From Spirochaeta thermophila DSM 6192 (lineage in GTDB: Bacteria > Spirochaetota > Spirochaetia > Winmispirales > Winmispiraceae): 64,000 bases of DNA. Location of the stretch: NCBI RefSeq assembly GCF_000147075.1, contig NC_014484.1, forward strand, positions 2,373,501 through 2,437,500. Direction: 5' to 3'. Below, piece after piece: positions 1-64,000 of this stretch. The translations under genes and the position numbers were made by a program. The notes beneath the pieces are model-generated. The model was not told the origin of the DNA. It did not search any database and was given only the letters and a program-made list of their open reading frames with translations. Position 1 is the first letter of the stretch. The number at the start of each line of letters is the position of its first letter.

Positions 1-160
1 CCAGGCTGACGTCCCGCGTCCGCACGTAGACGGGATGGTGCACAGCGGCGGGGTCGTCTTCCTTCCAGTGTGCGAGTTCGTATCCCACCTTCAACTCGAG
101 AGACACCCTGGGGAATCTCCGGCGTTCTCTCCCATCGGCCACGCGCGCCTCCTCTGACAT
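1..160 (-). CDS. PilZ domain protein, N-terminal fragment (runs off left edge)
   Basis: Reading the minus strand from ATG at 160 gives 53 residues before the window ends. They include GRERRRFPRVSLELKVGYEL and, further on, RTRDVSL. The RRxFPR...L.V.Y..  start followed by a [RT]RDxSxGG-type strand is the hallmark of PilZ domains, which bind cyclic di-GMP in family members. The remaining half of the domain lies outside the window. A Shine-Dalgarno-like AGGAAGAGG sits directly before the ATG. The gene lies downstream of pckG on the same strand but is separated from it by an intrinsic terminator, so it is probably a separate transcript. It is too short and truncated to appear as a complete reading frame. 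Confidence 0.72.
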   Translation of the reverse strand, partial: MSEEARVADGRERRRFPRVSLELKVGYELAHWKEDDPAAVHHPVYVRTRDVSL

Positions 161-203
161 CCTCTTCCTACGTTCAAGTATACACCGAATACCACGGGAG
201 TGC

Positions 204-237
204 AAAAAAAGAGAGGACGTCGCCCGGCGACGTCCTC
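204..237 (-). terminator. Intrinsic terminator of pckG
   Basis: Arms GAGGACGTCGCC (213-224) and GGCGACGTCCTC (226-237) are perfect complements. Read on the minus strand, the hairpin is followed by seven T (complement of 204-210). It lies 20 bases past the pckG stop. Confidence 0.85.
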
Positions 238-257
238 CTGCCTTCACATGAAGGGAA

Positions 258-2222
258 TCAGCCCTGAGCGAGCTGCTCGGGCTTCACGACAGGACCGAAC
301 TTCTCCTTGAGGGCGAGAAGCCCCTTCTCCTGTTCGTCGTACACCTGGAAGAGTCTCTTGGGGATACCCTGATCCTTGCCGTACGCCTCCCGCTGGAGGT
401 TGATCCGGGCCAGGATGTTGTCGATGTAGAGGGAGAAGTGCATCTCGTAGAGCTCGTAGGGGTATTCCTTGTCGATCTTCTCCTTGAAGAGCTTCTTGAG
501 GTCCTCGTACTTCGGGATATACCCTATGGGCGTCTCGATGGCCTCCACGTCCCCGTTGGCGAAGAGCTCGAGCCAACCGAGCCATACCTTCACGTCACGC
601 TTCTCACCGAGGAGGCCCTTACCCTTACCGCCCCTCGCCTCGTGGGTGAGGAAGTAGTTGAGTCCCGCGATGATCGGCCTTCCCTTCTCCGAGAACTTCT
701 TGGAGTTGAAGAAGCGGAACTGGGCCTCCATGTAGTCACCGAGGGGCCCGGGGATGAACGGCTCGTTGGCCCACGGCTGTCTCCGCACGCCGGTCACGCC
801 GATCTCGGTGGCCGTGGCGGCCGAGACGATGGACGCCCCGATCACCACTCCCTCGTCGGGCGTGCGGGCGACCCAGATGGGAGGCATGGTGTCGCTGTCA
901 CGGCCGGAGTAGGTGATCACCTTGACGGGAACCCCGGCGGGATCCTCGGCGAGTTTCGTGTTGTGGTTCTCGATGGCCTCACAGAGGAGGGTCACGCGGG
1001 CATTCGGGTGTGAAGGCGGAATGGGCTTCCCGTTCTCGTCGGTCTTCCCCTTCCACCACTCGCCCTGGAAGTTGCGGCCGCGCTCGGGAAGCTCCTCCCC
1101 GCACCCCGTCCAGAAGGGCTTCTTGTGCTCGTCGATGAGCACGTTCGACCAGATCACCTCAGCCCCCTCATGCCGAAGGACCTTCATGAGGTGCGGATCA
1201 CCTTCCCAGTTCACGTCCTCGACGATGCCGAAGATTCCCTTCTCGGGGTTCACTGCGCGGAGCGTCCCGTCCTTCTCGATCCACATCTGGGCGAGGTCGT
1301 CCCCGATGAACTCGTCACCGGCCATGGCCGTGGTGGTCTTGCCGCATCCGGAGGGCGCGGCACCCGCGAAGTAGGTCACCCTGCCGCCAGGCCCCTTCAC
1401 CCCGGTGATGAACATGTGCTCGGAGAGCTCCTCCTCGACCTTGTAGTAGGTGGAGTAGTCCACCGCGAACCGGTGGTTGCCTTTCTTGAGGAGCAGGGTG
1501 TTCCCCGCATACGTACAGAACGTGGAGAAGGTCGTGAACCAGCTCCTGTCCATGAAGATGCGCGCATTGGGAACGTCCTCAGGCCTGTTGGGTCCCTGCG
1601 AGTGGACATTGGTGAAGAAGATCCCCTTCCGCGCCACCTCTGCATCGAACTGCTCGTAGCAGTTCCTGTAGAGGAGCTCCGCCGAGTGGAAGACGTAGGA
1701 CGAGCTCGAGATTTCGATGGCCGGAATGGCGGCCTGTGCCCCGACCGGGCCCCTGTCGAAGAACCCGATCATCATGGTCATCCCCTTCATGATACCCTTC
1801 ATGTACTTCTGCACGTACTCGAGGGCCTCCTGTCGGGGGATGGAACGGGCGAGGGCGCTCGTCTTCTCACCCTCGTTCACGATGTAGAAGGTCTGCTTCA
1901 CCAGACGTGCCTGGTCCTGGGGGAGATCGAAGTGCACCGTGTGCCTCGGGAGGGCCAGCGGCTCCTCCTCTCCCCACTCGAGCGACCACTTCCGGATGGT
2001 ATCCACGTCCTCCGCGGACCCGGTGTCTATGAAGACATAGTCCGGCTCGCACATGGCGATCGCATTGGCGATCTTGAGGCGGGCTTCTTCGTTCTTTATC
2101 CTCTCGAGCTTCGCGAGGTTCTGGGCATCGAGGTTCTTCTTGAAGACCGCCTCCGCCTCGGAGAGGGTTTTCACCCCACCCACCTCGGAGAGGATATCGA
2201 GACCTTTCTTGAGCTCTAACAT
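258..2222 (-). CDS. pckG: Phosphoenolpyruvate carboxykinase, GTP type
   Basis: 654 residues, slightly longer than the usual GTP-PEPCK length of about 600. It interconverts oxaloacetate + GTP and PEP + CO2 + GDP in the cytosol, linking glycolysis/gluconeogenesis to C4 acids. The kinase-1 P-loop GAAPSGCGKTTTAM is centred near residue 290. FIGDDLAQMW follows, and NTLLLKKGNHRFAVDYSTYY lies upstream, all typical of the GTP family and unlike ATP-PEPCK. The start was chosen because AAGGAG lies 9 nt before ATG 2222. A sigma-70-like promoter precedes it (2268-2296) and a terminator follows. In fermentative spirochaetes the enzyme may run in the carboxylating direction, but nothing in the sequence decides this. 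Confidence 0.97.
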   Translation of the reverse strand: MLELKKGLDILSEVGGVKTLSEAEAVFKKNLDAQNLAKLERIKNEEARLKIANAIAMCEPDYVFIDTGSAEDVDTIRKWSLEWGEEEPLALPRHTVHFDLPQDQARLVKQTFYIVNEGEKTSALARSIPRQEALEYVQKYMKGIMKGMTMMIGFFDRGPVGAQAAIPAIEISSSSYVFHSAELLYRNCYEQFDAEVARKGIFFTNVHSQGPNRPEDVPNARIFMDRSWFTTFSTFCTYAGNTLLLKKGNHRFAVDYSTYYKVEEELSEHMFITGVKGPGGRVTYFAGAAPSGCGKTTTAMAGDEFIGDDLAQMWIEKDGTLRAVNPEKGIFGIVEDVNWEGDPHLMKVLRHEGAEVIWSNVLIDEHKKPFWTGCGEELPERGRNFQGEWWKGKTDENGKPIPPSHPNARVTLLCEAIENHNTKLAEDPAGVPVKVITYSGRDSDTMPPIWVARTPDEGVVIGASIVSAATATEIGVTGVRRQPWANEPFIPGPLGDYMEAQFRFFNSKKFSEKGRPIIAGLNYFLTHEARGGKGKGLLGEKRDVKVWLGWLELFANGDVEAIETPIGYIPKYEDLKKLFKEKIDKEYPYELYEMHFSLYIDNILARINLQREAYGKDQGIPKRLFQVYDEQEKGLLALKEKFGPVVKPEQLAQG

Positions 2223-2267
2223 ATACGACGACTCCTTCCCTGGGTTTTCGGCCGAAGGGCCTCACTA

Positions 2268-2296
2268 AATAAACTAAAATTATCCAAAAGAGTCAA
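2268..2296 (-). promoter_or_regulatory. Putative pckG promoter
   Basis: Minus strand: TTGACT (2291-2296), 17-nt spacer, TTTATT (2268-2273), in the only AT-rich patch upstream of pckG. The -35 is strong and the -10 matches 4 of 6. Confidence 0.42.
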
Positions 2297-2348
2297 TATA
2301 CATGCAAAAACAGGGGGGACGATGCATAAATATGCAATTCCAGAGGGC

Positions 2349-2378
2349 ATGACATGAGGCCGCCAGATGCGTTATGCT
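2349..2378 (+). promoter_or_regulatory. Putative metF promoter
   Basis: ATGACA (2349-2354), 18-nt spacer, TATGCT (2373-2378), about 48 nt before the metF ATG. I see no recognisable riboswitch fold in the short leader. Confidence 0.35.
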
Positions 2379-2425
2379 AGGACACCCGATCGTGCCGACC
2401 ATGGAGAGAGGAGCGGGATGCCGCT

Positions 2426-3310
2426 ATGGTAAGAGACCTGTTTCGACAAGGACGAACCCTCTTCAGCTTCGAGTTCTTTCCCCCAAAAACATCCTCGGGA
2501 TGGGAGAGCCTGTTCGCCACGGTGAGGGAGCTCGCCCTCCTCGAACCGGACTTCATGAGCGTGACCTACGGGGCGGGCGGCTCCAGCCGGGAGAAGACGC
2601 ACGAACTCGTGGTGCGCATCCGCCAAGAACTGGGAGTGGAGGTGGTGGCCCACCTCACCTGCGTCGGAAGCACGGAGGAGGAGATCGTCCGCATCCTCGA
2701 GGCCTACGACCGTGAGGGGATCCACAACATCCTCGCCCTGCGGGGTGACATTCCCCCTTCGCTCGCACATCACCCGAATCCATTCGGCGTCTTTCCCCAC
2801 GCCGTCGACCTCGTACGGTTCATAAAGGCCCGCTTTCCCCACATGTGCGTGGGCGCGGCCGCCTTCCCCGAGGGGCATCCCGAGACGCCCAACAGACTCA
2901 AAGAGATGGAACACCTCAAACACAAGGTGGACGCCGGGGTGGACTTCCTCGTCACCCAGCTGTTCTTCGACAACAGGGACTACTACGACTTCTGCGAACG
3001 TTGCGAACTCGCGGGGATCAGAGTGCCGGTGATAGCCGGGATCATGCCCATCACCACGCGCAAGAACATGGAGCGCATGGCCGAACTCGCGGCAGGCATG
3101 CACTATCCGGCACGACTCCTCAGGGCCCTCTCCAGGGTGACCGACGACGAGGGCTTCTTCCACGTGGGGGTCCACTGGGCCGCCGAACAGATCCGCGACC
3201 TCCTCGACCACCGGGTCCCCGGCATACACCTCTACACCCTCAACACCTCGCGTGCGGTGAAGGCCATATGCGAGACCCTGGGCATACACCACCTCCCCCA
3301 ACTCGGCTGA
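2426..3310 (+). CDS. metF: 5,10-methylenetetrahydrofolate reductase
   Basis: 294 residues, the normal length of bacterial MetF. This FAD-dependent TIM-barrel enzyme reduces 5,10-methylene-THF to 5-methyl-THF for methionine synthesis. Visible family signatures are FSFEFFPPKT at the N-terminus, FMSVTYGAGGSS near residue 40 and ALRGDIPP near residue 95. DFLVTQLFFDN near residue 173 and PVIAGIMPI near residue 200 complete the set. GAGAGGAG lies upstream of the ATG. It is divergent from pckG. No other methionine gene is adjacent, so it appears to be solitary or transcribed with the J-domain gene 38 bases downstream. Confidence 0.95.
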   Translation: MVRDLFRQGRTLFSFEFFPPKTSSGWESLFATVRELALLEPDFMSVTYGAGGSSREKTHELVVRIRQELGVEVVAHLTCVGSTEEEIVRILEAYDREGIHNILALRGDIPPSLAHHPNPFGVFPHAVDLVRFIKARFPHMCVGAAAFPEGHPETPNRLKEMEHLKHKVDAGVDFLVTQLFFDNRDYYDFCERCELAGIRVPVIAGIMPITTRKNMERMAELAAGMHYPARLLRALSRVTDDEGFFHVGVHWAAEQIRDLLDHRVPGIHLYTLNTSRAVKAICETLGIHHLPQLG

Positions 3311-3336
3311 CGCTTCCGCTTTCGTGGGAAACCCGT

Positions 3337-3342
3337 TAGACT
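3337..3342 (+). promoter_or_regulatory. -10-like hexamer immediately before the J-domain gene
   Basis: TAGACT followed by exactly 6 nt and then ATG 3349, with no Shine-Dalgarno. A convincing -35 is not visible. It is one of several such arrangements in the window. Confidence 0.25.
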
Positions 3343-3348
3343 CTCCAT

Positions 3349-4065
3349 ATGATCCGGGAAGAGGAGGAAAGGCTCATACGCAAGGTCCTCACGACCGGGC
3401 GATACACCCTCTCGGAACTCAAGGCCCTCTACCGCATCCTCTCCAAGTTCACGCATCCCGACATGACGGGGGGAGACGGGGAGCGATTCATCCGCCTCAA
3501 AGAGGCCTACGAGGCGGCCCTCAGGCGCAAGGCCCCGGACAGAAAGGGCCCGATCTTCCTCGAAGATCGCACCCCTGAAGAGGTGGTGAGGGAGTGCGGC
3601 TACACCGGCGAGATCGACCCCCGGCTCGGGCTCTACCTGTCTCTCTACCGGTACCTCACCTTGGGCCTCCACTCCTACAGGATACGCCACAACCCCGCCC
3701 TTCATGGGCGAAACGAGCGGGTCCTCAGGGCCATACGTCACTGGGCGAGCGTCTACGACCCCTCGTTCCTCTCGACCTTCGAGGCCTTGATGATGGAGTA
3801 CCTCCCAGGTATCACCACCATGAAGCACCTTCGTTGGTACCTCTCGGGGAGGAAGAGCTTCTTCACCGCCCTCCGGCTCTTCCTCAAGTACCAGGAGACG
3901 GGGAGGACGTCCACCGGGAGAGCGGCGCGTGACCGGAGCCTCTGGGTGATCACCATGGGCGGGCGCATCCCCAGCCTCGACCCCTATGTCCGCATGAGCA
4001 GGTGGCTCTTGGACGAACTGGCGAAACCCCCTCTCCAGTTCGGGAGTGAAGGGCCTCACATGTGA
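3349..4065 (+). CDS. DnaJ-like (J-domain) protein of unknown role
   Basis: 238 residues. Residues about 15-65 form a J-domain: LSELKALYRILSKFTHPDMT contains the invariant HPD tripeptide, followed by GGDGERFIRLKEAYEAAL as helix III/IV. J-domains stimulate the ATPase of Hsp70 (DnaK). The remaining ~170 residues are helical and charged, with no Gly/Phe linker or zinc finger, so this is a type III co-chaperone with an unrecognised C-terminal domain. No dnaK is nearby. It follows metF on the same strand and overlaps the end of the convergent transporter gene by 10 bases. There is no Shine-Dalgarno; a -10-like TAGACT lies 6 nt before the ATG. Confidence 0.72.
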   Translation: MIREEEERLIRKVLTTGRYTLSELKALYRILSKFTHPDMTGGDGERFIRLKEAYEAALRRKAPDRKGPIFLEDRTPEEVVRECGYTGEIDPRLGLYLSLYRYLTLGLHSYRIRHNPALHGRNERVLRAIRHWASVYDPSFLSTFEALMMEYLPGITTMKHLRWYLSGRKSFFTALRLFLKYQETGRTSTGRAARDRSLWVITMGGRIPSLDPYVRMSRWLLDELAKPPLQFGSEGPHM

Positions 4066-5423
4066 GAGGGACTGCGCTCCTCCACCATCTTGAGGATCTT
4101 CTCGTAGAACTCCCTCGTGATGGGGTAGAAGAGGAAGACGAGCACCCCGACCACGAAGAGGACCGCGGGGAGGGGGCCCACAAGGAGCGAGATCCCGAGA
4201 AGGGCCTCGGGCGGCTGGACCTGGGGCACGCCCTCGGCGGAAGGCGGCACGTAGTGGAAGAGCGAGAGGATCCACCCCGAGAGGGCGAGGGCGAGCGCCT
4301 GTCCCACCTTGCTCATGAAGGTCCACATGCCGTAGAAGAGCCCCTCCCGCCGGATGCCGTTCTTGGCGTAGTCGTACTCCACGATGTCGGGGAGCACGGC
4401 GTAGGGGATCACGTACTGGGTGGAAAACCCGAAACCTCCGAGCACGATGAAGACGTATGCGGCAGGAAGCCCCAGGCTCCTCCCCAGAAACACGAATGCG
4501 AGAACCGCGCCTGCGAAGACGAGCATCCCGGTGTTCCAGGCGAACCGCTTGCCGGCCCGCTTCGACACCCAGACCCAGAAGGGCACGGAGAGGAGGGCCG
4601 TGAGGAGGAGGACGAAGAGCGTGATCTGGAAGGCGGAGGTGTCCCCCACGAGATAGGTGAAGTAGTACACGAGGGCGCTCTGGATGATGGTGACCCCCAT
4701 GATGTGCAGCGTCCACGTGGCGAGGGCGAGGCGAAAACTCCGTAAGGAGAGGACCCCTGCATAGGCACGCAGGATCTGCACCTGGGGCGGTCTCTGGCGG
4801 GGAGGCGACTCCCTCACCGTGAAGACCGTCACGAACGCCGAGAGGAGCATGATGAGTCCCAACACCCCACCCATGAACGGCCAGCCCACCCGGTAGTCGG
4901 AGAAGAGCCCCACCAGGGGAAGGACGAGGAGGGCCCCGGAGAAGGTACCCAGTATGGCGAAGACGTTCCGGTAGGCATTGAGCACGGTACGTTCGTGATA
5001 GTCCACCGTGAGTTCCGGGGCGAGGGCGCTGTAGGGGATGTTCACCATGGTGTACGCCGTGCTGAGGACGCAGAAGAGTACGCTGTACCAGAGGAACGTG
5101 AGGACGTCGCTCGAGAAGCGGAGGGGGAAGAACATGATGATCATGAAGACGAAGAGGAAGAGGGCGCCGTAGAGCATGTAGGGTCTGCGGCGTCCCATGG
5201 GAGAGACCGTCCTGTCCGAGAGGTACCCCACTATGGGATCGGAGACCGCATCCCAGGCCTTCCCGATGAGGAGGGCCGTACCTGCGAGGGCAGGGGAAAG
5301 CTTCACCACATCGGTGAGATAGTAGAGGAGGAAGAACCCCACCATGGTGAAGAAGAGATTGCCGCCGAGATCGCAGACCCCGTACCCCAGCTTCGTCGTC
5401 CGTGAAAGTCCCCGCTGCATCAT
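4056..5423 (-). CDS. MFS transporter of the GPH (MelB-like) sugar:cation symporter family
   Basis: 455 residues with about 12 hydrophobic segments in two six-helix halves. The N-terminal KLGYGVCDLGGNLFF, followed near residue 55 by DAVSDPIVGYLSDRT and GRRRPYML, is diagnostic of the glycoside-pentoside-hexuronide symporters (MelB, XynP, YicJ). In that family the Asp residues of helix II coordinate the coupling cation. The substrate is probably a glycoside or oligosaccharide, but no glycosidase gene is adjacent to narrow it. The ATG pair at 5423/5420 has no Shine-Dalgarno and a promoter -10 ends 6 nt before it. Its 3' end overlaps the convergent J-domain gene. Confidence 0.88.
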   Translation of the reverse strand: MMQRGLSRTTKLGYGVCDLGGNLFFTMVGFFLLYYLTDVVKLSPALAGTALLIGKAWDAVSDPIVGYLSDRTVSPMGRRRPYMLYGALFLFVFMIIMFFPLRFSSDVLTFLWYSVLFCVLSTAYTMVNIPYSALAPELTVDYHERTVLNAYRNVFAILGTFSGALLVLPLVGLFSDYRVGWPFMGGVLGLIMLLSAFVTVFTVRESPPRQRPPQVQILRAYAGVLSLRSFRLALATWTLHIMGVTIIQSALVYYFTYLVGDTSAFQITLFVLLLTALLSVPFWVWVSKRAGKRFAWNTGMLVFAGAVLAFVFLGRSLGLPAAYVFIVLGGFGFSTQYVIPYAVLPDIVEYDYAKNGIRREGLFYGMWTFMSKVGQALALALSGWILSLFHYVPPSAEGVPQVQPPEALLGISLLVGPLPAVLFVVGVLVFLFYPITREFYEKILKMVEERSPSHM

Positions 5424-5429
5424 GTCTAC

Positions 5430-5458
5430 ACTATACCTCAGCCTGCGCCGGAGTGCAA
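5430..5458 (-). promoter_or_regulatory. Putative promoter of the MFS gene, possibly leaderless
   Basis: Minus strand: TTGCAC (5453-5458), 17-nt spacer, TATAGT (5430-5435), then 6 nt to ATG 5423. Transcription would start at or next to the A of the ATG. Confidence 0.45.
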
Positions 5459-5522
5459 TCAGTATTCGACCGACGGCCGACGAATTCGTACCGATCCCCT
5501 CCCTGCTTCCCTTGACGGCCGG

Positions 5523-5561
5523 GTTGACTTTTAGTAGTATAATTACCGACTAGACGTCAAC
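5523..5561 (+). promoter_or_regulatory. Promoter/operator of the efflux operon: inverted repeat centred on TATAAT
   Basis: Perfect TATAAT at 5538-5543. It sits in the middle of an imperfect inverted repeat: GTTGACTTTTAGT (5523-5535) and ACTAGACGTCAAC (5549-5561) match at 11 of 13 positions. The possible -35 TTGACG (5512-5517) has a long 20-nt spacer. The dyad is the obvious autoregulatory site for the TetR-type regulator that starts at 5584. Confidence 0.5.
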
Positions 5562-5583
5562 AAAACCACAGAGAGTACACGGG

Positions 5584-6861
5584 ATGACCTGTGAGGACAT
5601 CATACGGGCCGCCCTCAGGGGATGGGCCAAGAACCGTTTCCAGCGTCTCACGCTCATCAGCGTGGCCGAGGAACTGGGGGTGACCAAACAGGCCCTCTAC
5701 CGATACTTTCCTTCAAAGGAATCCCTCATGGACGGTATCCTCGAATATGCGAGGGCGGTCAACCTCACGCTGGTGGAGGACCTGAACAGGATCTCCTCTC
5801 TCCCCTTCCACGAAGGGCTTTCCTTCCACCTCTCCCGCCTCCTCCTCGATTTCAAGAGGCATGCCGACCTTTATCTCTTCCTCTATCCCCCCCAGAAGGT
5901 CCTCTTCCGGGATCGATTCAAGGCCTTCTACCGTGAGGTGGAGGAGCACGGCCTCACCATCACCCGAACCCTCTTCTCCCGACCGGGTGCGCCCGATATC
6001 CCCGAGCGTCTCCTCCCCGCCGTGCACTCGTTCATCGGCACCACCTTCCTCTTCCTCCTCCTCAAGGACATGCCGAGGCCCCAAGAAGATCCGCGGGAAT
6101 CCTTCACGACCTTCCTCTCCAACCTGGACCTGGAGAAGAAGGTGAGGGCCGTCACGGAGGTGATCGTGCATGGAACCGTGAGAGGTTCCTTCGCCCTGCC
6201 CGATGTCGAACGAGTGCGGACGATCGCCCGGGTGGAGGAATCCGAGGTCCCCCACTTCGACCGGATCCTCTCCGCCGCCGAAAAGGTGATACACGAAAAG
6301 GGGATCGCCAATACCACCTTGGACGACATCGCCCACGAGATCGGGGTGACGAGGGCGACCCTCTACTCCTACTTCAAGAACAAGCGCGATCTCGTGGTGT
6401 CCACCATACTGAGACAGATCACCGGGTTCTTCGATCCCCTCTTTCCGAGGCTTGCGGTGTGCACCTCGATCGAGGAAAAGGTCCTGTGCTACATCCTCTA
6501 TGCGGCCGAGTATTCCCATGTCCACAAGCGGCTCTTCTCCGTCACCAACTGGCTCAGGATCAACTCCCCCCTCCGACCCCTCAGGGACGCGCGGGCGTGG
6601 GAGCAGATCGGCCGCTATCTCGAACGCTTCGCCCTCCTCTTCTCCCCCCTCCCCCTCAGGGAGGGGCTGAGGCCCGCGGAGATGCTCCCTTTCCTCCACG
6701 TCCTCACCGGCTCCCTCATGCAGGAGGAACCCCTCATACGCCCCTCGGAGGCCCTCCTCGTCTGGGCGTACTTCCTCGAAGGGCTCAGGGGAATCGAACG
6801 TCATGCGGAGCAGATTTCCGCACACGAGAAAGACACCGACCACGAACGGAGGTTACCATGA
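5584..6861 (+). CDS. Tandem-fused TetR-family regulator (two DNA-binding domains)
   Basis: 425 residues, twice the normal TetR length. It contains two complete TetR_N helix-turn-helix modules. Near residues 20-55 is LISVAEELGVTKQALYRYFP followed by SKESLMDGI. Near residues 224-275 is LDDIAHEIGVTRATLYSYFK followed by NKRDLVVSTI. Each is followed by a helical ligand-binding-type segment, so the protein looks like two regulators joined head to tail. It is the first gene of an operon with an RND efflux system and almost certainly represses it by analogy with AcrR. The stop overlaps the ATG of the TolC-like gene (ATGA). No strong ribosome-binding site precedes its ATG. A frameshift merging two genes is unlikely because the frame is open throughout. 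Confidence 0.88.
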   Translation: MTCEDIIRAALRGWAKNRFQRLTLISVAEELGVTKQALYRYFPSKESLMDGILEYARAVNLTLVEDLNRISSLPFHEGLSFHLSRLLLDFKRHADLYLFLYPPQKVLFRDRFKAFYREVEEHGLTITRTLFSRPGAPDIPERLLPAVHSFIGTTFLFLLLKDMPRPQEDPRESFTTFLSNLDLEKKVRAVTEVIVHGTVRGSFALPDVERVRTIARVEESEVPHFDRILSAAEKVIHEKGIANTTLDDIAHEIGVTRATLYSYFKNKRDLVVSTILRQITGFFDPLFPRLAVCTSIEEKVLCYILYAAEYSHVHKRLFSVTNWLRINSPLRPLRDARAWEQIGRYLERFALLFSPLPLREGLRPAEMLPFLHVLTGSLMQEEPLIRPSEALLVWAYFLEGLRGIERHAEQISAHEKDTDHERRLP

Positions 6862-8273
6862 GGCTGCACAGCAAGAGAGTCCTCTGCGTACTGCTCTATG
6901 CGGTACTCGCCGTCCCCCTCTGGCCGGAGGAGACCCTCGTCCTCACCCTCGAAGACGCGGTCTCCCAGGCCTTGGCCAACAACCTGTCGATACGAAGGAC
7001 CCGACTCGACCTTGAGAGCAGGAAGCTCACGAGGGATACGGTCTTCAACCAGTTCTACCCCCGCATCACGGCGGGCGTCACGCTGAGCAGGCTCCACGAG
7101 GCGCCCGGCACGGTGACCGGGCTGATCCCCGATCCCACCTCGGAGATTGCCCCGGGATCAGGTATATACGAGAGGGTCCTCTCTTTCGAGCAGGAGCTCC
7201 CCCACACCTGGACACTCTCCACCAGCCTCCAGGCGAGCCTCACCCTCACCTTCCAGCTCGTGGGAGGCATCGAACTCGCCTTCAAGGACTACGAGCGGGG
7301 GCTCGTGACCCTCGAGAAGGTGCAGAAACAGGTGGAGCGCGACGTGCGCAAGGCCTTCTACCAGCTCATACTGAGCAGGGAGCAACTCTCCATCATGGAG
7401 GAGAGCCTCAAGGCCTCCGAGGCCCGCTATCGGCAGACCGAACGGCTCTTCCAGAACGGGCTCGTGGATCGCCAGACCCTCCTCTCGGCCAGGGTGGCAT
7501 GGGAGTCCATGAAACCTCAGATTGCCCAGCTCTCCATGGCCTACGAGAACGCCCTCCTCAACTTCAAGATGCTCCTCGGCATGGATCTGGAACGCCCCGT
7601 GGTCCTGGAAGGGGAGATCACCACCCCGGCACTCTCGCCCACATCCATCGATCTCGCCCGTTTCTCCCTCGACAGGAGTCCCGAGATCCAGGAACTCGCG
7701 AAGGCCCTCCAGATGCAACGCATCCAACGGGAGATCACCACCTCTTCCCGCCTCCCGGTCCTCACCTTCACCGTCACCGCGGATCCCACCTTCCAGGGCG
7801 ATCCGTTCGCGGATCCCTGGTTCGAGGACGTGGACACCATGTGGACCCAGCGCTCTGGGATGTTCGGGGTGACGCTCACCATACCGGTCGACCCCTGGAT
7901 ACCGGCCTCCCAGACATGGGTGAACCTGTCGAACCAGGAGAGGAGTCTCGAGGCCATGGAGCTGCAACTGGAAGAGGCCTTGCGCGCCACCTACCTCAGG
8001 GCGAGGTCCCTCCTCGACTCCATCCGGACGGCGCAGGAGAACCTCAAGGCCCATGAGGCCAACCTCGAGCTCGCCCGCACCTCGTACCAGCTCGCGGAAG
8101 AGGCGTATGGATCGGGCCTCAAGGACCTCGTGGCGGTGATGGACGCCGAGACCCAGCTCCGTCAGGCGCAGTTCTCTGTGCTGTCGGACAGGATACAGAT
8201 CCTCACCAACCTCATCGACCTTTCCTACACCTTGAACGTACCTTTCGAGACTCTCATAGGAGGACAGGAATGA
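6858..8273 (+). CDS. TolC-like outer-membrane efflux protein
   Basis: 471 residues starting at the ATG that overlaps the TetR stop. The open frame extends far upstream but is not coding there. A signal peptide (KRVLCVLLYAVLAVPLW) precedes LTLEDAVSQALANNLSIRRT, the classic first helix of the OEP family, and the helical-hairpin repeat recurs near residues 385-440. In family members a trimer forms an outer-membrane and periplasmic channel. The order regulator-TolC-MFP-RND shows that it is the exit duct of the pump encoded next. It overlaps the MFP gene by ATGA. Confidence 0.88.
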   Translation: MRLHSKRVLCVLLYAVLAVPLWPEETLVLTLEDAVSQALANNLSIRRTRLDLESRKLTRDTVFNQFYPRITAGVTLSRLHEAPGTVTGLIPDPTSEIAPGSGIYERVLSFEQELPHTWTLSTSLQASLTLTFQLVGGIELAFKDYERGLVTLEKVQKQVERDVRKAFYQLILSREQLSIMEESLKASEARYRQTERLFQNGLVDRQTLLSARVAWESMKPQIAQLSMAYENALLNFKMLLGMDLERPVVLEGEITTPALSPTSIDLARFSLDRSPEIQELAKALQMQRIQREITTSSRLPVLTFTVTADPTFQGDPFADPWFEDVDTMWTQRSGMFGVTLTIPVDPWIPASQTWVNLSNQERSLEAMELQLEEALRATYLRARSLLDSIRTAQENLKAHEANLELARTSYQLAEEAYGSGLKDLVAVMDAETQLRQAQFSVLSDRIQILTNLIDLSYTLNVPFETLIGGQE

Positions 8274-9199
8274 GACGACTCATACTCCTCACCACCGGCG
8301 TGCTCCTTCTTCTCGCTGCGTGCATGCCGACGACCCCCACCCCCCAGGCCGCATCCCAGGAACAGGAACCGGTCTTCGCCGTGGCCACCACCACCGCGGT
8401 CTCGGGTTCGCTCTACGACTATCTCGATCTTTCGGGCGACGTGGAACCGGCCTCCACTGTGGAGGCCTATGCCGACACCGCAGGCAAGCTCACCCGCCTC
8501 TACGTGGACGTCGGGGACCGGGTCCAGAAGGGCCAGGTCATCGCAGAGGTGGACCCATCCCGCCCCGGCGTGGAGTTCGTTCCCAGCCCGGTGCGGGCCC
8601 CCATCTCGGGGACGGTGGTCTCGCTCCCTCTCCACATAGGGAGTACCGTGGTGCAGAGCCTCGCCGTGGCGAGGATATCCGATCTCACGGACCTCGAGAT
8701 CGTGGCATCCGTACCCGAACGCTTCATCGGCAGGATGCAGCAGGGTGCGCGGGCCATCGTCACCTTCGCCGCCTATCCAGGCGAGACATTCGAGGCCGTG
8801 CTCACCGAGACGAGCCCGGTGGTGGACCGAAACACGCGCTCCCTCGAGATACGGCTCTCTTTCACCTCTCGAGACCCGAGGATAAAGCCCGGCATGTTCG
8901 CCCAGTTCAAGCTCATCACCGAGGAGCGGCGGAAGACCGTGAAGATACCTGAAGAGGCCCTCCTCTCCAGGGACGGGAGCACCTTCGTGTTCGTGGTGCA
9001 ACGCACCGGCGAGGAGGCGCGCGTCGAACGGAGGGAAGTGGTACCCGGTATCCGCATCTCGGGCAAGGCGGAGATCCTGGAGGGCCTTTCTGCCGGCGAG
9101 GAAGTCGTGGTGGAGGGCCAGTCCTTCCTCGACGACGGGGTGAAGGTACAGGTGGTGAAGCAGGTGCCACCCCTTCCGGTGGAAGATCGCGTGGAATAG
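8270..9199 (+). CDS. RND efflux periplasmic adaptor (membrane fusion protein), lipoprotein
   Basis: 309 residues. The N-terminus TTGVLLLLAACMPTT has a lipobox with Cys about residue 16, so it is probably anchored as a lipoprotein like AcrA. A lipoyl/biotinyl-like half-motif (KLTRLYVDVGDRVQKGQVIAEVD, residues about 75-97) and its return strand (VRAPISGTVVSLPLHIGSTV) flank a very short or absent hairpin. A beta-barrel domain follows (MQQGARAIVTFAAYPGETFE) and then a membrane-proximal domain. HlyD/RND adaptors link the inner-membrane pump to TolC. The gene is 10 bases upstream of the pump gene. The short helical hairpin is a noticeable departure from AcrA. Confidence 0.87.
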   Translation: MRRLILLTTGVLLLLAACMPTTPTPQAASQEQEPVFAVATTTAVSGSLYDYLDLSGDVEPASTVEAYADTAGKLTRLYVDVGDRVQKGQVIAEVDPSRPGVEFVPSPVRAPISGTVVSLPLHIGSTVVQSLAVARISDLTDLEIVASVPERFIGRMQQGARAIVTFAAYPGETFEAVLTETSPVVDRNTRSLEIRLSFTSRDPRIKPGMFAQFKLITEERRKTVKIPEEALLSRDGSTFVFVVQRTGEEARVERREVVPGIRISGKAEILEGLSAGEEVVVEGQSFLDDGVKVQVVKQVPPLPVEDRVE

Positions 9200-9209
9200 G
9201 GAGGTACAC

Positions 9210-12200
9210 ATGTCGCTCACACGAACGGTCGTGGGAAGGCCCACCACCATCGCCATCGTCTTCGCGCTCCTCGTGGGATTCGGCCTCTATACGATCACCA
9301 ACATCGCCATAGACCTGTATCCCGAAATCACCCCCCCGGTGCTCGTGGTCTCCACCTCGTACGCGGGAGCGGGACCCGAGGAGGTGGAGAAGGTGATCAC
9401 CCGTCCTCTCGAGAGCGTGCTCAGCAACGTGACGAACCTCAAACGCATCACCTCCACCTCGAGCGAGGGCTCGAGCATGCTCATCCTCGAGTTCACCTAC
9501 GGCACCGACATGGCCGAGGCTGCCAACTCGGTGAGGGACAACCTGGAGTTCGTGAAGGACGCCCTCCCCGAGGAGGCGGGCACGCCCATGATCTTCAAGT
9601 TCAATCCCTCCATCATCCCCATCCTCAGACTCACGGTGGAAGGGAACCGGAGCCAGGAGGAGCTCCGGAAACTCGCCGAGGATTACATCGCCCCACGGCT
9701 CGAACAGACCGAAGGGGTGGCCATGGCGAGCGTGAGCGGAGGGCGCATCCCCGTGGTGCGCGTGGACGTGCACCTCGACAGGCTCGAGGCCTATGGGATC
9801 ACCCTCACCCAGATCGCCACCATGCTCAGGACCCAGAACGTCCAGCTCGCCGGGGGAAGGATGACGGAGAATCGGATCAACTACCTCATCCGTACCGCGG
9901 GTGAGTTCCACACCATCGAGGAGATCTCCCGAGCCGTGGTGGGGTACAAGACCGGTCAACCCTCGGGAGGGATGCCCCGCGTGGTCCCGGTACTCCTCCG
10001 CGACGTGGCGGACGTGTCCATGGGCTACCGGACCACCGACACCATGGTCTTCGTGAACGGAAAGCCGAGCGTCTCTATCTCCGTGCTCAAGCAGAGCGGA
10101 ACCAACTCGGTACAGGTGGCCGACAGGGCGAAGGAGCGCATCGCGGAGATCCAGCGGGACCTCCCCCGTGACGTGAAGATCACGATCACCCGCGACACCA
10201 CCGAGAGCATCAGGGCGGCCCTGAGCCAGGTCTCCTCCTCGGCCGTCAACGGGGCCATCCTCGCCATGCTCGTACTCTTCCTCTTCCTTCGGAGTGTGAA
10301 ACCCACGCTCATCGTGGGGCTCGCCATTCCCATTTCCGTAGTAATCGCCCTCGCGGCCCTCTACTTCGCCGGGATCACCCTCAACCTCATGACCCTCACC
10401 GGCCTCGCCCTGGGGATAGGGATGCTCGTCGACAACTCGATCGTGATCCTGGAGAACATCTTCCGCTACCGTGAGAAGGGGGCCAAGCCCCACATCTCCG
10501 CGATCCTCGGCACCCAGGAGATGATCACCGCCATCACGGCCTCCACCCTCACCACGGTGGCGGTCTTCCTTCCCATTGCCATCTTCCAGAGCGAGCTCGA
10601 AACCATAGGGGAGCTCTTCGCGGATCTCGCCTTCACCGTGGTGATCTCGCTCCTCTCCTCGCTCGCCGTGGCCCTCCTTTTGGTGCCGGTACTCTCGAGC
10701 CACTACCTCCCGCTCACCACCAGGAAGGAGAAACCGCTCCGGGGCATCCTCAAAGGCCTGGACGGGATCCTCGCACGGTTCTTCTCCTGGCTCGAGGAGG
10801 TCTACGGCAGGGGACTCTCCTGGACCCTCCGCCACAGGAAGACGACGATCCTCGCCGTCCTCGCACTCTTCGTCCTCGCCGCAGTCCAGATCCCGAGGGT
10901 GGGCTTCGAATACCTCCCGGAACAGGAGGCGGACAGCGTGACCGTGCAGGTGGAACTTCCGCTCGGGACCTCGGTGGAGGTGACCCGCGAGGTGCTCGAA
11001 CAGCTCCAGGAAATAGTGAAATCCGAAGTGAAAGGCTACCAGGACATCATGCTCACGGCCGGCGAGGCTGCGTTCTTCGGACTGGGAGGCACGAGCACAC
11101 ACCGCGGGAGTCTCACCATCACGCTCCCCGAATACAGCAAGCGCATCGATTCGGCGGAGGTGATCGAACAGAAGCTGCGCGCCCACTTCAAGGACTTCCC
11201 GAACGTCTCGTTCAGCTTCTCCTCGGGAAATCAGGGAGGCATGGGTGGGTCCGCCTCTCCCATCGACATCCTGGTGAAGACAGACGACTATGCCTTGGGC
11301 AAGGAGATGGCCTACCGGATACGCGATCTCCTCGCAGAGGAGGTGCCCGAGGCCACCGAGCCACGGGTCGACCTCCAGGAAGGGCTCCCTCAGGTGGAGG
11401 TGATCATCGACCGCGAACGGGCCTACGCCATGGGACTCAACGTCTACCAGATAGGACAGGAGATAGAGGCGGCCATCGACGGGATCACGGCCTCCAGGTT
11501 CAGGGAAGGGGGATCCGAGTACGACATCCTCGTCTCCCTCAGGGAGGAGGACAAGGAGAAGATCAGGGACCTCGAGCGTATCTTCCTCACCGACAGCAGG
11601 GGCAACCGGATCCCGCTCTCCAGCGTGGCGAACTTCAGGACGTCCACGGGGCCCACGAGCATACAGCGTGAGGACCAGACACGCACCATCCACGTGCTCG
11701 CAGGGCTGGCTCCCGGGGCCACGATCGACAAGGTGGAACCGAAGATCCGCGCCCTCATCGCCGAGCGTATCCCCCAGGGCGAGGGGGTGGTGATCGAGTT
11801 CTCGGGAGACTACCAGGAGCTCATCGAGTACGGGACCAAGTTCGTCCTCATCCTCCTCGTGGCCGTCTTCCTCGTGTTCGGAATCATGGCGAGTCAGTTC
11901 GAGTCGTTCCTCGATCCGTTCATCATCCTCTTCACCATCCCGCTCTCCCTCATCGGGATCGTGGGGATCTACCTCCTCACCGGGGAGATCTTCAGCCTCT
12001 TCACCGCGGTGGGGCTCGTGATCCTCGCGGGGATCGTGGTGAACAACGGGATCGTCCTGGTGGACTACACGAACCTCCTGAGGAAGCGGAACCTGCCCCT
12101 CTTCGATGCGTGCGTGGAGGCGGGAAAGAACAGGCTCAGGCCGGTGCTCATGACCACCCTCACCACGGTCCTGGGCCTCACCCCCCTCGCCTTCACCCGG

Positions 12201-12401
12201 GGTGAGGGGATGAGTCTCATCCAGCCCATCGCCCAGACCGTGGTCGGCGGACTCTCGGTCTCCACCCTCTTCACGCTCTTCCTCATTCCGGTGATCTACT
12301 CGATCTTCAACCAATTCTCGGAAAGGCGCATGAAGCGGCGGCGTGAACGCGAGGCGTCACGACGGGCCGCGATCATCACAGGCGGGGAGGTACAGCAGTG
12401 A
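9210..12401 (+). CDS. RND-family efflux pump (AcrB/HAE1-like)
   Basis: 1063 residues, the normal length for hydrophobe/amphiphile RND transporters. It has N-terminal TM1 after VVGRPTTIAIVFALL and large periplasmic loops after TM1 and TM7. TM4 carries LGIGMLVDNSIVILENIFRY, with one Asp where AcrB has two, a common variant outside Proteobacteria. A C-terminal repeat contains GIVVNNGIVLVDYTN. The pump expels drugs, solvents or lipids using the proton gradient; the substrate cannot be read from sequence. GGGAGGTACAC precedes the ATG. Its stop overlaps a GTG start (GTGA) of the PII-like gene, implying coupled translation. Confidence 0.93.
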   Translation: MSLTRTVVGRPTTIAIVFALLVGFGLYTITNIAIDLYPEITPPVLVVSTSYAGAGPEEVEKVITRPLESVLSNVTNLKRITSTSSEGSSMLILEFTYGTDMAEAANSVRDNLEFVKDALPEEAGTPMIFKFNPSIIPILRLTVEGNRSQEELRKLAEDYIAPRLEQTEGVAMASVSGGRIPVVRVDVHLDRLEAYGITLTQIATMLRTQNVQLAGGRMTENRINYLIRTAGEFHTIEEISRAVVGYKTGQPSGGMPRVVPVLLRDVADVSMGYRTTDTMVFVNGKPSVSISVLKQSGTNSVQVADRAKERIAEIQRDLPRDVKITITRDTTESIRAALSQVSSSAVNGAILAMLVLFLFLRSVKPTLIVGLAIPISVVIALAALYFAGITLNLMTLTGLALGIGMLVDNSIVILENIFRYREKGAKPHISAILGTQEMITAITASTLTTVAVFLPIAIFQSELETIGELFADLAFTVVISLLSSLAVALLLVPVLSSHYLPLTTRKEKPLRGILKGLDGILARFFSWLEEVYGRGLSWTLRHRKTTILAVLALFVLAAVQIPRVGFEYLPEQEADSVTVQVELPLGTSVEVTREVLEQLQEIVKSEVKGYQDIMLTAGEAAFFGLGGTSTHRGSLTITLPEYSKRIDSAEVIEQKLRAHFKDFPNVSFSFSSGNQGGMGGSASPIDILVKTDDYALGKEMAYRIRDLLAEEVPEATEPRVDLQEGLPQVEVIIDRERAYAMGLNVYQIGQEIEAAIDGITASRFREGGSEYDILVSLREEDKEKIRDLERIFLTDSRGNRIPLSSVANFRTSTGPTSIQREDQTRTIHVLAGLAPGATIDKVEPKIRALIAERIPQGEGVVIEFSGDYQELIEYGTKFVLILLVAVFLVFGIMASQFESFLDPFIILFTIPLSLIGIVGIYLLTGEIFSLFTAVGLVILAGIVVNNGIVLVDYTNLLRKRNLPLFDACVEAGKNRLRPVLMTTLTTVLGLTPLAFTRGEGMSLIQPIAQTVVGGLSVSTLFTLFLIPVIYSIFNQFSERRMKRRREREASRRAAIITGGEVQQ

Positions 12402-12688
12402 GACGGATAGAGATCATCGCCAACCACTCGGTCGAGGAGGACCTCTTCGACCTGTTCGAGGAACGGGGCATAGGTCGGCACTACACCCTCATCCCCCAGG
12501 TCCAGGGTTCGGGGACCTCGGGTCCGAGGAAAGGCGATCACATCTGGCCTGAGACGAACTTCGTGCTCGTCGTCTACGCGGACGAGGAGGAGGCGGCGAA
12601 GATACGGCAGGCGGTGGCTGATCTGAAGAAGGTCTTTCCCGACGAGGGGATCAAACTGTTCGAGATGCCCTGTACGTTTCAGGAATGA
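12398..12688 (+). CDS. PII-like, transporter-associated protein (PG0541-like)
   Basis: 96 residues, GTG start overlapping the pump stop. The fold pattern (RRIEIIANHSVEEDLFDLFE, then a variable loop, then NFVLVVYADEEEAAKIRQAV) resembles the beta-alpha-beta ferredoxin-like trimeric PII superfamily. The canonical uridylylation T-loop and nucleotide-binding motif are missing. I recall a family of such small proteins encoded directly after RND pumps in Bacteroidetes and other phyla (PG0541). It is followed by the operon terminator. It may regulate or sense the state of the pump, but no function is demonstrated. I am confident of the family resemblance and not of the role. Confidence 0.68.
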   Translation: MRRIEIIANHSVEEDLFDLFEERGIGRHYTLIPQVQGSGTSGPRKGDHIWPETNFVLVVYADEEEAAKIRQAVADLKKVFPDEGIKLFEMPCTFQE

Positions 12689-12711
12689 TACCCCGTACGC
12701 TGCCATGCCAC

Positions 12712-12737
12712 GCCCCGGCGGTCCGCCGGGGCCTTTT
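12712..12737 (+). terminator. Intrinsic terminator of the efflux operon
   Basis: GCCCCGGCGG (12712-12721) pairs with CCGCCGGGGC (12723-12732) and is followed by CTTTT. It lies 24 bases past the PII-like stop. Confidence 0.8.
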
Positions 12738-12789
12738 CGTGCTGGAAAGGGGAGGAGGGGTTCTGGTATGGTAGAGAAAGGGGGCATGT

Positions 12790-14903
12790 ATGCATGGTCA
12801 CGAGAGGAGACCCGAGATACTCGCCCCCGCGGGGAGCTTCGCCGCGGGAATCCATGCGCTCGAGGCAGGGGTGGATGCCCTCTACGTGGGGCTGCCGCGT
12901 TTCTCGGCCCGGGCCTTCGCGAGGAACGTGGACATGGATGGGCTCTCGCGACTCCTCGGGGCTGCGAGGGTGCGGGGGGCACGGGTCTACGTGGCCCTCA
13001 ACACCCTGCTCATGGACGAGGAACTCCCCGAGGTGTGCCGCATCCTCGAGGTGCTCTCACTCATGGGGATAGACGGGCTCATCGTACAGGATCTCGGGCT
13101 CATCCGGATCGTGCGTGAGCGGTTCCCCCGGCTCGAGCTCCACGCATCCACCCAGATGGGGATCCACAACCCGGATGGGGCGCGGGTCCTGCGGGATCTG
13201 GGGGCGCGGCGGGTGATACTCGCACGGGAGCTGGAGCTTAGGGAGATCGCCCGGATCGTGGAGGAGGTGCCCGAGCTGGAGTACGAGGTGTTCGTGCACG
13301 GGGCGATGTGCTACAGCGTCTCGGGGATGTGCCTGGCCTCGGGGCTGCTCCTGGGACGGTCGGGGAACAGGGGGGTGTGCGCCCAGGTGTGCAGGACGTG
13401 GCAGGAGGGGCCGAGGGGCGAGGGGTACTACTTCTCCATGCGGGATCTCGCCCTGGGGGAGCGGGTGAGGGAGCTGGTAAGGGTGGGGGTGCGGGCGCTC
13501 AAGATAGAGGGGAGGATGAAGTCCCCTGCGTACGTCCGCGCGGTGGTCGGGTGGTATCGCGCCCTGCTCGAGGGGAGGGGGGCGGAGGGGATGGAGGAGG
13601 AGGTGCGGGCGGCGTTCGCACGGCCGTGGTGCGGGGGGCACCTGGAGGGGCACGAGGGGTTGGTGGAGGAGGGGTACGCGGGGCACGTGGGGGTGGAGGC
13701 GGGACGGGTGGTGGGGGCGGGTGAGGGGTGGGTGGAGGTGGCGCTGGAGCGGGAGGTGGGGGTGCGGGACGGGGTGGGGGTGCTGCTGGAGGGGAGAGGG
13801 GTGAGGAAGGAAGGGGTGTGGTGGGGGGTGGAGCGCCTGGAGGTGGGAGGGCGTGCCCGCACGACGGCCCGGGCAGGCGAGCGCGCCCGCATCCCGGCCC
13901 CCCGCCCCGTCCCGCCGGGCACCCCCCTTCTCCTCGCGAGCCGCCACGACGCCACCCTCCCCGAACCCTCCCCCGCCTCCTTCCCCCCTTCCCCCCTCCA
14001 CATCCCCCTCACCCTCCACCTCACCCCCACCACCCTCACCCTCACCGCCCGACTCCCCCTCCGCACCCTCACCCGCACCTACCCCATCACCCTCTCCCCC
14101 GCCCACACCCCCCACACCACCCTCACCCTCCTCCGCACCCTCCTCGCCTCCTACGCACCCCCCACCGCACCCCCTTCACCACCGACCTCACCCTCACCCC
14201 CGACCCCAACCTCACCCTCCCCCTCTCTCACATCTTCATCCCCGCCTCCGAGCTCAAAGCCATCCGCAGGGACTTCTTCTCCGCACTGGAAGACCTCCTC
14301 ACACAGCCCGTCTCCCTCCCCCTCGATCCACCCACCCTCCCCACCCCTCCCCTCCGTCACACCCTCTCCCCCCAAGGCCCCCTCCCCTTCCCCACACGCC
14401 TCACCACCCTCACCCCCTCCATGCTCCCCACCCTCACCCTCCCCTCCCTTCCCCATCCCCTCACCGTCCTCCCCCTCCCCCCCACCACCTTCTCCGACCA
14501 GGAAGGACTCCCCGAACTCCTCGACCTCATCGACCGGCACCCGGACACCAGATTTCTCATCGGCCTCAACAACCCCGCCCACATCCTCTGGGCCCGCACC
14601 CTCCACGAACACCACCCCGACCGCACCTTCTTCTTCGTCGACTACCTCCTCTACTGCGCGAACCGGGCCGCCCTCACCCTCCTCGCCGCCCACATCCCCT
14701 CCCTCCTCTTCGCCTACCCATGGATCGAAAACCCGCGCCACCGCTCCCTCTACCACGACTTCACCCCACCCATCTTCATCTCCCGGGTCCGCCACAGCCC
14801 CCCCTCCATGACCCTCACCCAGAACCACCGCACCCTCACCCTCCTCCACAAAGACGGCATCACCTACACCGTCGCACGCCCCCTCTGGGAGACCACCCCA
14901 TGA
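12790..14903 (+). CDS. U32 family peptidase, interrupted by an apparent -1 frameshift
   Basis: The first part (12790 to about 14157) begins RRPEILAPAGSFAAGIHALE and carries the U32 signature near residues 165-185 (EVFVHGAMCYSVSGMC, then GVCAQVCR). The family includes collagenase-like YegQ and the RNA-hydroxylating RlhA/TrhP proteins. The C-terminal part is in the frame one base earlier: HRTPFTTDL, IFIPASELKAIRRDFF, TRFLIGLNNPAHILWA and FFVDYLLYCANRA. It ends at 14903, overlapping the next ATG. The frames meet at a run of six C (14158-14163). This suggests a one-base loss in a homopolymer (mutation or sequencing error) or slippage; joined, the protein would be about 704 residues. The frame-1 continuation to 14811 is Ser/Pro nonsense. 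Strand composition also inverts near 13860. AGGGGG precedes ATG 12790. Confidence 0.8.
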
Positions 14904-15892
14904 GGCCAGCCATCCCCCTCCTCCTCACCATCCTCCTCACCTCCTGCGCCACCATCAACCCCACCCACGACGAGACCCTCCCTCTCAGGACCACCCTCTC
15001 CCGCCTCCTCCCACCCCTGAGTCCCCTCTCCACCCCCCCAGGAGAAGGCCCCCTCGGGGACTATGCCCGTACCACCCTCATCCCCGAAGACTATCCCGAC
15101 ACTACCTACCTCCTCGGCACCATCCCCGCCGGCCACCACACCCTCTGCGTCCACCTCTTCCGCCACCACACCCACAGTCGCGGCACCGTGCTCGTACTCC
15201 ACGGCTACGCCACCGACTCCTCGCTCTACGGAGCCCTCGCCCGCACGCTCATCGAAGAGGAATGGGACGTGGTCCTCATCGATCTCCCAGGTCACGGCCT
15301 CTCCACGGGCGAACGAGGTGGGGCGTGGCCCGACTTCTCGATCTACGGAGACACCGTCCAGCATACCCTCAACGCCCTTTCACCCCACCTCCGCCGCCCC
15401 CTCACCGCCATAGGCCACAGCACCGGCGCCCTCGCCCTCATCGACCACACCACACACTACCCCTCCCCCTTCATCCGCCTCGTCCTCTTCGCCCCACTCA
15501 TCCATACCAGGGCCTACTCCCTCCTCGCCACCGCCCACACCCTCACGAGCCCCTTCGTCCGACACGTGAGAGCCCTCTCCCGCACCCCGCTCGGCCTCCG
15601 CATCTTCCCCCTCTCCTGGTTCGAAGGGCTCAAGACATGGGAAGCGAGCACCCGTCTCATCCCCCGCATCCCCGCCCCTCCCACCCTCCTCATCCTCGCA
15701 GGAGAGGACACCGTGGTGGACAACACGTACAACCGCACCTTCCTTCAGGAACGACTCCCCGTCCTCTACACCGCCCTGGTACCCACCGCCGACCACTTCG
15801 AACTCGACTCAGGCGCCCCCCACCCCGCAGTCCTCTCCCTCATCACCCGATTTCTCCGGAACACGACCCTTCACCCCCCGTCCGGTTTATGA
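14900..15892 (+). CDS. Alpha/beta-hydrolase lipoprotein (monoacylglycerol lipase/lysophospholipase-like)
   Basis: 330 residues. The signal peptide ends in a lipobox, LLTSCA (Cys about residue 15), predicting a lipid-anchored periplasmic or surface protein. The hydrolase core has the oxyanion HGYATDSS region, DLPGHGLSTGERG and the nucleophile elbow IGHSTGAL. The likely acid is Asp in AGEDTVVDN and the likely base His in TADHFELD. These match the serine-hydrolase 4 (lysophospholipase) family acting on lipid esters. The ATG overlaps the stop of the U32 gene's downstream frame, supporting that frame as genuinely translated. The coding strand is very C-rich. The open frame extends upstream but is a shadow there. 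Confidence 0.85.
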   Translation: MRPAIPLLLTILLTSCATINPTHDETLPLRTTLSRLLPPLSPLSTPPGEGPLGDYARTTLIPEDYPDTTYLLGTIPAGHHTLCVHLFRHHTHSRGTVLVLHGYATDSSLYGALARTLIEEEWDVVLIDLPGHGLSTGERGGAWPDFSIYGDTVQHTLNALSPHLRRPLTAIGHSTGALALIDHTTHYPSPFIRLVLFAPLIHTRAYSLLATAHTLTSPFVRHVRALSRTPLGLRIFPLSWFEGLKTWEASTRLIPRIPAPPTLLILAGEDTVVDNTYNRTFLQERLPVLYTALVPTADHFELDSGAPHPAVLSLITRFLRNTTLHPPSGL

Positions 15893-15907
15893 TATCCTCC
15901 CTCCTAC

Positions 15908-16969
15908 GTGTTCATCCTCACCACACACCCCGGCCTCGAAGACATAGTGGAAGCCGAGCTTACCCGCACACTCACGGCCCGCGGACTCCCCGCGGGAAAA
16001 CGCATCAGAAAACCCTTTGGCCTCAAAGGCAACGTCCTGTACCACCACCCCGACCCCGAAGACCACGCCATCCCCGTCCTCTCCTCCCTCCACTCCATCT
16101 ACCACATCAAACGCTACCACACCCACCTCGAAGTACCGGAAGGACGCGACATCCTCGGGTTCATCCAGGAGGCCCTCACCACCCTCTCCTTCCCCCACCT
16201 CGAGGAGGCCTCCTCGTTCCGCATCCTCTCGGAACGGGTGGGAGACCACCCCTTCACCCACATGGACATCGAACGCGCCGCGGGGGAAATCCTCCACACC
16301 ACCTATCGCTGCCCGGTGAACCTCACCTCCCCGGAGGTCACCATCTGCGTCGACCTCTACGATCGCCACGTACTCGTAGGAGAACTCCTCAGCAGACCCC
16401 GCTTCTACACGAGGTATGAGAAACCCTACCACCCCAGAGTGAGCCTCAAACCGCCTCTCGCCTATGGACTCCTCCACCTCTCGGGGATCTTCAACGACCC
16501 CGGCCCGCTCCTCGACCCCTTCTGTGGAGCCGGCACCATCCTCCTCGAGGCCGCCGATCTGCTTCCCGAGGGACTCCCCATCTGCGGCCTCGACATCTCC
16601 TGGCGCGCCTTCTCAGGGACCGCCCGAAACCTCGAGGCGGAAGGCTTCGAGCGGAAGGTCCGCCTCGTCCTGGGAGACGCGAGACGACTCTCCTCCTACT
16701 TTCCGCCTGAATCCTTCCAGTACATCGTCACCGATCCACCCTTCGGCGTAAAGCTCGGCCGGCGGCTCGACTTCGAGGATCTCTTCAGTGCCTTCCTTGA
16801 AGAAGCCTCCCTCGTCCTCAAGCCCGGAGGCACCATGGTCTTCCTCACCATGCACTGGCGCATCATCTCCCGCCTTCTCGGAGACCGCGAGGATCTCGTG
16901 GTGATCCACAGACGCCGCGTCGAGGAGTCCACCCTGCGGCCGCACATGGTCGTCCTGAGGAAAACGTAG
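15908..16969 (+). CDS. THUMP-domain class I RNA methyltransferase (RlmL/TrmN-like)
   Basis: 353 residues with a GTG start. The N-terminal ~160 residues form a ferredoxin-like/THUMP RNA-binding module (FILTTHPGLEDIVEAEL, as in RlmL and Trm14). The C-terminal Rossmann methyltransferase has LLDPFCGAGTILLEAA (SAM-binding motif I), CGLDISWRAFSG (motif II) and YIVTDPPFGVKLG (the N6/N2-amino DPPF motif IV). The product probably methylates guanine N2 in rRNA or tRNA; which site is not readable here. It starts 15 bases after the hydrolase stop without a clear Shine-Dalgarno. Two bases separate its end from convergent rlmE. Confidence 0.86.
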   Translation: MFILTTHPGLEDIVEAELTRTLTARGLPAGKRIRKPFGLKGNVLYHHPDPEDHAIPVLSSLHSIYHIKRYHTHLEVPEGRDILGFIQEALTTLSFPHLEEASSFRILSERVGDHPFTHMDIERAAGEILHTTYRCPVNLTSPEVTICVDLYDRHVLVGELLSRPRFYTRYEKPYHPRVSLKPPLAYGLLHLSGIFNDPGPLLDPFCGAGTILLEAADLLPEGLPICGLDISWRAFSGTARNLEAEGFERKVRLVLGDARRLSSYFPPESFQYIVTDPPFGVKLGRRLDFEDLFSAFLEEASLVLKPGGTMVFLTMHWRIISRLLGDREDLVVIHRRRVEESTLRPHMVVLRKT

Positions 16970-16971
16970 AC

Positions 16972-17556
16972 TCATGAACGCCTCCCCACCCCCACCACGA
17001 ACACCTCGAAGGACTGCCTCCTCGTCGCCCGAGGCCTGACGAAATAGGCCCTCTCCCACCCCTCACGTACGGCCCTGAAGATCTCCTGGGCGCCACTCCC
17101 CTGGAAGAGCTTCGCCACCAGATTGCCTCCCGGGACAAGCCAGCGTCCGGCCAGGGAGAGTATCCCCTCCACCAGGGCCTCGGACCGGGCCGTATCGAGC
17201 CCCCTGTTACCGCTCGTCGAGGGCGCGGCATCGCTCACGATCACCTGGAACGGAGCGTGGACATCGACCCTCTCCTGCACCTCGTCGGACGTGAAATCGC
17301 CCTGATAGAAGACGAGCCTCTCGTGGGAGCCGATCACGAGGGGAAGGAGGTCCACCGCCACCACGAGCCCCTTCTCCCCCACACACGAGAGGAGATACTT
17401 GCTCCAGCTCCCCGGCGCGGCTCCCAGATCCAGGACCCTGTCCCCCGGGCTCACGATCCGGTACTTCTGTTGAATCTCCATCAGCTTGTAGACCGAACGG
17501 GCCGGATACCCCTCCCGTTTCGCCTTCCTGGTATAGTAGTCGTCGTCCCACTTCAT
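16972..17556 (-). CDS. rlmE: 23S rRNA (uridine-2552-2'-O)-methyltransferase RlmE/FtsJ
   Basis: 194 residues, standard length. DDYYTRKAKREGYPARSVYKL carries the first catalytic Lys of the K-D-K-E tetrad. VLDLGAAPGSWSKYLL is the SAM motif I. VIVSDAAPSTSGNRGLD holds the catalytic Asp region, and GGNLVAKLFQGSG the third catalytic residue. The enzyme modifies the A-loop of the large ribosomal subunit late in assembly. The gene is divergent from the rhomboid gene and convergent, two bases apart, with another RNA methyltransferase gene. Confidence 0.94.
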   Translation of the reverse strand: MKWDDDYYTRKAKREGYPARSVYKLMEIQQKYRIVSPGDRVLDLGAAPGSWSKYLLSCVGEKGLVVAVDLLPLVIGSHERLVFYQGDFTSDEVQERVDVHAPFQVIVSDAAPSTSGNRGLDTARSEALVEGILSLAGRWLVPGGNLVAKLFQGSGAQEIFRAVREGWERAYFVRPRATRRQSFEVFVVGVGRRS

Positions 17557-17601
17557 GTACCTATTCTCTCAAGGAGGGGACCGTCTGCCAACAGGGGATC
17601 A

Positions 17602-17630
17602 TTGACCAAGCGGAACTCTCTCCGTACATT
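17602..17630 (+). promoter_or_regulatory. Putative promoter of the rhomboid gene, possibly leaderless
   Basis: TTGACC (17602-17607), 17-nt spacer, TACATT (17625-17630), then 6 nt (TGAGGC) to ATG 17637. Confidence 0.45.
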
Positions 17631-17636
17631 TGAGGC

Positions 17637-18278
17637 ATGAATCTCCTCTCACACCTCAGGAAACCCTTCCGGTACGAGTTCCTCAACGTCACGCTCTACC
17701 TCATAGGGACCAACCTCCTCGTCTTCTTCCTCACCTACCTCAACCGGGGCCTCCTCTACTACATGGCCCTCAACCCGCTCTACCTCCTGAAGGGCGGCAT
17801 GGTATGGCAACTCGTCTCCTACATGTTCGCCCATGCCTCGTTCAACCACATCCTCTTCAACATGCTGGGCCTCTTCTTCTTCGGCCTCCAGGTGGAACGG
17901 GAAATGGGAAGCCGGGAGTTCCTCCTCTTCTACTTCTTCACCGGCATCTTCGCCGGCCTGGTCTCCCTCCTGGTCTACTGGCTCAGCGGGGCCTACGGCG
18001 TCTTCCTGCTAGGGGCGTCCGGCGTGGTCTACGGCGTGCTCCTCGCCTTCGCCACCTTCTATCCACGCGCCCGCATCTTCCTCTTCGGGATCTTCCCCGT
18101 ACCGGCGCCCTACCTCGTCATAGGCTACACCGCGATCGAACTCCTCGCCCAGTTCGGGGCCCAGGACAACGTGGCGCACCTCACCCACCTCGCCGGATTC
18201 GCCGGGGCCTACCTCTACCTGGTGCTCAGACTGGGGATAAGCCCCTTCAGGGTGTTCAGGAATGAGTACTTTTCGTAG
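17637..18278 (+). CDS. Rhomboid-family intramembrane serine protease
   Basis: 213 residues with six predicted membrane helices. The L1 region has W-Q-L-V-S-Y-M-F-A-H-A-S-F-N-H-I-LFN, where the HxxxN motif supplies the oxyanion residues. The nucleophile is in LLGASGVVYG (GxSG, Ser about residue 128). The catalytic His is in AHLTHLAGFAGAYLY. Rhomboids cleave membrane-anchored substrates; the bacterial substrate is usually unknown. The gene overlaps the next reading frame by 17 bases. No Shine-Dalgarno precedes it, and a -10 ends 6 nt before the ATG. Confidence 0.92.
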   Translation: MNLLSHLRKPFRYEFLNVTLYLIGTNLLVFFLTYLNRGLLYYMALNPLYLLKGGMVWQLVSYMFAHASFNHILFNMLGLFFFGLQVEREMGSREFLLFYFFTGIFAGLVSLLVYWLSGAYGVFLLGASGVVYGVLLAFATFYPRARIFLFGIFPVPAPYLVIGYTAIELLAQFGAQDNVAHLTHLAGFAGAYLYLVLRLGISPFRVFRNEYFS

Positions 18279-18933
18279 GGACATCCTTGTCGCAGTCTCC
18301 CTCGCCTGCGCCCTCACCCTCGGGGCGGACGAGGTGTTCCTCCAAGGGGTCTTTTCCATCCGCCTCAGTCCCCTCGTCCCGCTCGAGACGAACTCGGCAT
18401 CCCCTTCGGAAGAGGAGATCGCCACCCTCCTCCTCGAAGAGGCACGCTGGATCTTCTCCGGCATGATCTTCGGGTTCTCCTACTCCTACACCCCCCTCGA
18501 CCGCACCCGCCGGGTGGAAGAAGAGTTCACCCTTCAACCCCTCGCCGAGATACCGTGGGGCGATCCGGGCCTCAGGGTCCTCCAGACATGGGTGGAGGAC
18601 CACACCTTCTACGCCAACATATCCTACACCCTCAGGGAAGACCTCACCCACTGGTACCGCACCTGGCAGAGCGCCAAAGTGGAGACATCCGAGGGCGAGG
18701 GTCTCACTTCCGCACTCGAGGGCTACACAGCCCGGAAAAAGGCAGTGGAAGAGGCGGTGAAACAAGCCATCAGGGAGTACGCCCGGGCCCGCATCTTCAA
18801 CAAACCCATGACCCTCACCGGCAAGGTGGCCCTCGCCGAACCACCCCGTCTCACCTTCTCCGGAGACCGCTACAGGGCCCACGTGCGGACCTTTCTCACC
18901 CTGGAACACGTGGAACCCTACACGCTCTTTTGA
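18262..18933 (+). CDS. Secreted protein of unknown function
   Basis: 223 residues. The N-terminus (RRDILVAVSLACALTLGADE) is a signal peptide with a likely cut after LGA, so the product should be periplasmic. I do not recognise a family. Visible features are an acidic stretch near residue 50, aromatic-rich segments (FGFSYSYTPLD, TFYANISYTL) and a helix (ARKKAVEEAVKQAIREYAR) near residues 153-173. It may be a Treponema/Spirochaeta-restricted family. It overlaps the rhomboid gene by 17 bases and so is probably translated with it, suggesting a shared envelope role or even a substrate relation (inference). Its stop is embedded in a -35-like TTGACA. Confidence 0.7.
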   Translation: MSTFRRDILVAVSLACALTLGADEVFLQGVFSIRLSPLVPLETNSASPSEEEIATLLLEEARWIFSGMIFGFSYSYTPLDRTRRVEEEFTLQPLAEIPWGDPGLRVLQTWVEDHTFYANISYTLREDLTHWYRTWQSAKVETSEGEGLTSALEGYTARKKAVEEAVKQAIREYARARIFNKPMTLTGKVALAEPPRLTFSGDRYRAHVRTFLTLEHVEPYTLF

Positions 18934-18939
18934 CAAGCC

Positions 18940-18969
18940 TTGACCTCTCTCCCGATAGGGAGTAACAAT
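18940..18969 (+). promoter_or_regulatory. Putative pheST promoter with a palindrome in its spacer
   Basis: TTGACC (18940-18945), 18-nt spacer, AACAAT (18964-18969). The spacer contains the dyad CTCCC-GATA-GGGAG (18949-18962), a possible operator. No T-box or tRNA-like leader is visible. Confidence 0.35.
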
Positions 18970-18999
18970 AGGGCAATCTCTCACACCTGGAGACCAGCA

Positions 19000-20544
19000 A
19001 TGGCGATCGATGTACACCAGCTCCATCCCCTCGAAGTGAAGGTCCTCCTGTCCTTCAGCCCCGGGACCCCCCTCACCCACACCATCCTGGAGGAGAAGCT
19101 GGGATTCAATATCGGCCAGTCCAACCAGGCCTTCAGCTGGCTCCTCGCAAAGGGGCTCGTGGAGGAACACGAACGGGCCACCCGCACGTATTACGAGCTC
19201 ACCCCGTTGGGAGAGGAGTACGCCGAAAGGGGGACGCCCGAAGCACGCATCCTCTCGCTCCTTGAGGAAGCGGGACCGCTTCCCCTCCCCGAGATCGCCT
19301 CGAGGCTCGACCTCGAACAGAAGGAAGTGGGCACCGCCTTCGGCCAGATGAAGAAGGACGGCCTCCTCGCCATGGACGAGGAGAAACGCGTGGTCATCGC
19401 GGACCCCTCCGCCACGGGGAGGATCGAAGGGGTGCGGAACCTCATCCGGAAGGCCAAGGAGAAAGGAGGAAGCCTCTCCGAAGAAGAGCTCTCGGACGAG
19501 GAGCGCACCCTCGTTCAGACCATAAGCCGCAAACGGGGTGCCGGATCCGAACCCTTCAAGGTGGTGGAGCGGGAACAGGTCTCCTACGTCCTCACCCGCG
19601 AAGCCGCAGACGTGGCGCAGGAGCTTGCAAAAGCCGGCTTCACCGGAGAGGAACTGGGCGCCGTCACCCCGGAGATGCTCAAGACCGGCGCATGGAAAGC
19701 CAAGCGGTTCAGGCCCTACAACATTCAGATCCCGCCGAAACGGCTCCTCATCGGACGCACCAATGCCTACTGTGACTACCTCGCATGGGTGAAGGACAAG
19801 ATGGTGGCACTCGGATTCGAGGAATTCGACGGTCCTCTGGTGGAGACCGAGTTCTGGAACTCCGACGCCCTCTTCATGCCCCAATTCCACTCCGCGCGCG
19901 ACATCCACGACGTGTACTACATCGAAGAACCGCAGTACGCAAAGGAGATCCCCGAGCCCTATCTCTCGAGGGTGGCCGCCACCCATGAGCACGGGTGGGA
20001 GACCGGAAGCCGTGGCTGGGAGTACACCTTCGACCGCACCTTCACCCGAAGACTCATCCTCAGGAGCCAGGGAACGGTGCTCTCGGCCAAACAGCTCCCC
20101 AAGGCGAAAGTCCCGGGCAAGTACTTCGGGATCGTCCGCTGCTTCCGGCACGACCAGGTGGATGCCACCCACCTCTCCGACTTCTACCAGACCGAGGGCA
20201 TCGTCCTGGGCGAGGAGGTGAACCTGCGCAACCTCCTGGGTCTCCTCAAGATGTTCGCCGAGGAGGTCGCGGGCGCCACCGAGGTGAAATACGTGCCTGG
20301 GTACTTCCCCTTCACCGAACCATCGGTCGAGGTGCACATAAAGCACCCGGTCCTGGGATGGTTCGAGCTCGGAGGTTCGGGCATCTTCAGACCCGAGGTC
20401 ACCAAACCCCTCGGGATAGAGGTACCGGTCCTCGCCTGGGGTCTCGGAATAGACCGCATGGCCCTCATGCACCTCGGACTCAACGACCTGCGCGACCTTT
20501 TCACCTACGACATCGAGGCAGCACGACTCAGGAGGAGGAGCTGA
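19000..20544 (+). CDS. pheS: Phenylalanine-tRNA ligase alpha subunit, archaeal/eukaryotic type
   Basis: 514 residues, far longer than the ~340 of ordinary bacterial PheS. The extra N-terminal ~200 residues are winged-helix DNA-binding-like modules (FNIGQSNQAFSWLLAKGLVE and VGTAFGQMKKDGLLAMD), as in archaeal and eukaryotic cytosolic PheRS. The class II core follows. It has motif 2 GIVRCFRHDQVDATHLSDFY, then TEG, and motif 3 LAWGLGIDRMALMHLG. With PheT it forms an alpha2-beta2 enzyme charging tRNA-Phe. Start 19000 was chosen because GGAG lies 7 nt upstream. pheT follows after 3 bases. Spirochaetes are known to carry this horizontally acquired PheRS type. Confidence 0.95.
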   Translation: MAIDVHQLHPLEVKVLLSFSPGTPLTHTILEEKLGFNIGQSNQAFSWLLAKGLVEEHERATRTYYELTPLGEEYAERGTPEARILSLLEEAGPLPLPEIASRLDLEQKEVGTAFGQMKKDGLLAMDEEKRVVIADPSATGRIEGVRNLIRKAKEKGGSLSEEELSDEERTLVQTISRKRGAGSEPFKVVEREQVSYVLTREAADVAQELAKAGFTGEELGAVTPEMLKTGAWKAKRFRPYNIQIPPKRLLIGRTNAYCDYLAWVKDKMVALGFEEFDGPLVETEFWNSDALFMPQFHSARDIHDVYYIEEPQYAKEIPEPYLSRVAATHEHGWETGSRGWEYTFDRTFTRRLILRSQGTVLSAKQLPKAKVPGKYFGIVRCFRHDQVDATHLSDFYQTEGIVLGEEVNLRNLLGLLKMFAEEVAGATEVKYVPGYFPFTEPSVEVHIKHPVLGWFELGGSGIFRPEVTKPLGIEVPVLAWGLGIDRMALMHLGLNDLRDLFTYDIEAARLRRRS

Positions 20545-20547
20545 TCC

Positions 20548-22251
20548 ATGCCCAAGATAGAAATCTCACGAGACAAGTTCTTCGACGCCCTCGGAAGGCG
20601 GTTCTCGTATCCCGAACTCGAAGAGCTCCTCACCGTGGCCAAAGGGGAGCTCGACGACGTCGATGAGGAGGAAGGCCTCCTCAAGATAGAGCTCAACGAC
20701 ACCAATCGACCCGACCTCTGGTCCCTGCGGGGCCTCGTCCGCCAGCTGAGGACCTACCTCGGAGAACCCGCCCCTACCTATCCGTTCATCTCCCGCCCGA
20801 ACGAGCGGAAAGAGAGCGGGGAGCGGACCATAGAAGTGGACCCTGGCCTCAGGGAGATACGACCCTACATTGCGGGATTCGTGGCTCGAGGAAGGGTCGT
20901 GGACGACGACCTCCTCCGCGACCTCATCCAGACACAGGAAAAACTCTGCTGGAACTTCGGTCAGAAGAGGAAGGCCGTGGCCATGGGCATCTACCGGTCC
21001 ACGCTCATCCGGTATCCCGTGCAGTACAAGGCGGCCGATCCCGACCGCACGCGATTCGTCCCCCTCTCCATGGAGAAGGAGCTCTCCCTCCGGGAGATCC
21101 TCCGGGAACACCCCAAGGGGCAGGAGTTCGGGTGGATCGTCGAACACCTTCCCGCCTACCCCTTCCTCACCGACGCTCGTGGTGAAGTCCTGAGCTTCCC
21201 GCCCATCATCAACAGCGCACGGATCGGGGCGGTGGAGGTCGGTGACGAGGAGCTCTTCGTGGAGCTCACCGGCCTCGATCTCAAGACCATCCTCCTGGCC
21301 TGCACCATCGTGGCCTGCGACATGGCGGACGAGGGCTTCGAGATCCTTCCAGTGAAAGTGGTGTACCCCTACGACACCCCCATGGGGAGGGAACTCACGA
21401 CCCCCTTTGCGTTCCAGACTGTGGAGCACACCACCCGTAGTGCGGTGGAGAAGCTCCTCGGGCTCAACTTCACCTCCGAGGAGATCTCCCAGGCCCTCAC
21501 GCGTATGGGGGTTTCCCACACCATCGAAGGGGATACCATCACCATAGTGCCTCCCGTCTACAGGAACGACTTCCTCCACCCCGTGGATATCGCAGAGGAC
21601 ATCATGATCGGCCACGGAATGGACCGGTTCGACCCGGAGATGCCCAGGGACTTCACCGTAGGACGTCTCTCTGCGGCAGAGGAACGCAATCGCAGGGTGA
21701 AGATGCTCATGGTGGGCATGGGCTTCCAGGAGATGATCTTCAACTACCTGGGCTCGCGGCGCGATTTCATAGAGAAGATGCGTGTGAGCGACGAGGACGC
21801 GATCCGGGTGGCCAACCCCCTCTCCGAGAACTACGAGTACGTCCGGCCCTCCGTCCTCCCCTCCCTCCTCGCCGCCGAGAGCGTCTCCTCCCACGCCGTC
21901 TACCCACACCACATCTTCGAGACCGGCAAGGTGGCGAAGAAGGACCCCGAGGACAACTACGGTTCCAAGACCTACAACATGCTCGGCTTCCTGAGCGCGG
22001 ATCCCAAGGCCGACTTCAACATGACGAGCAGCCATGTCGCGGCCCTGTGCTACTACCTGGGCAAGGAGTACACCCTCGAGCCCAAGGAGGATCCACGATT
22101 CGTCCCGGGAAGGACGGCCGCCCTCCTGGTGGGCGGTCGCGAGGTGGGAATCTTCGGCGAAGTCCACCCTGAAGTCCTCGAGAACTGGGGCATCACCATG
22201 CCCTGCGCAGCCTGCGAGATCAACCTGGACATCCTCTTTGAAGCGGAGTGA
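20548..22251 (+). CDS. pheT: Phenylalanine-tRNA ligase beta subunit, archaeal/eukaryotic type
   Basis: 567 residues against roughly 800 for the usual bacterial beta subunit. The N-terminal tRNA-binding OB-fold and the C-terminal anticodon-binding ferredoxin-like domain of the bacterial form are absent. B3/B4 editing-domain features (ELNDTNRPDLWSLRGLVRQL, PPIINSARIGAVEVGDEELF) are visible. B5 and the catalytic-like module are marked by EEISQALTRMGVSHTIEG, PVYRNDFLHPVDIAEDIMIG and GFQEMIFNYLGSRRD. The length and domain order match archaeal PheT. It is translationally coupled to pheS. Confidence 0.94.
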   Translation: MPKIEISRDKFFDALGRRFSYPELEELLTVAKGELDDVDEEEGLLKIELNDTNRPDLWSLRGLVRQLRTYLGEPAPTYPFISRPNERKESGERTIEVDPGLREIRPYIAGFVARGRVVDDDLLRDLIQTQEKLCWNFGQKRKAVAMGIYRSTLIRYPVQYKAADPDRTRFVPLSMEKELSLREILREHPKGQEFGWIVEHLPAYPFLTDARGEVLSFPPIINSARIGAVEVGDEELFVELTGLDLKTILLACTIVACDMADEGFEILPVKVVYPYDTPMGRELTTPFAFQTVEHTTRSAVEKLLGLNFTSEEISQALTRMGVSHTIEGDTITIVPPVYRNDFLHPVDIAEDIMIGHGMDRFDPEMPRDFTVGRLSAAEERNRRVKMLMVGMGFQEMIFNYLGSRRDFIEKMRVSDEDAIRVANPLSENYEYVRPSVLPSLLAAESVSSHAVYPHHIFETGKVAKKDPEDNYGSKTYNMLGFLSADPKADFNMTSSHVAALCYYLGKEYTLEPKEDPRFVPGRTAALLVGGREVGIFGEVHPEVLENWGITMPCAACEINLDILFEAE

Positions 22252-22303
22252 CGGCGGAACCGGTTGTTACGAAAAGGGGTGGCAGATCACCTCGGGCTTC
22301 CGA

Positions 22304-22309
22304 TATACT
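22304..22309 (+). promoter_or_regulatory. -10-like element before the 319-residue unknown gene
   Basis: TATACT, with ATG 22325 following after 15 nt that contain AGGAG. A transcript from here would have a leader of only about 10 nt. No clear -35. Confidence 0.3.
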
Positions 22310-22324
22310 TAATAGCAGGAGCAC

Positions 22325-23284
22325 ATGACCGAGACCACGAGTGCACGGGAACTCTTCACCTCATCCCTCCCGAGCGTCCTCGTCCCCTACCGGGGCCCCT
22401 CCGAGAACCCGGAGGAACAGGACATCTTCCTCTACCTCAGACCGGAATCCAACGGGGTGGTGGTGGAGAGCACGGCCCTCAAGGTCATCACCTCCACACC
22501 GGACTACAAGAAGAAGCTCCACCTCGTCTACATGGCGAACATCCCCGGAGAGTTCATCTCCTCCCGCCACATCGTGGAGCAGCACTATCGGGTGAAGCTC
22601 ATCTTCGCCACCCACGGGAAACGGGTCTTCACCCCCTACATGCGGCAGCGGTTCAGCGCCCACTTCGGCGTTCCCTTCGATGAGGCGCACATCGTCGGGG
22701 CCTTCGAGGCCCTGAGGGAACTCCACATGAGCCCCGAGGAACTCTTCCAGCTCTGGGTCCCTGAACAGGACGTCCTCACGATCCTCGAGCAGACCATCAA
22801 ACGGTACAACGACCTCTTCATCGTCAACTACGACATACCCGCACTCCTTCACAAGAATACCAGGAACACCGACATCGCCGTGATGCTCTTCAGGACTTCC
22901 TACACCTACGACCAGCTCGCACTCCTCTTCAAGAAGGTGCAGGAGCGCCTCCAGGGTGCGGGTCTCCTCAAGCAGGGCATGCCGCTCAGCAGAGTGATCC
23001 ACTTCTCGAAGAGCCCCTTCGAGCAGATCCTCGATGCCCAAGGGTATCTCTACGCAGAGAAGGACAGGCCCGTGCCCCTCGAAGAGATCTCGTTCGCCCG
23101 CTATCTCCTCCGTCACGGATTCGACGAAAAGGAGATCAGGGGACTCATCTCCTACCCCCTCGTCCAGTACGAGGAGGGGGGAAGACTCTGCGAGGGGAAC
23201 GTCTTCACCCTCTCCCATGGGGGATCATACCGGGAGGCGCTCGAGGTCTGCGAACGGATACGGGCCCAGTTCTGGATTCATTGA
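22325..23284 (+). CDS. Conserved-looking cytosolic protein of unknown function
   Basis: 319 residues, no signal peptide or membrane helix, Shine-Dalgarno AGGAG 4 nt before the ATG. I do not recognise a domain. The first ~130 residues are beta-rich (DIFLYLRPESNGVVVESTAL, KLHLVYMANIPGEFISS, RVKLIFATHGKRVF). The rest is helical (FSAHFGVPFDEAHIVGAFEA, LFQLWVPEQDVLTILEQTI). It is followed 13 bases later by a ParA-type ATPase gene on the same strand. The two probably form an operon, and it could be the ATPase's partner (inference). It may be spirochaete-restricted. Confidence 0.72.
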   Translation: MTETTSARELFTSSLPSVLVPYRGPSENPEEQDIFLYLRPESNGVVVESTALKVITSTPDYKKKLHLVYMANIPGEFISSRHIVEQHYRVKLIFATHGKRVFTPYMRQRFSAHFGVPFDEAHIVGAFEALRELHMSPEELFQLWVPEQDVLTILEQTIKRYNDLFIVNYDIPALLHKNTRNTDIAVMLFRTSYTYDQLALLFKKVQERLQGAGLLKQGMPLSRVIHFSKSPFEQILDAQGYLYAEKDRPVPLEEISFARYLLRHGFDEKEIRGLISYPLVQYEEGGRLCEGNVFTLSHGGSYREALEVCERIRAQFWIH

Positions 23285-23297
23285 AAAGGGGGAACGC

Positions 23298-24065
23298 ATG
23301 AAAGTGGTGAGCGTCTATAACGTGAAGGGAGGAGTGGGGAAGACCACCTGCGCGGTCAACCTCGCGTTCCTCGCCGCTCGGGATGGGTACACCACCCTCC
23401 TGTGGGACCTCGATCCCCAAGGCGGGGCCACCTTTTATCTCACGGAACAGACGGAACTCACCCGGAGCCCCAGGAAGATCCTCTCGAAGAAGAGCGCGCT
23501 CCTCGACGCCGTGATCCCCACCCCCTATCGCGACCTCTTCCTCCTCCCTGCAGACCTCTCGCTCAGGAACGTCACCATCCTCCTGGACGAGATGAAACGT
23601 TCACGGGAGCGCATACACGAACAGCTCGAGAAGATAGGGGATCGCTACGACCTCGTCCTCCTGGACGCCCCTCCCGGACTCTCCCTCCTCTCCGAGAACC
23701 TCTTCTCCGCCTCGGATCGCATCCTCCTCCCCCTCGTACCCACCCCGCTCTCCCTCCGCGCCTACCTCCAGATAAGCGCCTTCTTCTCCGAGCACGACCT
23801 CCCAGCTGAGAAGATCCTTCCCTTCTTCAACATGGTGGACAGGAGAAAGAGGATCCACCGCACCACGCTCGAGGAGTACTCCCGTCTCCCCGAGTTCCTC
23901 TCCGCATGGATCCCCCACGCCTCGGCGGTGGAGGAGATGGGGAAGAGGAGGAAACCCCTCCCCGCCTTCTCCCGTACCACGACAGCGTCCCTCGCCTTCC
24001 TGCGACTCTGGGAGGAACTGAAGGGGAACGTCGGCCTCACCCGAGATACGGATCGAGGAACCTGA
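23298..24065 (+). CDS. ParA/MinD-family ATPase without an adjacent ParB
   Basis: 255 residues from ATG 23298 (AGGGGG upstream); the open frame before it is not coding. Residues 1-40 carry the deviant Walker A KGGVGKTTCAVNLA, then WDLDPQGGATFYL (Walker A'), and DLVLLDAPPGLSLLSEN (Walker B). Such ATPases position plasmids, chromosomes or protein clusters by cycling on DNA or membranes. No parB, parS-like repeat or minCE gene accompanies it, so a cargo-positioning role is possible but unproven. Its last 29 bases overlap the convergent thrH gene. Confidence 0.88.
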   Translation: MKVVSVYNVKGGVGKTTCAVNLAFLAARDGYTTLLWDLDPQGGATFYLTEQTELTRSPRKILSKKSALLDAVIPTPYRDLFLLPADLSLRNVTILLDEMKRSRERIHEQLEKIGDRYDLVLLDAPPGLSLLSENLFSASDRILLPLVPTPLSLRAYLQISAFFSEHDLPAEKILPFFNMVDRRKRIHRTTLEEYSRLPEFLSAWIPHASAVEEMGKRRKPLPAFSRTTTASLAFLRLWEELKGNVGLTRDTDRGT

Positions 24066-24639
24066 GGAGCTCCTCATAGGAGGCCGCCACCTCCAGCTCC
24101 GGATGTTCCTGTGCGATCCTCTCGGGAGGACGGAAGAGGAACCCCCTTGAGGCGGCCTTCAGCATGGAGAGATCGTTGTAGGAATCCCCGGCGGCGTACA
24201 CATCGAAGTTGAGACCTCTGAGCGCTTCCACCGCCCGACGCTTGCCGTCCTCCTGCCGGAGCCGGTACCCCGAGATGAACCCCTCTTCGTCCACGACCAG
24301 CTCGTTGCAGAAGATCGTAGGCCATCCCAGCATCCGCATCACGGGCCTGGCGAACTCGGTGAAGGTGTCCGAGAGGACGATCACCTGGGTCCTCTCCCGC
24401 AGGGCCTCGAGGAACTCAGGGGCGCCCTCGAGCGGTCTCATGGACGAGATGATCCGCTGGATGTCCGGAAGTCTCAGTCCGTGTTCCTTGAGGACCGAGA
24501 TCCTGTGCTTCATGAGGACGTCGTAATCGCTCACATCCCTGGTGGTGAGCTTGAGATCGTCGATCCCCGTGGATTCGGCCACGGCAATCCAGATCTCCGG
24601 AAAGAGCACACCCTCCAGATCGAGACACACCATGTGCAT
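24037..24639 (-). CDS. thrH: ThrH-like phosphoserine phosphatase/homoserine phosphotransferase
   Basis: 200 residues. HAD-superfamily motif I CLDLEGVLFPEIW is the variant typical of ThrH, with DLEGV in place of DxDxT. Motif II is VIVLSDTFTEF, the motif III Lys lies in EDGKRRAV, and motif IV is AAGDSYNDLSML. ThrH dephosphorylates phosphoserine and can pass phosphate to homoserine, allowing serine or threonine synthesis to bypass SerB/ThrB. I chose ATG 24639 over the upstream ATG because the family begins directly at this strand. No Shine-Dalgarno is present, and TATATA ends 5 nt before the ATG. Convergent overlap with the ParA gene. Confidence 0.88.
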   Translation of the reverse strand: MHMVCLDLEGVLFPEIWIAVAESTGIDDLKLTTRDVSDYDVLMKHRISVLKEHGLRLPDIQRIISSMRPLEGAPEFLEALRERTQVIVLSDTFTEFARPVMRMLGWPTIFCNELVVDEEGFISGYRLRQEDGKRRAVEALRGLNFDVYAAGDSYNDLSMLKAASRGFLFRPPERIAQEHPELEVAASYEELLRFLDPYLG

Positions 24640-24644
24640 GGCGT

Positions 24645-24674
24645 TATATAGCACGTAACCGGACTCCGTGTGAA
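24645..24674 (-). promoter_or_regulatory. Putative thrH promoter, possibly leaderless
   Basis: Minus strand: TTCACA (24669-24674), 18-nt spacer, TATATA (24645-24650), then 5 nt to ATG 24639. Confidence 0.4.
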
Positions 24675-24677
24675 CCC

Positions 24678-24705
24678 TGAACAATCCGAAGAATTACTGT
24701 ATAGT
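24678..24705 (+). promoter_or_regulatory. Putative promoter of the NlpC/P60-like lipoprotein gene
   Basis: TGAACA (24678-24683), 16-nt spacer, TATAGT (24700-24705). The leader to ATG 24723 contains CGGAGG, so this transcript would have a conventional ribosome-binding site. Confidence 0.35.
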
Positions 24706-24722
24706 AGATCCGGAGGTGCCCG

Positions 24723-25433
24723 ATGCGCATACGGCTGCACTACCTCACCGCAGCGATCCTCGTGCAGGTCCTGCTCTTCTCTGCATGCACGACCCTCCCT
24801 GAGGGACGGTCCGCCTGGCCCGATCACGGGCCGCGGTCTCTCTCCTCCTCCTACCCCGACGGGCGGGGGCCTTCACTCTCCGAACTGCAACGACGCCTCG
24901 TCGAAGAGGCCCGGGGGCTCGTGGGAAGGGAACGCCTCGTCGTGAAGGGCAGGGGTTTCACCATGGACTGCACCGGCGTGGTCCTGGCCGTCTACTATGC
25001 GGCAGGCATCGACCTGTCCGCCGAGTTCTCCCGCTACGAAGGCAACGGGGTCCGCCGTCTCTATCTCACCATGAAGTCGCACGGCCTCCTCTACTTCACC
25101 CGGACCCCGCAACCGGGCGACCTCATCTTCTGGGACGACACCTACGATGCGAACGGAGACGGCAGGATGAACGACCCGCTCACCCACGTGGGGATGGTGG
25201 TCGAATCCCACTCCGACGGCACCGTGGTATACATCCACCACAACTACCGACGGGGCATCGTCCTCGAATACATGAACCTCTACGATCCCGACACCTACAC
25301 CACGGAAAAGGGAGGGAGGATCGTAGTGGTCAACAGCCCCATGAGGATGAGAGGGAGTCCCTCCTCGAACGGGAAGTGGCTCGCGAGCCACCTCGTGAGG
25401 GACTTCGGCCGGGCCTACCTCTATACGAACTGA
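24723..25433 (+). CDS. NlpC/P60-like lipoprotein (putative peptidoglycan hydrolase)
   Basis: 236 residues. The signal peptide ends in a lipobox, LLFSACTT (Cys about residue 21). The catalytic Cys is in FTMDCTGVVLAVYY, preceded by the usual helix. PQPGDLIFWDD leads to the conserved His strand THVGMVVESHSDG, and VVYIHHNYRRG may supply the third polar residue. This order (C, then PGDLIFW, then HVGMV) fits the NlpC/P60 cysteine-peptidase fold that cuts peptide stems of peptidoglycan. The family is diverse and this member is divergent. Downstream lies apbE on the same strand with its own promoter. Confidence 0.72.
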   Translation: MRIRLHYLTAAILVQVLLFSACTTLPEGRSAWPDHGPRSLSSSYPDGRGPSLSELQRRLVEEARGLVGRERLVVKGRGFTMDCTGVVLAVYYAAGIDLSAEFSRYEGNGVRRLYLTMKSHGLLYFTRTPQPGDLIFWDDTYDANGDGRMNDPLTHVGMVVESHSDGTVVYIHHNYRRGIVLEYMNLYDPDTYTTEKGGRIVVVNSPMRMRGSPSSNGKWLASHLVRDFGRAYLYTN

Positions 25434-25436
25434 CCC

Positions 25437-25465
25437 TTGCCCCAGGGGACACTCTTTGCTAGAGT
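25437..25465 (+). promoter_or_regulatory. Putative apbE promoter, possibly leaderless
   Basis: TTGCCC (25437-25442), 17-nt spacer, TAGAGT (25460-25465), then 7 nt to ATG 25473. No Shine-Dalgarno. Confidence 0.4.
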
Positions 25466-25472
25466 GGGCCGC

Positions 25473-26483
25473 ATGAAACGAGCCATTGCCCTCCCCTTCG
25501 CCGTCCTCCTCCTCCTTTCGTGTCGGCAGGGAGAACCTCTCACGAGGACCGATTTCGCCCTCGGCACCGTCTGCTCGGTGAGGATCTTCGACCACAAGGA
25601 CGAGGAGATCCTCGATGAGGCCTTCTCCCTCCTCTCCTCCATCGAAGCCACCTTTTCACCCTCCATAGAGGGGAGTGATATCTGGAAGGTCAATCACGGA
25701 GGAGGAAGGCCCACCACGGTGTCACCGGAGACCGCCGCCGTACTCTCACGGGCCCTCGACTATGCTCGCACCTCTGGGGGGGCCTTCGATCCCGCGATAG
25801 GAGCCCTGGTGAACTTGTGGGGCATCGGTACCGACCGGGCACGTATCCCTTCGCCGGAGGAAATCGAGCACGCCCTCGGCACCATCGACTACCACCTCGT
25901 CTCACTCGAGGGAGACACGGTCGTAGTCGAGAACCCCGAGACCAGGCTCGACCTCGGGGCCATCGTGAAGGGGTATGCGAGCGATGAGCTCGCCTCGCTC
26001 TTCACGACAAGGGGAGTGCGGTCGGCCATCGTGGACCTCGGAGGGAACATTTTCGCGCTGGGGAGCCGGCCCGACGGCACACCCTGGAGGATAGGGATCC
26101 AGGATCCGGAAGGTCCGAAAGGAAGCTACGTGGGGATCCTCAGGGTGAGGGACAAGGCGGTGGTCACCTCCGGTGTCTATGAACGGTTCTTCATACAGGA
26201 CGGCATCCGCTACCACCACCTCCTCGATCCTGCGACCGGCTACCCTGCGAGGACGGGACTCCTGAGTGTCACCGTGATCCACCCCCGAGGCATCGACGCC
26301 GATGCCCTTTCCACCACACTCTTCGTCCTCGGGATGGAAAGGGGCCATACCTATCTGCGCGAACGACATCCTGAGGCCGAAGCCCTCTTCATAGGAGAGG
26401 ATCACACCATATGGATGACCCCAGGACTCGAAGGGACCTTCACCCTCACCGCCGAGACCTACTCGCTCGAGAGACTTCCCTAA
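25473..26483 (+). CDS. apbE: FAD:protein FMN transferase, lipoprotein
   Basis: 336 residues from ATG 25473 (an in-frame TTG at 25437 is part of the promoter). The lipobox LLLLSCRQ predicts a periplasmic lipoprotein, as for other ApbE proteins. Family motifs are GTVCSVRIFD, GAFDPAIGALVNLWGIG, DLGAIVKGYASDELA, SAIVDLGGNIFALGSRP and the metal-binding HHLLDPATGYPA. ApbE attaches FMN to Thr/Ser of Rnf, Nqr and other redox subunits outside the cytoplasm. No Rnf or Nqr gene is in the window. The convergent neighbour is a NusG-domain-II protein, a family I recall seeing near apbE in other genomes. Confidence 0.94.
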   Translation: MKRAIALPFAVLLLLSCRQGEPLTRTDFALGTVCSVRIFDHKDEEILDEAFSLLSSIEATFSPSIEGSDIWKVNHGGGRPTTVSPETAAVLSRALDYARTSGGAFDPAIGALVNLWGIGTDRARIPSPEEIEHALGTIDYHLVSLEGDTVVVENPETRLDLGAIVKGYASDELASLFTTRGVRSAIVDLGGNIFALGSRPDGTPWRIGIQDPEGPKGSYVGILRVRDKAVVTSGVYERFFIQDGIRYHHLLDPATGYPARTGLLSVTVIHPRGIDADALSTTLFVLGMERGHTYLRERHPEAEALFIGEDHTIWMTPGLEGTFTLTAETYSLERLP

Positions 26484-26854
26484 AAGGTGGTCCCGTCCAC
26501 CGGGGAAGAGCCCTTCCTCCCCTCCACCATGACGAATATCCGGTTGGGAAGACAGGCGATCCACTGCCCCGGCGAGGATATCCTCCCCATGGCAATACAG
26601 AGCTTGTCGGGACACGGCGCCTCTTCCATCCACACCGCCCCGTTCCGGATGATCACCTTCTCAGGTCCGAGAGGACCTTCCACCTCCAGGGTCCTGTCCT
26701 CGTCGAGAGGATAGAGGAAGACTCCCCCCTCGCTTTCCACCCGCACCACGAGAGGCCCCATCGGACGGGTATAGGCCGCAGCGAGCACACCTGTGAGTGC
26801 GAAGAGGGCGAGCACGATGATCACCCAGTCACCGATTCCCATGGATCTACGCAT
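26480..26854 (-). CDS. NusG domain II (DUF1312) membrane-anchored protein
   Basis: 124 residues from ATG 26854 (GGGGGTG upstream; an earlier in-frame ATG lacks such a site). One N-terminal membrane helix (DWVIIVLALFALTGVLAAAY) precedes an extracytoplasmic beta domain. There V-R-V-E-S-E-G-G and CPDKLCIAMGRISSPG and IACLPNRIFVMVEG match the NusG-domain-II family. The paired cysteines (CPDKLC...C) could bind a metal or form a disulfide. Its role is unknown. Its start overlaps the upstream ATPase gene by 8 bases, so it is the third gene of an Mre11-ATPase-NusGII operon. It overlaps the end of apbE by 4 bases. Confidence 0.78.
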   Translation of the reverse strand: MRRSMGIGDWVIIVLALFALTGVLAAAYTRPMGPLVVRVESEGGVFLYPLDEDRTLEVEGPLGPEKVIIRNGAVWMEEAPCPDKLCIAMGRISSPGQWIACLPNRIFVMVEGRKGSSPVDGTTF

Positions 26855-28997
26855 GATCACCCCCGAGATCGTGGATCCGTGCATCCGGGAATTCCTCTCT
26901 CACCACCGAAACCACATCGGGGAAGCTCGTGAAGAGGCAGATCTGCCATCCCTTGTCCACCAGACGATGGAGCGCCCGAACCGCACCCCGTCTCCGAGAA
27001 GGGTCCAGGGACTCGAAGGCCTCGTCGAGCACGATCACCCCCGGTGTCTCAGAGAGTTCGGCCATGGCGAGCCGACAACCGAGATAGAAGGCCCCCATGG
27101 TCCCCTTTGAGAGCTGAGGCAACTCCCTCGGTATTCCCTGGGCGTCCATGGCCCGGATCCCCTTCAGAGAGAGCGTGTCGAGCATCACCTCCCGTTCCCC
27201 TCCCCCGGTGATCATCTCGTAGTAGGGTCTCACCCTGGAAACGAGGCCGGCGAAGTCCTTCGCCATCCGCTCACGAAGACGGGAAAACACCTCCGTGAGA
27301 AGGGCATAGGCGGATTTCTCGGCCTCCAGACGGGAGAGCTCTCGGAAGAGACGTTCCCGCTCCCCCCTCAGACGGAAGAGCTCTTCCATGGCCTCACTGT
27401 AGTTCCCCATCCGCCCCTTGAGCCTCGCCACCTCTTCGAGGACATGCTCGTACTCACGATCGAGCCCCTCTCGAACCTTCCGGAGATCTTCCCGTTCGTT
27501 CCTGAGGACGATCCGCTCCTCCTCCGTGAGCTCCTCCCCCCGGAGCCTGAGCCTACAGCCATCCCTCTCCATGGCGATGTACCGTTCCAAGTCCACCAGG
27601 GAGGTCTTTCCGCTCCGCTCCATCGCCCTCCTCACCCAGCCCTCCTCGGCCTCCAGACTACGCACCACCTCCCGATACCGCGCCACCTCTGCGCCGTACT
27701 CCTCCCAGGTGCGAGCCCCCACCCGCCCCAGCCACTCCCGCAACCGCCGGCCGGCCTCCTCCTCCCTCCTCCGCGCCTCCACCCACGCCCTCTCCACCCC
27801 CTCCACCTCCTCACCCAGCCGTCGCACCTCCTCCCTCCACACCTCCCACTCACGGCGCACCCCCTCTCCCTCGGCCCTCCACCGTGCCCAGGCCTCCCTC
27901 AACCTCCCCTCACCCACCACCCGCCGCACCATCCCCGTACCCCGCACCCGCCACACCAACCCCACCACCATCCCCCCGAGCCCCGCCACCGCCAGCCCCA
28001 CCCCCGCACCCACCCATCCCGGCCATCCTGCCATCCCCACCCCCACACACACCCCCACTCCCCCCGCCAGCATCATCCACACCCCCCTCCGGCGCCATCC
28101 CTCCCCCATCACCAACACCCTCTCCTTCTCCTCGCGCCCCCTCACCCTCTCCTCCACCCCCGCCAACGCCTCCTCGGCCCTGCGGAGATCCAGCTTTCGG
28201 AGCTCCACCTCCTCACCCAGCCGTCGCACCTCCTCCCTGCACGCATCCCACTCACGCCGCAAGGCCTCCCCCTCCTGCCGGACACCCTCACCACACACCA
28301 CCCTCAACCGTCCCACCTCCTCCTCGATCTCCCTCACCCGCCGCACCCTCTCCCACGCCTGTTCCAGCTCCCTCAACCGGCGCCACTCCTCCTGCTCCTG
28401 AATCCGCCGATCCAGCTCCCGTTCCCGCTCCTCCACCCCGCGCCGCTCCCGCTCAAGCGCCCCAAGCCGCTCCTCCATACGCCGAAGCTCCCCCCACACC
28501 ACCTCCCTCCCCGAAAGCCGCTCCTCCCACCTCCGGATCTGCGCATCCACCTCGGCGAGTCGCGCCCTCACCTCCCTCCGTTCCCTCATCTGCACCGTCT
28601 CGCGCCCCACCTCCCTCCCCGCCTTCTCCACCTCCAAGATCAACCGTTCCAGGTTCACTCCCCCTGCGAACAGCTGCTCCTGGACGAACTGGGCCGCCCC
28701 CCGCTGACTCGAGAAATCCACCTCCACCCTGCCGGAACGAATCGCATACACCTCGGAGAACAGAGACGCGGGAACATGCCACTCCTCTCCCACCCACTCC
28801 CCCTCCACCCTCCGCTCCCCCGCCCTCCCATAGCGGTCGAGATCCTTCCTCCCCGAGGCGATGAGATCGTAGAGCGCATCGCACACCGTGGACTTCCCCG
28901 CCTCGTTGGGCCCGTGGAACACCGTCACCGGCCCCAGCTCGAACCGTACCTCCGAGAACTTTCCGAACCCGATCAGCCTTATCCCCCTGAGCCTCAT
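26847..28997 (-). CDS. YhaN-like SMC/Rad50-type ATPase with central membrane helices
   Basis: 716 residues. Walker A GPNEAGKST (residues ~29-37) lies at the N-terminus, as in RecF, SbcC and RecN proteins. Long charged coiled coils follow (~120-300 and ~365-560). The signature-like LSKGTMGAFYLGCRLAMAEL and Walker B VIVLDEAFESLDPSRRR are at the C-terminus. Two Gly/Val-rich hydrophobic segments at about 308-352 interrupt the coils, as I recall for Bacillus YhaN. The head domains therefore remain cytosolic while the hinge is at the membrane. The ATG overlaps the stop of the Mre11-like nuclease gene, the usual Rad50/Mre11 pairing. The coding strand is extremely G-rich (codons GTG, GAG, AGG). Confidence 0.85.
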   Translation of the reverse strand: MRLRGIRLIGFGKFSEVRFELGPVTVFHGPNEAGKSTVCDALYDLIASGRKDLDRYGRAGERRVEGEWVGEEWHVPASLFSEVYAIRSGRVEVDFSSQRGAAQFVQEQLFAGGVNLERLILEVEKAGREVGRETVQMRERREVRARLAEVDAQIRRWEERLSGREVVWGELRRMEERLGALERERRGVEERERELDRRIQEQEEWRRLRELEQAWERVRRVREIEEEVGRLRVVCGEGVRQEGEALRREWDACREEVRRLGEEVELRKLDLRRAEEALAGVEERVRGREEKERVLVMGEGWRRRGVWMMLAGGVGVCVGVGMAGWPGWVGAGVGLAVAGLGGMVVGLVWRVRGTGMVRRVVGEGRLREAWARWRAEGEGVRREWEVWREEVRRLGEEVEGVERAWVEARRREEEAGRRLREWLGRVGARTWEEYGAEVARYREVVRSLEAEEGWVRRAMERSGKTSLVDLERYIAMERDGCRLRLRGEELTEEERIVLRNEREDLRKVREGLDREYEHVLEEVARLKGRMGNYSEAMEELFRLRGERERLFRELSRLEAEKSAYALLTEVFSRLRERMAKDFAGLVSRVRPYYEMITGGGEREVMLDTLSLKGIRAMDAQGIPRELPQLSKGTMGAFYLGCRLAMAELSETPGVIVLDEAFESLDPSRRRGAVRALHRLVDKGWQICLFTSFPDVVSVVREEFPDARIHDLGGDHA

Positions 28998-30040
28998 CGC
29001 TCGATCTCCTCTCGTATCCGCAGAAGCCCGAGGCGGAGGGCGTCCCTCCAGACCCGCTCCTCACACCCGCCTCGGGACCGCTCCATCTCCTCCAGGAACA
29101 TCTGTACGAACCGATGGGAGGAGAGAACCCTCAAGGCCGCCACCTCCTCCTCGAAAGTGATCGTACGCACCCTGTCGCCATATCTCTCGAGGAGCCCCCG
29201 CTTCCAGGACTCCACCCGATCCAACCCATCCACCACCCCCCGGAGCACCACATGCACCCGATCGTACGGCCCCACACCGTCCCAGAACCCCTCCTCTTCC
29301 TCAACCCGCTCCACGCCGAAGACCACCTCCGTGACCCGAAACCGCCCCGCCCGATCCAGCGCCACAGGCTCCACCCGCACCCCCCCCTCGTCCGCCTCGA
29401 CCACGAGCACCCTCCGAGGCCCCTCTTCCCCCTCCCTCCACACCCGCGCCGACCCCGCATACCTGAACACCACATCGCCGAACCGCACCTCACAGTCCCG
29501 GTGGATATGCCCCAGCGCCACATAGTCAGGCTCGAAATCCCTCAGGAACACCGGATCGAGGATCGCAGGATCCTCCTCGCTCGAGAACCAGAAGGCATCC
29601 TGGACCGTACCGTGGGCCATCACCACCCTCACCCCCCTCTTCCGTGCGAGCCCTCCATTCCCCTCGTACCCCTCCCGCCGGTAAGGCACCCCCACCACCT
29701 CGTATCCCTCCCCCTCCCATACCCCCACTCCATCGAACGACCAGAAGAGCCCCTCGGGCGTAGAGAACTCCGAGAACTCGTGTGCACCTTTCTTGAGAAA
29801 CTCATGGTTCCCCACACAGTAGTAGACCGGCACACCCACCCCGCACAACCTCCTCCAGACCTCACCCCAGAGGGCCGCCATATCCTCGAAGGAATCGAAG
29901 AGATCACCCGGCACCACGACGAAATCCACACCCGCATCCTTCGCCACCTCGGCCACCTCATCCACCACCTCCAGACAGTACTCGCGCTCCCTGAGGGCCA
30001 CGTGCACATCCGCCGCATGAAGAAACCTCACCCGTGCCAT
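28994..30040 (-). CDS. Mre11/SbcD/YhaO-like metallophosphoesterase nuclease
   Basis: 348 residues from ATG 30040; an in-frame TTG six bases upstream is less likely because a -10-like element ends there. Calcineurin-like metal motifs appear in order: FLHAADVH (D-x-H), VVVPGDLFDS (GDLFD), CVGNHEFL (GNHE), MAHGTVQDA and LGHIHRDCEV (GHIH). This is the Mre11/SbcD nuclease layout with a short C-terminal capping domain. Mre11-type proteins resect or open DNA ends with a Rad50-type ATPase, which is encoded next with a 4-base overlap. It is divergent from the ferredoxin gene. Confidence 0.9.
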   Translation of the reverse strand: MARVRFLHAADVHVALREREYCLEVVDEVAEVAKDAGVDFVVVPGDLFDSFEDMAALWGEVWRRLCGVGVPVYYCVGNHEFLKKGAHEFSEFSTPEGLFWSFDGVGVWEGEGYEVVGVPYRREGYEGNGGLARKRGVRVVMAHGTVQDAFWFSSEEDPAILDPVFLRDFEPDYVALGHIHRDCEVRFGDVVFRYAGSARVWREGEEGPRRVLVVEADEGGVRVEPVALDRAGRFRVTEVVFGVERVEEEEGFWDGVGPYDRVHVVLRGVVDGLDRVESWKRGLLERYGDRVRTITFEEEVAALRVLSSHRFVQMFLEEMERSRGGCEERVWRDALRLGLLRIREEIER

Positions 30041-30046
30041 ACCCAA

Positions 30047-30076
30047 AGCCTACCGCACACCGGGGGGACCGATCAA
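30047..30076 (-). promoter_or_regulatory. Putative promoter of the nuclease-ATPase operon, possibly leaderless
   Basis: Minus strand: TTGATC (30071-30076), 18-nt spacer, TAGGCT (30047-30052), then 6 nt to ATG 30040. Its -35 mirrors the ferredoxin -35 (GATCAA-N10-TTGATC). Confidence 0.38.
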
Positions 30077-30086
30077 CGCCTCTCCA

Positions 30087-30115
30087 TTGATCCTTCCCCC
30101 CGGTTGGAGTATAGT
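30087..30115 (+). promoter_or_regulatory. Ferredoxin promoter
   Basis: TTGATC (30087-30092), 17-nt spacer, TATAGT (30110-30115). ATG 30147 is preceded by AGGAGG, a conventional leader of about 25 nt. Confidence 0.6.
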
Positions 30116-30146
30116 CACCCTGATATCACTCCCACAGGAGGCGATC

Positions 30147-30317
30147 ATGGCATACGTCATCACCGATGACTGCGTGGCCTGCGGGACCTGCCTTCCCGAA
30201 TGCCCGGTGGAGGCGATCAGCGAAGGGAACCCCTACGTGATCGACCCTGACACGTGCACCGACTGCGGCTCCTGCGCAGAGGTGTGCCCCGCAGAAGCCA
30301 TCCATCCCGGCAACTGA
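30147..30317 (+). CDS. 2[4Fe-4S] bacterial-type ferredoxin
   Basis: 56 residues, typical clostridial-type length. Two cluster motifs are visible: DDCVACGTCLPECPVEAI and DTCTDCGSCAEVCPAEAI, each CxxCxxCxxxCP. It is a low-potential electron carrier for ferredoxin-dependent oxidoreductases or hydrogenase in an anaerobe. The ATG was chosen because AGGAGG lies 6 nt upstream; the longer open frame begins inside the promoter. It is monocistronic, with its own promoter and terminator. Confidence 0.96.
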   Translation: MAYVITDDCVACGTCLPECPVEAISEGNPYVIDPDTCTDCGSCAEVCPAEAIHPGN

Positions 30318-30324
30318 TCCAGGA

Positions 30325-30350
30325 CGCTGCCCCCCCGGGCAGCGTTTTTT
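30325..30350 (+). terminator. Intrinsic terminator of the ferredoxin gene
   Basis: CGCTGCCC (30325-30332), a 4-nt loop, GGGCAGCG (30337-30344), then six T. Confidence 0.92.
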
Positions 30351-30363
30351 CCCTCCGTGCACG

Positions 30364-30390
30364 AAAAAACCCGTCCTCGAACGGACGGGT
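30364..30390 (-). terminator. Intrinsic terminator of the tRNA-Leu gene
   Basis: ACCCGTCC and GGACGGGT (30369-30376/30383-30390) pair around a 6-nt loop. On the minus strand six T follow. It sits immediately beyond the tRNA 3' end, back to back with the ferredoxin terminator. Confidence 0.88.
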
Positions 30391-30391
30391 C

Positions 30392-30475
30392 TGCCCAGAG
30401 GGGGATTTGAACCCCCACGGGTTTACACCCACTAGATCCTGAATCTAGCGCGTCTACCAGTTCCGCCACCTGGGC
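30392..30475 (-). tRNA. tRNA-Leu (anticodon CAG)
   Basis: 84 nt on the minus strand. The acceptor arm GCCCAGG pairs with CTCTGGGC. The D arm contains GGTAGACGC. The anticodon arm CTAGA-TTCAGGA-TCTAG places CAG at 34-36. A long class II variable arm (TGGGTG...ACCCG) and T arm GGGGG-TTCAAAT-CCCCC complete the fold. CCA is not encoded after discriminator A. It reads CUG codons. The terminator follows directly. Confidence 0.95.
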
Positions 30476-30529
30476 ACGCAGCGGATGTTATTATGCGACA
30501 ATCCCGCTCAGGTGTCAATCAGCCCCCTG

Positions 30530-31042
30530 TCAGAGCCGCAGCTTCTTCAGCTCCTCCTTCATCCGCTCGATGTCCCTGAGCCAATCCTCGATATCCTGCT
30601 CGTGCTCCAGCTCGTCGTTCAGGATCTGTACCGCCATCTGGTAGGTGGTGTGATCCTTCCCGTTGGTGAAGTCCGCGATCTGCTCGTAGCGACGGATCGC
30701 GCACCGCTCCCCCTCGAGGTTCTGTGAGAGGATCTCCTCGATGTAAGGATCGGAAGGAACCGCGTAGTCACAACCCGCCACCTTCTGCCACTCGAAGGGC
30801 GAGAGCAACGGAGTTCCCCCGAGCTGGATGATCCTCCCCGCCAGGAGCTCCGCATGACCCAATTCCTCGGTCGCGTGGGTGAGCAGTTCGGGCTCCACCT
30901 CACTCCGCATGGGACCTTCCATCACCCTGGCCCCCACCCAGTACTGGTAGTAGGCGAGCCACTCCTCGGCGAGCGCCGCGTTGAGGAGCTCGAGGAGCTC
31001 GTTCACATCGACCCGACTGATTTCCTTACCTTTTTCTCCCAT
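30530..31042 (-). CDS. DPS-like (thioferritin-type) ferritin
   Basis: 170 residues forming a four-helix ferritin-like bundle. Di-iron ligands are visible as E27 (AALAEEWLAYYQY), E60xxH63 (ATEELGHAEL), E112 (NLEGERCAI) and E144xxH147 (LNDELEHEQD). Two cysteines, C91 (AGCDYAVP) and C114, lie beside the site. This cysteine pair is characteristic of the archaeal and anaerobe DPSL (thioferritin) group rather than classical bacterioferritin; no haem-ligand Met is obvious. The role is peroxide detoxification with iron storage in a dodecameric shell (by family). AAAGGAG precedes ATG. A plain bacterioferritin/rubrerythrin-like annotation is the alternative. Confidence 0.82.
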   Translation of the reverse strand: MGEKGKEISRVDVNELLELLNAALAEEWLAYYQYWVGARVMEGPMRSEVEPELLTHATEELGHAELLAGRIIQLGGTPLLSPFEWQKVAGCDYAVPSDPYIEEILSQNLEGERCAIRRYEQIADFTNGKDHTTYQMAVQILNDELEHEQDIEDWLRDIERMKEELKKLRL

Positions 31043-31112
31043 GATTTCACTCCTTTAGGAACATTGCCGTGTGATGATATGATACTACAGCGAGCCACAA
31101 AAAGGAAGCGCC

Positions 31113-31141
31113 TTGATCTTGATCGCCTCCCCCTGTAAGCT
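31113..31141 (+). promoter_or_regulatory. Putative promoter of the YmdB-like gene
   Basis: TTGATC (31113-31118), 17-nt spacer, TAAGCT (31136-31141); the -10 is weak. The leader contains GAGGGGG before ATG 31168. Confidence 0.28.
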
Positions 31142-31167
31142 TGCCACATTCCGGACGAGGGGGCCTC

Positions 31168-32013
31168 ATGAGAATACTCTTCATCGGCGAGATCGTGGGC
31201 AAAGAAGGGGTCTACACCGTGAAGACCCTGCTCCCCGAACTCAAGAAACGCTTCAGCCCCGACTTCATCGTGGCGAACGCCGACGGGACCACCGGAGGAT
31301 GGGGCATAGGGAAGAACCACTCCATCTACCTCCACAAGCTCGGAATCGACGTCCTCACCTCGGGAGACTGGATCTACTTCAAGAAGGACATGGTCCCTCA
31401 CATCGCCAAGAGCTCCTACCTCCTCAGGCCCGCGAACTTCCCTCCCGCAGCACCGGGGAGGGGGTATCGCACCTATCACAAGGGAGGGAAAACCCTGGGA
31501 GTGATCAACCTCATCGGACAGTCAGGATTCCCGAGGATCCACGGAAGCAACCCCTACACCTACCTTCCCTCCCTCGTCTCCCGGCTCAAGGAGAGCACGC
31601 CCCACATCATCGTGGACTTCCACGCGCACACCACAGCAGAGAAGTACACCATGTTCTTCATGGCCGACGGCATGGTCTCGGGGGTCTTCGGCACCAACTC
31701 ACGCGTCCAGACCGCCGACGAACGCATCCTCCCGGGCGGCACCGCCGTGATCTGCGACGCCGGACGGACCGGAAGTCAGATGAGCGTCCAGGGCCTCGAT
31801 CCTCAGCCCGAGATACAGCGGTTCCTCACCGCCCTCCCCCAGAAGGGGAAAACCTCCTGGGACGGCCTCGCACTCTGCGGCGTCCTTCTCGAAACCGACG
31901 AGAACGGCAAGGCCGTCTCCTTCGAACGCCTCAACATCCCTTGCCCCCCGCCCCCCCACCTTCAGGACGAGGAAGAGGAATCGGAGACATCCCCTCCGGA
32001 CGAGGCACTCTGA
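31168..32013 (+). CDS. YmdB-family metallophosphoesterase (TIGR00282)
   Basis: 281 residues. Metal motifs are FIGEIVGKEG (in place of D-x-G), VANADGTTGGWGI (family N-G/E motif), TSGDWIYFKKD, VDFHAHTTAEKY and the C-terminal GTNSRVQTADERILPGGTAVICDAG. These blocks define YmdB-type phosphodiesterases, which hydrolyse 2',3'-cyclic nucleotides and influence RNA turnover and biofilm in Bacillus. The usual D-x-G-D metal ligands appear altered (GEIVG; SGDW for GNH), so activity should not be assumed. A Pro run and acidic tail (about 255-281) are atypical. Its last 52 bases overlap the convergent cheB. ATG 31168 has GAGGGGG upstream. Confidence 0.8.
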   Translation: MRILFIGEIVGKEGVYTVKTLLPELKKRFSPDFIVANADGTTGGWGIGKNHSIYLHKLGIDVLTSGDWIYFKKDMVPHIAKSSYLLRPANFPPAAPGRGYRTYHKGGKTLGVINLIGQSGFPRIHGSNPYTYLPSLVSRLKESTPHIIVDFHAHTTAEKYTMFFMADGMVSGVFGTNSRVQTADERILPGGTAVICDAGRTGSQMSVQGLDPQPEIQRFLTALPQKGKTSWDGLALCGVLLETDENGKAVSFERLNIPCPPPPHLQDEEEESETSPPDEAL

Positions 32014-33158
32014 CGGGCCAGCTTCTCCAGCACGAGGGGAATCTCCCCCAAGGGCAGCTGGAGGTGGAGCACCCCCATCTCGTGCGCGGCCCGTGGCATG
32101 CCGTACACCACACAGGTCTCCTCGTCCTGGCCGATGGTGATCCCTCCTTGCCGGAAGACCTCGCCCAGCATACGGGCACCGTCCCTCCCCATCCCCGTCA
32201 TGATCACCGCGATGCTCCGGTTTCCATAGACCCTCGCCACCGATTCGAAGAGCACATCCACCGAAGGCCTGTGTCCGTTCACCGGCGGGGCATCCAGGAG
32301 CCTGACGACCTTCCGTCCCCCCTCCTCCTCCACCATCATGTGGAAGTCCCCCGGCGCGATGAAGACCATCCCCCTCCTCACCTCGTCACCCTCCTCGGCC
32401 TCCTTCACCGTGAGTGCGCACATCCGATTGAGACTCTCCGCGAACTCCTTGGTGAACCCGGGCGGCATGTGCTGGACGATGAGGAGGGGAAGGGGGAAGC
32501 CCTCTCCAAGGGCACCGAGGAGGGACCTGAGGGCGCTCGGCCCTCCGGTCGAGACCCCGATGGCCACCACCTCCGGCACCCCCGGCCTCCTGAGCGGGAC
32601 GACCCTCCGGGGAGGGAGGACGACCTGCGGGGGAAGCACCGGGGCGGATCTCCCGGGCGACTGCAGGACGGGACCTGCAGGCCGCTCATTCGCCGCCGGA
32701 GGCAGGTCCCTCTTCCCACCCCTCTCCCGTGCCGGCCCCTTGAGAAGGCGGTACCTCCTCCCGTAGCCCCTGATCATTTCCCTCAGGGTATCCGCCACCA
32801 GGTGCACGTCCGGGGAGATCGCACCTGAGGGCTTGGTGATGAAATCGCTCGCCCCCAGTGAGAGCGCCTCCATGGTGATGCGGGCTCCCCGCTTGGCCCG
32901 AGAGGAGAGGATGATCACCGGTATGTCGATACCGCGCTCCCTCCGTTCTCGAAGAAAGGCGAGCCCGTCCACCTTCGGCATCTCCAGGTCGAGGACGATC
33001 ACGTCGGGATCGAGTCGGGGAATCTTCTCCAGGGCGAACCCCCCGTGCATCGCAGTGCCCACCACCTCCATGTCCGGGGCCTCCTCCAGGATACGCGAAA
33101 CCATGGTCCGCATGAGCGCCGAGTCGTCCACGATGAGCACACGGATCGGATCCTGCAT
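31962..33158 (-). CDS. cheB: Chemotaxis protein-glutamate methylesterase/glutaminase
   Basis: 398 residues. The N-terminal receiver has RVLIVDDSALMR and the phospho-acceptor in VIVLDLEMPKVDG (about residue 57), followed by the conserved KPS near 104. A Pro/Arg-rich linker (about 140-205) joins it to the methylesterase. The esterase triad is Ser in GVSTGGPSALR, His in LIVQHMPPGFT and Asp in GMGRDGARML. CheB removes methyl groups from chemoreceptors for adaptation. A strong AGGAGGGG selects ATG 33158. It lies 8 bases after cheR. The C-terminal Ser run overlaps YmdB antisense by 52 bases. Confidence 0.95.
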   Translation of the reverse strand: MQDPIRVLIVDDSALMRTMVSRILEEAPDMEVVGTAMHGGFALEKIPRLDPDVIVLDLEMPKVDGLAFLRERRERGIDIPVIILSSRAKRGARITMEALSLGASDFITKPSGAISPDVHLVADTLREMIRGYGRRYRLLKGPARERGGKRDLPPAANERPAGPVLQSPGRSAPVLPPQVVLPPRRVVPLRRPGVPEVVAIGVSTGGPSALRSLLGALGEGFPLPLLIVQHMPPGFTKEFAESLNRMCALTVKEAEEGDEVRRGMVFIAPGDFHMMVEEEGGRKVVRLLDAPPVNGHRPSVDVLFESVARVYGNRSIAVIMTGMGRDGARMLGEVFRQGGITIGQDEETCVVYGMPRAAHEMGVLHLQLPLGEIPLVLEKLARQSASSGGDVSDSSSSS

Positions 33159-33166
33159 CTCCCCTC

Positions 33167-33985
33167 CTATTGGGCCACATTCTTCCTGTACACCGTCCCC
33201 CACTCCGTCTTCACGAACTCGAAGCCCGTGTTCATACCGAAGAGGGACTCCGAGTGCCCGATGAACAGGTAGGAATACGGGGCCATCACGTTCCAGAGGC
33301 CCTGGATCGTCGCCTTCTGAGCCGCCTCGTCGAAGTAGATGAGCACATTGCGACAGAAGACCACGTCCACATCCCTGAGATCACTCTGGTGCTTGAGATT
33401 GTGGTAATCGAACTGGACGTGGGTTCGCAGCTCGTCGCGCACCCTGTAGCCGTTCTCTTTCTTCTCGAAATACTTGGCCAGGTAGTGCTCAGGCACGCCC
33501 TCCACCCTCGCATCCGTGTAGAACCCCTCCTTCGCCACCAGCAGAGAGGAGAGACTTATATCCGATCCCACCACAAGGAATGAAAACCCCGGAGGAAGGT
33601 GCTCGCTGAGGACCATGGCGATGGTATACGGCTCCTCTCCTGTGGAACACCCCGCACTCCAGACCAACAAGGAACGCACCCCCTGCGCCCGCTTCCGCTC
33701 CACCAGGTCGGGGATCACCGCATGCCTGAAGGTCTCCCAGTGACCCTGGTTGCGGAAGAAGCGGGTGAGATTGGTGGTCACCACATCCAGGAACTCCCGG
33801 AGCTCCTCCTCGCTCGAGGAGACCTCCCTGTAGTACTCCTCGGGCGTGGAGATCCCCCTCGTGCGCAGCCTGTCCTTCACCCTGCTCTCGAGCACGGCTC
33901 GATTGGTCTCGGTGAAGGATATCCCGCTCGCCTCGTACACGAGCGTCCTGAATTTCTCGAACAGGTCCTCCGAGAGGAAAGCCAT
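33167..33985 (-). CDS. cheR: Chemotaxis protein methyltransferase
   Basis: 272 residues, standard length. The N-terminal helical domain has RVKDRLRTRGISTPEEYY and TTNLTRFFRNQGHW, the conserved T-x-x-T-x-F-F-R. The SAM-binding core has LLVWSAGCSTGEEPYTIAM. DVVFCRNVLIYFDEAAQ is the NVLIYF motif and the end is YLFIGHSESL. It methylates glutamates on methyl-accepting chemoreceptors. It is co-transcribed with cheB, and its promoter faces away from pyrG in a mirror-image arrangement. AGGAGACGAGG precedes the ATG. Confidence 0.95.
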   Translation of the reverse strand: MAFLSEDLFEKFRTLVYEASGISFTETNRAVLESRVKDRLRTRGISTPEEYYREVSSSEEELREFLDVVTTNLTRFFRNQGHWETFRHAVIPDLVERKRAQGVRSLLVWSAGCSTGEEPYTIAMVLSEHLPPGFSFLVVGSDISLSSLLVAKEGFYTDARVEGVPEHYLAKYFEKKENGYRVRDELRTHVQFDYHNLKHQSDLRDVDVVFCRNVLIYFDEAAQKATIQGLWNVMAPYSYLFIGHSESLFGMNTGFEFVKTEWGTVYRKNVAQ

Positions 33986-34005
33986 TCATCACCTCGTCTC
34001 CTTAC

Positions 34006-34035
34006 AGTCTAGGAACAGGCATGATGCCGTGTCAA
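34006..34035 (-). promoter_or_regulatory. cheR-cheB promoter
   Basis: Minus strand: TTGACA (34030-34035), 18-nt spacer, TAGACT (34006-34011). Its -35 is one arm of the palindrome CGTGTCAA-N8-TTGACACG. Confidence 0.5.
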
Positions 34036-34043
34036 GCAAACGA

Positions 34044-34073
34044 TTGACACGAAAAAGCGGAGTGTGAAATAGT
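34044..34073 (+). promoter_or_regulatory. pyrG promoter
   Basis: TTGACA (34044-34049), 18-nt spacer, AATAGT (34068-34073). It mirrors the cheR promoter: the eight-base arms span 34028-34035 and 34044-34051. Confidence 0.52.
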
Positions 34074-34105
34074 TACAGGAAGACCCCTCTTCACATGGAG
34101 TTCAT

Positions 34106-35737
34106 ATGGGAAAATATATCTTCGTCACCGGCGGCGTGTGTTCGAGCCTGGGGAAAGGTATCGCCGCAGCATCCATCGGCTCCCTACTCGAACTTCAGGG
34201 CCTCACCGTGCGCATGATAAAGATAGATCCCTACCTGAACGTCGATGCAGGCACCATGAGCCCCTACCAGCACGGCGAGGTCTACGTCACGGACGACGGT
34301 GCCGAGACCGATCTCGACCTGGGCAACTACGCACGGTTCACCAACTCACCCCTTTCCCGGGCGAACTCCATCACTACCGGTCAGATCTACATGGACGTCA
34401 TCCAGATGGAGAGGGAAGGCCGTTTCCTCGGGCGGACGGTCCAGGTGATCCCTCACATCACCGACAGGATCAAACACCGCATCAAGGCCATAGGCGACGA
34501 AGAAGGGGTGGATGTGACCATCGTGGAGATAGGCGGCACGGTGGGGGACATCGAATCCTTCCCCTTCCTGGAGGCCGTACGACAGATCATACACGAGAAA
34601 GGACATCGCAACGCCCTCTCGGTACACCTCACCCTCGTACCCCTCGTCTCGGGCGGCGAGCTCAAGACTAAACCCACCCAGCACTCGGTGAAGGAACTCC
34701 TCGGCCTCGGGATCCAACCCGACATCCTCCTCTGCCGCGCCCCCATGCCCCTCGATGAACCCCTCAGGAAGAAGATCTCCCTGTTCACGAACGTGGAACC
34801 TAGGGCCGTGATCTCCGCCTACGACGTGCCCCACACGATCTATGAGATCCCCCTCAGCTTCCACAAACAGGACCTCGATACCATCATCCTGGAGAAACTC
34901 AACCTCCCCGTGAAGACCCCTGACCTCTCGGCCTGGGAACAGGTGGTGGACATCCTCGTGAACGCCAAGGAGAGCGTGACCATCGGATTCGTGGGCAAGT
35001 ACATCGAGCTGGGCGATGCCTACAAGTCGGTGGACGAGGCGCTCTACCACGGTGGGGTCGCAAACGAGGTGCGGGTCGTACTCAAGAAGATCGACGCCGA
35101 GAGCCTGGAAAAGACCGAAGATCTCGACAACGCCTTCAAGGACGTGGACGCCATCATCGTGCCCGGGGGATTCGGACAACGGGGAATAGAGGGGATGATC
35201 AGGGCGGCCGAATATGCACGCACCAGGAACATACCCTACCTCGGGATCTGTCTCGGGATGCAGGTCATGGTGATAGAGTTCGCCCGGAACGTCCTGGGCC
35301 TCAAAGACGCCGACAGCACGGAGTTCACCCCCACCACCCCACATCCGGTGGTGAGCCTCCTCGAGGAGCAAGTGGACATCACCATGATGGGCGGCACCAT
35401 GCGTCTGGGGGCCTACGAGGCCGAACTCATGCCCGGAAGTCTCCTCAGATCTCTCTACGGAGTCGAGACCATCCAGGAACGTCACCGCCACCGCTACGAA
35501 TTCTCCAATCAATATCGCGAGCAGTTCGCCTCCTCGGGGATGCGCATCGCCGCGGTATACAGGGCGAACAACCTGGTGGAGGGTGTGGAATGGGAAGGAC
35601 ATCCCTGGGGGATCGGAGTCCAGTTCCATCCGGAGTTCAAGTCCAAACCCCTCGCCCCTCACCCGCTCTTCTCGAGCTTCATCCGGGCGGCCCTCGACTA
35701 CAAACACTCCAAGAAACAGAAAGAGCTCTTCGAATGA
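34106..35737 (+). CDS. pyrG: CTP synthase
   Basis: 543 residues, normal length. The N-terminal amidoligase has KYIFVTGGVCSSLGKGIAAAS (P-loop) and INVDAGTMSPYQHGEV-type sequence (KIDPYLNVDAGTMSPYQHGE). The C-terminal class I glutaminase has the nucleophile LGICLGMQVMVIEFAR and the His/Glu pair near GVQFHPEFKSKP. It makes CTP from UTP, ATP and glutamine. GGAG lies 6 nt before the ATG. The stop overlaps the lptC ATG, tying nucleotide supply to the LPS-transport genes, a gene order seen in other bacteria. Confidence 0.98.
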   Translation: MGKYIFVTGGVCSSLGKGIAAASIGSLLELQGLTVRMIKIDPYLNVDAGTMSPYQHGEVYVTDDGAETDLDLGNYARFTNSPLSRANSITTGQIYMDVIQMEREGRFLGRTVQVIPHITDRIKHRIKAIGDEEGVDVTIVEIGGTVGDIESFPFLEAVRQIIHEKGHRNALSVHLTLVPLVSGGELKTKPTQHSVKELLGLGIQPDILLCRAPMPLDEPLRKKISLFTNVEPRAVISAYDVPHTIYEIPLSFHKQDLDTIILEKLNLPVKTPDLSAWEQVVDILVNAKESVTIGFVGKYIELGDAYKSVDEALYHGGVANEVRVVLKKIDAESLEKTEDLDNAFKDVDAIIVPGGFGQRGIEGMIRAAEYARTRNIPYLGICLGMQVMVIEFARNVLGLKDADSTEFTPTTPHPVVSLLEEQVDITMMGGTMRLGAYEAELMPGSLLRSLYGVETIQERHRHRYEFSNQYREQFASSGMRIAAVYRANNLVEGVEWEGHPWGIGVQFHPEFKSKPLAPHPLFSSFIRAALDYKHSKKQKELFE

Positions 35738-36279
35738 GGATCCGGATCGCGCTCCTCCTCACAGGCCTTCTTCTCTCCTGCAGCTTCAACTACGAGGAGG
35801 CCATGTGGGAACCGAGCACCCGGGAATACCCGAACATGACCATAGAACACCTTTCCCACCGTGTGGTACAGGACGGAGCGCTCCTCCTCTCCGTGACCGC
35901 AGAGAAGGCCGAAGAGTATCGGGACGCACAGATCCTCGCGGTCACTGGGGTCCTGTTCCAGGAGTTCGACAGGGAGGGAAATGTCGTGAGACAGGGTCGG
36001 GCTGCGCACGCGCGGTTCCACCGGGACACCGAGGACATCGAGACCGAAGGGGAGGTTGAGGTACAGGACAGGACGGAAGACATCACCATCCGGGGATCGG
36101 ACTTCACCTGGAAGAAGAAGGAACGTTCGATCTCGGCCCCACCTGGTGTGGAGGTGGAGATCCAAGGAGAGAACTACAGGCTCAGAGGCACGGGTTTCTC
36201 CGCGGACGCTGGGACCCTCTCCCTCCGGTTCACCGGCAATCCACAAGGCACGTACACCCAGGAGGAGGACGGTGAGTAG
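35734..36279 (+). CDS. lptC: LptC-like LPS export protein, lipoprotein
   Basis: 181 residues. ATG overlaps the pyrG stop. The signal peptide carries a lipobox, LLLSCSFNY (Cys about 16), in place of the membrane anchor of E. coli LptC. The body is a beta-jellyroll pattern: MTIEHLSHRVVQDGALLLSV, AEEYRDAQILAVTGVLFQEF and IETEGEVEVQDRTEDITIRG. This resembles the LptC/OstA fold that accepts lipopolysaccharide from LptBFG. Gene order with lptA and lptB supports it. LptF/G are not in the window. Sequence similarity in this family is low, so the call rests on context and fold pattern. Confidence 0.78.
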   Translation: MRIRIALLLTGLLLSCSFNYEEAMWEPSTREYPNMTIEHLSHRVVQDGALLLSVTAEKAEEYRDAQILAVTGVLFQEFDREGNVVRQGRAAHARFHRDTEDIETEGEVEVQDRTEDITIRGSDFTWKKKERSISAPPGVEVEIQGENYRLRGTGFSADAGTLSLRFTGNPQGTYTQEEDGE

Positions 36280-36289
36280 GGGCCCCACC

Positions 36290-36922
36290 ATGCGGTCCGT
36301 GATGTGTCTCCTGTGTCTCGCCGTCTCGGTCCTCGTCGGCGAGGAGTTCTCGTTCTCCGCGGACACCCTCTCGGCCACCCTCGCCCGAGGCAAGGAGAAG
36401 ACCATACTCAAGGGCAACGCAAAGGTCGTCTCCGGAGCCCGCATCATGACGGCAGAGACCATAGAGCTCTCCGGACCCGATTTCCGCTACGTCCTCTGCA
36501 CCGGGGGAGTAGTCTTCCAGAACCCCGAGGACGGCCTCTACATACAGGCAGAACGACTGTTCCACGACAGGGAGACGGAGAAGACGCACATCGAGGGCAA
36601 CATCCTCCTCGAAGACAAGAAGAACAACACCGTGATCCGGGCTCATATCCTGGACTATGACGAACGCTCTCAACAGGCCTTCATACAGATCGGGGTGCGG
36701 ATATTCAAAGAGGACATCACCGGAAGAGGGGAGTTCGCTCACTACGACAGGGACAAGGAGATCCTCACCCTCTCGGGCTCTCCGGTTCTCTACAAGAAGC
36801 ACGACGAGTACAGAGCCACCCGGGTCATCGTCCACCTCGACACCGACGAGGTGGAGATGGAAGGCAGGATAGAAGGAACCATCCTTCAGGAGGAAGAGGA
36901 GGCACAGGAACCCCATGAGTGA
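36290..36922 (+). CDS. lptA: LptA/OstA-like periplasmic LPS-transport protein
   Basis: 210 residues from ATG 36290. A signal peptide ([15 protein letters not shown]) precedes OstA-type beta repeats: [20 protein letters not shown], then [39 protein letters not shown] and [20 protein letters not shown]. LptA filaments bridge the periplasm for LPS. An alternative GTG start at 36272 has a better ribosome-binding site (GGAGGAGG) and would add six residues. The gene overlaps lptB by 8 bases. Its acidic Glu-rich tail is unusual. Confidence 0.82.
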
Positions 36923-37646
36923 GCACGTCCTGGGCGTGGATGGTCTCGTCAAACGCTTCGGCAAGAAAACCGTGGTGAAGGACGTCTCCTTCGAGATGCG
37001 CACCGGGGAAGTCGTCGGCCTCCTGGGACCAAACGGGGCGGGCAAGACCACCATCTTCTACATGGTGGTGGGATTCCTCACCCCCACCGAGGGGAGGGTC
37101 TACTTCGACTTCCACGACATCTCCCGCCTCCCCATGTACAAGAGAGCACGCCTGGGCATCTCCTACCTCCCCCAGGAACCCTCGATCTTTCGCCGCCTCA
37201 CAGTCGAGGAGAACGTGTGGGCCATCCTCGAGACGAGGAAGGACCTCACCCGGGAGGAGAAACAGAGGACCCTCGAGGAACTCCTTGCGGAGATGGGGAT
37301 CACCCACATCCGGAAGCAGAAGGCCTACACCCTCTCGGGGGGAGAACGACGGAGGACCGAGATCGCACGAGCCCTTGCGATCAGACCCGCCTTCCTCCTC
37401 CTCGACGAACCCTTCGCAGGGATAGATCCAATCGCCGTCTACGAGATCAAGCAGATCATCGCGCAGCTCTCAAACAAGGGGATAGGCATACTCATCACCG
37501 ATCACAACGTACGGGACACCCTCGAGATCACCCACCGCTCCTACATCATCAACCTCGGAGAGATCCTCGTGCAGGGATCCCGGGAGGACCTCGTGAACAA
37601 CGAGATCGCCCGCCGTATCTATCTGGGAGAACACTTCCAGCTCTGA
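36915..37646 (+). CDS. lptB: LPS export ABC transporter ATPase
   Basis: 243 residues. Walker A is [15 protein letters not shown], the Q-loop lies in [16 protein letters not shown], the signature is [15 protein letters not shown], Walker B is [12 protein letters not shown] and the H-loop is [11 protein letters not shown]. The FRRLTVEEN and [18 protein letters not shown] stretches are typical of LptB. It powers LPS extraction with LptF/G, which must be encoded elsewhere. Together with pyrG, lptC and lptA it forms a coupled operon ending just before the rpoN promoter. Confidence 0.96.
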
Positions 37647-37657
37647 TCCCCTCCCCG

Positions 37658-37686
37658 TTGACAAAGCACCGGGCGGGTCCAATAAT
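37658..37686 (+). promoter_or_regulatory. rpoN promoter; its -10 overlaps a false ATG
   Basis: Perfect TTGACA (37658-37663), 17-nt spacer, AATAAT (37681-37686). The ATG at 37685 lies inside the -10, so translation from this promoter must use TTG 37703, which has GGGAGG 5 nt upstream. Confidence 0.65.
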
Positions 37687-37702
37687 GAAAAAGGGAGGCA
37701 CC

Positions 37703-39103
37703 TTGCAGACTCAGAAGCCCATACTCTCACAGACTCAGAAACTCAAGCTTGCCCCTCAGATGATCCAGAGCATCCAGCTTCTCCATCTCCCCCTTGCGGA
37801 CCTCAAACTCAAGATCCAGGAGGAAGTGGAAAAGAACCCCGCACTCGAAATCCTCGAGGAGCGGGGGACGATCTCGCTCGATACCGCTCAGGAGCCTCCC
37901 GAGGTCTACGAATATTTCGAGAACACATCTGATCCCGGTTTCTCCTACGCAAGGGGCTCGGACGACGAGGATGCGAAACGCAGATTCCTCGAGGGGGCCG
38001 TTGCACGGGGGGAGAGCCTCCACGAGCACCTCCTCTGGCAACTCCGACTCCACCCGGGACTCACCGCGGAGGAGATACGCCTGGGGGAGCTTCTCATACA
38101 GAACCTGGACGATCACGGTTTTCACAGGGAGGATCCCTTCATCTTCGCTCAGAACGAACGGGAGCGGCACCTCATAGAGAAGCTCATCCCTCTCATCCAG
38201 AGCTTCGATCCACCGGGCACATGCGTGAAGGACTCCGTGGAATCCCTCCTCGTCCAGGCCCGACAACGGGAAGACGCCCCCCCCCATACAGAGGAGGTCA
38301 TCTCCCGCTATCTGCCTCTCCTCGAAAAGGGCAAGACAAAGGAGATCGCGAAGGCCCTGGGAATGGAAGAGGAGGACGTCCTCTCGGTCGTGGAGTTCAT
38401 CAAGACCCTCACCCCCTTCCCGGGCTCGCTCTACTCCTCCTCGAGACCTCACTACGTCATCCCCGACCTCGAGGTGAAGGTGAAAGACGGCCATCTCGTG
38501 ATCGTCCTCAACGAAGAGGAAATCCCGGTCCTGGGGGTGAACCCCTTCTTCCGGGAGATGCAGAAAGAGAGCGACAAGAAAGACGTACAACGTTTCGTAA
38601 AACAACAGGTGCGGGAAGCCCAGATGTTCATCCAGAGCATCCATCACAGGAACCACACCCTCCTCAGGGTCGCCCGTGCCATCGTGGAGTTCCAGCGCGA
38701 CTTCTTCATCCGAGGTCCGCAGTATCTCGTCCCCCTCACCCTCAAGGACGTGGCGGAGACCGTGGAGCTTCACGAGGCTACGGTCTCCCGCATCACCACC
38801 AACAAGTACGTGCAGACGGAATGGGGCATCTACGAGCTCAAGTACTTCTTCACCAACTCGGTGAGCGGCGCTGGATCGGGCGGTTCACGCTACTCCAAAG
38901 AAGCTGTGAAGCACATCATCAAGGAGATCATCGAAGAGGAGACGAAGAAGACCGGCAGGCCGCTCTCCGACAAGAAACTCGCGGAACTCCTCAACAAGAG
39001 GGGGATCCCCATCGCCAGAAGGACCGTGGCAAAGTACCGGAAGGAACTCAACATCCGCTCCTCGTTCGAGCGGAACACATGGAGGAGGTTACATGAGAAC
39101 TGA
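37703..39103 (+). CDS. rpoN: RNA polymerase sigma-54 factor
   Basis: 466 residues if started at TTG 37703, as the promoter position and GGGAGG indicate; ATG 37685 would add six residues. Region I is the Gln/Leu-rich QTQKLKLAPQMIQSIQLLHL, where activators act. The core-binding middle domain includes FDPPGTCVKDSVESLLVQAR. The C-terminal helix-turn-helix is ETVELHEATVSRITTNKYVQ. The RpoN box is ARRTVAKYRKELNIRSS. Sigma-54 reads -24/-12 promoters and needs AAA+ activators such as the NtrX-like one encoded 4 kb downstream in the same run. It overlaps hpf by 11 bases. Confidence 0.96.
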   Translation: MQTQKPILSQTQKLKLAPQMIQSIQLLHLPLADLKLKIQEEVEKNPALEILEERGTISLDTAQEPPEVYEYFENTSDPGFSYARGSDDEDAKRRFLEGAVARGESLHEHLLWQLRLHPGLTAEEIRLGELLIQNLDDHGFHREDPFIFAQNERERHLIEKLIPLIQSFDPPGTCVKDSVESLLVQARQREDAPPHTEEVISRYLPLLEKGKTKEIAKALGMEEEDVLSVVEFIKTLTPFPGSLYSSSRPHYVIPDLEVKVKDGHLVIVLNEEEIPVLGVNPFFREMQKESDKKDVQRFVKQQVREAQMFIQSIHHRNHTLLRVARAIVEFQRDFFIRGPQYLVPLTLKDVAETVELHEATVSRITTNKYVQTEWGIYELKYFFTNSVSGAGSGGSRYSKEAVKHIIKEIIEEETKKTGRPLSDKKLAELLNKRGIPIARRTVAKYRKELNIRSSFERNTWRRLHEN

Positions 39104-39407
39104 CATCAAAGCCGTCCATTTCGACCTGAAGGATCCCACCAAAGAGTACCTCGAAAAGAAGTTCAGAAAGATCTCGTACGGGGAAAGGTTCATCGAGGAC
39201 CTCCATCTCACCCTCACCAAGGAAAACACCTCGTTCACCGCCGAGGTCAACGTCCATACCCATTGGGGTGAACTGTTCCACCTCAAAGAAGAGGCGAAGG
39301 ATCTCGTAGAGGCCATAGACAAACTCTTCGACAAACTCGACTACAAGATAGCCAAGGAGAAGAGCAAGATCCAGGACCACCATGTCGAAAAACCGGAGAA
39401 GGAATGA
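39093..39407 (+). CDS. hpf: Ribosome hibernation promoting factor, short form
   Basis: 104 residues, the short HPF/YfiA (RaiA) fold: beta strand IKAVHFDLKDPTKEYLEKKF, then HLTLTKENTSFTAEVNVHTH, then KEEAKDLVEAIDKLFDKLDYKI. It binds 30S in the mRNA/tRNA channel and dimerises or silences ribosomes in stationary phase. The long-form C-terminal dimerisation domain is absent. Its position after rpoN is the same as in Proteobacteria. Start overlaps rpoN (GGAGG in its 3' end supplies the ribosome-binding site). Confidence 0.93.
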   Translation: MRTDIKAVHFDLKDPTKEYLEKKFRKISYGERFIEDLHLTLTKENTSFTAEVNVHTHWGELFHLKEEAKDLVEAIDKLFDKLDYKIAKEKSKIQDHHVEKPEKE

Positions 39408-40390
39408 AACAGAAGTTCACCGTCCTGGACCTCCTGAGCCAGGAGCTCAAAGAGCACGACGTCCTTGATCTCAAGTGCATTGCAGGACGAAAGGGGCTCA
39501 TCCGGGTCATCGAGGTCCCCAACATCAACCGGCCGGGACTCGCCCTGAGCGGATTCTTCGAGAGCTTCGCCTACAAACGAATCCAGATCTTCGGCAGGGG
39601 GGAACACGCCTATCTCAGGAAACTCGAAGAGGAAGGCCGCTACGAGAATGTGAGGAAGATCTTCTCCTACGAGATCCCCTGCGTCATCTTCACCCATGGT
39701 CTCACCCCGCCCCAGTTCTTCGTCTCCATCGCAGAGGAGAGCGGCTGCCCGGTGCTGCAGACCCAGCTCCCCTCCGCCACGTTCACCTCCCGTATCCTCA
39801 GGGTACTCAACAACATCTTCGCCCCCAGGGAGGTGGTACACGGAGTACTCATCGAGGTCTTCGGCATCGGCGTGCTCCTCCTCGGAGAGAGCGGGGTGGG
39901 GAAGAGTGAGGCGGCCCTGGAACTGCTCGAACGCGGGCACAGACTCGTCGCCGACGATGCCGTGGAGATCCGGTGTGTGGCAGGAAACTACCTCCTGGGC
40001 ACGAGTGCGAACAGGCTCCTCGGACACCACATGGAGATCAGGGGCCTGGGCATCATCAACGTGACGCATCTGTTCGGAGTAGGGGCCATTCGGGACGAGA
40101 AGCGTATCCAGCTGGTGGTACATCTTGAACAATGGGACCCCGAGAAGGAGTACGACAGACTCGGATCCCAGGAAAAGACCCGAGACATCCTGGGAGTGAA
40201 GGTTCCCTGCGTGGAGATACCCATAAAACCGGGGAGGAACATTCCCATCCTCATCGAGACCGCGGCCATGAACGAACGGCTGAAACAGATGGGCGTCCAC
40301 TCCTCCCGTGAGTTCAACGAGCAGGTGATGAAGTGGCTTGAAAGTGAAAACGTCCGTACCATATATTTGCACAAGAACCATATGGAATAA
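39404..40390 (+). CDS. hprK: HPr kinase/phosphorylase
   Basis: 328 residues. The Walker A LLLGESGVGKSEAALEL starts near residue 156. The HPr-interacting signature follows: HRLVADDAVEIR, MEIRGLGIINVTHLFGVGAI and EIPIKPGRNIPILIETAAMN. The N-terminal domain is the usual HprK_N. It phosphorylates Ser46 of HPr in response to metabolites and also reverses the reaction. It overlaps hpf by ATGA-like coupling and precedes ptsH by 17 bases, so the modifier and its target are made together. No EI or EII genes are nearby. Confidence 0.97.
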   Translation: MKQKFTVLDLLSQELKEHDVLDLKCIAGRKGLIRVIEVPNINRPGLALSGFFESFAYKRIQIFGRGEHAYLRKLEEEGRYENVRKIFSYEIPCVIFTHGLTPPQFFVSIAEESGCPVLQTQLPSATFTSRILRVLNNIFAPREVVHGVLIEVFGIGVLLLGESGVGKSEAALELLERGHRLVADDAVEIRCVAGNYLLGTSANRLLGHHMEIRGLGIINVTHLFGVGAIRDEKRIQLVVHLEQWDPEKEYDRLGSQEKTRDILGVKVPCVEIPIKPGRNIPILIETAAMNERLKQMGVHSSREFNEQVMKWLESENVRTIYLHKNHME

Positions 40391-40407
40391 CACGAGCGGT
40401 AGGACCA

Positions 40408-40674
40408 ATGACGGAAAGAGAAGTGGTGATCAAGAACAGGGCAGGGATCCATGCGCGACCTGCCACCCTGCTGGTGAACACGGCGAACAAGTTCTCCTCT
40501 CAGATCTTCCTCGAGAAAGACAGTGAACGCGTGAACGCGAAATCCATCATGGGAATCATCACCCTGGGCGCAGGGTACAACACGAAACTCCGGATCATCG
40601 CCGATGGCGAGGACGAGGAGGAGGCCGTGAAGGCACTGGCGGAACTCTTCGACAAGAAATTCGAGGAAGAATGA
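40408..40674 (+). CDS. ptsH: Phosphocarrier protein HPr
   Basis: 88 residues. Active-site H15 is in NRAGIHARPATLLV, and the HprK target S46 is in NAKSIMGIITLGAG; both phosphorylation sites are intact. HPr carries phosphate from EI to EIIA proteins or, as HPr-Ser-P, acts as a regulator. In spirochaetes with incomplete PTS, HPr is thought to be mainly regulatory. It follows hprK directly and overlaps the next lipoprotein gene by 4 bases. Confidence 0.97.
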   Translation: MTEREVVIKNRAGIHARPATLLVNTANKFSSQIFLEKDSERVNAKSIMGIITLGAGYNTKLRIIADGEDEEEAVKALAELFDKKFEEE

Positions 40675-41177
40675 GGAGGCTGTCCCTCTCGCTGGGAGTA
40701 CTCATCCTCCTTTCGGCATGCAGTCATACGTCCACCCCCAACCTCCTCCTTCGAGAGGAAGGTGGTGTACTCGTATGTGAACTGCCGCATGAAGAGAGAC
40801 GGCACATCCTCTCCCTCCTTGAGCAAGGTTTCTCATCGAAGATGACCCTCAGACTCCGTACCACTCGATGGCCGCTCCCCTTCCTCCCCTCCACCCTTTG
40901 GGCCGAGGAGAGGAGGCTCAGGAGGCTCCCCGAGGGAGAATGGGTGGTGGAGACCGGGGACGGGCGGAGGACGTCGTATCCATCGGAGGAGCTCTTTCTC
41001 CGGGATGCCTTCCGCTTCTCGATTCCCCGCTCCCTCCTCACGGGGGGTGGTGCACTCATCCGCGTGGATGTCGAGAGAGTGGCGCTCAGTCCACCTTTCA
41101 CCATCATCCCTTCGCAACTGAGGAGAAGGGATCTCGCAGCCTATGAGATCACCGTGCCTTCAGGGGCTCTGCCGTGA
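40671..41177 (+). CDS. Lipoprotein, possibly DUF4390 family
   Basis: 168 residues. Signal peptide with lipobox LLSACSHT (Cys about 16). A beta-rich body follows (LVCELPHEERRHILSLLEQG, SKMTLRLRTTRWPLPF), with EEELFLRDAFRFSIPRSLL-like spacing and the end RVALSPPFTIIPSQLRRRD. The gene lies directly before an NtrY-like kinase and overlaps its GTG start (GTGA). In Proteobacteria the gene before NtrYX-like pairs often encodes a DUF4390 protein; the length and DGxxL-type layout agree, but I cannot confirm the family. It may be an envelope sensor partner of the kinase (inference). Confidence 0.6.
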   Translation: MRRLSLSLGVLILLSACSHTSTPNLLLREEGGVLVCELPHEERRHILSLLEQGFSSKMTLRLRTTRWPLPFLPSTLWAEERRLRRLPEGEWVVETGDGRRTSYPSEELFLRDAFRFSIPRSLLTGGGALIRVDVERVALSPPFTIIPSQLRRRDLAAYEITVPSGALP

Positions 41178-42928
41178 GGATACCCGGATTCTTCTTCTCC
41201 CGTCGCACCCTCGTGAGTCTCATCCTCACCTACCTGCTCATGGTCGTCCTCATGTTCCTCCTCGCCCACAGGGCCATCACCCGCATCCCCTTCTCCACGG
41301 GGCCCGCCGGAACCTTCCTCCTCCTCTCGGGATTGGCCTTCTTCCTCGCCGTGCTGGTGGTCCTCGGCGCCTATGTGGTGAAGACCCTCCAGGAAGTCCG
41401 CGCCAGGAAGCCAGGGATCTTCCTCAAGCTCAGGCTCATCCTCCTCTTTTCGTTCCTCACGCTCGTTGCGAGCGTACCTCAGGGACTCCTCGCCATCAAC
41501 GTGATCAGGGAGGTGATCGGGGGATGGTTCCAGATGGGGGTCACCGAGGCCCTCCAGTCGGGGGTGAACTTCGCGGTCTCGTACTACACGGAACGGGTGG
41601 AACTCCTCGGCAGGGTGAACAACCATCCCCTCTATCTCCACTCCCTCCAGCAGGACGCACCGGAGGAGACATGGCGTCTCCTCCGGTCCCTGTACCAGGA
41701 GATCTCCTCCTTCGAAATCATCCAGGACGGGAGAAGGGTCTTCTGGGCAGGAGACCCCTCCTTCCTCCTTCCCAGTCCGGAAGAGGAGGAGACCCTCACC
41801 AGCCCTGTGACGAGGGAGTCGATCGAAGGTCTCACCGTCCTCCGCGTACGTCGGGTCTTCGAGAGGGGCTCCACCCTCTCCCTCGCCGTCATCAGCCTCT
41901 CGATGCCTCCCTGGTACGTGGATCAATCGAACCGCCTCACCGAGCTTCGTGACCGCTTCCTCCTCCTCGATCGCTACCAGGGGCCCTTCCTCCTCTCCCT
42001 CATCCTCTTCTACGGATTCTTCGCCCTCCCCCTCGTCTTTCTCGCCCTCCTCCTCGGGTTCCTCCTCAGCGACGACTTCCTCAAGCCGCTCATCCAGCTG
42101 GAACACGACATGCGTAGGATCGCAGCGGGCGAACTCTCCTTCCGCCCCACGTTCACCCCCAGGAGCGAGATCGCCTTCCTCATACGGGCGTTCGCCACCA
42201 TGCTCACCGAACTCGAACGGAACAGGGAGAAACTCCTCCAAGCCGAGAAGATCGCCACCTGGCAGGACATCGCTCAGCAACTCGCACACGAGATCAAGAA
42301 CCCCCTCACCCCCATACGCCTCGCCGCCGAACGTATCAGACGCAAGGCCGAGGGGGTGGAGGACGAGGCCCTCCAGCGTGTCCTCGATCAGAGCACCCAG
42401 ATCATCCTCCACGAGGTGAACCGTCTCACGAGACTTCTCGAGGAGTTCCGGGACTTCTCCCGTCTCCGCGAGCCGACCCTGACACCTTGCAACCTGCGGT
42501 CACTCCTCTCCCATATCCTCTCCTCCTACGATGCGCCGCAGACCCCCTATCGGTTTCATCTCGACACGCCCGAGGACATCGTCATCCAGGCCGACGAGGA
42601 GCACCTCAAGCAGGCGCTCAGCAACCTCATCCAGAACGCCATCGATGCCGGAGCAGGGAAGGAGCAGACCATCACCGTCCGCCTCCTCCGTACCTCACGC
42701 GACGGGAGATCCTACGCCACCATCGAGATCCGAGACGAGGGCCACGGGATACCCGAGGATCAACAGAGGCTCGTCTTCCTCCCCTACTACACCACCAAGA
42801 GACAGGGCACGGGGCTGGGTCTCGCCATCGTGCAGCGCATCGTACTGGATCATAACGGGAAAATCTGGTTCACTTCAGAGGTGGGGAAAGGGAGCACCTT
42901 CTATATCGAGCTTCCGGTAGAGCCATGA
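41174..42928 (+). CDS. NtrY-like membrane sensor histidine kinase
   Basis: 584 residues, GTG start coupled to the preceding lipoprotein. Three to four membrane helices lie in the first ~110 residues and one near 275-295. They flank an extracytoplasmic sensor domain (about 115-270). A HAMP linker follows (SDDFLKPLIQLEHDMRRIAA). The H-box is QQLAHEIKNPLTPIRLAAER (His about 371), with N-box NLIQNAIDAG and G-boxes DEGHGIPEDQ and GTGLGLAIVQRI. There is no clear PAS domain, unlike classical NtrY. It should phosphorylate the NtrX-like activator encoded next (4-base overlap). Confidence 0.9.
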   Translation: MRIPGFFFSRRTLVSLILTYLLMVVLMFLLAHRAITRIPFSTGPAGTFLLLSGLAFFLAVLVVLGAYVVKTLQEVRARKPGIFLKLRLILLFSFLTLVASVPQGLLAINVIREVIGGWFQMGVTEALQSGVNFAVSYYTERVELLGRVNNHPLYLHSLQQDAPEETWRLLRSLYQEISSFEIIQDGRRVFWAGDPSFLLPSPEEEETLTSPVTRESIEGLTVLRVRRVFERGSTLSLAVISLSMPPWYVDQSNRLTELRDRFLLLDRYQGPFLLSLILFYGFFALPLVFLALLLGFLLSDDFLKPLIQLEHDMRRIAAGELSFRPTFTPRSEIAFLIRAFATMLTELERNREKLLQAEKIATWQDIAQQLAHEIKNPLTPIRLAAERIRRKAEGVEDEALQRVLDQSTQIILHEVNRLTRLLEEFRDFSRLREPTLTPCNLRSLLSHILSSYDAPQTPYRFHLDTPEDIVIQADEEHLKQALSNLIQNAIDAGAGKEQTITVRLLRTSRDGRSYATIEIRDEGHGIPEDQQRLVFLPYYTTKRQGTGLGLAIVQRIVLDHNGKIWFTSEVGKGSTFYIELPVEP

Positions 42929-44295
42929 ACGACGCACACATCCTCGTCATCGATGACGAAGAGAACATCCGCCTCGCCCTGGAGGACATCCTCACGGACG
43001 AAGGGTATACCGTCTTCACCGCCGAAGACGGCATCGAAGGTCTCCGGCTCATGGACCGCTATCCCGTGGACGTGGTGCTCCTCGATCTCTGGCTCCCCCA
43101 CCGCGGGGGCATGGAAATCCTGGAAGAGATCAGGGCAAAAGATCCATCCGTCGAGATCGTCATCATCTCGGGCCACGGGACCATCGAGACCGCCGTGAGG
43201 GCGGTGAAGCAAGGGGCCTTCGACTTTCTCGAGAAACCTCTGAGTCTGGAGAAGGTCCTCACCGTGGTGCGCAACGCCCTCAGGATGAGGGAGCTCCAGA
43301 ACGAAAACACGCGGCTCAGGCAGAGACTCTACCAAGAAGACGAGATGATCGGGACCTCGCCCGCCATGCAGGTAATCAGGGAACGGATCGCCCAGAGCGC
43401 GGCCTCGGATTCGAGGATCCTCATCCTGGGTGAGAACGGCACGGGCAAGGAGCTGGTGGCCCGAGAGATCCATCGGCGGAGCAGGAGGGCTTCGGGCCCC
43501 TTCGTGGAGGTGAACTGTGCCGCCATCCCCGACACCCTCCTCGAGAGCGAACTCTTCGGCCACGAGAAAGGGGCCTTCACCGGCGCCCTCTCCTCAAGAC
43601 GCGGCAAGTTCGAACTCGCGCACAACGGGACCCTCTTCCTGGACGAGGTGGCGGACATGTCCCTGAGCGCCCAGGCGAAGGTCCTCCGCGTCCTGCAGGA
43701 ACTCCAGTTCACCCGCATCGGAGGCGAACGGGTCATCACGGTCGACGTGCGTCTCATCGCCGCCACGAACAAGGACCTCGAGGGAGAGGTCAAGGCCGGG
43801 CGATTCAGGGAGGATCTCTACTACCGGCTCAACGTCATTCCCATCTACGTGCCTCCGTTGAGAGAGCGGGTGGAAGACATCCCTTCCCTGATCGACTACT
43901 TCCTCAAGAAGTTCACACCCCCGGGAGAGACACCCAAGCGGATATCCCGGGAAGGTCTCACCATGCTCAAAGAATACCCCTGGCCCGGGAACATCAGGGA
44001 GCTCAAGAACTTCGTGGAACGGCTCTGCATCCTCTCGGACGAGGCGGAGATCTCACCCGAGACGATAAAGGAGTTCCTCGGAGAAGCGCTCCATGCCCGT
44101 ACCCACAGCACCGTCCTCGACGAGTACTCCCACCTGCCGCTGGGTGAAGCCAGGGATGCATTCGAGAAGCGGCTCATAGAGAAGAAACTCGAGGAACACG
44201 ACTACAACATCTCCAGGACCGCTGCGAGCCTGGGGATCTATCCGAGCAACCTTCATTCCAAGATCAAGAAATTCGGGATAAAGATACCGAAATGA
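42925..44295 (+). CDS. NtrX/NtrC-type sigma-54-dependent response regulator
   Basis: 456 residues. Receiver domain: ILVIDDEENIRLALEDILTD, phospho-acceptor in VVLLDLWLPHRGG (about residue 54). AAA+ domain: Walker A LGENGTGKELVAREI, GAFTGA loop in HEKGAFTGALS (residues ~214-222), which touches sigma-54, and NGTLFLDEVADMS (Walker B). The Fis-type HTH is at the C-terminus (NISRTAASLGIYPSNLHSKI). It is encoded 4 kb from rpoN in the same transcription unit. Targets are unknown; no -24/-12 promoter was obvious in the window. It overlaps lexA by 4 bases. Confidence 0.94.
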   Translation: MNDAHILVIDDEENIRLALEDILTDEGYTVFTAEDGIEGLRLMDRYPVDVVLLDLWLPHRGGMEILEEIRAKDPSVEIVIISGHGTIETAVRAVKQGAFDFLEKPLSLEKVLTVVRNALRMRELQNENTRLRQRLYQEDEMIGTSPAMQVIRERIAQSAASDSRILILGENGTGKELVAREIHRRSRRASGPFVEVNCAAIPDTLLESELFGHEKGAFTGALSSRRGKFELAHNGTLFLDEVADMSLSAQAKVLRVLQELQFTRIGGERVITVDVRLIAATNKDLEGEVKAGRFREDLYYRLNVIPIYVPPLRERVEDIPSLIDYFLKKFTPPGETPKRISREGLTMLKEYPWPGNIRELKNFVERLCILSDEAEISPETIKEFLGEALHARTHSTVLDEYSHLPLGEARDAFEKRLIEKKLEEHDYNISRTAASLGIYPSNLHSKIKKFGIKIPK

Positions 44296-44897
44296 AGGAA
44301 CAGCTGACGACTCGACAGAAGGAGGTCCTCTCCTTCATCCAGCGGTTCAGGGAACTGCACGGCTACGTCCCCTCGTATCGGGAGATCGCACGACACTTCT
44401 CCGTGAACGTGCGTGCCATCTACGACATCCTCAATGCCCTCAAGGAAAAAGGCTACGTCCGTCACAGCCCCCACAAATCGAGGGCCCTCGAGATCGTGGA
44501 GGAAGACCCCCCTCCCGTGGTGTATCTCCCTCTCGTGGGGGAGGTTGCCGCGGGGAGGCCCCTTCTCGCCGAGGAGCACATAGAGGGAGAAGTGGTGGTT
44601 CCGGAATCCTTCCTTCCACGCGGAGGAGGGCGCTTCTTCGTGCTCAGGGTGAAGGGAGAGAGTATGGAGGGGGCAGGCATCCTCAAGGGAGATCTCGCCA
44701 TCATAAGGGAACAGGACTGGGCCGTGGACGGTGACATCGTGGTGGCCCTGCTGGAGGAGAACGCCACCCTCAAGAGGTTCTTCAAGGAGAAGCACAGGAT
44801 ACGCCTCGAATCCTCCCACCCCTCTTACCCCCCCATCTATACCACCCAGGTGAAGATCCTCGGCAAGCTGGTCGGCATTGTGAGGACGTATGAGTAA
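44292..44897 (+). CDS. lexA: LexA SOS repressor
   Basis: 201 residues. N-terminal winged helix: TTRQKEVLSFIQRFRELHGY then SYREIARHFSVNVRAIYDIL, where recognition-helix residues differ from E. coli. The Ala-Gly cleavage site lies in LVGEVAAGRPLL. The catalytic Ser is in RVKGESMEGAGIL and the Lys in ENATLKRFF. RecA filaments trigger self-cleavage and de-repress SOS genes. The divergent recognition helix implies a non-E. coli operator, as is known to vary among phyla. It is buried in a signalling operon between the sigma-54 activator and holA, and overlaps both. Confidence 0.94.
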   Translation: MKEQLTTRQKEVLSFIQRFRELHGYVPSYREIARHFSVNVRAIYDILNALKEKGYVRHSPHKSRALEIVEEDPPPVVYLPLVGEVAAGRPLLAEEHIEGEVVVPESFLPRGGGRFFVLRVKGESMEGAGILKGDLAIIREQDWAVDGDIVVALLEENATLKRFFKEKHRIRLESSHPSYPPIYTTQVKILGKLVGIVRTYE

Positions 44898-45870
44898 AAG
44901 GGAACACATCTTCTTCCTTCTGGGACCGGAGACGGGCCTGAAAGAGGAATACCTCCACACCTTGAAACAGGATCTCACGAAGGCATACGGGGCCATCGAA
45001 GAGGAACACCTCTACGCCTTCGAGGACTCCTTCAGCGATGCGCTCCCCCGTCTCCAGAACGCCTCCCTCTTTGGTGAGCACACCCTGCTCCTCATCCACA
45101 ACGCCGAACGCCTCTCCACCCAGGATCAGAACCTCCTGGCCCTCTATGCACAGACCCCTTCCCCCTCTTCCACCCTCGTGATCCTCTCCGACGAGATACG
45201 TCTTCCGCAACGCCTCGAGAAACTCGCCTCACACCACACCAGAGAAGTCTTCTGGGAATTGAGGGAGGATCAGAAGGCTCGCATGATCCATCAGACACTC
45301 AAGCGATCGGGCCGCTCCATAGCGTCCGAGGCGGTCGACCTCTTCCTGCAGATGGTCTCCCCCGTCTCTTCGGCCCTTGTCGAAGAGGCCTCCCGCCTCG
45401 CCTTCTTCTTTCCCGAAGGCCACACCATCACCGAGAAGGACATAGAGCAGTTCCTCTTCCATTCCAGAGAGGAGAACGTCTTCACCCTCTTCGCACACCT
45501 CGCACGACGCGACATCGAAGCAGCCCTGGAGTGCACCTCGGCCCTCCTCTCCCAGTCCGAGGCCGTACATCAGATCATAGGCGGCCTCCTCTGGCAGTTC
45601 AGGAGACTCCTCACGGTCATGAGGCTCCTCGGGGAACGCTACGGGCGTGAGGAGGCCTTCCGGGAAGCAGGAATAAGAGGAATGGGCTTCAAGAGGACCA
45701 TGGAGACCGCTCTCCGGAACTACACCCTCGAGGAGACCCAACGGGCGATCGTGGAGCTCGTCTCGTGCGATGAACAGGTGAGACTCCACCGCCGGGAGCT
45801 CCATCCTCTCATCTTCACTCTCGCGCTCCATCGGATCGTACGGCATCCCCGCGCTGCTCGACCAGCCTGA
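44890..45870 (+). CDS. holA: DNA polymerase III delta subunit
   Basis: 326 residues. HolA-type layout: FFLLGPETGLKEEYLHTLKQ at the N-terminus, then ASLFGEHTLLLIHNAERLST, then STLVILSDEIRLPQRLEKLA in the P-loop-lacking AAA+ fold. The helical C-terminal domain includes EENVFTLFAHLARRDIEAAL and IIGGLLWQFRRLLTV. Delta opens the beta clamp in the clamp loader. Sequence conservation in this family is low, but the block order is convincing. Overlaps lexA by 8 bases. Its last 56 bases are antisense to uvrC. Confidence 0.86.
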   Translation: MSKREHIFFLLGPETGLKEEYLHTLKQDLTKAYGAIEEEHLYAFEDSFSDALPRLQNASLFGEHTLLLIHNAERLSTQDQNLLALYAQTPSPSSTLVILSDEIRLPQRLEKLASHHTREVFWELREDQKARMIHQTLKRSGRSIASEAVDLFLQMVSPVSSALVEEASRLAFFFPEGHTITEKDIEQFLFHSREENVFTLFAHLARRDIEAALECTSALLSQSEAVHQIIGGLLWQFRRLLTVMRLLGERYGREEAFREAGIRGMGFKRTMETALRNYTLEETQRAIVELVSCDEQVRLHRRELHPLIFTLALHRIVRHPRAARPA

Positions 45871-47653
45871 GAAGGGCCTCCTTCACCCGTAAGGCGACAT
45901 GCTCCGGGCAGCCCGCCACCTCCTTTATCTCCTCCGCCTCGGCTCGGGCGATCGCATCGAGCGAACCGTAGTGCGTGAGGAGCCGTACAGCCCGCTTCTT
46001 CCCTATACCTTCCACCGTCTCGAGGATGGATCCATCGATCTTCACGGCCCGTGCCCTCGCGTGGGCCGTCGTGGCGAAACGGTGGGCCTCGTCCCTCACG
46101 TACTGTAGGAGCCTGAGAGCGGGACTGCGTTCCTCCAGGAGGAGAGGGGCAGAGGCGTGCGGGAAAAAGATCTCCTCCCGCTGCTTGGCGAGCCCCACCA
46201 GCGGAATATGGGATAGGCCGAGGGCATCGAGCACCTCTCTCACGGCGTTCACCTGGCCCTTCCCTCCGTCTATGAGGATGAGATCGGGCAGGGGTTTGCG
46301 TTCGTTCTTGAGACGGGTGTACCGACGGGCAGTCACCTCCCGGAGGGCCTCGTAGTCATCGACGAGACCCTGAAGGGTCTTCACGCGAAAGAGCCGGTAT
46401 TCGGACTTGTGCGGCACACCGCCCAGGAACTGCACCATCGAGGCATAGGGGAAGGTCCCCTGGAGATGGGCGATGTCGAACCCCTCGATTCTCACCGGAG
46501 GGACAGGCAATTCGAGCGCTTCCTGGAGCGCGAGCACGGCCTCGGGATTCCCCTTGATCTTGAGGTGTCGCGCGAGCTCCTCACGGGCGTTCTGTACCAC
46601 CAGGTTGAGGATGGGATGCCCCTCCCCTTCCCTTATGAGTCTGATCCCGAACTTCCCGGCGAGGTAGGGAGCGAGTATCTCTTCCTGTGTCCCCTGGAAG
46701 AGGTGGAGTTCCTCCGGAAGGGCTATGTCCGCGTCATAGTACCGCACGAGGAAGTTCGAGAAATCCTCGTCGTCCTCGTCGAAGGCGTGGGTGACGTAGG
46801 CATCCCGTCCCACCAGCTTTCCGTCCCGCATCTTGAAGACCACGAAGCACGCATACGGCTCCTCCCTCACATAGGCGGCATAGTCCCTCTTCTCGCGAGC
46901 GAAATCCACCACCTTCTGCTCGTTCTTGAGGATCTCCTCCACGGCCTGGAGCGCGTCCCGATAGCGCGCCGCGGTCTCGTAGGCGAGGCGTGAGGCCGCT
47001 TCCTCCATGCGCCCCTTGAGGGAGGTCTGGAGATCCTCCACCTCTCCCGAGAGGAGGCGGGCCACGTCCTCCACCCTCGCGAGGTAATCCTCCCGGGAGA
47101 TCTTGTCCACACAGGGCGCAGGGCACCGTCCGATGTGGTAGTAGAGACAGGGATGGGCCCGCTTCCTGAGAGGCCCCCGACACTTCCTCAAGGGGAAGAA
47201 CCGATCGATGAAATCGAGATAGAGATCGAGGAGATGGGCGCTCCCGTACGGACCGAAATAGCGTGACCCGTCGTGGACGATCTTCCTGGTCCTGAAGACC
47301 CGGGGGAAATCCTCGGCCGTGAGACGTATGACGGGATAGCTTTTCCCGTCCTTGAGGTCAATGTTGTACTTCGGTTGGTACTTCTTGATGAGCGTGTTCT
47401 CGAGCAGCAGGGCGTCGTACTCCGTATCGGTGACGATCCACTCGATGCTCCTCACCCGCCGCATGAGGTGGGTGGTCTTGCGATCCTTGGTCCCCGAGAT
47501 GTAGGAGCGCAGGCGGTTCCTGAGCACCTTCGCCTTGCCCACGTAGATGACCTTCCCCTCCTCGTCTCTCATGAGGTAGACCCCGGGAGAAGAAGGAGCC
47601 GCCTCCACCTGTCGAAGGATATCCCCAAACCCTTTGTAGCTTTCGCCATCCAT
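45815..47653 (-). CDS. uvrC: Excinuclease ABC subunit C
   Basis: 612 residues from ATG 47653; an upstream extension of the frame is non-coding. GIY-YIG nuclease domain: SSPGVYLMRDEEGKVIYVGKAKVLRNRL. Near residues 145-175 a Cys-rich patch (CRGPLRKRAHPCLYYHIGRCPAPCVDKI) is the usual iron-sulfur region. The UVR helix pair is around 195-235. The RNase H-like 5' nuclease follows (RIEGFDIAHLQGTFPYASMV, LPDLILIDGGKGQVNAV). Tandem HhH at the C-terminus: ETVEGIGKKRAVRLLTHYGS. It makes both incisions in nucleotide excision repair. No Shine-Dalgarno; TATATA lies 5 nt before ATG. No LexA site recognised. Confidence 0.97.
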   Translation of the reverse strand: MDGESYKGFGDILRQVEAAPSSPGVYLMRDEEGKVIYVGKAKVLRNRLRSYISGTKDRKTTHLMRRVRSIEWIVTDTEYDALLLENTLIKKYQPKYNIDLKDGKSYPVIRLTAEDFPRVFRTRKIVHDGSRYFGPYGSAHLLDLYLDFIDRFFPLRKCRGPLRKRAHPCLYYHIGRCPAPCVDKISREDYLARVEDVARLLSGEVEDLQTSLKGRMEEAASRLAYETAARYRDALQAVEEILKNEQKVVDFAREKRDYAAYVREEPYACFVVFKMRDGKLVGRDAYVTHAFDEDDEDFSNFLVRYYDADIALPEELHLFQGTQEEILAPYLAGKFGIRLIREGEGHPILNLVVQNAREELARHLKIKGNPEAVLALQEALELPVPPVRIEGFDIAHLQGTFPYASMVQFLGGVPHKSEYRLFRVKTLQGLVDDYEALREVTARRYTRLKNERKPLPDLILIDGGKGQVNAVREVLDALGLSHIPLVGLAKQREEIFFPHASAPLLLEERSPALRLLQYVRDEAHRFATTAHARARAVKIDGSILETVEGIGKKRAVRLLTHYGSLDAIARAEAEEIKEVAGCPEHVALRVKEALLRLVEQRGDAVRSDGARE

Positions 47654-47660
47654 TCCGATA

Positions 47661-47666
47661 TATAAT
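47661..47666 (+). promoter_or_regulatory. -10 element in the 26-bp divergent uvrC/LamG-gene spacer
   Basis: TATAAT on the plus strand, overlapping TATATA on the minus strand 5 nt before the uvrC ATG. A plus -35 would lie inside uvrC but is weak. AAGGAA precedes ATG 47680. Confidence 0.35.
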
Positions 47667-47679
47667 GTAGCAAGGAACG

Positions 47680-49155
47680 ATGAGAATAAGAAGCGTACTC
47701 TTTCTGTCGGTGGGGCTTCTCGGTGCAGCCGCCGAGACGTGGAGCATGGAAGAGATCCTCCGTCTCGGATCGGAAGCGATGCCGTGGAACACCCTCCTGG
47801 GGGAAGCACACCGGGTGGAACTCACCACCGCTGAGATCCAAGGACAGCTACGCGTCACAGGAGTGACGCTCTCCACCTGTGAGGCTCCCCCGGAGGACGC
47901 CCACCTGTTTCTCTCCTTCGAAAACGGCGTGGTCGAGGACATCACCGGTCACTTCGAGGTCAGGACCGACCTCACGCCCCGGGAGGTCTTCGCACCCGAG
48001 GGAACGTACGCCCTCGCCGTGGAGCAGGGCAAGAGTCTCCGGCTCTTCACCAGGAAGGAGACGATCTTCTCCCCGGGAAAGGAGTGGGGTCCCTCCACCA
48101 TCCAGTTCTGGGTGAAGACCGCCTTTTTCCAGGACCAAGGGGTCCTCTTCAACTGGACGGGACTCGACGCCTCCCGGGGGGTCCCCCAGCAGATCGTCTG
48201 CCGGATGGAAGAACGGCATATCGGATGGAGCTTCATCAATGTCTTCAAGGATCCTGACGGATCCCTCCACTCACTCTCGCTCACCTCCAGGTCCATACTC
48301 CTTCCCGACCGGTGGTACTTCGTTCAGATCACCTACGATCCCGCCACAGGGATCCTCATCCTCCTCATAGATGGAAAGATCGAAGCCGTCACTCACGCCA
48401 CCCCTTCCCGAGACGAAGAGACCCCTCCGTTCCAGCTCTCTCTCGGGGAGATCTCCCAGGAGCCGATCCGTATGGGGGAGGGCTTCACGGGTTTCCTCGA
48501 CGCGGTGGCCGTCCTCCCCCGCGCCGTCGGCCCCTCGCCCTTCTTTCCCACCCGTCACCTCGAAGGCTCTTTCACCACCGTCCCCGTAGATCTCGGCTTT
48601 CATGGGTCACTCGTCACCCGCATAGAGGTGGAAGCCGACACCCCGGAAGGAACCGCCGTGGGCCTTCGCTACCGAACCGCACAGGCGCCGCACGAGCTGC
48701 AGGATAGCCCATGGAGACCACTCCCCTCCCGAGACGTGAAGACGGAGACCCGGTTCATCCAGTTCTCCGTGACACTCTTTTCCGACGATCCCATCCGACT
48801 CCCGCACCTCCGCGCCATACACATTCACTACGAGCCGGACACCCCCCCGCCGCCACCGGCAAAGCTGGGAGGAGAACCCGTGGAAGGGGGCGTGCGTCTG
48901 TTCTGGAGCCCCGTGAGGGAAGAGGACGTCGCAGGTTATCGTATCTACTACGGGACGAGACCGGGGTTCTACTTCGGCAGGGAAGACGAATCCCACGAGG
49001 TTCCCATAGACGCGGGGAATGTCACCGAGTACACTATCACCGGGCTCAGGCCGGGGAGGATGTACTACTTCTCGATCACCACCTATGACCGAAGCGTACC
49101 TCCCCATGAGAGCGAGTTCTCGTACGAGATCGGAGTGCGCGCAGGAGGATTCTAG
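47680..49155 (+). CDS. Secreted protein with LamG-like and fibronectin III domains
   Basis: 491 residues. Signal peptide RSVLFLSVGLLGAAAETW. The central ~110-290 region resembles a concanavalin/LamG jelly roll: STIQFWVKTAFFQDQGVLFN, RWYFVQITYDPATGILILLI, then DG, and FTGFLDAVAVLPRAV. A proline linker (DTPPPPPAKL) leads to a C-terminal FN3 domain (GGVRLFWSPVREEDVAGYRI and EYTITGLRPGRMYYFSITTY). The architecture suggests binding of carbohydrate or cell surface; no catalytic domain is present. It precedes the TPR gene without a gap, so both are probably co-expressed. Confidence 0.78.
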   Translation: MRIRSVLFLSVGLLGAAAETWSMEEILRLGSEAMPWNTLLGEAHRVELTTAEIQGQLRVTGVTLSTCEAPPEDAHLFLSFENGVVEDITGHFEVRTDLTPREVFAPEGTYALAVEQGKSLRLFTRKETIFSPGKEWGPSTIQFWVKTAFFQDQGVLFNWTGLDASRGVPQQIVCRMEERHIGWSFINVFKDPDGSLHSLSLTSRSILLPDRWYFVQITYDPATGILILLIDGKIEAVTHATPSRDEETPPFQLSLGEISQEPIRMGEGFTGFLDAVAVLPRAVGPSPFFPTRHLEGSFTTVPVDLGFHGSLVTRIEVEADTPEGTAVGLRYRTAQAPHELQDSPWRPLPSRDVKTETRFIQFSVTLFSDDPIRLPHLRAIHIHYEPDTPPPPPAKLGGEPVEGGVRLFWSPVREEDVAGYRIYYGTRPGFYFGREDESHEVPIDAGNVTEYTITGLRPGRMYYFSITTYDRSVPPHESEFSYEIGVRAGGF

Positions 49156-51675
49156 ATGTCGGAGCCCACATTGCACATGAAGGCCCAGGAGGAGCGCCTC
49201 AGGAAGGCCCGGAACGCCTACCACCTCGGAGACATCGAGACCGCCTCGAAGCTGGTCCACGAACTCCTCCATGAGGTACCCCTGAGCAGCGGAGTCCACC
49301 TCCTCTCCGGCATGATCGCCCTCCGACAGGATCGCAACGAAGAGGCGAAGGAGGCCTTCACGAAGGCGCTCGAGCTGGGTGGGGAAGAGGCGGAGGCCCT
49401 CAACAATCTTGGCGTCATCTACCGCAAGGAAGGCGACCATCGCAAGGCGATCGAGTATTTCAGAAAGGCCCTCGCCGCGGACCCCGACAGACCGGACATC
49501 CTCTACAACCTCGCCAACGCCTGCAAGGACGCGGGCCTCTTCGAAGAAGCGGAGGCAGCCTATCGGAAGGCCCTCGAACACGATCCCCATCTGGTCTCGG
49601 CTTACAACAATCTCGCCACCCTCTATCAACAGAGAGGGGCCATCGACAAGGCCGTCGCCGTCCTCGAGAAGGGGCTCACGGCAGATCCCGATCATCCCAC
49701 GCTCCTCTACAACCTTGGCGTCCTCTATCAGAGAGAAGGTCGATACGAAGAGGCCCGTGCATCCTTCCACCGAGCCCTCCAGAAACGACCCGGATGGGTG
49801 GAAGCCCTCAACAACCTGGGCATCGTGGAACAATCGAGGGGGCATCACGAGGCCGCCCTCGCATGCTTCAGGGAAGCACTCACCCTCGACCCGCTCCATG
49901 CAGCGGCGGCCAACAACATGGGAAGCATCCTGGCCCTCCTCGGCCGCTACAAGGAGGCCTTCGACTGGTTCGTACAGGCACTCAGAATCCAACCGGGCTA
50001 TGAGCGCGCACTCCACAACATCCTCCACCTCCTCACCTCACAGGAGGCTTTCTTCGACGTGGAACAGGAACTCTCCCTCCTGCTCCTCGAATTCCCCGGC
50101 CTCGAGCAACTCAGAGTCTCCTATGCAGAGGCCCTCTTCCGCAAAGGAGACTACGACAGGGCCGAAGAGGAACTGCACCTCCTCGAAGAAAAGGGAGCCG
50201 ACGATCCCAGGATACCCCGTCTCCTGGGTATCATCTCCTTCCTCCACGGGAAGGAGGACCGCGCACACACCTATTTCGAGCACTACCGACGGCTCACCCA
50301 CCGGGAGGACTACCTCCTCGACCTCATCAAGACGCTCAAAGATCGCAAGGAATACCGCGCTGCCCTCACCCGCCTCAACGAATACCTCTCCTCACACCCC
50401 GATGATCGCAACGCCCGTCTCCTCCTCGGAGAGATCCATCTCGAACTAGGGAACATCGAAGAAGCCTTTCCCCTGCTGGAGAAGATGAGGGAGGAGACCC
50501 CCTCGGATCCCGACGTGCTCACCGCCTGTGCGAGACTCTACCAGCGAGCCGGACAGAGGGAACGGGCCATCGACCTCATCGACACGCTGGTGGGCATCCA
50601 GGGGAGCAGGGCGACGCCCGAGGACCTCACCGGACTCAACAGGAGCCTCGAACTCTATGAAGAAACGATCCAGTCCTTTGGGGATCACGACAGATCCACA
50701 TGGGAACACAACCTCAGGAAGCTCACCGATCTCGTTCGGTTGAGCGAGACCGAATGGGAGGTCGAGGCCTCTGAAGAGGAAGAAGCCCCCACCCTCCTCG
50801 ACTTCGAGGAAGTGGTCGTGGAGGAGGAACCCGAACCGGAAGAAGAATCCGAAGGACCCGAGGAGGAGAACATCGCTCCCTATGTACACCTCCTCGATGA
50901 GGAAGGCCCCACCCTCCTCGATCTCGCCGACACCTCAGCAGAGCCTTTCCCCGGCACGTCCCCCTCGACCGGATCCTCGAGCAGCCCCGTCCCCCCGCCT
51001 CCACCGCAGCCCCCTCTTTCCCCACCCCTGCACCCCACCCCTACCCAGGCCGTCTCCCCCACCCCCACACCCCCTCCTCCCTCCACAGCCGTCCCGCCTT
51101 CCCCACCCGTCACCCCTCCGCCACCACAGCCCCTTCCTCCGGCACCACCCACCCAGGCACCACCCGCCCAGACACCACCCACCCAGACACCACCCGCCCA
51201 GACACCGCCCACCCAGACACCACCCACCCAGGCACCACCCACCCAGACACCGCCCACCCAGACACCACCCACCCAGGCACCACCCGCCCAGGCACCACCC
51301 ACCCAGGCACCACCCACCCAGGCACCACCCACACCTCCTCCGCCCCCATACACCCCCCCCCTCGCTCCCGCCGCTCCCCCCACCCCGCCCCCGACACCCT
51401 CCGACCACGCCTCCCCCCTCCCTCCCCCCTCCACCCCGTCCCAACCGGAACCCCGCACCCCCTCCGAACCCCCACCCCCCGCTCCACCCTCCGGAGACCC
51501 CACACGCCTCTCCTCACTCATCGCCTACCTCGAGTACCTCGTCTCCTTCCTCCCCCACGACAAGAAGGTGGAGATGGAGTCGCTCTCCTACCGCACCAAG
51601 CTCTCCTGGCTCCGCCAGTCCCTCACCACCTACACGGTCTCCGACCTCTCATCCCCCATCCGCCGATCCACGTAA
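49156..51675 (+). CDS. TPR-repeat protein with Pro-rich PPTQ repeat and conserved tail
   Basis: 839 residues. Roughly ten tetratricopeptide repeats occupy residues 10-500 (e.g. AEALNNLGVIYRKEGDHRKA, PDILYNLANACKDAGLFEEA). An acidic segment follows (about 535-590), then a ~190-residue Pro/Thr/Ser/Gln-rich region with twelve 5-residue repeats PP[TA]Q[AT]. The final ~55 residues form a helical domain (LIAYLEYLVSFLPHDKKVEM). No signal peptide or membrane helix. TPRs scaffold protein complexes; the extended PPTQ arm may act as a spacer. The C-terminal domain resembles tails of FapA- or motility-type scaffolds only loosely, so I name no function. The 3' end overlaps sixA by 27 bases. Confidence 0.85.
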   Translation: MSEPTLHMKAQEERLRKARNAYHLGDIETASKLVHELLHEVPLSSGVHLLSGMIALRQDRNEEAKEAFTKALELGGEEAEALNNLGVIYRKEGDHRKAIEYFRKALAADPDRPDILYNLANACKDAGLFEEAEAAYRKALEHDPHLVSAYNNLATLYQQRGAIDKAVAVLEKGLTADPDHPTLLYNLGVLYQREGRYEEARASFHRALQKRPGWVEALNNLGIVEQSRGHHEAALACFREALTLDPLHAAAANNMGSILALLGRYKEAFDWFVQALRIQPGYERALHNILHLLTSQEAFFDVEQELSLLLLEFPGLEQLRVSYAEALFRKGDYDRAEEELHLLEEKGADDPRIPRLLGIISFLHGKEDRAHTYFEHYRRLTHREDYLLDLIKTLKDRKEYRAALTRLNEYLSSHPDDRNARLLLGEIHLELGNIEEAFPLLEKMREETPSDPDVLTACARLYQRAGQRERAIDLIDTLVGIQGSRATPEDLTGLNRSLELYEETIQSFGDHDRSTWEHNLRKLTDLVRLSETEWEVEASEEEEAPTLLDFEEVVVEEEPEPEEESEGPEEENIAPYVHLLDEEGPTLLDLADTSAEPFPGTSPSTGSSSSPVPPPPPQPPLSPPLHPTPTQAVSPTPTPPPPSTAVPPSPPVTPPPPQPLPPAPPTQAPPAQTPPTQTPPAQTPPTQTPPTQAPPTQTPPTQTPPTQAPPAQAPPTQAPPTQAPPTPPPPPYTPPLAPAAPPTPPPTPSDHASPLPPPSTPSQPEPRTPSEPPPPAPPSGDPTRLSSLIAYLEYLVSFLPHDKKVEMESLSYRTKLSWLRQSLTTYTVSDLSSPIRRST
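51145..51324 (+). repeat. Twelve tandem copies of a 15-bp coding repeat
   Basis: Units follow CCACCCRCCCAGRCA, in frame with the TPR gene, encoding PP[TA]Q[AT]. Copies differ mainly at A/G positions (ACC/GCC, ACA/GCA). Prone to copy-number change by slippage. Confidence 0.95.
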
Positions 51676-52140
51676 CCCCTCGGGCATCGCCACCCACGCC
51701 AGACGTCCCTTCCTCTTCCCGTCGCACTCCCTCCACCCCTCAACCTCACAGACCACCAACGCGCACCACGAAGTCTTGAGCACCACCTCACGCCCCACGA
51801 GGAACCTCACGCACTCCTCCATCGCCGGGTTGTGCCCTACGAGCGCCACGTATCCATACTCATCCGGAAGCCCCTGGATGAACCGGAGGTATCCCTCTCC
51901 CGAACCAGGATAGAGGGCATCCACATACTCCACCTCCCGCCCGGGGAACAGCAACCTCGCCGTCTCCGCTGCCCGAGGCGCACTCGATGCGTACACCCGC
52001 TCCACCGGCTCCTCCGCAAGCAACGTGGCAACCCGGGCCGCATCCTGAACCCCCCGGTCCTCGAGCACCCGCTCCCGATCGTCCACCCCGGGACGGGCCT
52101 TCTCGGCCTTCGCGTGTCTGCAGAGCAGTATCCTCTTCAT
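51649..52140 (-). CDS. sixA: SixA-like histidine phosphatase
   Basis: 163 residues. The phosphohistidine-accepting motif LLCRHAKAE (R-H-x) is at the N-terminus. VYASSAPRAAETARLLF carries the second Arg, LYPGSGEGYL the acid region, and VALVGHNPAMEECVRFL the second His. The length and single compact domain match SixA, which removes phosphate from His of phosphotransfer domains; other small phosphoglycerate-mutase-like phosphatases remain possible. ATG overlaps the thyX stop. Its final 27 bases are antisense to the TPR gene. Confidence 0.8.
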   Translation of the reverse strand: MKRILLCRHAKAEKARPGVDDRERVLEDRGVQDAARVATLLAEEPVERVYASSAPRAAETARLLFPGREVEYVDALYPGSGEGYLRFIQGLPDEYGYVALVGHNPAMEECVRFLVGREVVLKTSWCALVVCEVEGWRECDGKRKGRLAWVAMPEGLRGSADGG

Positions 52141-52982
52141 ACCTGCCTCCCTTCACGCAATTTCACCTTGAACCGCTCCCATTCCTTCCCCGAAAACCCC
52201 TCCGGCGGTTCCTCGGGAAGCTCCATCCGGGAGGAGAGGAACCGCCACTCCTTCGCAGAGAAGCGCACCGCACCCCTCACGTGCTCCTCGAACGAAGCCA
52301 CCGCGAGCGGACACACCCTGCGCACGATCTCCAGGATCACCTTCGCGTACTCCCTGATCTCGTACTGGGCGTGCGGATCGAGCCTCAACCAGAGGAAACG
52401 GAACAGGTTGTGGAGATCCATCTGCCAGTACCACTCCGTGTAGAGACTCAAGGGGAGGTTGATCCGCGCCAGCTCCCGTGCCACCCCTCGTTCGAGCAAT
52501 CCCTCGTATCTCCTGTAGGCATCCTCCTGAAACGCGGCCATCTCCTTGCGGATCTCTTCCGCCACCTCGGGAGGAAACGGAGCCTCCTCCCTCCCCTGCT
52601 TGTTGCTCGCGCTTTGAGGAGCAAGCACCTCAGGCGACGGTACGTAGAACTCCTCCTGGAGCACGCTGTACCGACCCGAGATCTCGTTGATCCGGGCGGT
52701 CCTGTGGCGCACCCACTGTCGGGCCACGAATATGGGCATCTTCGCATGGAACGTGAACACCACCTGCTCGAACGGAGAGGTATGCTCGTTCCTCAGGAGA
52801 TAGTCGATGAGCGCCTTGTCCTCCCTGTACGACTTGGTCCCCTTCCCGTAGGAGACCCGCGCCGCCTGGACGATCCGCTCGTCGCTCCCCATGTAGTCCA
52901 CCAGTCGTACGAACCCCCTGTCCAGCACGGGAAACGGCTTGTCGAGGATCTCCTCGGCCTCAGGTACCACACAGTGTGCCAT
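52137..52982 (-). CDS. thyX: Flavin-dependent thymidylate synthase
   Basis: 281 residues from ATG 52982, chosen because GGAGGG lies 5 nt upstream; an ATG four codons earlier overlaps that site. The ThyX motif RQWVRHRTARINEISGRYS is present with RHR at its core, together with EHTSPFEQVVFTFHAKMPIF (dUMP/FAD contacts). The C-terminal NLFRFLWLRLDPHAQYEIRE is also conserved. It converts dUMP to dTMP using FADH2 and methylene-THF without consuming reduced folate as ThyA does, fitting an anaerobe. It sits between capA and sixA on the same strand. Confidence 0.97.
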   Translation of the reverse strand: MAHCVVPEAEEILDKPFPVLDRGFVRLVDYMGSDERIVQAARVSYGKGTKSYREDKALIDYLLRNEHTSPFEQVVFTFHAKMPIFVARQWVRHRTARINEISGRYSVLQEEFYVPSPEVLAPQSASNKQGREEAPFPPEVAEEIRKEMAAFQEDAYRRYEGLLERGVARELARINLPLSLYTEWYWQMDLHNLFRFLWLRLDPHAQYEIREYAKVILEIVRRVCPLAVASFEEHVRGAVRFSAKEWRFLSSRMELPEEPPEGFSGKEWERFKVKLREGRQV

Positions 52983-53017
52983 ACGTCCCTCCATGATAGT
53001 CGCTGTGGTGTCTCACC

Positions 53018-54196
53018 TTATCGAAAAGCCCCACTCGAGGGAAGACTTCCTCCCCGTACGGGATCGAGCCCCCATCCCACCACCCACGCCCGGAACATCC
53101 GGTATCGCCTCCTGAAGTACTCCTCCCAGGGGGGATCCACCTCCACCCTCCCGGTGAGCACGGAAAAGGCCCTCACCACATACACACCCCTCCTCTCCCC
53201 CTCCTTCCTCACCACATTCACCACCGGAACCACCTGCCCCGGCACCATCACGACCCGCTCCCCCTCTTTGCGGATCCGCACCTGGAAGAGTACCGACTCA
53301 CCGGTGTAGGCCCGCTCCTCCTCCCAGTCGGAAGGCCCCAGCCGCCAGGTCTGACCGGAGACGAAGTTCCCCAACGAGTAGAGGACGAGGGCCCGCCGCC
53401 CCTCCGGCGTGCGGATCCATTCCCACGGCTGGAGTACGTGCGGGTGGTGGGACCACACCACATCCACCCCACGCGACACCGCCTCACGGAAGAAGGCCCG
53501 CTTCACCTCGAGCGGGACCCGACGGTACTCCTCGCCCCCATGCACCGAGAGCACGAAGAAATCGTACTGCGGGGTCACCCGGGAGAGGAAGTCGAGGAAG
53601 GCCCGCCTGCGCCCCTCGTGGGGGAAGTACACCAAGTTCACGAGCCCGCTGCCCTCGATCTCGTTCATGAACTCCGAGACCGCCAGGAACCCGATCCGTA
53701 CCCCCTTCACCTCCATCCGGGTTACGGTGAAGCGATCCTCCCTCCGGGTGACCGCACCATTGTAGTGGATCCCATACCGCGACGAGAGGCGCGCCATCTC
53801 CTTCAACGTACTCCTCACCCCCGCCTCCCCCTGATCGCACGTGTGATTGTTTGCGAGAGAGAAGACGTCGAACCCCGCCCGCACCGCCGCCTCCACGTAG
53901 GCAGGGTCCACCGAAAACCGGGGGAAGCTGGAAGGAGGGGCCGATCCCCTCACCACGGTCTCCAGATTCACGAACGAGAGATCGTCCCGCCGGAGGAGGG
54001 GGGCCACGTCCTCATAGATGGCATCGTAGTCCTCCATCCGGTAGTTCACGTTGTGTGCCATGAGGTCCCCGGCGAAGGTGAGCAACACCCATCCCCCCTC
54101 GCTCGAATGGACGGACGTCGGGACGGACCGGGAGGACTCCTCGCCCCCCCACAGGGGTCCGAGGAGGAGCACTCCCAAAAGGAGGAGAGGGATCAT
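53018..54196 (-). CDS. CapA-family (PGA_cap) metallophosphoesterase-like secreted protein
   Basis: 392 residues from ATG 54196; tandem ATGs ten codons upstream are an alternative. Signal peptide IPLLLLGVLLLGPLWGG. The CapA domain is recognised from LLTFAGDLMAH (metal ligands), FVNLETVV, FDVFSLANNHTCDQG, DFFVLSVHGGEEYRR and DVVWSHHPHVLQPWEWI. This is the PgsA/CapA fold, involved in poly-gamma-glutamate anchoring in Bacillus but widespread and often of unknown role. No capB or capC is nearby, so capsule synthesis is not implied. A -10-like CATACT ends 7 nt before ATG 54196, and no Shine-Dalgarno is present. Confidence 0.85.
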   Translation of the reverse strand: MIPLLLLGVLLLGPLWGGEESSRSVPTSVHSSEGGWVLLTFAGDLMAHNVNYRMEDYDAIYEDVAPLLRRDDLSFVNLETVVRGSAPPSSFPRFSVDPAYVEAAVRAGFDVFSLANNHTCDQGEAGVRSTLKEMARLSSRYGIHYNGAVTRREDRFTVTRMEVKGVRIGFLAVSEFMNEIEGSGLVNLVYFPHEGRRRAFLDFLSRVTPQYDFFVLSVHGGEEYRRVPLEVKRAFFREAVSRGVDVVWSHHPHVLQPWEWIRTPEGRRALVLYSLGNFVSGQTWRLGPSDWEEERAYTGESVLFQVRIRKEGERVVMVPGQVVPVVNVVRKEGERRGVYVVRAFSVLTGRVEVDPPWEEYFRRRYRMFRAWVVGWGLDPVRGGSLPSSGAFR

Positions 54197-54203
54197 ACGA
54201 GTA

Positions 54204-54233
54204 AGTATGCACCACCCCCGCATCATCTGTCCA
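54204..54233 (-). promoter_or_regulatory. Putative capA promoter, possibly leaderless
   Basis: Minus strand: TGGACA (54228-54233), 18-nt spacer, CATACT (54204-54209), then 7 nt to ATG 54196. Confidence 0.38.
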
Positions 54234-54240
54234 CAGAAGC

Positions 54241-54270
54241 TTGCCCCCGAGGGCCCTGCGGGAGTATCCT
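54241..54270 (+). promoter_or_regulatory. Putative promoter of the M23 peptidase gene, possibly leaderless
   Basis: TTGCCC (54241-54246), 18-nt spacer, TATCCT (54265-54270), then 8 nt to ATG 54279. A second TATAAT overlaps the ATG itself. No Shine-Dalgarno. Confidence 0.35.
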
Positions 54271-54278
54271 CTTATATA

Positions 54279-55424
54279 ATGAAACCCCTCCTCGCATTCC
54301 TCCTCCTCTGTTCCTCCCTCCTCGCGGCAGAGGACTTCCTCATCGTCCAGTTCACCCAGCGGGACGACGGACTCATCGTGGTGGAGGCCCGCAACCCTCT
54401 CCCCATCCCGGGGACCTTCGTCCTCTCGGAGCTCAGCGGCGGGAGCATGGACGGCGACATCCCCTTCACCGCGGTCCTCGGCCCAGGGGATGGCCCCCTC
54501 CCCATCCTCACGATACAACCCGAGGAAGGCCGCCGCGTGAGGATCAGGTGGAAGACCCTTCCGGGAGACATACGCGCCGTACACCCCGACGAGAACCACC
54601 TCTACCTCTTTCCCTTCGCCCACGGAACGAAGCACCGTGTGGACCAGGCCTTCCACGGCGCCTTCACCCACCGCGGCGAGAACGAGTATGCGGTCGACTT
54701 CGCCATGGATGAAGGCACACCGGTCTACGCAGCACGGGGAGGCGTGACGGCCTACGTGAAGGAGGACTCCTCTGTGGGAGGCACCTCGGCCTCCTATGGG
54801 GACGACGCAAACTACATCCTCATCTACCACGAGGACGGCACCTTCGGGAACTACGTCCACCTCAGGAAGGACGGTGCGCTCGTGGAACCGGGCGACCGGG
54901 TCGAGGCCGGCCAGCTCATAGGCTACAGCGGCAACACCGGTCAGAGCTCGGGTCCCCACCTCCACTTCGACGTGCGCATACCCACCACAGAAGGGCTCAC
55001 CTCCATACCCATCAGGTTCCTCAATTACGACGGAACCGCCGTGATCCCCGAGGAAGGCTCGTACTACTATGCCTTCCACCCCGGCGGCCCTGCCTTCCCC
55101 GTGGTCCTGGGAAGGCTCCTCAGCAACGAGGACTTCAAGGACCACGAGGCTCCCGTGGAACCCGTGGAGAGAATCGTCTTCCGCACCGAGCAGATCGACG
55201 ACACCGTGGTGGTGTACGTGGGCAACGGATTCGACCGACCGGCACGGGTGGAGGTGGAGCTCGTGCTCTCGGGCATGGAGGCCACCACCCCAAGGAAGCT
55301 CAGCATCACCATCCCCCCACGCACCGAGCGCTTCCTCACCCTCCTGCGTCCCCTCCCCTCGGCCCGCACCTTCCGCTACGGCTACCGCTACACGTACGCA
55401 TTCACCGGGCAGGAGGACTCATGA
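54279..55424 (+). CDS. M23 (LytM-type) metallopeptidase, secreted
   Basis: 381 residues from ATG 54279. Signal peptide KPLLAFLLLCSSLLAAED. The first ~100 residues are a beta domain of unknown role. The LytM core follows: AFHGAFTHRGENEYAVDFAM (HxxxxxxxD zinc ligands), GTPVYAARGGVTAYV, and SSGPHLHFDVR with the catalytic HxH. Active-site residues are intact, so peptidoglycan endopeptidase activity is likely. A C-terminal beta domain (about 285-375) may direct localisation. It is divergent from capA and overlaps the convergent MATE gene by 6 bases. Confidence 0.9.
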   Translation: MKPLLAFLLLCSSLLAAEDFLIVQFTQRDDGLIVVEARNPLPIPGTFVLSELSGGSMDGDIPFTAVLGPGDGPLPILTIQPEEGRRVRIRWKTLPGDIRAVHPDENHLYLFPFAHGTKHRVDQAFHGAFTHRGENEYAVDFAMDEGTPVYAARGGVTAYVKEDSSVGGTSASYGDDANYILIYHEDGTFGNYVHLRKDGALVEPGDRVEAGQLIGYSGNTGQSSGPHLHFDVRIPTTEGLTSIPIRFLNYDGTAVIPEEGSYYYAFHPGGPAFPVVLGRLLSNEDFKDHEAPVEPVERIVFRTEQIDDTVVVYVGNGFDRPARVEVELVLSGMEATTPRKLSITIPPRTERFLTLLRPLPSARTFRYGYRYTYAFTGQEDS

Positions 55425-56843
55425 GGAGACCCCCTCCGGAGAGATGAGGACCTCCCCGGCAGGCACCCCCCGCACCATCCGTATCCACTTCGCCCTTCGT
55501 ATCCTCACCACACCGGCGAGAGCCTTCACCACCTCCTCCAGCTGCACCAGAGAGAGCACCACGGGGAAGGGAAGACCGGCGAGGAGCCCCGAACACACCG
55601 CGATGGGCACCCCCACTCCCCACACCCCGCCGAGTTCGAGGAGCATCCCGAAGAAGGTGTCGCCCCCGCTGCGGAAGATCCCCACCGTGGCGTGCCAGTT
55701 GAAGATCTTCCAGGGCATCGCCACCCCCACCACCACCAGCGAAGCGCGGAGGAACTCCTTTGCGAGCGGGGATATCCTGAAGAAGGAGGGGAAGAAGAAG
55801 GATCCAGCGATCAGGAAGAGCCCCGAGAGCGCACCCAGGAGCACCGCCCAGAGGGAGAAACTCACCGCATACTCCTGCGCCCTCCGGACCCGCCCCTTCC
55901 CCAGGACGTTCCCTATCATGATGCTGCATGCATTGCTCGTCCCCACGAAGACCACCACCGCGAAGTTGAAGAGCGTGTTGGCGAGGGTATAGGCCGCCAC
56001 CGCCTCGGTGCTCACCCGGGCGAAGACCGCCTGGTAGGCCGAAACACCCAGTGCCCACCCCACCTCGCTGCCCACCACGGGCAGGGCCCTCTCGAGGTAG
56101 TCTCGCACCTCCCTCCCCGAGAAGGAGAGGAGGCTGCGGAGCCCGGCGGCGAGCACGGTACGCCGGAGGTATACCGCGATCAGGACATACCCCGCCTCGA
56201 AGATGCGGGCGATCACGGTCGCGATCGCCGCCCCTTCCACGCCGAGCCTGGGGAAAGGCCCGGGACCGAAGATGAGGAGATAGTTCCCCACGGTATTCAT
56301 CACCAGGGCGATGGTGGAGGCCCGGAAGGGAAGCGCCACCTCCCCTGTGGACCGCAACACGATACCGTAGAGGAAGGAGAAGGCGGTGAAGGGATACGAG
56401 ATCCAGATCCACCTGAAATAGGAAAGCCCCAGGGCGATCACCTCACCGTCGTCGGTGAAGACCCTGAGGATCAAGGAGGGGAAGAGGAGGGCCACGATCG
56501 AAAAGACCGCCCCGATGAAGAGAGCGAAGATCAGGGCGATACCGGCGAACCGGCGAACCCCCTCCGCATCACCCTTACCCCACAACTGCGCGGTGAAGAT
56601 CGCGGCACCCGATCCTATCGCGAAGACGAAGAGGAAGAAGACGAAGTACCACTGGTTGGCGAGGGCCACACCCGCCACTTCCTCGGTACCGAGCTGGCCG
56701 ATCATGAACGTATCGACCATGTTGAGCACCGAGAAGAGGAGGTTCTGGACGGCGATGGGAAAGGCGAGCATCCACACCCTCCTCATGAAGAAGGGGTGAG
56801 GACTGAGCCGTTTCAGTACTCCACGTGCTGCTCTCCACTTCAT
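55419..56843 (-). CDS. MATE-family multidrug/Na+ antiporter
   Basis: 474 residues from ATG 56843 (an upstream ATG would add six). Twelve hydrophobic helices in two similar halves. The N-terminal half has MLAFPIAVQNLLFSVLNMVD, then TFMIGQLGTEEVAGVALANQ, the conserved MATE helix 1-2 layout. The second half repeats it: RALPVVGSEVGWALGVSAYQ, then FARVSTEAVAAYTLANTLFN. It exports cationic drugs or dyes using Na+ or H+. A -10-like TATGGT lies 8 nt before the ATG. Its end overlaps the M23 gene. Confidence 0.93.
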   Translation of the reverse strand: MKWRAARGVLKRLSPHPFFMRRVWMLAFPIAVQNLLFSVLNMVDTFMIGQLGTEEVAGVALANQWYFVFFLFVFAIGSGAAIFTAQLWGKGDAEGVRRFAGIALIFALFIGAVFSIVALLFPSLILRVFTDDGEVIALGLSYFRWIWISYPFTAFSFLYGIVLRSTGEVALPFRASTIALVMNTVGNYLLIFGPGPFPRLGVEGAAIATVIARIFEAGYVLIAVYLRRTVLAAGLRSLLSFSGREVRDYLERALPVVGSEVGWALGVSAYQAVFARVSTEAVAAYTLANTLFNFAVVVFVGTSNACSIMIGNVLGKGRVRRAQEYAVSFSLWAVLLGALSGLFLIAGSFFFPSFFRISPLAKEFLRASLVVVGVAMPWKIFNWHATVGIFRSGGDTFFGMLLELGGVWGVGVPIAVCSGLLAGLPFPVVLSLVQLEEVVKALAGVVRIRRAKWIRMVRGVPAGEVLISPEGVSS

Positions 56844-56851
56844 ATCCGCGT

Positions 56852-56880
56852 ACCATAGCATGGAACGGGTTTCCTGCCGA
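56852..56880 (-). promoter_or_regulatory. Putative promoter of the MATE gene, possibly leaderless
   Basis: Minus strand: TCGGCA (56875-56880), 17-nt spacer, TATGGT (56852-56857), then 8 nt to ATG 56843. Confidence 0.35.
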
Positions 56881-56959
56881 CCACCTTGCCACCTCCATGA
56901 GTATCATAGTAATGTAAACGATACAGCGTAGAGGTCCCATCACAGCGAGGGGGTGCGAC

Positions 56960-57283
56960 ATGAAGATGAACGAGATAGAGAAGATGGAACGGGAGTTGCG
57001 GCGGGCCCAGAAGAAACAAGAGAGTCTCGCCCGAAAGCAGCAGAAGAAGAAGGGGAATGTGGTGGGAGAGTACATCAAACGACTCGCCTCGCTCTTCTTC
57101 TACGATGAGGAGATGATCTACAACATTCCGAACAATCCGGACATCTTCGCCTGTATCGAGGAGATGAAGCAGGAGCTCCCCAGGGAGGAATGGGAGACCG
57201 TCATCCGAAAGGCCGTCAAGAGCACGGGCGTGAAAGAAAAGGAGATCGCCTACACCCAACTCAAGACCTATCTGGAGAGCTGA
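56960..57283 (+). CDS. Small cytosolic protein of unknown function
   Basis: 107 residues, start supported by GAGGGGGTG upstream. The N-terminal ~32 residues are a highly basic/acidic coiled-coil-like helix (EIEKMERELRRAQKKQESLA). A compact helical domain follows (EYIKRLASLFFYDEEMIYNI, DIFACIEEMKQELPREEWET, VKSTGVKEKEIAYTQLKTYL). I do not recognise a family; it could bind nucleic acid or ribosome by charge. It ends 4 bases before the convergent ppk stop. Confidence 0.68.
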   Translation: MKMNEIEKMERELRRAQKKQESLARKQQKKKGNVVGEYIKRLASLFFYDEEMIYNIPNNPDIFACIEEMKQELPREEWETVIRKAVKSTGVKEKEIAYTQLKTYLES

Positions 57284-57287
57284 TCTC

Positions 57288-59333
57288 TCACCTCTTTTTC
57301 CTCACTCTGAACCGACCCTCCTCCTCGTACGAGGAAAACGAAACATCCTCCCTCTGAGAGAGCCGGTAGAGCACCTCTTGGGCCCGCACCGGCTCGGGCC
57401 CCGTCACCCGGGTATACGACCCGTGGGGCGTAAGCAGATAGGAGTGGGTGGTGTCGGCGAAATAGGTGGTGAGGATACGTATCACCTTCCTCTTGAGCCC
57501 CGGACTCTCGACGGGGATCATGAGTTCCACCCGCCGCTCGAGGTTTCTCGGCATCCAATCGGCACTTGCGATGAAGAGATCGGGCTCTCCCCCGTTCTCG
57601 AAGTAGTAGATGCGCGAATGTTCCAGGAACCTGTCCACAATACTCACCACTCTGATCCGCTCGCTCAAACCCGGCACTCCGGGTACGAGCATACATACCC
57701 CCCTCACGTTGAGGAGCACCTCCACTCCCTCCTGAGACGCCCGATAGAGGGCCTCGATGACATCGGGATCGGCGAGTGCGTTCATCTTCGCCATGATGCG
57801 ACCGCTCTCTCCATCGCGGACGCGATGTATCTCCCGCTCGATGAGGGAGATCAGTCTGGGCTTGAGTGTGTGAGGAGCGACCGCCAGCTTCTGGAGGGAG
57901 GTGATATTGGTATACCCCGTCACCATGTTGAAGAAATGGGCGATCTCGGCCGCGAGGTCCTCTCGGGAAGTCATGAACCCGATGTCGGAGTACAACTGGG
58001 CCGTCCGCTCGTTGTAGTTCCCCGTAGAGACGTGAACGTAACGCCGGATCCCCTTCCCATCCTTTCGTATCACCATGAGAGCCTTGGCGTGTACCTTGAG
58101 ATGGGAAATGCCGTAGAGTACGATGGCTCCCGCCCGTTCCAGCCTCTTCGCCCACTCGATGTTCCTCGCCTCGTCGAACCGGGCTTTGAGCTCCAGGAGG
58201 ACCACGACCTGCTTTCCCCTTCTGGCGGCCCTCTCCAGGGCCGCCACGATCCTCGAATCCTTCGCCGTCCTGTAGAGAACGATCTTCACGACGAGGACCT
58301 CGGGATCTTCTGCCGCCTCCTCGAGGAGGCGGATGACCGGATAGAAGGATTCGTAGGGATGGTGAAGGAGGAGATCCCGATCGTCCAGGACCTCCAGGAT
58401 CGATCGCTCCTCCTCGTAGCCCGCCGGCATCACAGGCGGCCAGGGAGGATCCTTGAGATCCGCCCGATCGATCCCTTCGTAGAGCGCGAACAACGACGAA
58501 AGGGCCAGCGGCACCCCTGTCCGGAACACCGCGTCTTCCTCGAGTTCCAACTCCTCCCGCACCGCCTCGGCGAGACGGTCCGCACCCTCCCTCACGAAGA
58601 GGGCCACCGCCCGGCTCGAGGCCCTATCCTCGAGCACCTCCTCCATGGCCCTGAGGAAATCCTCGTCCCGCTCTTCGTCCACCGAGAGATCCGCATCCCT
58701 GAGCACCCGAAACACCATGACATCCCTCACCCCGGGCACGAGATCCGGGAGGAAGGCCTCGATCATCTCTTCCAAGAAGGTCCAGCGCACCCTCCCCCCC
58801 GGTCCGGGGAAGAACACCACAGGAGGGAGCATCGGAGGGATCTCCACCAGCACCTTTCTCCCCTCATCACCGCATCCGAGGATCCAGAAACGCTCGGGAT
58901 GAAGGAAGGGAAACGCATCCTCCAGTCTCACCGGAGTGAGAAGCGGGAACACCTCACGGAGGAAGAAGCCCTTCACCTCCTCGTCGAACTCCGATCTGGG
59001 AATCCTCAGGATCCCCTCCGCTTCGAGCTCAGGCAGGATCCTCTGCTCGAACCCCTCGTAGGCCGACCTGAGCAGCTCGCGGACCCTGCGGTGGATCCTG
59101 TCGATCGCCTCGGAGGGACGGATCCCTGAGGGGCAGGTACTCCTGTCCCCCCTCCGCCGCTGCTTCCTCAAGGTCGCCACCCGGACCTGGAAGAACTCGT
59201 CGAAGTTCGAACCGGTGATGGCGAGGAACTTCACCCGCTCCAAGAGGGGGACGTCCTCGCGAAGCCCCTCTGCGAGAACCCGCGCGTTGAACTCCACCCA
59301 GCTCAAGTCCCTGTGGAAAAACCTCTGGTTCAT
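57288..59333 (-). CDS. ppk: Polyphosphate kinase 1
   Basis: 681 residues from the ATG that overlaps the ppx stop. The N-domain begins NQRFFHRDLSWVEFNARVL and NFDEFFQVRVATLRKQ. The phospholipase-D-like catalytic core has HHPYESFYPVIRLLEEAAED, KIVLYRTAKDSRIVAALERA and HVSTGNYNERTAQLYSDIGF, in which the His is the autophosphorylated residue. IYYFENGGEPDLFIASADWM followed by PRNLERR is the second PLD repeat. It makes polyphosphate from ATP reversibly. Translationally coupled with the exopolyphosphatase encoded upstream, so synthesis and breakdown are co-expressed. Confidence 0.97.
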   Translation of the reverse strand: MNQRFFHRDLSWVEFNARVLAEGLREDVPLLERVKFLAITGSNFDEFFQVRVATLRKQRRRGDRSTCPSGIRPSEAIDRIHRRVRELLRSAYEGFEQRILPELEAEGILRIPRSEFDEEVKGFFLREVFPLLTPVRLEDAFPFLHPERFWILGCGDEGRKVLVEIPPMLPPVVFFPGPGGRVRWTFLEEMIEAFLPDLVPGVRDVMVFRVLRDADLSVDEERDEDFLRAMEEVLEDRASSRAVALFVREGADRLAEAVREELELEEDAVFRTGVPLALSSLFALYEGIDRADLKDPPWPPVMPAGYEEERSILEVLDDRDLLLHHPYESFYPVIRLLEEAAEDPEVLVVKIVLYRTAKDSRIVAALERAARRGKQVVVLLELKARFDEARNIEWAKRLERAGAIVLYGISHLKVHAKALMVIRKDGKGIRRYVHVSTGNYNERTAQLYSDIGFMTSREDLAAEIAHFFNMVTGYTNITSLQKLAVAPHTLKPRLISLIEREIHRVRDGESGRIMAKMNALADPDVIEALYRASQEGVEVLLNVRGVCMLVPGVPGLSERIRVVSIVDRFLEHSRIYYFENGGEPDLFIASADWMPRNLERRVELMIPVESPGLKRKVIRILTTYFADTTHSYLLTPHGSYTRVTGPEPVRAQEVLYRLSQREDVSFSSYEEEGRFRVRKKR

Positions 59334-60853
59334 ACCAGCCTGATCCTCCTTCCCCATACCTCTTCGAAGAGGTCGCCCTTCTCCCGCAACGCGAGAGCCT
59401 CCCCTTCCCCGCCGGCACCACTCTCACTGCGGACGAGGACCTCTCTCTCGGTCACCTCGACACCGGCCGGGACGAACCTCTGCCGGTGACTCCTGTCGAG
59501 GGCATCCGCCACCCTGAGGAGAGAAGCCAGCTTCTTCACCCGGAACCGCACAGCGGGGTCGGTGATCTCCCGTATCCTCTCCACCCACGCCCCTCTGTGG
59601 AGCTCTATCACCCTGGCTGCCACTTCGAGCTCCCCCTTGGAGAACCCGAACAGATCGCTGTTCCTCACCAGGTACGCCCCGTGCACTTCGTGACGCTCCG
59701 GATGGACGAACCTTCCCACGTCGTGGAGGATGGCCGCCACCTCCAGTACGAGCCTGTCGTGGGAATCCATACCGTGGAGGGAGGAAAGGGCGTCGAAGAG
59801 CGTGAGGGCGAGATCCCTCACGAACAGGGCATGGGAGAGATCGGACGAGAACTTACGGGCGAGGTTCTCCGCCGAGGCGATGATCTGAGGATAGAACTCC
59901 TGTTCCCTCTCCACCTCCGAACCGAGAGCCATCCCCACCAGGACCCCCTCCCTGATACTCACGTCCGGAACGATGAGTTCGTCCGCGGCCGTGCTCAGGA
60001 GGAACTCCCTGTGGATGAGGAGGGCCGGGAGGAGGTTCTCCGCCTCGGCGAACGAGAGGCTGAACTTTCTCACGCAATCCTCTGGAGAGAGATCCTTGAG
60101 CTCGTGGAGGAACGCGAGGAATCCCTCTTTTGAGATACGCCAGAAAGGGAGCTTTTCCCGCCTCCCCACACGGGAGGCGACGAAACGGGGATCCCCGCCC
60201 ACCGCCACATAGGTGGCGATCCTCTCGAGGGGAAGCTCGGAATTGAGGAGCTCCCAGATGCCGAGGATCGCCTCCCTCACGAAATGCTCGAGCCTCGACC
60301 ACTCCCTGAGCGTACCCGGCACCTGCTTGAGCAATCGTACGGTACCCAGGTTGAGGGAATGTGAAGAGACCATCTTCCCACGCTTGAAGACCATGATCTC
60401 CGTGGAGCCCCCTCCCACCTCCAGGATGAGGGCGTTGGTCCGAGCGAACTCCTTGATTCGGGAGAGGCCCTTCTGTACCGCGAGGTACGTGAGGTGGCCC
60501 TGTTCGATCCCTTCCACCACTTTGATCCTGAGACCCAACTCCCGCTCCACCCGCTCCACGAAGGCGTCGCTGTTACGGGCCTCCCGCAAGGCACTCGTGG
60601 CGATCACCCGCACATCCTGAGGCGGGATGCCCCACCCCGAGAGCAGCTCGCAGAAGTCCTTGAGTATCTGGAGCGCGGCGAGCATCGTCTCCTGCCCGAT
60701 CCTCCCCGTTTCGAACACATCCTTACCCAGAGGACAGTTGCGCACCGCCCGATCGAGGATCCTGAACTCACCCTTTGGAAAGAGCTGGGCGACCACAAGC
60801 CGAAGCGCGATGGTCCCTATATCCAATACAGCCACCGGAGATCCCTTTTCCAT
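59330..60853 (-). CDS. ppx: Exopolyphosphatase/pppGpp phosphatase with HD domain
   Basis: 507 residues. The ASKHA ATPase-type N-half has VAVLDIGTIALRLVVAQL, NALILEVGGGSTEIMVFKRG and TYVAVGGDPRFVA. The HD-type C-half has VLEVAAILHDVGRFVHPERH and VIELHRGAW. This matches the long Ppx/GppA form, which hydrolyses polyphosphate and pppGpp. GGGGAGGAACG precedes the ATG. Stop overlaps ppk start. Its upstream region carries a palindrome. Confidence 0.93.
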   Translation of the reverse strand: MEKGSPVAVLDIGTIALRLVVAQLFPKGEFRILDRAVRNCPLGKDVFETGRIGQETMLAALQILKDFCELLSGWGIPPQDVRVIATSALREARNSDAFVERVERELGLRIKVVEGIEQGHLTYLAVQKGLSRIKEFARTNALILEVGGGSTEIMVFKRGKMVSSHSLNLGTVRLLKQVPGTLREWSRLEHFVREAILGIWELLNSELPLERIATYVAVGGDPRFVASRVGRREKLPFWRISKEGFLAFLHELKDLSPEDCVRKFSLSFAEAENLLPALLIHREFLLSTAADELIVPDVSIREGVLVGMALGSEVEREQEFYPQIIASAENLARKFSSDLSHALFVRDLALTLFDALSSLHGMDSHDRLVLEVAAILHDVGRFVHPERHEVHGAYLVRNSDLFGFSKGELEVAARVIELHRGAWVERIREITDPAVRFRVKKLASLLRVADALDRSHRQRFVPAGVEVTEREVLVRSESGAGGEGEALALREKGDLFEEVWGRRIRLV

Positions 60854-60868
60854 CGTTCCTCCCCTTCC

Positions 60869-60897
60869 AGCATACCCGTTTCTCCCGAAACGTGCAC
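60869..60897 (-). promoter_or_regulatory. Putative ppx-ppk promoter with a spacer palindrome
   Basis: Minus strand: GTGCAC (60892-60897), 17-nt spacer, TATGCT (60869-60874). The spacer holds the perfect dyad CGTTTC-TCCC-GAAACG (60877-60892), a candidate operator. Confidence 0.32.
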
Positions 60898-60905
60898 TAT
60901 ATCCG

Positions 60906-60934
60906 TTGCGGAAGTCGAAGGGAGGAAGTATAGT
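60906..60934 (+). promoter_or_regulatory. Putative promoter of the nfeD-SPFH operon, possibly leaderless
   Basis: TTGCGG (60906-60911), 17-nt spacer, TATAGT (60929-60934), then 6 nt to ATG 60941. GGAGG at 60921-60925 is 15 nt from the ATG and lies inside the promoter spacer. Confidence 0.42.
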
Positions 60935-60940
60935 GAACGT

Positions 60941-61402
60941 ATGAGATACCTTCCTCTTCTCTGGATCCTGGGGGGTATCCTCCTCTCCCTCCTCGAGTTC
61001 TGGATACCAGGGTTCGTGGTGTTCTTCTTCGGCACAGGGGCGGTCTTCACAGGGGTGCTCTGCCTCATCTTCCCCGGCCTCGCCAACGACATCCTCTTCC
61101 AGGTCGTCCTCTGGGTCGCATCCTCATTCCTCTCGTTCGCGCTCCTCAGAAGGTTCCTCACCCCTCTTTTCGGGGGAAAACTCCTCGACCGCCAGACCCC
61201 CGAATCCGTGGGCCGCACCGCCCTCGTGACCGAAGAGATCTCCCCGGAAAGGCCGGGGAGGATCCGATTCCAGGGTACCACATGGGAGGCCGTCACCTAC
61301 GACGAGGAACCCATCCCGCCGGGGACCAGGGTCCTCATCCTCGAGCAGGAGGGACTGAGGTTCGCGGTCACCCGCCAGGACGACGACGTGGAGGAAGACT
61401 GA
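60941..61402 (+). CDS. NfeD-like membrane protein
   Basis: 153 residues. Three hydrophobic segments in the first ~80 residues (LLWILGGILLSLLEFWIPGF, FFGTGAVFTGVLCLIFPG, LFQVVLWVASSFLSFALL) are followed by an OB-fold C-terminal domain. There VGRTALVTEEISPERPGRIR and TWEAVTYDEEPIPPGTRVLI are the usual NfeD blocks. NfeD proteins partner SPFH proteins in membrane microdomains, and two SPFH genes follow directly. The short form lacks the ClpP-like protease half. Confidence 0.92.
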   Translation: MRYLPLLWILGGILLSLLEFWIPGFVVFFFGTGAVFTGVLCLIFPGLANDILFQVVLWVASSFLSFALLRRFLTPLFGGKLLDRQTPESVGRTALVTEEISPERPGRIRFQGTTWEAVTYDEEPIPPGTRVLILEQEGLRFAVTRQDDDVEED

Positions 61403-61435
61403 TCCTCCGGGATACGAACCGACAAGGAGGTGGCG

Positions 61436-62374
61436 ATGAACGTCTTTCTCACCTATCTCGTGAGCCTCTTCATCCTGTGGCTCGCCTTCATTGTGTTCTT
61501 CAGGCTCATCCGCATCGTCCCGGAACAGGAGGCGTGGGTGGTGGAGCAGCTGGGGAAGTACCGCAAGACCATGGGTGCGGGACTCCATTTCGTGGTCCCC
61601 TTCCTCCAACGAGTGGCCTACCGCCATACGCTCAAGGAGCAGGTCCTCGACGTGGAACCGCAGGTCTGCATCACGAGGGACAACGTGCAGGTCACCGTGG
61701 ACGGCGTGCTCTACCTCAAGGTGGTCGATCCGGTGAAGGCGAGCTACGGCATCGACGACTACCGGTATGCATCCATCCAGCTCGCGAAGACCACCATGAG
61801 GTCCGAGATCGGAAAGATCGATCTGGACAACACATTCTCCGAACGTGAGCGCATCAACACCGCCATCGTGAAGGCCGTGGACGAGGCCTCCGACCCCTGG
61901 GGCGTGAAGGTGACGCGGTACGAGATACGTGACATCCTCCCACCCGTCACGGTGCTCGAGGCCATGGAACGACAGGTCCAGGCGGAGAGAAAGAAGCGTG
62001 CGCAGATCCTCACGAGCGAAGGAGAAAAGGAAGCGAGGATCAACCTCGCACGGGGTGAGCGCGAGAGCGCCATCAACCTCTCGAAGGGGGAGAAACAGGC
62101 GAAGATAAACACCGCCGAGGGAGAGGCCCATGCGGTGGAGACGATCGCCCGGGCCACGGCGGAGAGCCTCACCGAGGTGGGGAAGGCCATCTCCGAACCC
62201 GGAGGCAGGAAGGCGGTGAAGCTCAAGATCACGCAACAGTTCCTCACCAGGCTCGGCGACATCCTCTCGGAGGCAAGGATCTCCGTACTTCCCTTCGACC
62301 TCTCGCAGGTGAGATCGCTCCTCCAGGTGATGGAAGAGGCTGCCTCGGGGAAGTCTCAAGGAGGTGAACGATGA
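61436..62374 (+). CDS. SPFH/stomatin-like protein (paralog 1)
   Basis: 312 residues from ATG 61436 (AAGGAGGTG upstream; a GTG two codons earlier lies in that site). N-terminal membrane anchor FLTYLVSLFILWLAFIVFF, then the SPFH domain: VPEQEAWVVEQLGKYRKTMG, HTLKEQVLDVEPQVCITRDN, DPWGVKVTRYEIRDILPP. A charged coiled coil follows (AERKKRAQILTSEGEKEARI). It matches the QmcA/stomatin subfamily, forming oligomeric membrane cages with NfeD. Its stop overlaps the start of paralog 2. Confidence 0.93.
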   Translation: MNVFLTYLVSLFILWLAFIVFFRLIRIVPEQEAWVVEQLGKYRKTMGAGLHFVVPFLQRVAYRHTLKEQVLDVEPQVCITRDNVQVTVDGVLYLKVVDPVKASYGIDDYRYASIQLAKTTMRSEIGKIDLDNTFSERERINTAIVKAVDEASDPWGVKVTRYEIRDILPPVTVLEAMERQVQAERKKRAQILTSEGEKEARINLARGERESAINLSKGEKQAKINTAEGEAHAVETIARATAESLTEVGKAISEPGGRKAVKLKITQQFLTRLGDILSEARISVLPFDLSQVRSLLQVMEEAASGKSQGGER

Positions 62375-63309
62375 ATCCACTCCTCATACCCGAACTCATC
62401 CCCCTCTGGATCATGAGCGGGATCATCCTCCTGGTGCTTCTGGTCCAGATCCTCAGATCGATCCGCATCGTCCCGGCCCAGACCGTGCTGGTAGTGGAAC
62501 GCCTGGGCAAATACTCCCGCACCCTCGGAGCCGGCATCCACCTCCTCGTACCCTTCATGGAAAAGGTGAAATACGTCCACACCCTCAAGGAGCAGGTGAT
62601 CGATGTCCCGAAACAGCCTGCGATCACAAGGGACAACGTGCGGATAGAGATAGACGGAGTCCTCTATCTCAAACTCATGGACCCGGTGAAGGCGAGCTAC
62701 GGCATAGAAGACTATCACTACGCTACCATCCAGCTCGCCCAGACCACCATGCGCTCCGTCATAGGCCAGCTCGAACTCGACAAGACATTCGAGGAGCGCG
62801 AGGCTATCAACGCCGCCATCGTGCGGGGCATCTCCGACGCGACGGAACCATGGGGCGTCCAGATCGTCCGGTACGAGATCCAGAACATCCATGTACCGCA
62901 GAGTATCCTGGAAGCAATGGAGATCCAGATGAAGGCGGAACGCGAGAAGCGGGCGGTCGTGGCCCAGAGCGAAGGGGAGATGGAATCCCGTATCAACCAT
63001 TCGCTCGGTGTGATGGAGGAACTCATCCAGAAGAGCGAGGGGGAAAAGCAGGCCAGGATCAACGAAGCGGACGGGAAGGCGGTGGAGATCCGCGCCCTCG
63101 CTAAAGCCACCGCCGAGAGCATCCGCTCCCTCGCAGGGGCCGTGACCCGGGAAGGGGGAGAGGATGCAGTGCTCCTCCAGATCTCCCAGCAATACGTGGA
63201 GGAGCTCTCCCAACTCGCCCGCAAGGAGACCTCCCTCGTCCTTCCGCTCAACCTGGGAGACCTCTCCCAGGTGCTGGAAAGCCTCACACGGGCGGTCCGA
63301 GAAGGATGA
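62371..63309 (+). CDS. SPFH/stomatin-like protein (paralog 2)
   Basis: 312 residues, the same length as its upstream neighbour and clearly a tandem duplicate. The layout is identical: membrane anchor PLWIMSGIILLVLLVQILRS, then VPAQTVLVVERLGKYSRTLG, HTLKEQVIDVPKQPAITRDN, PWGVQIVRYEIQNIHVPQSI, and coiled coil AEREKRAVVAQSEGEMESRI. The two may form hetero-oligomers like HflK/HflC (inference). ATG overlaps the previous stop. A terminator follows. Confidence 0.93.
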   Translation: MNPLLIPELIPLWIMSGIILLVLLVQILRSIRIVPAQTVLVVERLGKYSRTLGAGIHLLVPFMEKVKYVHTLKEQVIDVPKQPAITRDNVRIEIDGVLYLKLMDPVKASYGIEDYHYATIQLAQTTMRSVIGQLELDKTFEEREAINAAIVRGISDATEPWGVQIVRYEIQNIHVPQSILEAMEIQMKAEREKRAVVAQSEGEMESRINHSLGVMEELIQKSEGEKQARINEADGKAVEIRALAKATAESIRSLAGAVTREGGEDAVLLQISQQYVEELSQLARKETSLVLPLNLGDLSQVLESLTRAVREG

Positions 63310-63337
63310 AAAGAGGGGGGACGTCCTCCCCCCTCTT
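63309..63337. terminator. Bidirectional hairpin between the SPFH operon and aspS
   Basis: AAGAGGGGGGA (63311-63321) pairs with TCCCCCCTCTT (63327-63337) around a 5-nt loop. Four A precede it, giving a T tract on the minus strand; the plus-side T tract is only TT. Confidence 0.65.
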
Positions 63338-63356
63338 CGACCTCGAGAGCCCGTCC

Positions 63357-64000
63357 TCAGGGGGACACCCGTCGTCTGTCTCTGGGGAAGAGAGAGGCCT
63401 CCCGCACGTTCTGGAGCCCCAGGATCTTCTGTGTGAGACGCTCGAGTCCTATGGCGAAGCCACCGTGAGGTGGACATCCGTACTTGAAGATCTCCACATA
63501 TCCCCCGAGCCCCTCCTCGGTGAGGCCGAAGAGCGGCAGGGTCTCCTTGAGCATGGAGTATTCGTTGATCCGTCTTCCGCCCGTGGTGATCTCGAGCCCC
63601 CTGAAGAGGAGGTCAAAACTCTTGGTGGAACTCCGTCCCTCCGGATAGGTATAGAACGGCCGGGCCCTCCTGGGAAAACCGTAGACGAAGACCGCCTCTA
63701 TCCCGGCCTTTTCATGGGCCCACTCGCAGAGGAGACGTTCGGCCTCGGGGTTGATCTCGAAGATCTTCCTCCCCGCACGCTCGGAGGCGATCTTCTTCCC
63801 CTCGTCGTACGAGATGCGGGGGATGTCCTTCACCCTCTCGGGATCCGGGACCGTGGCATCCCAGAGTCTGAGCACCTCCTCGTGTTCGCTCTTCACCTTC
63901 TCGAACATGTAGGCGAGGATACCCTCCTCCAGGTCCATGAGATCGTGCTCGGTCTCTATGAAGGCCATCTCCACGTCGAGCGAGACGTACTCGTTGAGGT
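63357..64000 (-). CDS. aspS: Aspartyl-tRNA synthetase, archaeal type, C-terminal part (runs off right edge)
   Basis: 214 codons of the minus-strand gene are present; the frame stays open to the window end (reading LNEYVSLDVEMAFIETEHDL at the start). The C-terminus GGFAIGLERLTQKILGLQNV then FPRDRRRVSP is class II motif 3 of the AspRS/AsnRS family in the short archaeal/eukaryotic form without the bacterial GAD insertion. GRSSTKSFDLLFRGLEITTG is the amino-acid-binding flap. Whether it charges only tRNA-Asp or also tRNA-Asn cannot be told from this half. Motif 1 and 2 and the anticodon OB-fold are outside the window. Confidence 0.9.
   Translation of the reverse strand, partial: LNEYVSLDVEMAFIETEHDLMDLEEGILAYMFEKVKSEHEEVLRLWDATVPDPERVKDIPRISYDEGKKIASERAGRKIFEINPEAERLLCEWAHEKAGIEAVFVYGFPRRARPFYTYPEGRSSTKSFDLLFRGLEITTGGRRINEYSMLKETLPLFGLTEEGLGGYVEIFKYGCPPHGGFAIGLERLTQKILGLQNVREASLFPRDRRRVSP

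Follow-up and report, generated by a model that had tools for sequence, protein, structure and literature searches.

A candidate single-chain double-TetR repressor and its conserved putative operator at an RND efflux operon of spirochaetes

A 425-residue protein of Spirochaeta thermophila DSM 6192 that carries two different TetR units on one chain is probably the autorepressor of the RND efflux operon that it heads, acting as a single-chain pseudo-heterodimer on a single short operator that follows closely on the −10 hexamer. The gene lies in the window analysed here, a stretch of 64,000 nucleotides (positions 2,373,501 to 2,437,500) from a genome that consists of one contig of 2,472,645 bp (G000). 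In the mechanism that we propose, one chain with its two TetR units would clamp one operator without a partner, the bound protein would block RNA polymerase and thereby silence tetR-tolC-mfp-rnd-PG0541, and a pump substrate or metabolite in a ligand pocket would release the repressor.

Results

One chain with two conserved and different HTH modules

The double-TetR gene (5584..6861, plus strand) starts with ATG and is the first gene of its operon. Pfam TetR_N matches the 425-aa protein twice (whole-protein E 2.5e-28; best stretch 228-272), with a score of 98 bits against a curated cut-off of 24, which places the protein in the TetR/AcrR family; at the N-terminal module (about residues 2-68) other TetR-family regulator (TFR) profiles match too. 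The HTHs lie at about residues 22-48 and 244-270, with recognition helices around 35-42 and 257-264, and both are intact in an alignment with 20 relatives. The original prediction, made from this DNA alone, of one 425-residue chain with two TetR HTH modules is thus borne out. So is its claim that the two HTHs differ, and the difference is conserved family-wide: across the 61 chains that we collected, the recognition helices are strongly conserved, each with a motif of its own, 'KxAxYR(Y/H)F' in the N-terminal and 'KSSLY' in the C-terminal unit. In the window's genus the KSS of the C-terminal HTH has changed to RAT or RTT. Under the curated NCBIfam models for specific repressors the protein falls far short of the cut-offs (AcrR, 53.6 vs 271 bits; MtrR, 67.9 vs 280 bits).

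An overlapping tetR-tolC-mfp-rnd-PG0541 operon

Four genes follow on the plus strand in the order tolC-mfp-rnd-PG0541. The ATG of a tolC-type outer membrane channel gene (6858..8273; Pfam OEP 4.7e-49) overlaps the tetR TGA as ATGA, and its own stop is overlapped by the gene for the RND periplasmic adaptor, or MFP (8270..9199; TIGR01730 above cut-off). An RND permease of the AcrB/AcrD/AcrF family begins 10 nt after mfp (9210..12401; ACR_tran 9.9e-245), and its stop is overlapped in turn by the gene for a PG0541-family transporter-associated protein (12398..12688; NF045581 100.5 bits, cut-off 45). An intrinsic terminator-like hairpin of 9 GC pairs followed by CTTTT (12712..12739, plus strand) closes the operon. 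The linkage is conserved, with MFP directly downstream, and on the strand of the regulator, in 60 of the 60 family genes with enough sequence and RND in 59; the sequence ends with the contig at one relative (L078) and with the locus at another (L113). By the gene overlaps, the terminator and the conserved linkage, the regulator belongs to the same operon as tolC, mfp and rnd, as a local RND-operon repressor should.

The divergent upstream neighbour encodes a GPH-type sugar symporter (4056-5423, minus strand), and farther upstream 3349-4065 encodes a 238-aa protein that adjoins MTHFR and resembles DnaJ weakly over one stretch, with an E of 6e-4 that falls short of the cut-off. Just past the efflux operon lies a Peptidase U32 gene (12790-14903) with a 673-aa frame, in which the Peptidase_U32 match is N-terminal (80-286) and is followed by low-complexity Ser/Pro sequence; an overlapping frame (13728-14903) resembles a natural protein C-terminus, and the gene may contain a frameshift or have an unusual end.

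A conserved 20-bp candidate operator directly downstream of the predicted promoter

The sole promoter-like match in 5300-5700 consists of a −35 hexamer TTGACG (5512..5517, plus strand) and, 17 bp from it, a −10 hexamer TAGTAT (5535..5540, plus strand), which is overlapped by TATAAT at 5538-5543. TATAAT had been put forward as the −10; we reject it because its spacer would be 8 or 20 bp, and the TTGACG-17-TAGTAT pair is the only sigma70-like match. The −35 TTGACG is shared by the congener (G002), and a family relative (G001) has TTGACG-17-TATGTT.

When upstream regions of double-TetR genes were compared side by side, a conserved 20-bp near-palindrome, GTTAMCGAnnGTTCGGTAAC, emerged. The proposed operator of the window, ATTACCGACTAGACGTCAAC (5542..5561, plus strand), is a diverged copy of this site that agrees at 12 of 16 defined positions; it begins 1 bp past the −10 and covers the predicted transcription start. 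Few family operators have diverged as far as this copy, which was identified by position and homology; the homologous operator of the congener is GTTACCAACTAGACGTCAAC. Pattern searches within three mismatches give one operator per genome in each of these two species.

Scored over the 16 defined positions of GTTACCGANNNNTCGGTAAC, at least 13 matches were reached in 48 of 54 upstream regions compared with 3 of 2750 shuffles, and in the larger set an operator with at least 12 of 16 stands upstream of 60 of 61 double-TetR genes. Some of these regions had also served to derive the consensus, and the independent controls therefore weigh more. In the upstream regions of 17 PG0541-type pumps with no double TetR the operator is absent, and the best scores there, 8-11/16, equal background. 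Genome-wide, pattern searches with one mismatch in 25 double-TetR genomes returned 36 sites, 26 of them at the double-TetR promoter with all 25 genomes represented, and the reversed pattern, used as a control, returned 0 sites in the same genomes. A sigma70-like promoter lies directly upstream of the operator in 45 of 60 family promoters (6 expected), and in 35 of the 60 the distance from the end of the −10 to the operator is 0-7 bp. The layout of predicted promoter and proposed operator is that of steric repression.

Additional operator copies were seen in several relatives. Tandem operators 18-25 bp apart occur upstream of the double-TetR genes of L042, L040, L030, L078, L084, L086 and L093, as well as of L098, L102, L105, L113, L116 and L117, and possibly serve cooperative binding. 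In one genome (G391) a second copy with 1 mismatch (C1:815477-815496) sits between the double-TetR gene and tolC, a location that suggests an internal control point. Exact copies outside the double-TetR operon (G143:C17:41142 and G404:C1:131935) are possible marks of extra regulon members.

The single-chain units may also dimerise and bridge two operators, giving cooperative repression or looping. This would refine the proposed mechanism and is no true alternative to it. It draws on the about a dozen relatives' promoters with two operators 18-25 bp apart and on the double-TetR regulator Mce3R of Mycobacterium tuberculosis, in which homodimers on two duplexes made up 63% of particles (PMC11667970); the genomes of the window and of most relatives hold just one operator, and we regard bridging as unlikely.

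The operator core is asymmetric

The outer eight bases of the operator half-sites are nearly symmetric, and the core is asymmetric. Self-complementary positions average 7.85 of 10 across the family and number 6 of 10 in the window copy. Among 44 distinct operators, counted irrespective of shared ancestry, 34 have exactly one half-site with an inner 'AC' (permutation mean 21.8, P 0.0003). With sites oriented by this AC, the variant half GTTAACGA occupies the side opposite the AC in 14 cases and the AC side itself in two, and this rule still holds at three loci (L088, L102 and L105) where the whole operator is flipped relative to the gene. One relative's operator, for example, has the half-sites GTTAACGACC / GTTCGGTAAC, and an A5/G16 mismatch (GTTAACGA..TCGGTAAC) recurs. 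In the window's genus one half-site is now GTTGACGT, alongside the change of KSS to RAT/RTT in the C-terminal HTH; this joint change is suggestive, but since the genus represents a single event, we do not claim an assignment of half-sites to HTHs by covariation. An asymmetric core is what would be expected for two different HTHs on one site, and it supports such a reading.

A predicted single-chain fold that resembles Mce3R

AlphaFold modelling of one chain gave a pTM of 0.86 with 20 sequences and 0.90 with 56 (pLDDT 89.5), so that the relative placement of the two halves is confident. In a Foldseek search the top PDB match was Mce3R (9b7y_A) over 420-425 columns, with a TMq of 0.53-0.55 compared with at most 0.35 for the single TFRs in the list; the whole-length match indicates that both halves superpose together, and the TM of 0.53 with an rmsd of 8 Å indicates that the angle between them departs somewhat from that in Mce3R. 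Both units are predicted to close one TFR-like dimer interface inside the chain; the modelling covered one chain, and a domain-swapped or higher oligomer may form. Mce3R (Rv1963c) itself adopts a single-chain omega fold whose two HTHs bind a single asymmetric site, and its Arg53 is essential (PMC11667970). The N-terminal HTH of the spirochaete family keeps the Arg53-equivalent arginine in LYR(Y/H)F, with lysine in some Treponema; in the 425-aa protein this residue is Arg40, and its C-terminal recognition helix has Arg257. The intramolecular pseudo-dimer of the original prediction thus gains support from the model pTM, the whole-chain Mce3R match, the published Mce3R structure (PMC11667970) and the asymmetric operator core.

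Because the operator is nearly palindromic, an ordinary homodimer could in principle read it with one kind of HTH (N/N or C/C), the other TetR unit being a ligand-binding or dimerisation add-on. The near-symmetry of the outer bases suits such an arrangement, and single-chain modelling is compatible with it. We nevertheless consider it improbable: both recognition helices are strongly conserved with separate motifs in all the chains collected, the homodimer gives no reason for the asymmetric core, a single chain suffices to close the TFR dimer interface in the model, and the isolated M1 unit of Mce3R fails to bind (PMC11667970).

The wide dyad and an RNA hairpin are unlikely alternatives

The inverted repeat first noticed at this promoter is real: 13-nt arms at 5523-5535 and 5549-5561, separated by a 13-nt gap, are complementary at 11 of 13 positions (5523..5561, unstranded). 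It had been described as centred exactly on TATAAT; its centre at 5542 does fall inside TATAAT, but about 1.5 bp out. A wide dyad on which one chain, or two, would sit makes a very doubtful operator. When the 160-bp intergenic region is dinucleotide-shuffled, 2% of the shuffles contain an 11/13 repeat at some position, so the dyad is weak. Across the 60 family promoters the same geometry averages 4.5/13; the dyad is present in the window (11) and retained in its congener (10), and the other 58 are near chance. The search for further double-TetR proteins and their dyads yielded 61 chains, with the dyad near chance outside the genus. From centre to centre the arms are separated by 26 bp, more than a single TFR could span with recognition helices 32-38 Å apart (PMC11667970), and the conserved 20-bp site overlaps the right arm only. 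For these reasons we drop the claim that the 13+13+13 dyad is the operator, in favour of the short conserved site.

We reject the notion that the 20-mer acts as a 5′ UTR RNA hairpin (an attenuator or leader) and not as a DNA operator, since, even though an 8-bp stem could form from a near-palindrome located at the start site or beyond it, the 20-mer lies anywhere from about 26 to 131 nt ahead of the coding region, the A5/G16 mismatch breaks the stem in several families, the window copy pairs at 6/10 only, and the 20-mer tracks the double TetR and is missing from the same pumps without it.

Distribution and origin of the family

Double-TetR relatives occur in 20 of 198 Spirochaetia genomes and in 38 of 296 Spirochaetota genomes, two counts that come from different samples and thresholds. 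These relatives span 400-490 aa (one open frame, 581), with identity down to about 16-20%. A single in-frame stop, either a sequencing error or a natural break, divides the double-TetR frame of one relative (L079, G198:C71) into pieces of 292 and 139 aa. A single-sequence scan of genome contigs found no relatives; among the 80 matches listed by an alignment-based, pattern-limited contig scan, full-length relatives were confined to Spirochaetota, at eight loci including Treponema zioleckii, and other phyla contributed single-domain TetRs only. The PG0541-type pump is spread more widely than the double TetR, with a PG0541 match in 121 of the 296 Spirochaetota genomes, and most of the examined pumps of this type that lack a double TetR are preceded by no TetR at all (single TetRs at L229, L241 and L242). 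A literature search returned nothing relevant on the operator or on a spirochaete TetR regulator of an RND pump.

An alignment of the N- and C-terminal units runs from end to end (hhalign E 1.4e-18), and the profile of each scores the other's half no better than it scores unrelated single TetRs. Because each unit is as distant from its partner as from unrelated TetRs, a recent internal duplication is rejected and the fusion of two already different TFRs is favoured; an ancient duplication may lie behind the end-to-end alignment. Orthology to Mce3R is likewise rejected, as the best match of the family profile to Mce3R is limited to residues 5-89, in the N-terminal HTH region, and ranks below many single TFRs. 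Mce3R being no close relative by sequence, the spirochaete fusion is probably independent of it.

Discussion

We lean, by a modest degree, towards a broader interpretation in which the spirochaete proteins make up another lineage of single-chain TetR pseudo-heterodimers, the second to arise by a fusion of its own, restricted to Spirochaetota as far as searched and tied to one kind of RND pump. Fusion would have let the HTHs diverge and made the operator directional, with a GAAC-ending half-site and a different partner half that occur in both orientations to the gene. A phylum-wide family with its operator at about 60 genes offers a data set on the passage from a homodimeric repressor to a one-chain heterodimer and on the accompanying loss of operator symmetry. 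It also provides a candidate regulator and promoter logic for spirochaete RND efflux pumps, those of Treponema included.

AcrR, MtrR, TtgR and NalD are single TetR repressors of RND pumps that carry one HTH per chain and act as obligate homodimers. The spirochaete protein shares with them the TetR-type HTH, the (here predicted) local repression of an AcrAB-TolC-type pump and an operator over the promoter, but its chain carries two HTHs and scores far below the AcrR and MtrR cut-offs. The closest single-TFR relatives of the C-terminal unit, in sequence and fold, are the FadR-type TetR regulators of Bacillus; unlike the double-TetR protein, these are single-domain and control a fatty acid degradation regulon. 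The PG0541-type RND pumps (NF045581) that are widespread in Spirochaetota have the same tolC-mfp-rnd-PG0541 order, whereas most of the examined copies that lack a double TetR are preceded by no TetR or by a single one, and have no such operator.

Double TetR repressors are known mainly from Actinobacteria, with 204 predicted and one structure (PMC11667970), and the design has so far been seen in structure only in Mce3R of M. tuberculosis (PDB 9b7y). Like the spirochaete protein as modelled, Mce3R joins two different TFR units on one chain of about 400 aa in a single-chain fold, and it is an autoregulator adjoining a transport operon that sets non-identical HTHs on one asymmetric site (PMC11667970), as we predict for the spirochaete repressor. 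The two differ in what they are linked to, Mce3R regulating mce3 lipid transport whereas the spirochaete gene has the tolC-mfp-rnd-PG0541 pump genes, and no mce/yrbE operon, as its neighbours. They differ also in the operator, which is 25 bp long and non-palindromic for Mce3R and a near-palindrome with an asymmetric core in the spirochaetes.

Follow-up and report, generated by a model that had tools for sequence, protein, structure and literature searches.

The adjacent yhaN-like and yhaO-like genes in the window, the 64,000-nucleotide stretch of the Spirochaeta thermophila DSM 6192 genome that was analyzed, are likely to encode a complex of the Mre11-Rad50 type that carries a membrane hairpin and does the job of SbcCD, with the adjoining gene specifying a separate flavin protein of the EetA type, here called NusG-II after its domain. 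The genome (G000) is a single contig of 2,472,645 bases. An earlier note on this DNA had described three overlapping minus-strand genes for a nuclease, an ATPase and a NusG-II protein, and this layout was confirmed by the coordinates and by Pfam (Table 1). The overlap between yhaO and yhaN is 4 bp (ATGA), that between yhaN and the NusG-II gene is 8 bp (ATGCGTAG), and apbE, which the earlier note had not listed, converges on the NusG-II gene with a tail-to-tail overlap of 4 bp.

Table 1. Features of the gene block and its surroundings in window coordinates.
Feature	Position	Strand	Basis and remarks
yhaO-like gene, Mre11/SbcD-type metallophosphoesterase nuclease (putative)	28994..30040	minus	Pfam; ATG start, TTG at 30046 possible
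yhaN-like gene, Rad50/SMC-type ABC ATPase with coiled coil	26847..28997	minus	AAA_23 and AAA_27; model
YhaN first hydrophobic helix, about residues 302-323 (predicted)	28029..28094	minus	Hydropathy; model helix 302-319, low confidence
YhaN second hydrophobic helix, about residues 329-353 (predicted)	27939..28013	minus	Hydropathy; model helix 334-353, low confidence
NusG-II protein, 124 aa, one predicted membrane helix, three conserved cysteines	26480..26854	minus	PF07009, 89 bits; neighbourhoods
apbE (FAD:protein FMN transferase)	25437..26483	plus	PF02424, 307.8 bits
tRNA-Leu (CAG)	30391-30476		Upstream of yhaO
Ferredoxin-like reading frame	about 30150-30330		Seen by eye

The coding strand of yhaN is very G-rich. 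In windows of 500 bases the GC skew takes extreme values, about -0.5 to -0.8, at 27400-28900, and also at about 14000-14500 and 51000-51500.

YhaN carries the conserved ABC ATPase motifs and matches AAA_23 (39.9 bits) and AAA_27 (PF13514; 35.7 bits against a cut-off of 22), both above cut-off. A sequence search against solved structures returned Rad50 (E 0.0046), and the best solved matches to the predicted structure were Rad50 and SMC proteins. In the model the two ends of the protein together form the ABC head, and there are long helical arms with two helices between them. These overlap two 19-residue hydrophobic segments, 305-323 (mean 1.75) and 329-347 (mean 1.94). The model places the segments at the apex of the coiled coil, the site of the zinc hook in SbcC/Rad50.

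A profile search of genome contigs with the YhaO alignment gave 30 loci, at least five of them from genomes that are also in the genome samples described below. YhaN was found directly after YhaO at 29 of the 30, while the remaining one (L150) ends inside YhaO. With a threshold of 19 residues and a mean of 1.6, exactly two mid-protein hydrophobic segments were present in YhaN at 26 of these 29 loci, and one in L137, L142 and L146; the recurrence of two segments shows that the hairpin is more than chance. Among the 27 two-segment proteins (the 26 relatives and that of the window), a lysine or arginine precedes the first segment in 27 and follows the second in 25, and the loops between the segments hold at most one such residue. 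No CxxC motif was found in the window YhaN or in the 26 two-segment relatives. Six further YhaO loci from other families had a hairpin YhaN next door in five cases, one of these loci (L217) being the same record as L154. At L216 (genome G146, family f44) a YhaO homologue at 4513-5595 has no YhaN beside it, and a glycosyltransferase-like frame adjoins.

As controls we used eight spirochaete SbcC proteins (L203-L209 and L213), picked because SbcD lies next to them and they carry the P-loop. None of the eight had a hydrophobic segment like those of YhaN, and seven (all but L206) had a CxxC, which is close to mid-protein in the six whose frame is full-length. YhaN is also shorter, with 716 aa compared to frames of 978-1237 aa in seven of the controls; the eighth (L205) is represented by a frame of 723 aa, its gene being read in two pieces. 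The proposal in the earlier note of two membrane helices at the position of the Rad50 zinc hook is thus supported by hydropathy, by conservation at 26 of 29 loci and by the model, from which we infer membrane insertion. YhaN is therefore probably a Rad50-like ATPase with a membrane hairpin. None of the papers listed in a literature search describes such a hairpin for YhaN, and judged by their titles PMC4205851 alone concerns this protein; a description in Krishnamurthy (2010) is possible.

The two helices could instead form a hydrophobic contact at the apex of a soluble YhaN dimer and never enter the membrane. The segments of the window protein show only moderate hydrophobicity and contain much glycine and valine, and confidence in the model is low at the hairpin, both of which would fit such a contact. 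However, most relatives score 2 to 3 on this hydropathy scale, and the charge pattern suits an in-out-in hairpin. A soluble apex is therefore unlikely.

YhaO was found to match Pfam Metallophos (57.4 bits), and in an alignment of 22 proteins D13, H15, D48, N80, H81, H145, H180 and H182 were invariant. These positions correspond to the Mre11 metal-binding motifs DxH, GD, GNH, H and GHxH. The predicted structure (pLDDT 88.2) matched Mre11 and SbcD best, and the sequence search against solved structures gave Mre11 (E 4e-5). No hydrophobic segment was found in YhaO by the hydropathy scan. By its motifs YhaO is a member of the Mre11 nuclease superfamily, and it is predicted to have nuclease activity.

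The window pair thus resembles SbcCD and Mre11-Rad50 in the nuclease and ABC-head folds, the coiled coil and the invariant nuclease motifs. It differs in that a hydrophobic hairpin takes the place of the zinc hook, and in that its proteins fall below the NCBIfam cut-offs for sbcD and Rad50 (YhaO scored 18.7 bits with the SbcD model TIGR00619, the cut-off being 77.65). With SbcE/SbcF (YhaN/YhaO) of Bacillus subtilis it shares an AAA_27-type ATPase encoded beside an Mre11-type nuclease, a likeness that is one of AAA_27 and gene adjacency and not of direct sequence comparison. Unlike SbcE/SbcF, the window locus has no yhaM and the genome has no SbcCD. In B. pumilus, yhaONM is listed as part of the SOS regulon (PMC3896406).

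We compared the distribution of YhaNO with that of SbcCD in two samples of genomes. In the class sample (60 members) a YhaO-YhaN pair was counted only from adjacent strong matches, leaving out weak YhaN matches in three further genomes and weak YhaO matches in five further ones; four of the latter five were SbcD itself by position. SbcD exceeded its family cut-off in 30 genomes and the pair was present in nine, and no SbcD above cut-off was found in any of these nine (Fisher p 0.001). In the phylum sample (197 members of at least 90% completeness) YhaO was found in 45 genomes, SbcD in 79 and both in two, compared to 18 expected. The two genomes with both (G109 and G114) had weaker YhaO scores. 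Family f44 accounts for 25 of the 45 YhaO genomes; when it was left out, YhaO was present in 20, SbcD in 79 and both in two of 172 genomes (p 0.0004), and when only the 11 strong YhaO matches were kept none was shared with SbcD (p 0.0009), all these tests being uncorrected for descent and the sampling uneven by family. Families f40 and f58 hold both proteins, in different genomes. The presence of YhaN beside YhaO was read at the fetched loci and not in all 45 YhaO genomes.

The sole SbcC_Walker_B match in the genome of the window was YhaN. Matches to PF13558 in G014 and G049 (84 bits) were rejected as SbcC, being large ATPases with no CxxC in genomes with no SbcD above cut-off; from their N-terminus we take them to be MukB/JetC-like. 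The rare co-occurrence of YhaO and SbcD suggests that YhaNO probably replaces SbcCD in lineages that lack the latter, including that of the window. Bacillus subtilis matches SbcD and, according to the literature, also has yhaON, so the two systems are not exclusive everywhere.

The NusG-II protein matches Pfam NusG_II at the score given in Table 1 and has one hydrophobic segment (mean 2.39). This agrees with the earlier description of one membrane helix. Its three cysteines were present in 52, 54 and 55 of 55 aligned members and so are a feature of the whole family. PF07009 was found in 53 of the 60 class genomes, and 55 of 58 matches were read in their context, the three left out being the G059 and G045 matches and a second, weak one in G035. 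At 35 of the 55 loci EetB or an ECF-T-like protein is encoded downstream in the same orientation, and ApbE lay within five ORFs in 20. Altogether EetB, ECF-T or ApbE was near NusG-II in 43 loci, and none of them in 12. The ECF-T-like neighbour had no Pfam match and was named by analogy with FmnA. Annotations from other genomes show the same association: the annotated EET cluster of Enterococcus raffinosus contains pplA, an FMN transferase, NusG-II and a Gx transporter, and in Treponema saccharophilum NusG-II occurs with a Gx transporter, and an FMN transferase gene converges on them.

According to PMC9973259, EetB binds FAD as the substrate subunit of an ECF exporter, eetA is beside eetB in 3,328 genomes, and deletion of eetA in Listeria gave no EET phenotype. 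Gene position suggests that EetA is the NusG-II protein; a literature search found no paper on eetA with NusG, nor on NusG domain II with ApbE. The window protein is most likely an EetA-type protein of extracytosolic flavinylation, and would be functionally unrelated to YhaNO. Its locus resembles the EetA/EetB-ApbE module of other spirochaetes and Enterococcus, where NusG-II is beside the Gx transporter (EetB) and ApbE, but in the genome of the window EetB and ECF-T are remote. There, eetB (PF07456) and an ECF-T-like gene lie together at 727845-728273 of the contig (L124), about 1.67 Mb from ApbE and from NusG-II at 2400016, and apbE adjoins NusG-II instead.

The earlier note had read the three genes as one operon. 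Its Rad50-like ATPase, with a probable hairpin, and the paired Mre11-like nuclease stand, but NusG-II does not hold up as a component. Among the nine pair-bearing class genomes NusG-II adjoins YhaN in three, is elsewhere in four and was not detected in two. YhaN was beside NusG-II in only three of the 55 NusG-II loci, all from the order of the window, which is represented by three genomes in the collection, all carrying the block. No NusG-II was found in the examined flanks of the 30 YhaO loci from the contig search. The expected co-occurrence of the three families was thus limited to one order, and at the loci examined outside it NusG-II genes do not neighbour YhaNO, an outcome that the earlier note had named as refuting its reading.

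Within the order, the window was set against an 800-kb part of contig 1 from the distant member G002 and was found to be largely collinear with it in blocks. The order apbE, NusG-II, yhaN, yhaO is kept in G002, with NusG-II abutting yhaN exactly and an inversion left of apbE, and in both genomes the genes after yhaO run from ymdB through pyrG and further. The link between NusG-II and yhaN is therefore part of a general synteny, and since the surrounding order is conserved as a whole, their local linkage is weak evidence for a shared role. Between the window and G002 the identity is 26% for YhaN and 33% for YhaO, compared to 52% for NusG-II and 51% for ApbE; YhaN and YhaO diverge unusually fast relative to most neighbours between the two genera.

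It was suggested that NusG-II is an outward-facing third subunit, coupling an envelope sensor to a nuclease at the membrane and surveying incoming DNA, for defence or uptake. The genes overlap on the same strand in an arrangement kept in all three genomes of the order, and both NusG-II and YhaN have membrane segments. However, no link was seen in the six other pair-bearing class members or at the 30 YhaO loci, NusG-II is usually beside flavin genes, and the whole of the local gene order is conserved. YhaNO also has no recurrent third partner: among the neighbours at 29 loci the most frequent besides YhaO was a methyltransferase-like frame, found at five loci at most. We regard the third subunit as very improbable; in view of the neighbourhoods and the synteny we reject NusG-II as a DNA-processing partner, and no evidence was found for surveillance of incoming DNA by its outside domain.

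An anti-phage role for the YhaNO pair, as a relative of Lamassu, Wadjet or MADS, is highly unlikely, for although the ABC head of YhaN matches PADLOC mad3 (61.5 bits), JetC (56.9) and LmuB (51.2) and its fold matches include Lamassu and JetABC ATPases, those PADLOC matches cover the shared ATPase head, NusG-II and YhaO have no PADLOC match (other neighbours were scanned with Pfam only), YhaN was unmatched in plasmids and YhaO in plasmids and phages, and the neighbours are housekeeping genes whose order is kept in G002. Given the partners and the context, we reject membership of these defence systems. A role of YhaNO in DNA uptake is possible, going by the title of Krishnamurthy (2010).

We thus favour a YhaNO complex in which the YhaO nuclease would sit on the ABC heads of YhaN in the cytosol, and the coiled coil would end in a two-helix membrane hairpin rather than a zinc hook, so that DNA ends, hairpins and protein-blocked ends would be cut near the membrane. 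ATP may drive the nuclease open, as it does in Mre11-Rad50, and the complex would take over from SbcCD the processing of hairpins or blocked ends. NusG-II would be an EetA-type membrane protein of the machinery for FAD export and ApbE flavinylation, left between YhaN and ApbE with EetB and ECF-T elsewhere in the genome. Some observations speak against this explanation: the tight overlap of the three genes and the abutment in G002 would fit a common transcript and a joint function, flavin genes are missing from the vicinity of 12 of the 55 NusG-II loci, and L216 has YhaO and no YhaN.

For the family as a whole, we give an even chance to the wider claim that spirochaetes and some neighbours have a membrane-inserted Mre11-Rad50 with a transmembrane hairpin for the zinc hook, which replaces SbcCD outright and makes DNA-end processing membrane-bound. 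The NusG-II gene serves as a caution that a tight gene overlap need not signal shared function where the whole gene order is conserved. The function of the Rad50 apex is a long-standing question, and a natural family with a hairpin for the zinc hook, used instead of SbcCD, would allow the apex to be probed for a role in tethering, dimerisation or location.
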